IMG/VR virus record: IMGVR_UViG_3300030061_000531
Coordinates: 1-21,058 of that record
Reading direction: 5' to 3' (one strand)
From: a virus
DNA: 21,058 bases
The notes beneath the pieces are model-generated. The model was given only the letters and a program-made list of their open reading frames with translations, searched no databases and was not told the DNA's origin. The position numbers and the translations under genes were made by a program. Shown here one piece after another: positions 1 through 21,058 of this stretch (the first letter of the stretch is position 1; each line of letters begins with the position of its first letter).

Positions 1-185
1 CAACAACAGATGTAGTATTTCAAACCTTAGCAGGTGAAATGGAATATGATTATTCATCTTTTGGTGGATTAAAAAACACTAGTGCTAGTGGATTCACTGG
101 TGATGTAAATGTTGTTTTACCAGCTTGCGCTGCAGGAGACACGGGCACAATTGTTTGTGAGTGGATTAAAATTTACGAATCGTAG
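1..185 (+). CDS. Partial hypothetical protein, C-terminal 60 residues
   Basis: The reading frame is open from base 3 to the TAG at 183-185, so only the C-terminal 60 residues are present and the start lies upstream of the window. The segment is rich in Gly, Ser, Thr, Val and aromatic residues (for example EMEYDYSSFGGLKNT) and ends CEWIKIYES, a beta-rich composition typical of capsid or decoration proteins. I do not recognise the family. It sits 8 bases upstream of an adaptor-like gene on the same strand, so a head or neck structural role is plausible but inferred only from position. Confidence 0.6.
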   Translation, partial: TTDVVFQTLAGEMEYDYSSFGGLKNTSASGFTGDVNVVLPACAAGDTGTIVCEWIKIYES

Positions 186-193
186 GATTTTAA

Positions 194-877
194 ATGGCTA
201 ATACTACTTCGGGAACAGTAACGTTCGATAAAACTTTTTCTATTGATGAAATTATAGAAGAGGCTTTTGAACGTATTGGATTAAATTCTGTGGCTGGCTA
301 TCAAATGAAGTCAGCCCGGAGATCTCTTAATATATTATTTCAAGAATGGGGTAATAGAGGTATTCACTATTGGGAAATAGGAGATACTAATTTAGATTTA
401 ATTGAAGGACAATCAGACTATGATTTTTTTAGAGCAAGTGGTGATGGAACTTCAGCAACAACTACAGCTCCAGCTAGTGTATTTGGAATATCCGATGTCC
501 TTGAAGCACAACTAAGATCTAATAGAACTCAAACAACACAATCAGATAGTCCAATGACTAAGGTAGATAGATCTACTTATGCAGGATTTTCTAATAAATT
601 ATCTAAAGGAACACCTAATCAATATTGGGTAGAGAGATTTATTGATAAAGTTAGAATACAAGATGTAGGTGATTATACAAATGCAACAGACGTTCCATTT
701 AGATTTGTGCCTTGTATGGTTTCAGGTTTAGCTTTTTATTTAGCACAAAAATATCAACCACAGATGGTTCAACCTATGAAACTATATTATGAAGATGAAT
801 TAGCAAGAGCACTTGCAGAAGATGGTTCAGCTTCAAGCACATACATAACACCAAAAGCATATTACCCAGGAACATAA
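194..877 (+). CDS. Head-to-tail adaptor-like protein (P22 gp4-like)
   Basis: The 227-residue product is probably a neck component joining portal to tail. Residues 16-72 have the pattern of the P22 gp4 tail-accessory-factor family: a helix (SIDEIIEEAFERIGL), a second helix with LNILFQEWGNRG, then an aromatic turn and a beta segment leading to LIEGQSDYDF. The C-terminal third has a hydrophobic helix (MVSGLAFYLAQKYQPQM) followed by an acidic helix (YEDELARALAEDG), as in adaptors that pack against the portal. The start ATG at 194 follows a modest Shine-Dalgarno (TAGGAT). The stop overlaps the next start as TAATG. The family call comes from pattern recall. It could be another connector type, but a virion neck role fits the second adaptor-like gene at 1622. 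Confidence 0.6.
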   Translation: MANTTSGTVTFDKTFSIDEIIEEAFERIGLNSVAGYQMKSARRSLNILFQEWGNRGIHYWEIGDTNLDLIEGQSDYDFFRASGDGTSATTTAPASVFGISDVLEAQLRSNRTQTTQSDSPMTKVDRSTYAGFSNKLSKGTPNQYWVERFIDKVRIQDVGDYTNATDVPFRFVPCMVSGLAFYLAQKYQPQMVQPMKLYYEDELARALAEDGSASSTYITPKAYYPGT

Positions 878-1464
878 TGGCAAAGTACGCAACAGGAAAA
901 CATTCAAAAGCAATATCTGATAGATCAGGTATGGAGTTTTCATATAGAGAAATGGTTAGAGAATGGAATGGTTCATTTGTACATGTATCTGAATTTGAAC
1001 CAAAACAACCACAATTAGAACCTAAACCTCTTTCCGCAGATGGTATTGCATTGAGAAATGTTAGAACTGATAGAACAGAACCAGCGACAACAGTTAGAAT
1101 ACCTGACAATGGGTTTGAAACATATGCTGCGAGTTCTGCAGTTATAAATGTTTTTTCACCTGGACATGGATTAACAGATAATACAACATATAGATTTAGA
1201 GGACCACCAACTACTTCTGCAGGAAGTGGTTTTGTTTATGCTAACCCAGAAAGTTTTGATGGAATACTAGGATCTAACATTGCTAAATCAGCAGGATACA
1301 CAATTAGAACAGGTAAATATATATCAGATGCAAGAAATGCATCTACAGACTATTTAACTAACAATTTTTTCTTTTTTACAGTTGACACAAATACTGCTAC
1401 AAGTGGTAATAAAAAAGGAGGAGGTTATGGTTGTTCCGTTGGACCCGTAACTATAGAAGCATGA
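877..1464 (+). CDS. Probable virion protein with DRSG/EWNG N-terminal motif
   Basis: The product has 195 residues. The first 50 form a polar, conserved-looking block: GKHSKAISDRSGMEFSYREM, then EWNGSFVHVSEFEPKQPQLE. I recall this signature from uncultured marine podoviruses, always near neck genes, without an assigned function. The rest is Ser/Thr/Gly-rich and likely beta-structured (FSPGHGLTDNTTYRFRG). It has a run of four Phe (NNFFFFTVD, about residues 162-170) and a Gly-rich tail (KKGGGYG). The start is the ATG of a TAATG overlap with the upstream adaptor gene, and the stop overlaps the next start as ATGA. A structural or neck role is inferred from location. Biochemical function is unknown. 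Confidence 0.6.
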   Translation: MAKYATGKHSKAISDRSGMEFSYREMVREWNGSFVHVSEFEPKQPQLEPKPLSADGIALRNVRTDRTEPATTVRIPDNGFETYAASSAVINVFSPGHGLTDNTTYRFRGPPTTSAGSGFVYANPESFDGILGSNIAKSAGYTIRTGKYISDARNASTDYLTNNFFFFTVDTNTATSGNKKGGGYGCSVGPVTIEA

Positions 1465-1622
1465 TTAAAAAATTTATTTGTAAACTATTTGGTATTAAAC
1501 AATGTAAATGTTCAGACAAAAATGAAGTTGAACAAAAAGGATTTCCAATAATAAATGAAACAGAAATTGTAAATCGTAAATTAGAAAAAATAAATAAAAA
1601 ACATAATAAGGGATCAGAATAA
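1461..1622 (+). CDS. Small basic hypothetical protein, 53 residues
   Basis: The ATG at 1461 overlaps the upstream TGA as ATGA, and the stop overlaps the next start as TAATG, so the gene fits the coupled layout exactly. The product begins MIKKFICKLFGIKQCKCSDK, an amphipathic basic N-terminus with three Cys, then a charged Lys/Glu/Asn-rich helix-prone tail. Cys at residues 7, 15 and 17 might bind metal, but the pattern is too short to claim. A TTG at 1431 in the same frame would add 10 residues and has a strong GGAGGAGGT five bases upstream. I prefer 1461 because of the overlap pattern. Function is unknown. Confidence 0.55.
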   Translation: MIKKFICKLFGIKQCKCSDKNEVEQKGFPIINETEIVNRKLEKINKKHNKGSE

Positions 1623-2329
1623 TGGCTGGAATAAGTTACACCACATTAGTTACACAAATTAGAAATTACACAGAGACAGATTCTAATGTTTTAACAACAG
1701 ATATTTTAGAAAATATAATTTTAAACTCTCAATATAGAATAATGAGAGATATTCCAATTGATGCAGATAGAGTTCAACAAACCGGTAATTTAGTTGTAGG
1801 ACAAGAAACAATTAACTCTCCTGGAGGAGCATTATTTATTAGAGGAATTCAAGTATATGATTCTAATTCAGCTGTAACTGGAACTAATACCTGGTTAGAA
1901 AAAAAAGATGTAACTTATCTACAAGAATATGTTTCATCGACTGCTTCTTCAGCTAGAGGAAAACCAAAATATTATGCTATGTTTGGTGGAGCAACAGGAG
2001 ACGGTGACACCAACTCTGGACGTATATTTGTAGCTCCAGTTCCTGATGATACTTATAAATTTAGAGTGCATTATAATAAAATGCCAGCTACTTTAGAGTC
2101 AAGTAATACAAGTAATTATATTAGTCTTAACTTTCCAAATGGGCTTTTATATTGTTGTTTATCAGAAACATATGGATTTTTAAAAGGTCCGATAGACATG
2201 TTGACTTTATATGAAAATAAATATAAACAAGAAGTACAGAAGTTTGCTAACGAACAAGTTGGTAGAAGACGAAGAGATGACTACACTGATGGCGCTGTTC
2301 GTATACCAGTAACTTCAGCAAACCCGTAG
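1622..2329 (+). CDS. Second head-to-tail adaptor-like protein (SU10/gp6-like)
   Basis: The 235-residue product resembles phage adaptor proteins of the SU10-adaptor type. An N-terminal helix pair (YTTLVTQIRNYTETDS, then ILENIILNSQYRIMRDIPID, residues 6-47) leads into a beta-rich middle. The middle contains WLEKKDVTYLQEY (91-103) and GKPKYYAMFG (113-122), followed by a strand pattern RIFVAPVPDDTYKFRVHY (134-151) often seen in these proteins. A C-terminal helix (LLYCCLSETYGFLKGP, 175-190) and a polybasic RRRR (215-218) near the end could contact DNA or portal. The start is the ATG of a TAATG overlap. With the gene at 194 this gives two distinct adaptors, consistent with a portal-adaptor-nozzle podovirus tail. 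Confidence 0.6.
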   Translation: MAGISYTTLVTQIRNYTETDSNVLTTDILENIILNSQYRIMRDIPIDADRVQQTGNLVVGQETINSPGGALFIRGIQVYDSNSAVTGTNTWLEKKDVTYLQEYVSSTASSARGKPKYYAMFGGATGDGDTNSGRIFVAPVPDDTYKFRVHYNKMPATLESSNTSNYISLNFPNGLLYCCLSETYGFLKGPIDMLTLYENKYKQEVQKFANEQVGRRRRDDYTDGAVRIPVTSANP

Positions 2330-2339
2330 GAGAAAAATT

Positions 2340-2777
2340 ATGGCAATATCATCAGCAATTTGTAATAGCTTTAAACAAGAAATTTTAGTTGGAACACATA
2401 ATTTTACTGCGACTAGTGGTGACACTTTTAAAATAGCTTTATTTACAAGTTCTGCATCTTTAGGTGCAGGTACAACAGCTTACGGTACATCAAATGAAAT
2501 TTCAAACACATCGGGATCTGCATACAGTGCAGGTGGAGCAACTCTTACAAGTGTAACTCCAGCTTTAGACTCATCAACTGCAGTATGTGATTTTTCAGAT
2601 GTAAGTTATACTTCTGCATCATTTACAGCAAATGGTGCATTAATTTATAATGATGATCAATCTGACAAAGCTGTTGCAGTTATTGCTTTCGGTGGTGACA
2701 AAACAGTTTCTTCAGGAACATTTACAATTCAATTCCCTGCTGCAGACGCAAGCAACGCAATCATTCGTATAGCATAA
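2340..2777 (+). CDS. Small beta-rich virion protein
   Basis: The 145-residue product is dominated by Ser, Thr, Ala and Gly with alternating hydrophobics. Examples are TFKIALFTSSASLGAGTTAY (29-48), FTANGALIYNDDQSDKAVAV and FTIQFPAADASNAIIRIA at the C-terminus. This is typical of a decoration, fibre-base or head-fibre domain. I recall the family as common in marine phage structural clusters without an experimental role. The start ATG at 2340 has a clear Shine-Dalgarno (TAGGAGAA). Its stop codon lies inside a 9-bp hairpin that also contains the ribosome-binding site and start of the next gene, so translation of the two is probably coupled. Confidence 0.6.
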   Translation: MAISSAICNSFKQEILVGTHNFTATSGDTFKIALFTSSASLGAGTTAYGTSNEISNTSGSAYSAGGATLTSVTPALDSSTAVCDFSDVSYTSASFTANGALIYNDDQSDKAVAVIAFGGDKTVSSGTFTIQFPAADASNAIIRIA

Positions 2778-2793
2778 GGAGGAACTCCTTATG
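2773..2793 (+). promoter_or_regulatory. Perfect 9-bp hairpin covering stop, Shine-Dalgarno and next start
   Basis: The left arm CATAAGGAG (2773-2781) pairs perfectly with the right arm CTCCTTATG (2785-2793) across a GAA loop. The left arm contains the TAA stop of the upstream gene (2775-2777) and the Shine-Dalgarno AAGGAG. The right arm ends in the ATG start of the repeat-rich fibre gene. When folded, both initiation signals are paired. A ribosome terminating at 2777 would melt the left arm. The structure is read directly from sequence. A role in translational coupling or dosage control is inferred. Confidence 0.7.
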
Positions 2794-3921
2794 GCATCTA
2801 CCTGGGGTAATAACACTTGGGGTTCAAACGAATGGCAAGATGATGTCATCACAGTCGTCGTTTCAGGTCAAGCAGCTACATCACAATTAGGAGAAACTTC
2901 ATCTTTCAACGAAACAGGTTGGGGTAGATTAACTTGGAATACAGCTGATTGGGGAGAAGGCGCAGATGAAACAGTATCTGTAACTGGTTTAGAGGCAACA
3001 GCATCACCTGGATCTATAACAACCGGTATAGGTATTTTGTTAGAGATGATTGGAAGCAATCACTCTATGACAACTAGTGTTGGTAGTCCACAAATTGATG
3101 GTGAAATTGGTGTACCAGTAACAGGTGTGTCATCTACTTTTGCAACACCAACTATATCTTATGCAGGAACCTTAGTTGGTTGGGGTAGAGATGGTTGGAA
3201 TAATAACTCTTGGGGAGAGTCTCCTAATCAAGTTATTCCTTTAGTAGGTAGAGAAGCAACTACAAGTATTGGAACACCTACACTAGAGTTTGCATATGAA
3301 CTATCAAGTCAAGTAGCAACTACAAGTGTTGGAAGTTTTAGTTTTGTAATTAGTCCAACAATTAGTTTAACTGGACAAGCATCAACAGTAAGTTTAGATA
3401 CTTTAGGATTAGAATTTGGTAAAAGCACAGAACCTATAACAGGAATAGCAGCAACATCAGCTGTAGGAACTTTAGGATTAGAATTTGGTTCTAGTCAAAT
3501 TACAGGTTTGTCTGCAACAACATCTCTTGGAGAACTTGAAATTACATCTGTTGAATTGGTAGATGTAACAGGAATTTCTGCAACAGTATCTGTAGGATCT
3601 ATTGTTTCGGGGATAGGTGTCCCTCTTACAGGTATAACAACAACATCAGCCATAGGATCTATTTCACCAGCAGATATAATAGAAGGTTTAGTAACTAGTG
3701 AAATAACATCAAGTGTAGGTTTACTTGGAATAGAATCATACGCAAATATTGACACTGGATCAAATACGTCATATAGTGCGATCTCGACAGGATCAAACGA
3801 TACGTATTCTGATGTTGCAACTGGATCGAATACATCGTACAGTAATGTTTCAACAGGATCAAACGATACGTATTCTGATGTTGCAACTGGATCAAATACA
3901 AGTTATAGTGACGCTGCATAG
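2791..3921 (+). CDS. Repeat-rich Trp-Gly fibre-like virion protein
   Basis: The 376-residue product has three layers of repetition. Trp/Gly/Asn-rich motifs lie at residues 5-15 (WGNNTWGSNEW), 44-55 (WGRLTWNTADWG) and 131-142 (WGRDGWNNNSWG). Around ten to eleven degenerate units of the form (V/I/L)TG-x-x-AT-x-S-x-G-(S/T) run from about 24 to 310, for example LVGREATTSIGT and ITGLSATTSLGE. Five 11-residue units of the type TGSNxxYSxxx fill residues 322-376 to the last residue. There is no signal peptide or catalytic motif. Composition and position fit an extended beta fibre or capsid/tail decoration. I recall similar proteins in pelagiphage-like genomes. Initiation is at the ATG inside the hairpin at 2773-2793. 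Confidence 0.65.
   Translation: MASTWGNNTWGSNEWQDDVITVVVSGQAATSQLGETSSFNETGWGRLTWNTADWGEGADETVSVTGLEATASPGSITTGIGILLEMIGSNHSMTTSVGSPQIDGEIGVPVTGVSSTFATPTISYAGTLVGWGRDGWNNNSWGESPNQVIPLVGREATTSIGTPTLEFAYELSSQVATTSVGSFSFVISPTISLTGQASTVSLDTLGLEFGKSTEPITGIAATSAVGTLGLEFGSSQITGLSATTSLGELEITSVELVDVTGISATVSVGSIVSGIGVPLTGITTTSAIGSISPADIIEGLVTSEITSSVGLLGIESYANIDTGSNTSYSAISTGSNDTYSDVATGSNTSYSNVSTGSNDTYSDVATGSNTSYSDAA
3400..3489 (+). repeat. 21-bp direct repeat inside the fibre gene
   Basis: The 21-base sequence beginning ACTTTAGGATTAGAATTTGG occurs at 3400-3420 and again at 3469-3489, 69 bases (23 codons) apart and in frame. It encodes TLGLEFG both times. The DNA-level identity suggests a fairly recent duplication of one repeat unit within the gene. 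Confidence 0.8.
3754..3918 (+). repeat. Five in-frame 33-bp tandem repeats (11-residue units)
   Basis: Five consecutive 33-base units encode TGSNTSYSAIS, TGSNDTYSDVA, TGSNTSYSNVS, TGSNDTYSDVA and TGSNTSYSDAA and end exactly at the stop codon. Units alternate NTSY/NDTY, giving a 66-base higher-order period. A 41-base stretch at 3787-3827 is identical to 3853-3893. The near-identity implies recent expansion by slippage or recombination and potential for length variation between strains. Confidence 0.9.
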
Positions 3922-3934
3922 GAGATAAAAATTT

Positions 3935-4819
3935 ATGGCATCTACATACACACCTTTAGGGGTAGAACTTCAAGCAACTGGTGAAAACGCTGGTACGTGG
4001 GGGACAAAAACTAATACAAATTTACAAATTATAGAACAGATATCTGGTGGTTATATTGCAAAAGATATTAATGGTGGAGCTCAAACAACTGCACTATCTG
4101 TTAGTGATGGATCAACTGGTGCAGAACTTTCTCATAGAATGATAGAATTTACCGGAACAATTTCAGGAAATCAAATTGTAACAATACCTTTAGATGTTCA
4201 AACTTTTTATTTTTTAAGAAATTCTACTTCTGGTTCACATACAGTACAATTTAAATATGCTTCTGGTTCAGGAGACTCGTTTACTTTTTCATCTACAAAT
4301 AAAGGCGATAAAATTGTTTTTGCAACAGCAAACGACGGTACAAACCCTGATATAGATACACTAGCTATTGGAACTGGTATATCAGATGTTGTTGATGATA
4401 CATCACCACAATTAGGTGGTGACTTAGATGTTAATGGAAATGATATTGTATCAACTTCAAACGCTGACATTGATATTATTCCAAACGGCACAGGAGATAT
4501 TAATCTTGGTGCAGATACAGTTCAAGTGGGAGACAATAATGCAAATGCAACTATTACCACTCAAGGGACTGGTGATTTAACATTAAGTACAAATAATGGA
4601 ACTAATTCAGGAACAATTACAATACTAGATGGTGCAGGTGGTAATATTACTATCACACCAAACGGATCAGGAAATATTGTTCTTGATGGACTTACATTTC
4701 CAAATGCTGATGGGTCAGCAAATCAGGCCCTAATCACAGATGGTTCTGGAACTATAAGTTTTGGATCAGCAGGAATTTCAACAGGAAAAGCTATTGCAAT
4801 GGCTTTAATTTTCGGATAA
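3935..4819 (+). CDS. Tail fibre / receptor-binding-type protein
   Basis: The 294-residue product starts MASTYTPLGVELQATGENAG, then a WGTKTNTNLQIIEQ segment, an N-terminal arrangement I recall from marine phage tail-fibre proteins. Residues 150-170 contain SDVVDDTSPQLGGDLDVNGN, a recurrent fibre linker. After it come short beta repeats of the form I-x-I-x-PNG-x-G-(D/N)I (181-191 and 238-249), suggesting a triple-beta shaft. The last 11 residues, GKAIAMALIFG, match a conserved C-terminal signature of such fibres. The ATG at 3935 has a TAGGAG Shine-Dalgarno. It lies among other surface proteins, so adsorption is the likely role. Target receptor is unknown. Confidence 0.7.
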   Translation: MASTYTPLGVELQATGENAGTWGTKTNTNLQIIEQISGGYIAKDINGGAQTTALSVSDGSTGAELSHRMIEFTGTISGNQIVTIPLDVQTFYFLRNSTSGSHTVQFKYASGSGDSFTFSSTNKGDKIVFATANDGTNPDIDTLAIGTGISDVVDDTSPQLGGDLDVNGNDIVSTSNADIDIIPNGTGDINLGADTVQVGDNNANATITTQGTGDLTLSTNNGTNSGTITILDGAGGNITITPNGSGNIVLDGLTFPNADGSANQALITDGSGTISFGSAGISTGKAIAMALIFG

Positions 4820-4831
4820 AAGGAGTAAATT

Positions 4832-5224
4832 ATGGCAGCACCAAATATAGTATCGGTATCATCAATTATAGGAGAGTCCCAAGGTTTTGAATTGGGCACA
4901 ACTACTACTACAGCTTTAATAACTGTAGCATCAAATAAATTAGTAAAAATTAATAGAATTTCAGTTGCAAATATTGATGGAACAAATTCAGCTACTGTAA
5001 CTGTAGGAATTGATAAAGCAACAAGAACTTCAGCAGCAACAGGATCATCTGTATCTGGAGCTCTTTTTAAAATAGCTAGCACTGTTGCAGTTCCAGCTGA
5101 TGCGGTTTTAGTTTTAGCAGACTCACCTATCTATTTAGAAGAAGGTGATGTATTAGAAGGCGGAGCAAGCGCAGCTTCAGATTTAACGCTTTATGTTTCA
5201 TATGAAGTATTAGACGACGCATAG
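4832..5224 (+). CDS. Small beta-rich structural protein (paralogue-like to 11466-11807)
   Basis: The 130-residue product has no catalytic motif and reads as a beta sandwich. In order it shows TTTTTALITVASNKLVKINR, a strand IDGTNSATVTVGI, ALFKIASTVAVPADAVLVL, then SPIYLEEGDVLEGGA and a final LTLYVSYEVL. The same order of elements (TTT...T...TV, then V..L.V, T.T.TL, LF., L.L...P.v.EE.eVL, L.V..S.LEI) appears in the 113-residue protein at 11466-11807, suggesting a shared fold. Strong Shine-Dalgarno AAGGAG precedes the ATG. Lying between a tail fibre and a glycine-rich adhesin, it may be a fibre-associated or collar protein. Function is unproven. Confidence 0.6.
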   Translation: MAAPNIVSVSSIIGESQGFELGTTTTTALITVASNKLVKINRISVANIDGTNSATVTVGIDKATRTSAATGSSVSGALFKIASTVAVPADAVLVLADSPIYLEEGDVLEGGASAASDLTLYVSYEVLDDA

Positions 5225-5238
5225 GAGGTTAATTAATT

Positions 5239-6159
5239 ATGGCAAATGGCGGAATCATTGGTGTAGTTAACGATCCAACCCTAGGCGATAAAGTTACAAC
5301 TTTTAACTCACCAGGAACTTTCACACCTACTTTATCATCTGGTAGAATTTTAGTAGTCGCTGGAGGCGGCGGCGGTGGTGGCGGTGGCTCCGGAGGAGGA
5401 GCAGGAGGTTTTAGAGATATTCCAGGACATCCTTTCCCAGGTTCAAATGTTCCAATAACAGTTGGTGGTGGTGGAGCTGGCACAAGTGGCTCTCCCGGTA
5501 CTTTAGGAACTGATGGTTCTACATCTACTTTTGGTGCTGCATCTCCAATTTCTTCAACAGGAGGTGGAGGTGGTGGAGCACTAACTGGCGTGGGTCGAAA
5601 CGGCGGATCTGGAGGAGGTAGTGGTACTAATCCAGGTGCTAATGGATTCGGTGATGGAAATGCAGGATCATTTGATCCATCAGAAGGTCAAGCTGGAGCA
5701 GCTTTTCAATTTAATGCTGGTGGAGGTGGCGGAGGCGCTGGTTTCACAGGTACGCAAGGATCCTATCCAAATACAATTGCTGGAGGTATAGGAAAAGAAT
5801 CAGACATAACAGGAACCACAACTTATTATGCTGGTGGCGGTGCAGGTGGTTCTGGTACAGGTGAAGATACTAGTACAAATCAACCAGGATCTTTTGTTCA
5901 AAAAATAGCTTATGGTGGATTAGGTGGAGGAGGAAATTCTGATACTGGTCCAAGTGCAAGTCCAGGTCAAGCAAGTGCTGGAACTGCTAACAAAGGTGGT
6001 GGTGGCGGAAACGCTTATGGCGGTCCAGGTAGAGATGGTCAAGCTGGAGGTTCTGGTGTAGTTATAGTAAATGAACCCGGTGCTGGTGCTTTTGTTGCAA
6101 GTGGAGTTTGGAAATTAAAAGAAGTTTTTAATTATAAAAAAGAAAGTTTATGGAAATAA
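5239..6159 (+). CDS. Glycine-rich adhesin-like tail protein
   Basis: The 306-residue product is extremely Gly-rich. It has an N-terminal beta segment (TFNSPGTFTPTLSSGRILVV), a run of nine consecutive Gly soon after, and further GGGG blocks through about residue 275. The C-terminal segment is ASGVWKLKEVFNYKKESLWK. Multiple Gly tracts separated by short variable loops recall the polyglycine-helix adhesins at tail-fibre tips of T-even-like phages, where the loops read the receptor. The C-terminal VWxLxEVxNYKK pattern is one I recall from many marine phage fibre proteins. GAGG-type Shine-Dalgarno (AGGAGG) precedes ATG 5239. It is likely a host-recognition protein, by composition and neighbours only. 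Confidence 0.65.
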   Translation: MANGGIIGVVNDPTLGDKVTTFNSPGTFTPTLSSGRILVVAGGGGGGGGGSGGGAGGFRDIPGHPFPGSNVPITVGGGGAGTSGSPGTLGTDGSTSTFGAASPISSTGGGGGGALTGVGRNGGSGGGSGTNPGANGFGDGNAGSFDPSEGQAGAAFQFNAGGGGGGAGFTGTQGSYPNTIAGGIGKESDITGTTTYYAGGGAGGSGTGEDTSTNQPGSFVQKIAYGGLGGGGNSDTGPSASPGQASAGTANKGGGGGNAYGGPGRDGQAGGSGVVIVNEPGAGAFVASGVWKLKEVFNYKKESLWK

Positions 6160-6160
6160 T

Positions 6161-6652
6161 ATGGCACATTTTGCAGAAATTAAACAATCAGATAATGTTG
6201 TAATTAGAACAGTTGTTGTTTCTAATGATGATGTAAATGCTAATGGCGGAGAATATTCTACAGAAGCTGAAACTTGGGTGCAAAACAATATTCCTAATGA
6301 TCCTATTTTGTTAGCAGAATTTAGTGGATCATATCCTGCTACTTATTGGAAACAATGTTCTTATAATGCTAATGCCCGAAAACAATACCCAGGTAAAAAT
6401 AATCATTATTATGATTCTTCTAAAAATAAATTTATATGTGTTAAGCCTTATGATTCTTGGAGTTTAAACTCTGATGATGATTGGCAAGCACCAACCGCAA
6501 TGCCTGTTCAAAGTAATCTTTTAAATAACGACCCACCTTTAAGTGGACCTTTATGGGAAGAATCAAATGCAAGATGGTCAGCAAGATCCGAAAATAATAA
6601 TTATTATGTTTGGAATGCTACAAATTCTACTTGGGATTTAACATCCGAATAA
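6161..6652 (+). CDS. Conserved phage protein, MAHFAEI family, possibly fibre-associated
   Basis: The 163-residue product begins MAHFAEIKQSDNVVIRTVVV and continues with WKQCSYNANARKQYPGKNNH, then KPYDSWSLNSDDDWQAPTAM. This order of elements (MAHFA-x-[ILV], N-x-V-[IVL]-R-x-[IV]-V-V, TSYN-x-N-x-R-K, [KP]P[FY]-x-SW-x-L) matches a family I remember from cyanophages and other marine phages, typically close to tail-fibre genes and without a proven role. It is rich in Trp, Tyr and Asn and lacks membrane segments. It starts one base after the adhesin stop, so it is probably co-translated with it. It may be a fibre-tip component or assembly factor; both are guesses. Confidence 0.6.
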   Translation: MAHFAEIKQSDNVVIRTVVVSNDDVNANGGEYSTEAETWVQNNIPNDPILLAEFSGSYPATYWKQCSYNANARKQYPGKNNHYYDSSKNKFICVKPYDSWSLNSDDDWQAPTAMPVQSNLLNNDPPLSGPLWEESNARWSARSENNNYYVWNATNSTWDLTSE

Positions 6653-6658
6653 CTCTAA

Positions 6659-6691
6659 AACTTGCTTTTTATAAAAGCTAAGTTATAACTT
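6659..6691 (+). promoter_or_regulatory. Intergenic hairpin with overlapping alternative palindrome
   Basis: In the 47-base gap before the oxygenase cluster, AACTTGCTTTT (6659-6669) pairs with AAAAGCTAAGTT (6673-6684) with one bulged base and a 3-base loop. The AAGTT of the right arm is also part of a perfect 12-bp palindrome AAGTTATAACTT (6680-6691), so two pairings compete. No U-run follows, so it is not a standard intrinsic terminator. It could be a processing, stability or attenuation element. Only the pairing itself is seen. Confidence 0.4.
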
Positions 6692-6699
6692 ACTTAGAA

Positions 6700-7293
6700 A
6701 TGAATACAGTTAGTTTATTTGCTAAACATATTGGGGTGTTTTATTTAGATATTGATACTAAAAAAATTTTAAACACTATTAAAAAAGAAAAATACTTTAT
6801 CAACCACGATTATTTAAGATCACAACAATCAGTAAGTATAGAAATATTAAACAAACCAGAATTGTCTGAATTAAAAAAACAAATATTAAATTGTTTTTAT
6901 CAGTATAAAAAAGAAATATATAAAATAGCAAATGATTTCATAATACCTGCCTCTTGGGTTGCTAAATTTAAACCTAAAACATCTGGTGCAAGTCATGCAC
7001 ACTCTAATTGTATGTTTAGTGCTGTTTATTATTTTGATGAATCTTCTGAAATAGTTTTTAAAAATAGTTTATTAAATAATTTGTTTTGCAATTCTACAGA
7101 ATGGAACACTAATAACTGCACTTATTTTGAAATTAAACCTAAAAAAAATAAATTAATAATATTTCCGGCAGATGTATTTCATGAAATAAAACCTAACCTA
7201 ACAAAGAAAACAAGGTACTCTATTGCTTGTAATTTTTTTCCTGTAGGAAAAGTTGGAAAAAATGATTCTTTTGTAGAATTACAAATAGCTTAA
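6700..7293 (+). CDS. Putative 2-oxoglutarate/Fe(II) oxygenase 1 (2OG-FeII_Oxy_5-like)
   Basis: The 197-residue product shows the core of the putative 2OG-Fe(II) oxygenase family. The segment SWVAKFKPKTSGASHAHSNC (85-104) is followed by MFSAVYYFD (105-113), then LIIFPADVFHEIKPN (152-166) and TRYSIACNFF (171-180). Likely metal and cosubstrate residues are His99/His101, distal His161 and Arg172, eleven residues after the distal His. Unlike classical HxD enzymes, the first motif is HAHSN with no acidic residue. It would use O2, Fe(II) and 2-oxoglutarate to oxidise an unknown substrate. ATG 6700 has no evident Shine-Dalgarno. The coding sequence is clearly more AT-rich than the fibre genes. First of four such genes. 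Confidence 0.7.
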   Translation: MNTVSLFAKHIGVFYLDIDTKKILNTIKKEKYFINHDYLRSQQSVSIEILNKPELSELKKQILNCFYQYKKEIYKIANDFIIPASWVAKFKPKTSGASHAHSNCMFSAVYYFDESSEIVFKNSLLNNLFCNSTEWNTNNCTYFEIKPKKNKLIIFPADVFHEIKPNLTKKTRYSIACNFFPVGKVGKNDSFVELQIA

Positions 7294-7294
7294 T

Positions 7295-7906
7295 ATGAAT
7301 ACTTTTTATTATTTTAAAAATGTTTTTTCTGATTTATTTTGCGACGAAGTAATAAAATATGGAAACTCACAAAATGAAATTTTAGCTAGGACAGGTGGAA
7401 CTCAAGATAAAAAATTAAATAAAAAAGAAAAAAAACAATTATTAAAAAAAAGAAATTCAAATGTTTCTTGGTTAGATCAAGAATGGATTTACAGAGAAAT
7501 AAGACCTTTTTTAATTGAAGCAAATAAACAAGCTGGTTGGAACTATCACTTTGATTATTTAGAAAGTATTCAATTTACAAAATACAGATTAAATCAACAC
7601 TATGGTTGGCATGTTGATGAATATCCTAAACCTTTTGATAATGACTGTGAAAATATAAATTGGAGAGGTAAAACAAGAAAAATATCTGCTGTAATTATTT
7701 TATCTAATCCTAACGATTACAAAGGAGGAGAACTTATGTTTAAATATTTTCAAGGAGAAAAAACAAAAATAGAAAGTGTAAAAGATTTTTTACCAAAAGG
7801 TTCTATAATTGTATTTCCATCTTATGTGTTACATAAGGTAAAACCTGTGACTGATGGACTTCGTTATAGTTTAGTTGTATGGACTTTGGGACACCCTTTT
7901 AGATGA
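7295..7906 (+). CDS. Putative 2-oxoglutarate/Fe(II) oxygenase 2 (prolyl-4-hydroxylase-like)
   Basis: The 203-residue product carries a complete double-stranded beta-helix oxygenase signature. YRLNQHYGWHVDEY (97-110) gives HxD with His106 and Asp108, ISAVIILSNPNDYKGGELMF (130-149) has the GGEL turn, GSIIVFPSYVLHKVKPVTDG (169-188) gives distal His180, and LRYSLVVW (189-196) gives Arg190 for 2-oxoglutarate. This is the clearest enzyme of the four and should be catalytically competent. It resembles the PKHD/prolyl-4-hydroxylase group. Residues 36-53 form a Lys-rich insertion (DKKLNKKEKKQLLKKR). The ATG is one base after the preceding stop, and its TGA overlaps the next ATG. The substrate may be protein-bound Pro/Lys or a small molecule and is not determinable here. 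Confidence 0.85.
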   Translation: MNTFYYFKNVFSDLFCDEVIKYGNSQNEILARTGGTQDKKLNKKEKKQLLKKRNSNVSWLDQEWIYREIRPFLIEANKQAGWNYHFDYLESIQFTKYRLNQHYGWHVDEYPKPFDNDCENINWRGKTRKISAVIILSNPNDYKGGELMFKYFQGEKTKIESVKDFLPKGSIIVFPSYVLHKVKPVTDGLRYSLVVWTLGHPFR

Positions 7907-8388
7907 TTGAAATTAAAGATAATATTTTAAAAGAAGAAGATGCAGATTACATAGAATCTGTTTTTAAAAATAATCATTTTCCTTATTATTTAAATCCAAT
8001 AGTTTTTGATTCAAATACAAAAGATTATCAAATGACACATATTTTTTTTGATGATAATAAAATTACAAGTGATTTTTTTAATATATTAAAACCTATTTTA
8101 AATTATTTAAAACCAAAAGCTTTAGTGCGTATTAAAACTAATTTAATACATAAATCAAATGAAATAGAAATACACGGTTATCACACAGATTTTAATTATA
8201 AAAATTTAAAAACAGCAGTATATTATGTAAATACAAATAATGGATTTACTATATTTAAAAATAATAGTAAAAAAGTAACTAGCAAAAAAAATAAAATTTT
8301 AATATTTGATAGTATTAAAGAACACTCTGGTACAAATTGCACAGATGAACCATTTAGAATAGCAATAAATTTTAATTATTACGTATGA
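7903..8388 (+). CDS. Putative 2-oxoglutarate/Fe(II) oxygenase 3 (compact)
   Basis: The 161-residue product is short for the superfamily but keeps the triad: EIHGYHTDF (89-97) with His94/Asp96, ILIFDSIKEHSGTNCTDEP (132-150) with distal His141, and FRIAINFNYY (151-160) with Arg152 eleven residues later. The intervening KTAVYYVNTNNGFTIFKNN (103-121) matches the usual strand pair between motifs. Truncation relative to relatives is at the N-terminus, which has one short helix (EEDADYIESVFKNN). The start overlaps the upstream stop as ATGA, as does its own stop with the next gene. Base composition is very AT-rich (for example 8 G/C in 60 bases at 8221-8280). The substrate is unknown. Confidence 0.75.
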   Translation: MIEIKDNILKEEDADYIESVFKNNHFPYYLNPIVFDSNTKDYQMTHIFFDDNKITSDFFNILKPILNYLKPKALVRIKTNLIHKSNEIEIHGYHTDFNYKNLKTAVYYVNTNNGFTIFKNNSKKVTSKKNKILIFDSIKEHSGTNCTDEPFRIAINFNYYV

Positions 8389-9011
8389 GTAACTTTCAAA
8401 AAAATCATTATCTAGTTATAAAACAAGCAATTAATAAAGAGCTTGCAAATTTTTTATATAATTATTTTTCTATAAAAAAAGATGTAGCATACACAGTTTT
8501 ACATAGTGGCTTTGTTTCTCCATATACAGAATACTTTGGACATTGGAATGACAGTCAAGTTCCAGGTTCTTTTTCACATTATGCTGATATTGCTATGGAT
8601 GCTTTATTATTAAAAGTGCAACCAATTATGGAACAGCACACAAAAATAAAATTAATACCAACTTATTCTTACACTAGAATGTATGCTAAAGGTAATGAAT
8701 TAAAAAGACACAAAGATAGATCGTCTTGTGAGATATCTACTACAATGAATTTAGGTGGAGATTTATGGCCTATATTTATTAAACTAAGTAACAAAAAAAA
8801 CATTCAAGTTATATTAGAACCAGGAGATATGTTGGTTTATAAGGGTTGTATATTAGAACATTGGAGAGAACCTTTTCAGGGAGATGAATGCTGTCAAGTA
8901 TTTTTACATTATAACAATGCTTTATCTGATTTTGCAGAAGAAAATAAATACGATAAAAGACCTCATTTAGGTTTGCCTCCTTGGTTTAAAGATGCTAAAT
9001 TTAAAAAATAG
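8385..9011 (+). CDS. Putative 2-oxoglutarate/Fe(II) oxygenase 4, atypical cosubstrate site
   Basis: The 208-residue product has YTRMYAKGNELKRHKDRSSC (96-115), with an HxD motif at His109/Asp111, then ISTTMNLGGDLWPIFIKL (117-134). ILEPGDMLVYKGCILEHWRE (143-162) gives distal His159, followed by QVFLHYNNAL (171-180). At the position where Arg or Lys normally binds 2-oxoglutarate (10-12 residues after the distal His) it has Cys169-Cys170-Gln171 instead. I recall cyanophage relatives with the same HWREPF...QVFLHY signature, so this is probably a real subfamily rather than decay. The C-terminal KRPHLGLPPWF extension is also typical. The gene is last in the cluster, followed by an 86-base gap. Confidence 0.7.
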   Translation: MSNFQKNHYLVIKQAINKELANFLYNYFSIKKDVAYTVLHSGFVSPYTEYFGHWNDSQVPGSFSHYADIAMDALLLKVQPIMEQHTKIKLIPTYSYTRMYAKGNELKRHKDRSSCEISTTMNLGGDLWPIFIKLSNKKNIQVILEPGDMLVYKGCILEHWREPFQGDECCQVFLHYNNALSDFAEENKYDKRPHLGLPPWFKDAKFKK

Positions 9012-9097
9012 TTTAGTATAGAAGTTTCTACCACATCACAATTTCTGTGCTTTTATTCTGTTAAAAAAACAATAAATTTGATATACGTGGATTTATT
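9012..9097 (+). other. 86-base intergenic gap after oxygenase cluster
   Basis: This is the longest non-coding stretch in the window. It is AT-rich. It contains only short imperfect inverted repeats (for example CACA/TGTG around ATTTC at 9037-9049) and no convincing terminator, sigma-70 promoter or tRNA. With the 47-base gap at 6653-6699 it brackets the oxygenase island, which fits an insertion of accessory genes between two structural genes. Confidence 0.5.
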
Positions 9098-11302
9098 ATG
9101 CTACAAAAAATTGGATTTCGGCCAGGAATTAATAAACAACTTACACCCACAGGAGCAGAAGGTCAATGGGTAGACTGTGATAATGTTAGATTTAGATATG
9201 GCACACCAGAAAAAATAGGTGGTTGGAAACAACTAGGAGGAACAAACGATTTAACTGGAGCAGGTAGAGGTCTTCATCATTTTGTTAGTTCTACTTCAAT
9301 CAAATACTCTATCATAGGAACTAATAGAATTTTATACGCTTATTCAGGAGGTGTGTTTTATGACATACATCCTATCAAAACTACGACAACATTAACAAAT
9401 GCATTTAGCACAACTAACGGATCACCTACAGTTACTATTACTTTTTCAACATCTCATGGCATAGTTGCTGGTGATATAGTTTTATTAGACAGTTTTAGTT
9501 CTATTACTAATTCTAATTTTGCTGCATCAGATTTTAATGATAAAAAATTTATGGTTACAACTGTGCCATCTGCTACCACAATAACAATTACAATGCCTTC
9601 AAACGAATCAGGATCTGGAGCATCAGCATCTGGTGGTATAAGAGTACAACATTATTATCCTGTAGGTCCAGCTGTTCAAGCAAAAGGTTTTGGTTGGTCA
9701 CTAGGAACTTGGGGCGGAGAAGAGATTGGAGCATCAACTACAACTTTAAACGGTGCTTTGTTAGACGACACGGCAGGGACAGGTGGTTCTGGAACATCAA
9801 TTACTTTGACCGATGCCTCACAATTTCCTAGCACAGGTACAAATTTTATTCAAGTTGGTAACGAAGAAATTTCTTACACTGGAGTTTCTGGAAATGATTT
9901 AACAGGTATAACTAGAGCAGTTAGAAATTCTACAAGATCCTCTCATTCAAATGGAGCAACTGTAACAAACTCTACTAGCTTTGTTGCGTGGGGTGAAGCT
10001 GCATCAGGTGACTTAGTATTAGAACCTGGTATGTGGTCATTAGATAATTTTGGTGATAAAGCAATTTGTTTAATTCACGATAGCGCTGTTTTTGAATGGG
10101 ATTCTTCATCTACTACAGCGGCGTCTACAAGAGCAACAATTATATCTGGTGCACCAACTGCATCAAGACACATGTTAGTATCTACACCGGACAGACACTT
10201 AGTATTTTTTGGAACAGAAACAACTATAGGAACACCTAGCACACAAGACGATATGTTTATTAGATTCTCTGATCAAGAGGATATAAATACTTATACACCA
10301 ACAGCAACCAATACTGCTGGTACACAAAGACTGGCCGACGGATCACAGATCAGAGGAGCGATTAGAGGCCGTGATGCAATTTATGTTTGGACTGATACAG
10401 CATTGTTCACACAACGTTTTGTTGGTCAACCATTTACATTTGCATTTGCACAGGTCGGTACAAACTGTGGACTTGTTGGACAGAATGCTTGTGTTGAAGT
10501 TGATGGTGCTGCGTATTGGATGTCAGAGAATGGTTTTTTTAGATATGCTGGTAGATTAGAATCTTTACCTTGTTTAGTAGAAGATCATGTATACAACGAT
10601 ATAAATTTAGACTCTGGTAATCAGATGGTATCCGCTGGATTAAATAATTTGTTTGGTGAAGTTATGTGGTTTTATCCAACATCAACATCATCAGTTGTAA
10701 ATAGAATGGTTGCCTATAATTATTTTGACTCATCAACACAAAGACCTGTTTGGACCGTAGGTTCATTAGCTAGAACAATGTGGAGAGATTCAGCTGTATT
10801 TGGTTTACCTCATGCTTTATTTTATGAAGCAGACTCTGATACATCATTTGATGTTGTTGGAAACACAGAAGGTAAAACAACATACTATGAACACGAAACA
10901 GGGACAGATCAAATTAGAGGTGGTACAACTACAGCCATTACAGCTAGTATAGAATCAGGAGATTTTGATATTAGTCAAAGAAGAGCATCAGGAACAGGTC
11001 AATCTACAGGCCTTGCAGATTTAAGAGGCGATGGTGAATTCTTAATGAAAATTAGAAGATTTATTCCTGACTTTGTTGCTCAGACAGGAACAACTAGAAT
11101 TACATTTGAATTAAGAAATTTTCCAAACGATAGTCAAACTGGATCTCCTTTAGGTCCTTTTGATATAACATCCTCTACTACTAAAATAGATACAAGAGCT
11201 AGAGCTAGAGCAATTGCATTGAAAGTAGAAAATACCTCTACCTCTCAAACTTGGAAACTAGGAACTTTTAGATTAGATATACAACCGGATGGAAGAAGAT
11301 AA
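9098..11302 (+). CDS. Tail nozzle / DNA-stabilisation-like structural protein
   Basis: The 734-residue product begins MLQKIGFRPGINKQLTPTGA, then DNVRFRYGTPEKIGGW (about 28-43), a start I associate with large tail proteins of marine podoviruses that occupy the place of P22 gp10 or T7 gp12 (tail tube/nozzle). An inserted beta domain (about 90-180) is Ser/Thr-rich. ISYTGVSGNDLTGITRAV (about 259-276) is a small repeated-strand module. The strongly conserved-looking core runs from about 425 (DAIYVWTDTALFTQRF) through YWMSENGFFRY (about 472-482) to LNNLFGEVMWFY and PVWTVGSLARTMW, suggestive of a beta-propeller. It should close the tail channel. The P22 or T7 equivalence is inferred from size, order and fold guess. 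Confidence 0.6.
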   Translation: MLQKIGFRPGINKQLTPTGAEGQWVDCDNVRFRYGTPEKIGGWKQLGGTNDLTGAGRGLHHFVSSTSIKYSIIGTNRILYAYSGGVFYDIHPIKTTTTLTNAFSTTNGSPTVTITFSTSHGIVAGDIVLLDSFSSITNSNFAASDFNDKKFMVTTVPSATTITITMPSNESGSGASASGGIRVQHYYPVGPAVQAKGFGWSLGTWGGEEIGASTTTLNGALLDDTAGTGGSGTSITLTDASQFPSTGTNFIQVGNEEISYTGVSGNDLTGITRAVRNSTRSSHSNGATVTNSTSFVAWGEAASGDLVLEPGMWSLDNFGDKAICLIHDSAVFEWDSSSTTAASTRATIISGAPTASRHMLVSTPDRHLVFFGTETTIGTPSTQDDMFIRFSDQEDINTYTPTATNTAGTQRLADGSQIRGAIRGRDAIYVWTDTALFTQRFVGQPFTFAFAQVGTNCGLVGQNACVEVDGAAYWMSENGFFRYAGRLESLPCLVEDHVYNDINLDSGNQMVSAGLNNLFGEVMWFYPTSTSSVVNRMVAYNYFDSSTQRPVWTVGSLARTMWRDSAVFGLPHALFYEADSDTSFDVVGNTEGKTTYYEHETGTDQIRGGTTTAITASIESGDFDISQRRASGTGQSTGLADLRGDGEFLMKIRRFIPDFVAQTGTTRITFELRNFPNDSQTGSPLGPFDITSSTTKIDTRARARAIALKVENTSTSQTWKLGTFRLDIQPDGRR

Positions 11303-11466
11303 TGGCAAAGATTGTACAAGTAATTACTAGACCAGAACAAGAATATAATTTACAGGTAGCAGAGGCTCAGGTTAGAGATCTTGATGCTATTGTAGAAAAA
11401 TTAAACTCAACATATCAACAAGACTTAAAAGATGAGGTAGAAGCATTTAACTTCTTTTTAAATTAA
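11302..11466 (+). CDS. Small hypothetical protein, 54 residues
   Basis: The ATG at 11302 overlaps the nozzle gene stop as TAATG, and the TAA at 11464-11466 overlaps the next ATG the same way, so the gene exactly fills the space between two well-supported genes. The product begins MAKIVQVITRPEQEYNLQVA, continues with AEAQVRDLDAIVEKLNSTYQ and ends EAFNFFLN. It is acidic and mostly helical, and could form a short coiled coil from about residue 15 to 45. No known domain is visible. A virion or assembly role is inferred only from its position. Confidence 0.7.
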   Translation: MAKIVQVITRPEQEYNLQVAEAQVRDLDAIVEKLNSTYQQDLKDEVEAFNFFLN

Positions 11467-11807
11467 TGGCTAACAGTTTTATAAATAAAAAAGTAGATTT
11501 AACTACAACAGATTTAACAACATTATATACAGTGCCAACAGCAACAACAGGTGTTGTAAAGTCTTTGTTGGTTACAGAGGATGCGGGGTCAGGGACTACA
11601 ATAACTATAACATTAGTCAATGCATCAGGCACTATCTTTAATTTGTTTAAAGACAAGGCTGTAGGATCAAAAGAAACCTTAGAATTATTAACTCAACCAC
11701 TAGTCATGGAAGAAAGCGAAGTATTAAAAGTACAGGCAGCTCAAGCTAATGAGTTACATGTCATAGCTTCTGTGTTAGAGATACAACCAAGAGAGGTAAC
11801 TGCATAA
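11466..11807 (+). CDS. Small beta-rich structural protein (paralogue-like to 4832-5224)
   Basis: The 113-residue product has alternating hydrophobic strands: KVDLTTTDLTTLYTVPTATT, VVKSLLVTEDAGSGTTITIT, IFNLFKDKAVGSKETLEL, QPLVMEESEVLKVQAAQA and ELHVIASVLEIQ. Element order parallels the 130-residue protein at 4832-5224, including the EE-x-(E/D)VL turn followed by A-x-A and a final (S)xLEI/YEVL strand. A duplicated or independently recruited head-fibre/collar domain is the best guess. It is coupled by TAATG overlaps on both sides. There are no enzymatic motifs. Confidence 0.6.
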   Translation: MANSFINKKVDLTTTDLTTLYTVPTATTGVVKSLLVTEDAGSGTTITITLVNASGTIFNLFKDKAVGSKETLELLTQPLVMEESEVLKVQAAQANELHVIASVLEIQPREVTA

Positions 11808-11977
11808 TGTTAGAATTAAAACCAGAACAAATAATAGAAAAGATAACAAATAAAAAGACAGGCGAAGAGTATAAGAATGATAACGAGTGGAAATCAAAGG
11901 GTATTTCACCAGATGATATACGAAGAGATGTAACTGTAATGATGCCTAGCCTTGATTTATTTGGCAAAACAAAATAG
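11807..11977 (+). CDS. Small hypothetical protein, 56 residues
   Basis: The ATG at 11807 overlaps the previous stop as TAATG. The frame runs to TAG at 11975-11977, nine bases before the next gene. The product begins MLELKPEQIIEKITNKKTGE, continues with EYKNDNEWKSKGISPDDIRR and ends DVTVMMPSLDLFGKTK. It looks like a compact helical protein with a conserved-looking MPSLDLFGK tail, which I think I have seen in marine phage structural clusters, function unknown. Its perfect fit between neighbours is the main support. Confidence 0.7.
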   Translation: MLELKPEQIIEKITNKKTGEEYKNDNEWKSKGISPDDIRRDVTVMMPSLDLFGKTK

Positions 11978-11986
11978 AATGGTACG

Positions 11987-14239
11987 ATGGCAATAACTAG
12001 AGCACAGCAATATAGACAGATGTTAGAAGATGGAGGTATGTTAGTATCGCCATCTACAACTGGTAGAAGACCAGGATATAGAAATCCAACAAAAGAAAAA
12101 CAAAAATATGAAAAACAAGCTGCTATAAATAGAGAAAACGCTCGTGCCCAAACTGTTGATCTTCCTAAAAAAAGCACCTTTAGGTCGTTCGTAGAAGATG
12201 AACCTAATCCAGCAGATAGAGAAGCTAATACTTTTAATCTTGAAACAGGAAGAGAAAATAGTAGTGGTGGACCTAAACCAATAGGCGGTAATGGCATTAC
12301 AAGCCAAAAAGACAAGTTTAATATTTTTGATATTATGCCAGCGGGTATAGCAAAAAATTTTTTAAAAAAAATTAATGAATCTAAATTTGTACAAGGATTA
12401 AATTTTGATAACAGAAAAAGATTTATGAGAAAATTAGCAGAGACTGACCCTCTTGCTTTTCAAAAATTAGTAGGTGAATTAGAAGATCAAGATTTAACAA
12501 CAGTTAATGAAGATACAATCACTAGCCCTAGTCAACGAATAGGAGCTTCAGATTTTTCACTTAACAATTATTTAGATTTCGATGGAACCCTTGCAGGTAG
12601 TCCAGATTTTAAAGGTATTTTTGATGAGTATGGTTATAAGGATTATCAAAATAGGTTTGAAAAATTAAGAGCACCAGACGATAATCCAGATTCGTATTTG
12701 CTACAACAGTTAGCGGCACAGCAAAAACCTTTGGAGGATAATACAGTAGAAGAAACATTAAGTCCGATTCAACAAGCTATACGAGACAGAGGTATAGCTT
12801 CTGCTTTTTTAGCTACAGGCGGTAGAGTAGGGTTAGCTAAAGGTAGTAGAATGCAATCTGGAGAAGCTAAAGAGTCAAGAAAAAAATCTTCAACTCCAAC
12901 AAATCCAAATAAAAGAACGGGAGCTGTTGATGAAAAAACAACAGACCCAAGAATAACACCCGGAGGAGATGGACCTACAAGATCAATTACAAATGATGAA
13001 GGTATCGGTTTATTAACAACAAAAAAAGATATACCTACTTTTAATAATGATATTACAAGAATTAATTTAAAAGATTTAATAGGTTTAGGACTCGATGATC
13101 AAGAAGAAGAAAATATACAATTAGCTAAAGTGTATGGTGCACCTGAATTAACAGAATTTGGAGCAACACCAGGAATGTTTAAAGATACAGCAAAATTTAA
13201 TGACATGGAAAAATATCAAGAAATAGCTAATAAACAATTTGAAATGGGAAAAAAACCAAGTGATATAAGAAAGTCTATAAACTTAGGAAGTTCTTTGTAT
13301 GGTATAGATATGGATAATATACCTAAAGATTTTTTAGAAACAACAAAAGATTTTGAAAATCAAAAAATACTTGGAAAAATAGAATTTGCAGAAGGTGGTA
13401 GAGCAGGATTTGCAGGTGGTGGCATGCCTTACGAAGGTGGGATCATGGACCTTGAATCAGGAAGACAAATGTATTTCTTAGGTAAGCTAGTCAAGAAAGC
13501 AACTAGAGCTGTTAAAAAAATTGCAAAGTCACCAATAGGTAAAGCAGCTTTATTATATGCAGGGGGAACTTATTTAGGAGGATTATCTGGTGTAGCTGGA
13601 ACTACAAAAAGCATGGGCTTTTTAGAGTCTTTAAGAACTCCTAGTAATCTTGGAAATTTATTTAACTTTGGAAAATCTTATATTACTGATGCTTTTGGTG
13701 AAATGAGTAAAAAAGATAGAATTAAATTAGGTCTTGGAGCGGGTTTAACATTAGCACCTTTACTATTTCAAGAAGATACTAATGATGAGGATTATCAAAA
13801 ATTTTTAGCAGAACGTGGTGTAAGGGGAACACAATTACCAGCATCTCCATCTGACATAAGAAAAAATTACAGAGATTATATTTCAGGCACAGCTTTTTTA
13901 GCTGATGGTGGTACACCAGAGCCAGTAGCTAAAAAGACTATGCCCTTATTAGATATGGATGGTCAAGAAATGGATTTTAGAGCTGAAGGTGGATTTGTAC
14001 CAATAGGACGTATGGAAAAAGCAGATGACGTACCTGCAAGATTGTCTAAGAATGAATTTGTATTTACAGCTGACGCTGTTAGAAATGCAGGTGAAGGAGA
14101 TATAGACAAAGGCGCAGAAGTTATGTATAACATGATGAAGAACCTCGAATCCGGAGGTGACGTATCTGAAGAATCGCAAGGATTAGAAGGCGCACGTAAC
14201 ATGTTTCAAACATCACAAAGACTAGAGGAAGTATTATAA
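11987..14239 (+). CDS. Putative internal virion / ejection protein with GGR motifs
   Basis: The 750-residue product begins MAITRAQQYRQMLEDGGMLV, a start I recall from pelagiphage internal proteins. It is modular and low in complexity. Charged linkers separate Gly-rich motifs at 274-286 (AFLATGGRVGLAK), 467-479 (FAEGGRAGFAGGG), 636-644 (AFLADGGTP) and 666-674 (AEGGFVPIG). Two hydrophobic Gly-rich segments (about 516-541 and 579-594) could insert into a membrane. Near the C-terminus, DDVPARLSKNEFVFTADAVR (680-699) is a motif I recall from large marine phage virion proteins. An ejection or tape-measure-like role is inferred from length, location and membrane-prone segments. The stop overlaps the next start as TAATG. 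Confidence 0.6.
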   Translation: MAITRAQQYRQMLEDGGMLVSPSTTGRRPGYRNPTKEKQKYEKQAAINRENARAQTVDLPKKSTFRSFVEDEPNPADREANTFNLETGRENSSGGPKPIGGNGITSQKDKFNIFDIMPAGIAKNFLKKINESKFVQGLNFDNRKRFMRKLAETDPLAFQKLVGELEDQDLTTVNEDTITSPSQRIGASDFSLNNYLDFDGTLAGSPDFKGIFDEYGYKDYQNRFEKLRAPDDNPDSYLLQQLAAQQKPLEDNTVEETLSPIQQAIRDRGIASAFLATGGRVGLAKGSRMQSGEAKESRKKSSTPTNPNKRTGAVDEKTTDPRITPGGDGPTRSITNDEGIGLLTTKKDIPTFNNDITRINLKDLIGLGLDDQEEENIQLAKVYGAPELTEFGATPGMFKDTAKFNDMEKYQEIANKQFEMGKKPSDIRKSINLGSSLYGIDMDNIPKDFLETTKDFENQKILGKIEFAEGGRAGFAGGGMPYEGGIMDLESGRQMYFLGKLVKKATRAVKKIAKSPIGKAALLYAGGTYLGGLSGVAGTTKSMGFLESLRTPSNLGNLFNFGKSYITDAFGEMSKKDRIKLGLGAGLTLAPLLFQEDTNDEDYQKFLAERGVRGTQLPASPSDIRKNYRDYISGTAFLADGGTPEPVAKKTMPLLDMDGQEMDFRAEGGFVPIGRMEKADDVPARLSKNEFVFTADAVRNAGEGDIDKGAEVMYNMMKNLESGGDVSEESQGLEGARNMFQTSQRLEEVL

Positions 14240-15402
14240 TGGCTATTACAGAAACAAGGCAACTACCACCAAAATTTTTAGAAGACCTAGGAACAGATTT
14301 AGGAACTCAAATAATAGCACAATCTGGTAGACCAACAGTTGCACCTGGAACAGGTGGTATATCTCAATTAGCTGGTGAGTCGGCTGCAGAGTTTGCAAAA
14401 AGACAACAAGCTGCACAGGAATTTGATGTTAGAAAACAAAGTATAGCAGGACTTGCACCAACAGTTGCAGGTCAAGATGCATTACAACAACAAGCACAAG
14501 CTTTAGCAACAGGAGCAGCAGGAGCATCTGGTCTTGCATCGTTTCAACCATTTTTAACATCAGCACAACAACAAGCACAAACTGCTGCTGGATTAGGGAC
14601 ACAGGCTTTTGGACAATTAGGAACTGCAGGACAAGAACTTACTGGAGCAGGAACAGCATTAGGAACTGCAGGAACAACATTAGGTGGTGTGCCACTAGGA
14701 GCACAAGCTTTTCAACAGGACGTATCTCAATTTATGTCCCCTTATCAATCACAAGTTATTGATGCATCGTTAGCAGAATTTGATCGTAACAAACAAATAC
14801 AAGAACAAAGTATACGAGATCAACAAACCTCTTTGGGTGCGCTTGGCAGTGGTCGAGCGGGAGTGCAACTCGCAGAGTTTGGCACAGGGGCTGCGAGAGA
14901 ACGAGCGTTATTACAAGCCGGTCTCTTGCAACAAGGTTTTCAACAAGCGCAAGGTGCAAGACAACAAGATGTTACAAATAGATTTAATTTAGGTCAAGCA
15001 CAAGCAAGTATTGCTGGACAACAAGCTGGTCTTGCTGGACAAAGAGCAGGGATTGCACAAGCAACACAAGGTTTAGGACAATTTCAATCTGGACTTGCAG
15101 GTCAACAAGTAGGTTTTGGTCAAGCACAAGAAGGAATTTTAGGAACTAATATAGGACGTTTAGGTTCATTGGGCGCAATAAACCAAGCGCAAGCACAGGC
15201 ACAGGCAGATGCAACAAGAGAAGCAAATAGACAAGCTGCGCTATTACCACAAGAAAATTTAGATAGGTTTGCAGGTCAAGTAACAGGACTAATGGGTGGT
15301 TATCCAGGTACAACCACACAAACATTTAGTCCTAACCCAACACCATTACAATCAGCTCTTGGTATTGGATCAACACTTGCAGGATTATATTTAAGGTCAT
15401 AA
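14239..15402 (+). CDS. Putative DNA-ejection protein, Gln/Gly/Ala-rich with heptad repeats
   Basis: The 387-residue product is dominated by Gln, Ala and Gly. Around residues 164-222, SQFMSPYQSQVIDASLAEFD and RDQQTSLGALGSGRAGVQLA form a block I recall from marine podovirus proteins labelled DNA-transfer or internal proteins. Two heptad arrays are visible. One has Leu at 127, 134, 141 and 148. The other has seven consecutive units from 258 to 306, each with a hydrophobic residue first and Gly last (for example LAGQRAG, IAQATQG, LGQFQSG). Such Gly-bearing heptads suit close helix packing or a membrane conduit. It lies between two other large internal-type proteins. The function is inferred from composition and order. 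Confidence 0.6.
   Translation: MAITETRQLPPKFLEDLGTDLGTQIIAQSGRPTVAPGTGGISQLAGESAAEFAKRQQAAQEFDVRKQSIAGLAPTVAGQDALQQQAQALATGAAGASGLASFQPFLTSAQQQAQTAAGLGTQAFGQLGTAGQELTGAGTALGTAGTTLGGVPLGAQAFQQDVSQFMSPYQSQVIDASLAEFDRNKQIQEQSIRDQQTSLGALGSGRAGVQLAEFGTGAARERALLQAGLLQQGFQQAQGARQQDVTNRFNLGQAQASIAGQQAGLAGQRAGIAQATQGLGQFQSGLAGQQVGFGQAQEGILGTNIGRLGSLGAINQAQAQAQADATREANRQAALLPQENLDRFAGQVTGLMGGYPGTTTQTFSPNPTPLQSALGIGSTLAGLYLRS
14617..15156 (+). repeat. Two degenerate heptad arrays coded in the ejection-protein gene
   Basis: At protein level, residues 127-154 (14617-14700) repeat L-G-x-A-G-x-x every seven residues, and residues 258-306 (15010-15156) repeat hydrophobic-x5-Gly seven times without interruption. 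DNA identity among units is low, so the pattern is maintained at protein level rather than being a recent duplication. Confidence 0.75.
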
Positions 15403-15404
15403 TA

Positions 15405-16604
15405 ATGAATAGAGTTTTAAATAGACCAATGTTTAGAATGGGTGGCTCTACGGGCACTGGTATTACATCAGGATTAGATAAACCAAAAAGAGGTTTAGTA
15501 AATGAACCAGGCAAGTATTCTCAAACTGAGGCGGATATGGCTACAACTCCTATATCTAAAGAAGAAATAATAAGACAAGCTAAAGGTGATGCATCAAAAT
15601 TTTCTTATGTTGGAAGAGATCAAATGTCTGGTAAAGATATAGCATCAAGATTTTTAATTCCTTTTGGATTAAATTTAGCAACAGCCACACCTACAGGAAG
15701 TGGTTTTAGTGGACTTTTGTCAACAGCAGCCGGTGCAGCAAAAGATCCAGCAGATGCAGTAATTAGAGGTATGGATAAAAGAAGAGATGCAAGAACAGAA
15801 AGAGAATCAGAGTTATTTGGTTCATTATTAAGTTCAGGATTACAAGAAAGAAGAGAGGATAAAAAGTTAGCTATTGAAAAATTAAAAGAAAATAGAGAGC
15901 TATTAACTTTGTATGATAATGAATTAGAAAAAAATGTTATTGTTAAAGCTAGTGATGTATATAATGATTTAACAAGATATGGTCCATCTAAAAAAGATGA
16001 AACAGGAAGAACTTTTGAAAAACTAGAAGTAGCAAATTTAATAGATCAAAAGATGTCTGAAATATTTGAATTAGAAGCTAAAAAAAATAAAACAACTGAA
16101 GATACTCAAGCGATAGAACAAGCTAAAGGTGTTTTAAATTACTTACAAGGAAATAAAAATACAAGTGTTCTTGCTAATGCTATATTAAAAGATTCAGAAT
16201 ATTTAGCAACTCTTAGAAATAAAATTAAAAAGAAATTAAAAACAACTGAAAAATTTGCAGAATCTAATCCAACAACAGATTTACTACTTCAACAGACAAT
16301 AGATGATGCATTAGAATTTTACATAGAAAACGGTTCTTTTCCACCAGAGTTAGCATTAGCTGAAGGAGGAAGAGTAGAATATCAAATGGGTGGTGATGTA
16401 GATCCAATGGTACAAAACAATCCTAAAATAGATTATGATACGTTAAGAGCTAGATTGCCACAAGAAATATCAGATGACATTGTAACACTTATAGCATCTA
16501 GTCCTGAAGCTTTAGAAGATTTTGCAACTATTCAAACACAACAAGATGTTGTTAATTTTAATAACAAATATAACGTAGAGTTAACATTACCAGCGGAGGC
16601 GTAA
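15405..16604 (+). CDS. Putative internal virion protein, RPMFRMGGS family
   Basis: The 399-residue product begins MNRVLNRPMFRMGGSTGTGI and TSGLDKPKRG, an N-terminus I recognise from pelagiphage-like genomes in the same position, without a known function. A hydrophobic Gly/Ala segment lies at about 81-112 (SRFLIPFGLNLATATPTG, then SGLLSTAAGAA). It is followed by a long charged helical region rich in Lys and Glu (about 120-280) that could form a coiled coil. Near the C-terminus LALAEGGRVEYQMGGDVDP (316-334) carries the same AEGGRV element as the 750-residue protein. The ATG lies two bases after the previous stop. An ejection-apparatus role is inferred from neighbours. Confidence 0.6.
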   Translation: MNRVLNRPMFRMGGSTGTGITSGLDKPKRGLVNEPGKYSQTEADMATTPISKEEIIRQAKGDASKFSYVGRDQMSGKDIASRFLIPFGLNLATATPTGSGFSGLLSTAAGAAKDPADAVIRGMDKRRDARTERESELFGSLLSSGLQERREDKKLAIEKLKENRELLTLYDNELEKNVIVKASDVYNDLTRYGPSKKDETGRTFEKLEVANLIDQKMSEIFELEAKKNKTTEDTQAIEQAKGVLNYLQGNKNTSVLANAILKDSEYLATLRNKIKKKLKTTEKFAESNPTTDLLLQQTIDDALEFYIENGSFPPELALAEGGRVEYQMGGDVDPMVQNNPKIDYDTLRARLPQEISDDIVTLIASSPEALEDFATIQTQQDVVNFNNKYNVELTLPAEA

Positions 16605-16605
16605 A

Positions 16606-19600
16606 ATGGCCGATTCTGCATTAGAACGATATCTTAAAGATCAACAACTTCAAAATCCAGAACCTGGAAAAAATAAAAATATAGAAGAAATAAAAGAATC
16701 ATTTTTAGATACATTAACAGGTTTAACAGAACCAAAAAAACCTGTAAAATTTTTTAGATCTTTCTTACCTAGAAAAACAAAAGAAGGTAAAATTAAAGAT
16801 ACTAGTTTATTAAGGTTTGGTTTGTTTGTAAATCCACAACTTAGAACATTAATGTCTAGGAGTGCCGGTGAAGATATAATTAAAAAATTAGAAAGTGAAG
16901 ATGACAAAGATTACATTTCAGGTTTAGATGAAATTAGAAAAGGAATAGAAATAGGTGGTTTTGATCTTGCAAAAGGAACAGGTAGTTTATTATTTGCTGG
17001 AATAGATTATTTTAGGGATACAGAGTTTCAAACTGCTTTTGAAGAATTTATGGAGGATAAAGAACCTGATAGACCTGAAACATGGAGAGGTGAGTTGGTT
17101 GGTCTACTGACTCAGTTTGGTGTACCAGGTGGTATTATTCAAAAAGTTGTGAACAGAATACCTAAAGTTGCAAAAATAAAAAATGCAATAAGTCAAATGA
17201 AAGGCACTAAAAAAAAAGTAAGCACCATTGCTTCTAGAGTTGTAGAAGGAGCAACTGTAATTGGTGCAACAGATTTTATCGCATCCGAACCTGAGAGACC
17301 GACAATTTTTTTTGAACCTGAGTCAACAGAAGGATTAACAGGTAAAAAGAAAGCAGCTGCTATTTTTAGAAACAAAGTTAAATATGGAAAAGAAGGAGCG
17401 ATCGTTGGTGGTGGTTTTCCTATCGTAGGTAAATTTATTCAACTTGGTTATAAATATGGAATTAGACCTACGATAAAAACGACAGCCAGCCTTGGTGCAA
17501 AAACGGTAGACACTGCTGTGTTTAAACCTATATTATATTTAGGCAGCACAAAAGTCGGAGGAGCTGTAGTTAGCGGCACAGCAAAAACTGTTAATAATGC
17601 AAGTAAGTTTGTATTAACAAAAGGCGCAAAAATAGTTGCATCTGGTTTAGATAAAGATCTTTTATTTAAAGGTAAATTTATTCAACAATTACCACCTTTT
17701 GAAAAATGGAGATTAGGTAGTGTAACATCTAGAAATCCAGAAGTTAGAGGATTAAAAAGATTAGATAATATTTTATCTTATTTGAGATCATTTGGTAAAA
17801 CACCAAAAGATATAGAAGGCGTTAATGAAGCAGTTGCTTTATTTGTAAAAAGTAGAGCTAGAAAAATAAATAAAACCATGTTGAGTTTAGATAAAAAAGC
17901 TTATGACTTAGCCAAAGGTTTTCAAAAACAATATAATGATTTAGATCAATCTCCTGCTTTACAAAAATATTATTTAGATTTAGTAGAAGATTTTTTAAGA
18001 GGTCAAAGAAAATTAAAAGACTTGCCTACAGAATTACAACCATTAGCAAGTGATTTAAGATTAGAAATAAGAAAAGTAATGACTGAATTTAAAAATTTAT
18101 TACCTAAAGGTAGAAAAAGAGATGAAATAGTAAAACAATTAGAAAAACTAGAAGTAAGTAATATAGGTAGTTATTTAGTTAGATCTTTTTCTACTTTTAC
18201 AAATCCTAATTATGTGCCTGATGAAAAAATTTTAAATAAAGCTGTTGAGTGGATTTCTCAAAATGTAATTAAAGGTGAGTTAAGAAAAGAAGCTATAAGA
18301 GATTTTCCAAAATTATCAACAGCAGATGCAATAAAAGAATCTGCATCAAATTTAGCAGAAACTATTTTAAGAACAGGTAGAGCTGATGGAGTTAATCCTT
18401 TAATACAATTAAAACAAATAGGTGAATTAATTAATTTTAAAGACTACAAAATTTTAAAAACAGGAGAAGAATTACCTGTGGCTATAAAAAATTTATTAGG
18501 GACAGAAAAAAATTTAAAAAGTTCTGTGTCATTAACAATATCTGAAATGATATCTGCATCGGCAAATAAAAGAGCTTTAAATGTTATAGCTGAGTCAGGT
18601 ATTAAAAATAATTGGTTATTTAGAACTGCAAGTTCTGCAAGAAATGCAGGTATATTAAATCCAGAAAAAATAAATACAGTTCCAAGATTAGGTAATGTTT
18701 TAAAATCAGAAGTTACAGAATTATATGCTGCACCTGAATTTGTTCAAATGTTTAGAGGAACTGGCGGCCTTCTTGATAATCTTTTAGCCATACCTGCATA
18801 CAGACTAATAATGCAAGGTAAGGTAGGTGTTCAGATTGGTAAAACATTATACTCTCCACAAACACAAGTAAGAAATGTTACATCCGCTGGTCTTTTTGCT
18901 TTTATGAATGGACATATAGGCGGTAAAGCAAGTGTATCTAATGCTATGAAAATGGTATTTGATGACATATTTGGTGCAGGTAAACAAGGTGTTGATGAAG
19001 TTAAATTTAACAACTACGTAGAAAGATTGGTAAGATTAGGAGTGTGGGATGAAAATGTTGTTGCATCAGAATTAAAAGCAATAGTTAATCAAATAAAAAA
19101 TAATCAAGTAAACACCACAGATAAACTATTTGATAAGTTAATAAAAATGACACCTACAGACAAGGTAGCAAGATTATACGCTGGTGGAGATAATTTATGG
19201 AAAGGTTTTGGTTTTGAGTTTTACAGATCTGATTTAAGATTAGCTCTTAAAAATATGGATGATATTAAAGAGTGGTTTAAATTTATGGGTCAACCATTTG
19301 ATGATGTAAGCATAGCTACAGGTGTTAAAAAAACTTTTGATGATGGTTTAGATGAAGCAGCTGCTTATCTTTTAAGAAACACTTACCCCACTTACAGTAA
19401 AGTTCCACCGTCAATACAAAATTTAAGAAAACTTCCTATTGGATCTTTTATATCTTTTCCTGCAGAAATTTTAAGAACAGCAACAAACGCTATATCAATT
19501 GGTTTAAAAGAAGCGGCTCACATAAACCCTGCTATAAGACAAATGGGATTAAGAAGATTAACAGGAGCATCATTAACAAATTTTGCAATAGGCGCAGGTC

Positions 19601-20952
19601 TTGTATCTACAGCTCAATATTTAACTAATTCAACAGACGCACAATGGGATGCTTATAAAAGATCAGGAGCTCCCGTGTGGGATTCAAGGTCAAAACTTTT
19701 AGCTATTAAAGGTTGGAAAAATGGTGAATCTGCAGCAATAAATTTTTCTTATTTTTCACCTTATGATAGTTTACATGAACCCTTTGCAGCAGCGATTGCT
19801 AAAGCAAGAAATCAAGATTTAAATCCACAAGAAACTGAAAAATATGTATTAGATTTAATGTTTGCAGACGATGGTCCTGTGTTTACTTTTTTAGAACCGT
19901 TTATTACAGAGCCAATAGGTTTTGATAGATTTATAGATGTAACAACTAGAAATGGTAGAAAAGATCAAGGGGGTACGGTGTATTCAGCATCAGATGATTT
20001 AGGTGCAAAGTTTGCTAAATCATTTGCATATGTGTTAGATGGTGTTCAACCTGGTGTTACAAAAAGTTTTGATAAAATATCTGGAGCGTTATCGTTAGAT
20101 TTAACAAAAGGTGGTGCACCATTAAAATTATTAGATGAACTACTTGCTCTGTTTGCCGGTACCAGAGTTATAAGAATTGATGTAAAGAAAACTTTAAAAT
20201 ATCAAGCAGCAACCATGAATAGATTGTTAAGGGCTGTCGATGAAAATGAACAATTTTATAATGTAGATAACTATGCAAAAAATACTCCTGATGATATGAT
20301 AAGAACTTTTGAAAATATGCAAGAAGAAGCGTTTAGAATACAAAAAGATATGTATATTAGGATGAAAGATTTTGAACTTTTAGATTTAGATGAAGAGGAC
20401 ATAAGACAAATATTAAAAAATGCAGGTGTATCTAGAAAAGTAAGAACCAATTTAACAAACGGTGTTTTTACTCCTGTTAATTATTCTAAATCTAGATTTG
20501 ATACAAAAGTAAAAACAATAGAAACACAATTAGAAAAGTTAGATACAGAAAAAAGACAATTTTCTTTAAATGAAGATTTTGTATATCCTCGAGACGATTT
20601 AAATGAAGTAATAGAAGATTACAAAGGAAAAGAATTTTTTACGGAAGAATATGATCCTGAAACATATGATTATAAATTAGATAAAAATGGTAGAATAGTA
20701 TTCGATAGTGAAGGCAGTCCTGTTAAAAAAGAAAGAACTCTTATAGATATGATTCCTCCTGCTATAAGAGAGGGTTTTCAAAAAGTTATATCTCCTTTTG
20801 AAGGTAATATAACAACAGGTTCTTTGCCACCAACACCACAACCAATAGTGCAAACAACAAAAGCAAATGTAGATCCAAATACAAACTTGACACGAACACA
20901 ACAAGCGTTACTATCACCAGAAGAACAAGTTATTGCTAGTAGGAGAACGTAA
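16606..20952 (+). CDS. Giant internal virion protein (putative ejectosome component)
   Basis: The 1448-residue product is the largest in the window and comparable in size to T7 gp16, though I see no lytic transglycosylase motif. The N-terminus is charged (MADSALERYLKDQQLQNPEP). Hydrophobic stretches appear at about 118-136, 165-183 and 265-280. A Lys-rich helical region follows to about residue 600. A more ordered C-terminal half contains ARLYAGGDNLWKGFGFEFYR (about 854-873), a hydrophobic segment ASLTNFAIGAGLVSTAQYL (988-1006) and a Trp/Tyr-rich block after it. The end is Pro/Thr-rich, then NLTRTQQALLSPEEQVIASR. GGAGG Shine-Dalgarno precedes ATG 16606. A role in crossing the envelope with the DNA is likely by size and place. 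Confidence 0.65.
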   Translation: MADSALERYLKDQQLQNPEPGKNKNIEEIKESFLDTLTGLTEPKKPVKFFRSFLPRKTKEGKIKDTSLLRFGLFVNPQLRTLMSRSAGEDIIKKLESEDDKDYISGLDEIRKGIEIGGFDLAKGTGSLLFAGIDYFRDTEFQTAFEEFMEDKEPDRPETWRGELVGLLTQFGVPGGIIQKVVNRIPKVAKIKNAISQMKGTKKKVSTIASRVVEGATVIGATDFIASEPERPTIFFEPESTEGLTGKKKAAAIFRNKVKYGKEGAIVGGGFPIVGKFIQLGYKYGIRPTIKTTASLGAKTVDTAVFKPILYLGSTKVGGAVVSGTAKTVNNASKFVLTKGAKIVASGLDKDLLFKGKFIQQLPPFEKWRLGSVTSRNPEVRGLKRLDNILSYLRSFGKTPKDIEGVNEAVALFVKSRARKINKTMLSLDKKAYDLAKGFQKQYNDLDQSPALQKYYLDLVEDFLRGQRKLKDLPTELQPLASDLRLEIRKVMTEFKNLLPKGRKRDEIVKQLEKLEVSNIGSYLVRSFSTFTNPNYVPDEKILNKAVEWISQNVIKGELRKEAIRDFPKLSTADAIKESASNLAETILRTGRADGVNPLIQLKQIGELINFKDYKILKTGEELPVAIKNLLGTEKNLKSSVSLTISEMISASANKRALNVIAESGIKNNWLFRTASSARNAGILNPEKINTVPRLGNVLKSEVTELYAAPEFVQMFRGTGGLLDNLLAIPAYRLIMQGKVGVQIGKTLYSPQTQVRNVTSAGLFAFMNGHIGGKASVSNAMKMVFDDIFGAGKQGVDEVKFNNYVERLVRLGVWDENVVASELKAIVNQIKNNQVNTTDKLFDKLIKMTPTDKVARLYAGGDNLWKGFGFEFYRSDLRLALKNMDDIKEWFKFMGQPFDDVSIATGVKKTFDDGLDEAAAYLLRNTYPTYSKVPPSIQNLRKLPIGSFISFPAEILRTATNAISIGLKEAAHINPAIRQMGLRRLTGASLTNFAIGAGLVSTAQYLTNSTDAQWDAYKRSGAPVWDSRSKLLAIKGWKNGESAAINFSYFSPYDSLHEPFAAAIAKARNQDLNPQETEKYVLDLMFADDGPVFTFLEPFITEPIGFDRFIDVTTRNGRKDQGGTVYSASDDLGAKFAKSFAYVLDGVQPGVTKSFDKISGALSLDLTKGGAPLKLLDELLALFAGTRVIRIDVKKTLKYQAATMNRLLRAVDENEQFYNVDNYAKNTPDDMIRTFENMQEEAFRIQKDMYIRMKDFELLDLDEEDIRQILKNAGVSRKVRTNLTNGVFTPVNYSKSRFDTKVKTIETQLEKLDTEKRQFSLNEDFVYPRDDLNEVIEDYKGKEFFTEEYDPETYDYKLDKNGRIVFDSEGSPVKKERTLIDMIPPAIREGFQKVISPFEGNITTGSLPPTPQPIVQTTKANVDPNTNLTRTQQALLSPEEQVIASRRT

Positions 20953-21058
20953 TGAAAAAATCAGCGTTACAAAAAATAGAAGATCACGAAAAGCTTTGCA
21001 GGATAATGCAAAAGCAAACCTTTGAACAAATAAAAGAAATCAAAGAACGTGTATCAAG
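20952..21058 (+). CDS. Partial small protein, N-terminal 35 residues
   Basis: The ATG at 20952 overlaps the previous stop as TAATG and has a GGAG Shine-Dalgarno (20942-20945). The frame is open to the window end. The visible part, MKKSALQKIEDHEKLCRIMQ then KQTFEQIKEIKERVS, is a charged amphipathic helix. I recall similar starts in small phage proteins with a short coiled coil followed by one transmembrane helix (XhlA-like, lysis-associated), but the membrane part would lie beyond the window, so this is only a suggestion. Confidence 0.6.
   Translation, partial: MKKSALQKIEDHEKLCRIMQKQTFEQIKEIKERVS

Follow-up and report, generated by a model that had tools for sequence, protein, structure and literature searches.

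Four oxygenase genes in a marine phage tail locus belong to an exchangeable cassette that probably modifies the neighbouring glycine-rich adhesin

The stretch of viral DNA analysed here in full (a 21-kb virus record, called the window) carries four adjacent genes, P1 to P4, which lie between the fibre genes and a nozzle-like virion structural gene (Table 1). The open reading frames and their junctions (TAA-T-ATG, ATGA and ATGA, in order) were reproduced by ORF inspection exactly as described in a first-pass annotation of the same DNA, which had placed the island between fibre and nozzle genes and had considered the genes likely to be made together; the position was confirmed, and we likewise judge P1 to P4 to be probably co-expressed. 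P1 matched PF13759 (2OG-FeII_Oxy_5) at 1.8e-13 and P2 matched PF13640 (2OG-FeII_Oxy_3) at 1.1e-13, both above the Pfam cut-off, and P2 also matched NCBIfam PKHD/YbiX-type models below their curated cut-offs. The profile searches proposed in that annotation gave less for the other two proteins, since P3 matched PF13640 at 6.7e-5, under the curated cut-off, and the Pfam search returned no oxygenase match for P4. Searches against PHROGs profiles assigned the four proteins to four different families (P3 to phrog_274 at 6e-44 and P4 to phrog_2954 at 1e-54), and the profiles of P3 and P4 did not detect each other. Because of these two results a recent tandem duplication was ruled out, in agreement with the earlier view of four subfamilies, and P1 to P4 are Fe(II)/2OG-type oxygenases from four separate families. 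A Megablast search of the window against isolated phages gave no match.

Table 1. Location and assignment of the genes in the window and of related genes in other loci
Feature	Location	Strand	Assignment
Gly-rich tail protein, adhesin-like, proposed substrate	5239..6159	+	PF21722 Gly_rich_2, phrog_2295
D163, small partner gene beside Gly-rich adhesins	6161..6652	+	phrog_7759 (3.4e-24)
P1	6700..7293	+	Fe(II)/2OG oxygenase, phrog_81, PF13759 type (HxH...H)
P2	7295..7906	+	Fe(II)/2OG oxygenase, phrog_61, PKHD/YbiX (P4H-like) type (HxD...H...R)
P3	7903..8388	+	Fe(II)/2OG oxygenase, phrog_274; library name 'DNA endonuclease V' is a misnomer
P4	8385..9011	+	prolyl-hydroxylase-fold Fe(II) oxygenase, phrog_2954; library name 'ferrochelatase' is a misnomer
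Nozzle-like virion structural gene	9098..11302	+	phrog_3287 (4.4e-99)
Halogenase, O-carbamoyltransferase, sulfotransferase and methyltransferase loci	L019:3787-5268, L029:6612-7955, L011:3616-4422, L016:6421-7005 and 9396-9995		tailoring enzymes in slots of sister phages
P4-P2 fusion	L275:1410-2516; L277:7487-8596; L281-L360		phrog_3531-like; library name 'ferrochelatase'
X178	L017:6873-7418; L005:8245-8748; about 60 other loci		no Pfam match
89-aa peptide, Pyrinomonadaceae contig	L270:1565-1834		RiPP-precursor-like by eye
P4 homologue, same contig	L270:2009-2713		

Upstream of the island, the Gly-rich tail protein matched PF21722 at 1.3e-11, above the cut-off, and it is sited between tail genes and the nozzle gene. 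From its family resemblance, its position and its exchange between otherwise similar phages, this protein is probably a receptor-binding adhesin; a PF21722 search of cellular genomes found nothing. The usual order in most loci is the Gly-rich protein, D163, the oxygenases and the nozzle gene, and D163 adjoins the Gly-rich gene in nearly all loci surveyed, also in unrelated phages. D163 and a Gly-rich gene without a nearby oxygenase also occur, for example in HTVC025P and CRP-207. In L187, L208 and L229-L250, double adhesin units (Gly-rich gene, D163, D163, Gly-rich gene) stand upstream of a single cassette.

The AlphaFold2 models of P3 (pLDDT 94.8) and P4 (pLDDT 96.4), built as the first-pass annotation had suggested, both showed a double-stranded beta-helix, and their best solved Foldseek matches were a Dictyostelium prolyl hydroxylase (4e-7) for P3 and the Pseudomonas putida prolyl-4-hydroxylase (4e-10), with PHDs next, for P4; for P1 and P2 the same core is given by their above-cut-off Pfam matches. 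The His pair or HxD with a distal His that had been noted in all four proteins was found as a conserved site in each family alignment: H99-x-H101...H161 in P1, whose HxH...H is an invariant variant of the triad; H106-x-D108...H180 with R190 in P2; H94-x-D96...H141 with R152 in P3; and H109-x-D111...H159 with R161 in P4, the metal triad (HxD/E or variant, then H) being invariant in P2, P3 and P4. The invariant Arg of P4 lies at His+2 rather than at the usual position of about +10, nothing basic is present at +9 to +11 after the distal His, the usual 2OG-binding place, and Q171 is present. The modelled Fe(II) oxygenase fold of P4 is secure, with prolyl hydroxylases as its closest fold relatives, whereas with such a site 2OG is no more than a presumed co-substrate. 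The library names of P3 and P4 did not hold. The ferrochelatase Pfam model matched none of the 65 members of the P4 alignment, and the fold is that of prolyl hydroxylases, so P4 as a ferrochelatase was ruled out; P3 as a T4-type DNA endonuclease V was ruled out as well by its prolyl-hydroxylase fold, its HxD...H...R site and a Pfam search that gave no endonuclease V match.

The content of this position, or slot (from the adhesin/fibre genes to the nozzle gene), was surveyed in 80 loci by scanning viral contigs with the nozzle gene as anchor. This gene forms the downstream border of the slot and also served as the control gene; with this anchor, the survey was not selected for oxygenases. Enzyme families were assigned by profiles built for this analysis, and some slots may include broken genes, as in L030 and L053, where carbamoyltransferase ORFs are split. 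Of 75 complete slots, 70 had one or more tailoring enzymes and 39 had four or more, with 12 in a single slot. In the same loci, 309 enzyme genes lay inside the slot and 3 elsewhere. Different fibre genes, without a Gly-rich adhesin, accompanied the five empty slots. Of the 58 dereplicated slots that do have such an adhesin, all contained P2 and 55 contained P4. In L039, L063, L070, L073 and L088, related nozzle genes are accompanied by another fibre set, a 485-aa family that by eye resembles LamG, and tailoring enzymes are absent. Oxygenase runs also occur in isolated or GenBank phages (5 genes in HTVC008M, about 8-9 in S-SM1, 4 in 023Pt_psg01, and 3 each in HTVC023P and HTVC033P). By the survey counts and these runs, four such genes in a row are commonplace among these phages, contrary to the first supposition that this was unusual; a unique four-gene system was ruled out, as the slots of related phages hold 0 to 12 enzymes.

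The slot of the window contains the four oxygenases only. In sister-phage slots, Pfam searches identified a tryptophan halogenase (4e-110), a NodU/CmcH-type O-carbamoyltransferase (5e-48), sulfotransferases (8e-12 and 4e-5) and a class-I methyltransferase (1e-9), and DUF6445 and JmjC/cupin-like proteins were also present; the first-pass annotation had mentioned neither the halogenases, carbamoyltransferases, sulfotransferases and methyltransferases of the slot nor the island's connection with the upstream Gly-rich adhesin. The frequent first cassette gene X178 encodes a protein that by eye is degenerate oxygenase-like, lacks the distal His and is possibly a non-catalytic partner. In seven surveyed loci (L013, L031, L041, L100, L104, L114 and L119) and in HTVC027P (L170), the cassette is inverted relative to the structural genes and remains in the same slot, which suggests that it is exchanged as a block and perhaps has its own promoter.

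In order to relate the enzyme sets to their neighbours, partial Mantel tests were performed on the 58 dereplicated slots. The enzyme set followed the adhesin given the nozzle gene (partial r=0.41-0.48, p=0.0005) and did not significantly follow the nozzle gene given the adhesin (r=-0.07 to -0.22), in statistics that are only partly corrected for phylogeny. Testing three upstream structural genes in place of the nozzle gene gave the same outcome, as did taking the first enzyme, or the last, nozzle-adjoining one, by itself. The module was also found in unrelated phages, namely the pelagimyovirus HTVC008M and the cyanomyoviruses S-SM1, P-RSM4, S-CAM8 and Sf-FR1, and it recurs in the lake phage DSL-LC04, with the oxygenase flanked by the Gly-rich gene and D163 a long way from the nozzle gene. 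The cassette is thus widespread and swappable, and travels with the Gly-rich tail protein.

In freshwater phages, two of the enzymes occur as a natural fusion, in which residues 8-184 correspond to phrog_2954 (P4) and residues 196-364 to phrog_61 (P2), the C-terminal half matching PKHD-type YbiX/PiuC models. A scan anchored on the fusion found a Gly-rich gene at most 4 genes upstream in 75 of 80 loci, the remaining 5 ending at a contig edge, so that the fusion stands beside a Gly-rich gene in 75/75 testable loci; other genes there were Gly-rich in 9 of 325 cases.

The composition of the adhesins was examined in a sample collected by a DNA-pattern scan for polyglycine stretches, which is blind to enzymes. 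The proline share of the Gly-rich domain was 7.0% with P4 nearby (n=14), 3.8% when only other oxygenases were near (n=12) and 2.7% when there were none (n=38), with p=3.7e-7 for P4 versus none and p=7.5e-4 for P4 versus other oxygenases, again in dereplicated loci and with incomplete correction for phylogeny. Within the nozzle clade the values were 7.2% with P4 (n=74) and 3.1% without it (n=4 only; p=0.001). In the first 80 polyglycine loci no residue was enriched more significantly than proline, although the enzyme-bearing contigs were poorer in G+C. A dose relation between proline fraction and the number of oxygenases was tested and was absent. A strict Pro-Gly preference, seen in the first 80 loci, was weakened by the full set, which was enriched in Gly-Pro too, and for residue signatures of the halogenase, carbamoyltransferase and sulfotransferase the samples, of 4-6 loci, were too small for use. 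By the indirect evidence of proline content in the partner adhesins, P4 is a candidate adhesin prolyl hydroxylase. On a Pyrinomonadaceae contig, a peptide with a leader ending in GG and terminal QPSPGG repeats precedes a P4 homologue, possibly forming a bacterial peptide-hydroxylation locus.

Overall, these results support the hypothesis, to which we assign a probability of roughly 0.68, that the exchangeable cassette post-translationally modifies the phage's own Gly-rich tail adhesin. The hypothesis draws on the oxygenase folds and metal sites, the fixed position, the co-variation with the adhesin, the P4-P2 fusion and the proline enrichment with P4; the adhesin is the putative substrate on the grounds of comparative genomics, and the residues modified and an effect on host binding are likewise presumptive. 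The first-pass annotation had thought several modifications of a virion target conceivable, and the comparative data favour that reading. The adhesin would be modified before or during virion assembly, with P2 and P4 as its core peptidyl hydroxylases, joined in most cases by P1. P4 would most likely hydroxylate prolines of the polyglycine domain, and P1 to P3 may hydroxylate other side chains of the adhesin. In relatives, enzymes of carbamoyl, sulfo and methyl transfer, together with halogenases, could decorate hydroxylated or aromatic residues, and the surface chemistry of the adhesin would be swapped together with the adhesin itself. More tentatively, and with somewhat less than even confidence, combinatorial hydroxylase cassettes with optional halogenases and carbamoyl-, sulfo- or methyltransferases may diversify the receptor-binding proteins of marine and freshwater phages in general, recognition then depending on enzyme content as well as adhesin sequence.

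In the published reading, such genes are auxiliary metabolic genes, the oxygenases acting on host 2-oxoglutarate/nitrogen status or DNA repair and the 'ferrochelatase' on haem or iron. The excerpts available of the papers concerned propose a role in nitrogen metabolism and cite DNA repair for the oxygenases of T4-like cyanophages (Sullivan 2010, PMC3037559), take 24 such genes in S-SCSM1 as host reprogramming (PMC9602691), report 2OG oxygenases co-located with 'ferrochelatases' in pelagiphages (PMC9599517) and class phrog61 and phrog2954 among seasonal metabolic genes (PMC11561400); the S-SZBM1 carbamoyltransferase has been assigned to pyrimidine synthesis (PMC9146016, in the part available). 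In the literature to hand, subscription papers and preprints aside, a proposal that such genes modify an adhesin was not found. However, P4 has neither the fold nor the Pfam match of a ferrochelatase, and a metabolic role predicts neither the confinement of the genes to one slot by the adhesin, nor their co-variation with it, nor an adhesin proline content that tracks P4, and we therefore regard it as improbable.

The chief non-functional alternative is an insertion-tolerant recombination hotspot, at which unrelated cargo gathers by the adhesin and recombines with it without acting on it. Since tail-fibre loci are recombination hotspots, joint transfer is possible without a chemical link, and the variable content of the slot and the seven inverted cassettes in the surveyed loci fit such an account. 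It is nevertheless unlikely, if marginally less so than a metabolic role: the content is chemically narrow, with P2 and P4 nearly constant beside Gly-rich adhesins, and a hotspot predicts neither the recurrence of the Gly-rich association as a fused protein in unrelated freshwater phages nor the dependence of proline content on P4. A further possibility is that the enzymes act on the host surface (an outer-membrane protein, a glycan or a receptor), perhaps as a means of superinfection exclusion; they would then follow the adhesin's receptor and not the adhesin itself. This also expects co-variation with the adhesin, and sulfotransferases and carbamoyltransferases, both present in the slots, can act on glycans; yet it leaves the proline enrichment with P4 and the prolyl-hydroxylase folds unexplained, and we consider it no more probable than a metabolic role.

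2OG oxygenases are frequently reported as auxiliary metabolic genes of ocean viruses. If the cassette does encode adhesin-modifying enzymes, two widely used annotations, ferrochelatase and DNA endonuclease V, would be wrong, inferences on host metabolism from phrog_61 and phrog_2954 would need revision, and chemically modified adhesins would form a new layer of phage-host recognition. The cassettes would then also be a rich source of peptide hydroxylases whose candidate substrates are encoded close by.

The same phrog_61, phrog_81, phrog_274 and phrog_2954 are co-located in HTVC023P-type pelagiphages (PMC9599517) and T4-like cyanophages (PMC3037559), where, in the accessible portions of these accounts, the clusters receive a metabolic reading with 'ferrochelatase' at face value and are not tied to a Gly-rich adhesin, proline content, halogenase, carbamoyltransferase or sulfotransferase. 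Among solved structures, the P. putida prolyl-4-hydroxylase that acts on EF-Tu (PDB 4iw3, 4j25) shares the double-stranded beta-helix of P4, but it has 14% identity and a cellular target, and the His+2 position of the invariant Arg in P4 is a further difference. The PKHD-type hydroxylases YbiX/PiuC (PDB 3dkq, 9qn1) represent the models matched by P2 and by the second half of the fusion, with P2 standing in a different context and its match lying below curated cut-offs. A previously studied halogenase of Syn10 origin belongs to the tryptophan-halogenase family (PF04820) found in some sister-phage slots, the window having none; the earlier work dealt with that enzyme on its own, acting on free substrates, whereas the slot halogenases are part of adhesin cassettes. 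Mimivirus L230, a collagen lysyl hydroxylase/glucosyltransferase, resembles the proposed cassette in that the virus encodes both the 2OG oxygenase and the Gly/Pro-rich structural protein on which it acts. It differs in being a single bifunctional enzyme of a eukaryotic virus that acts on a collagen triple helix, whereas the cassettes described here are multi-enzyme sets of tailed phages, with polyglycine-type adhesins encoded alongside.
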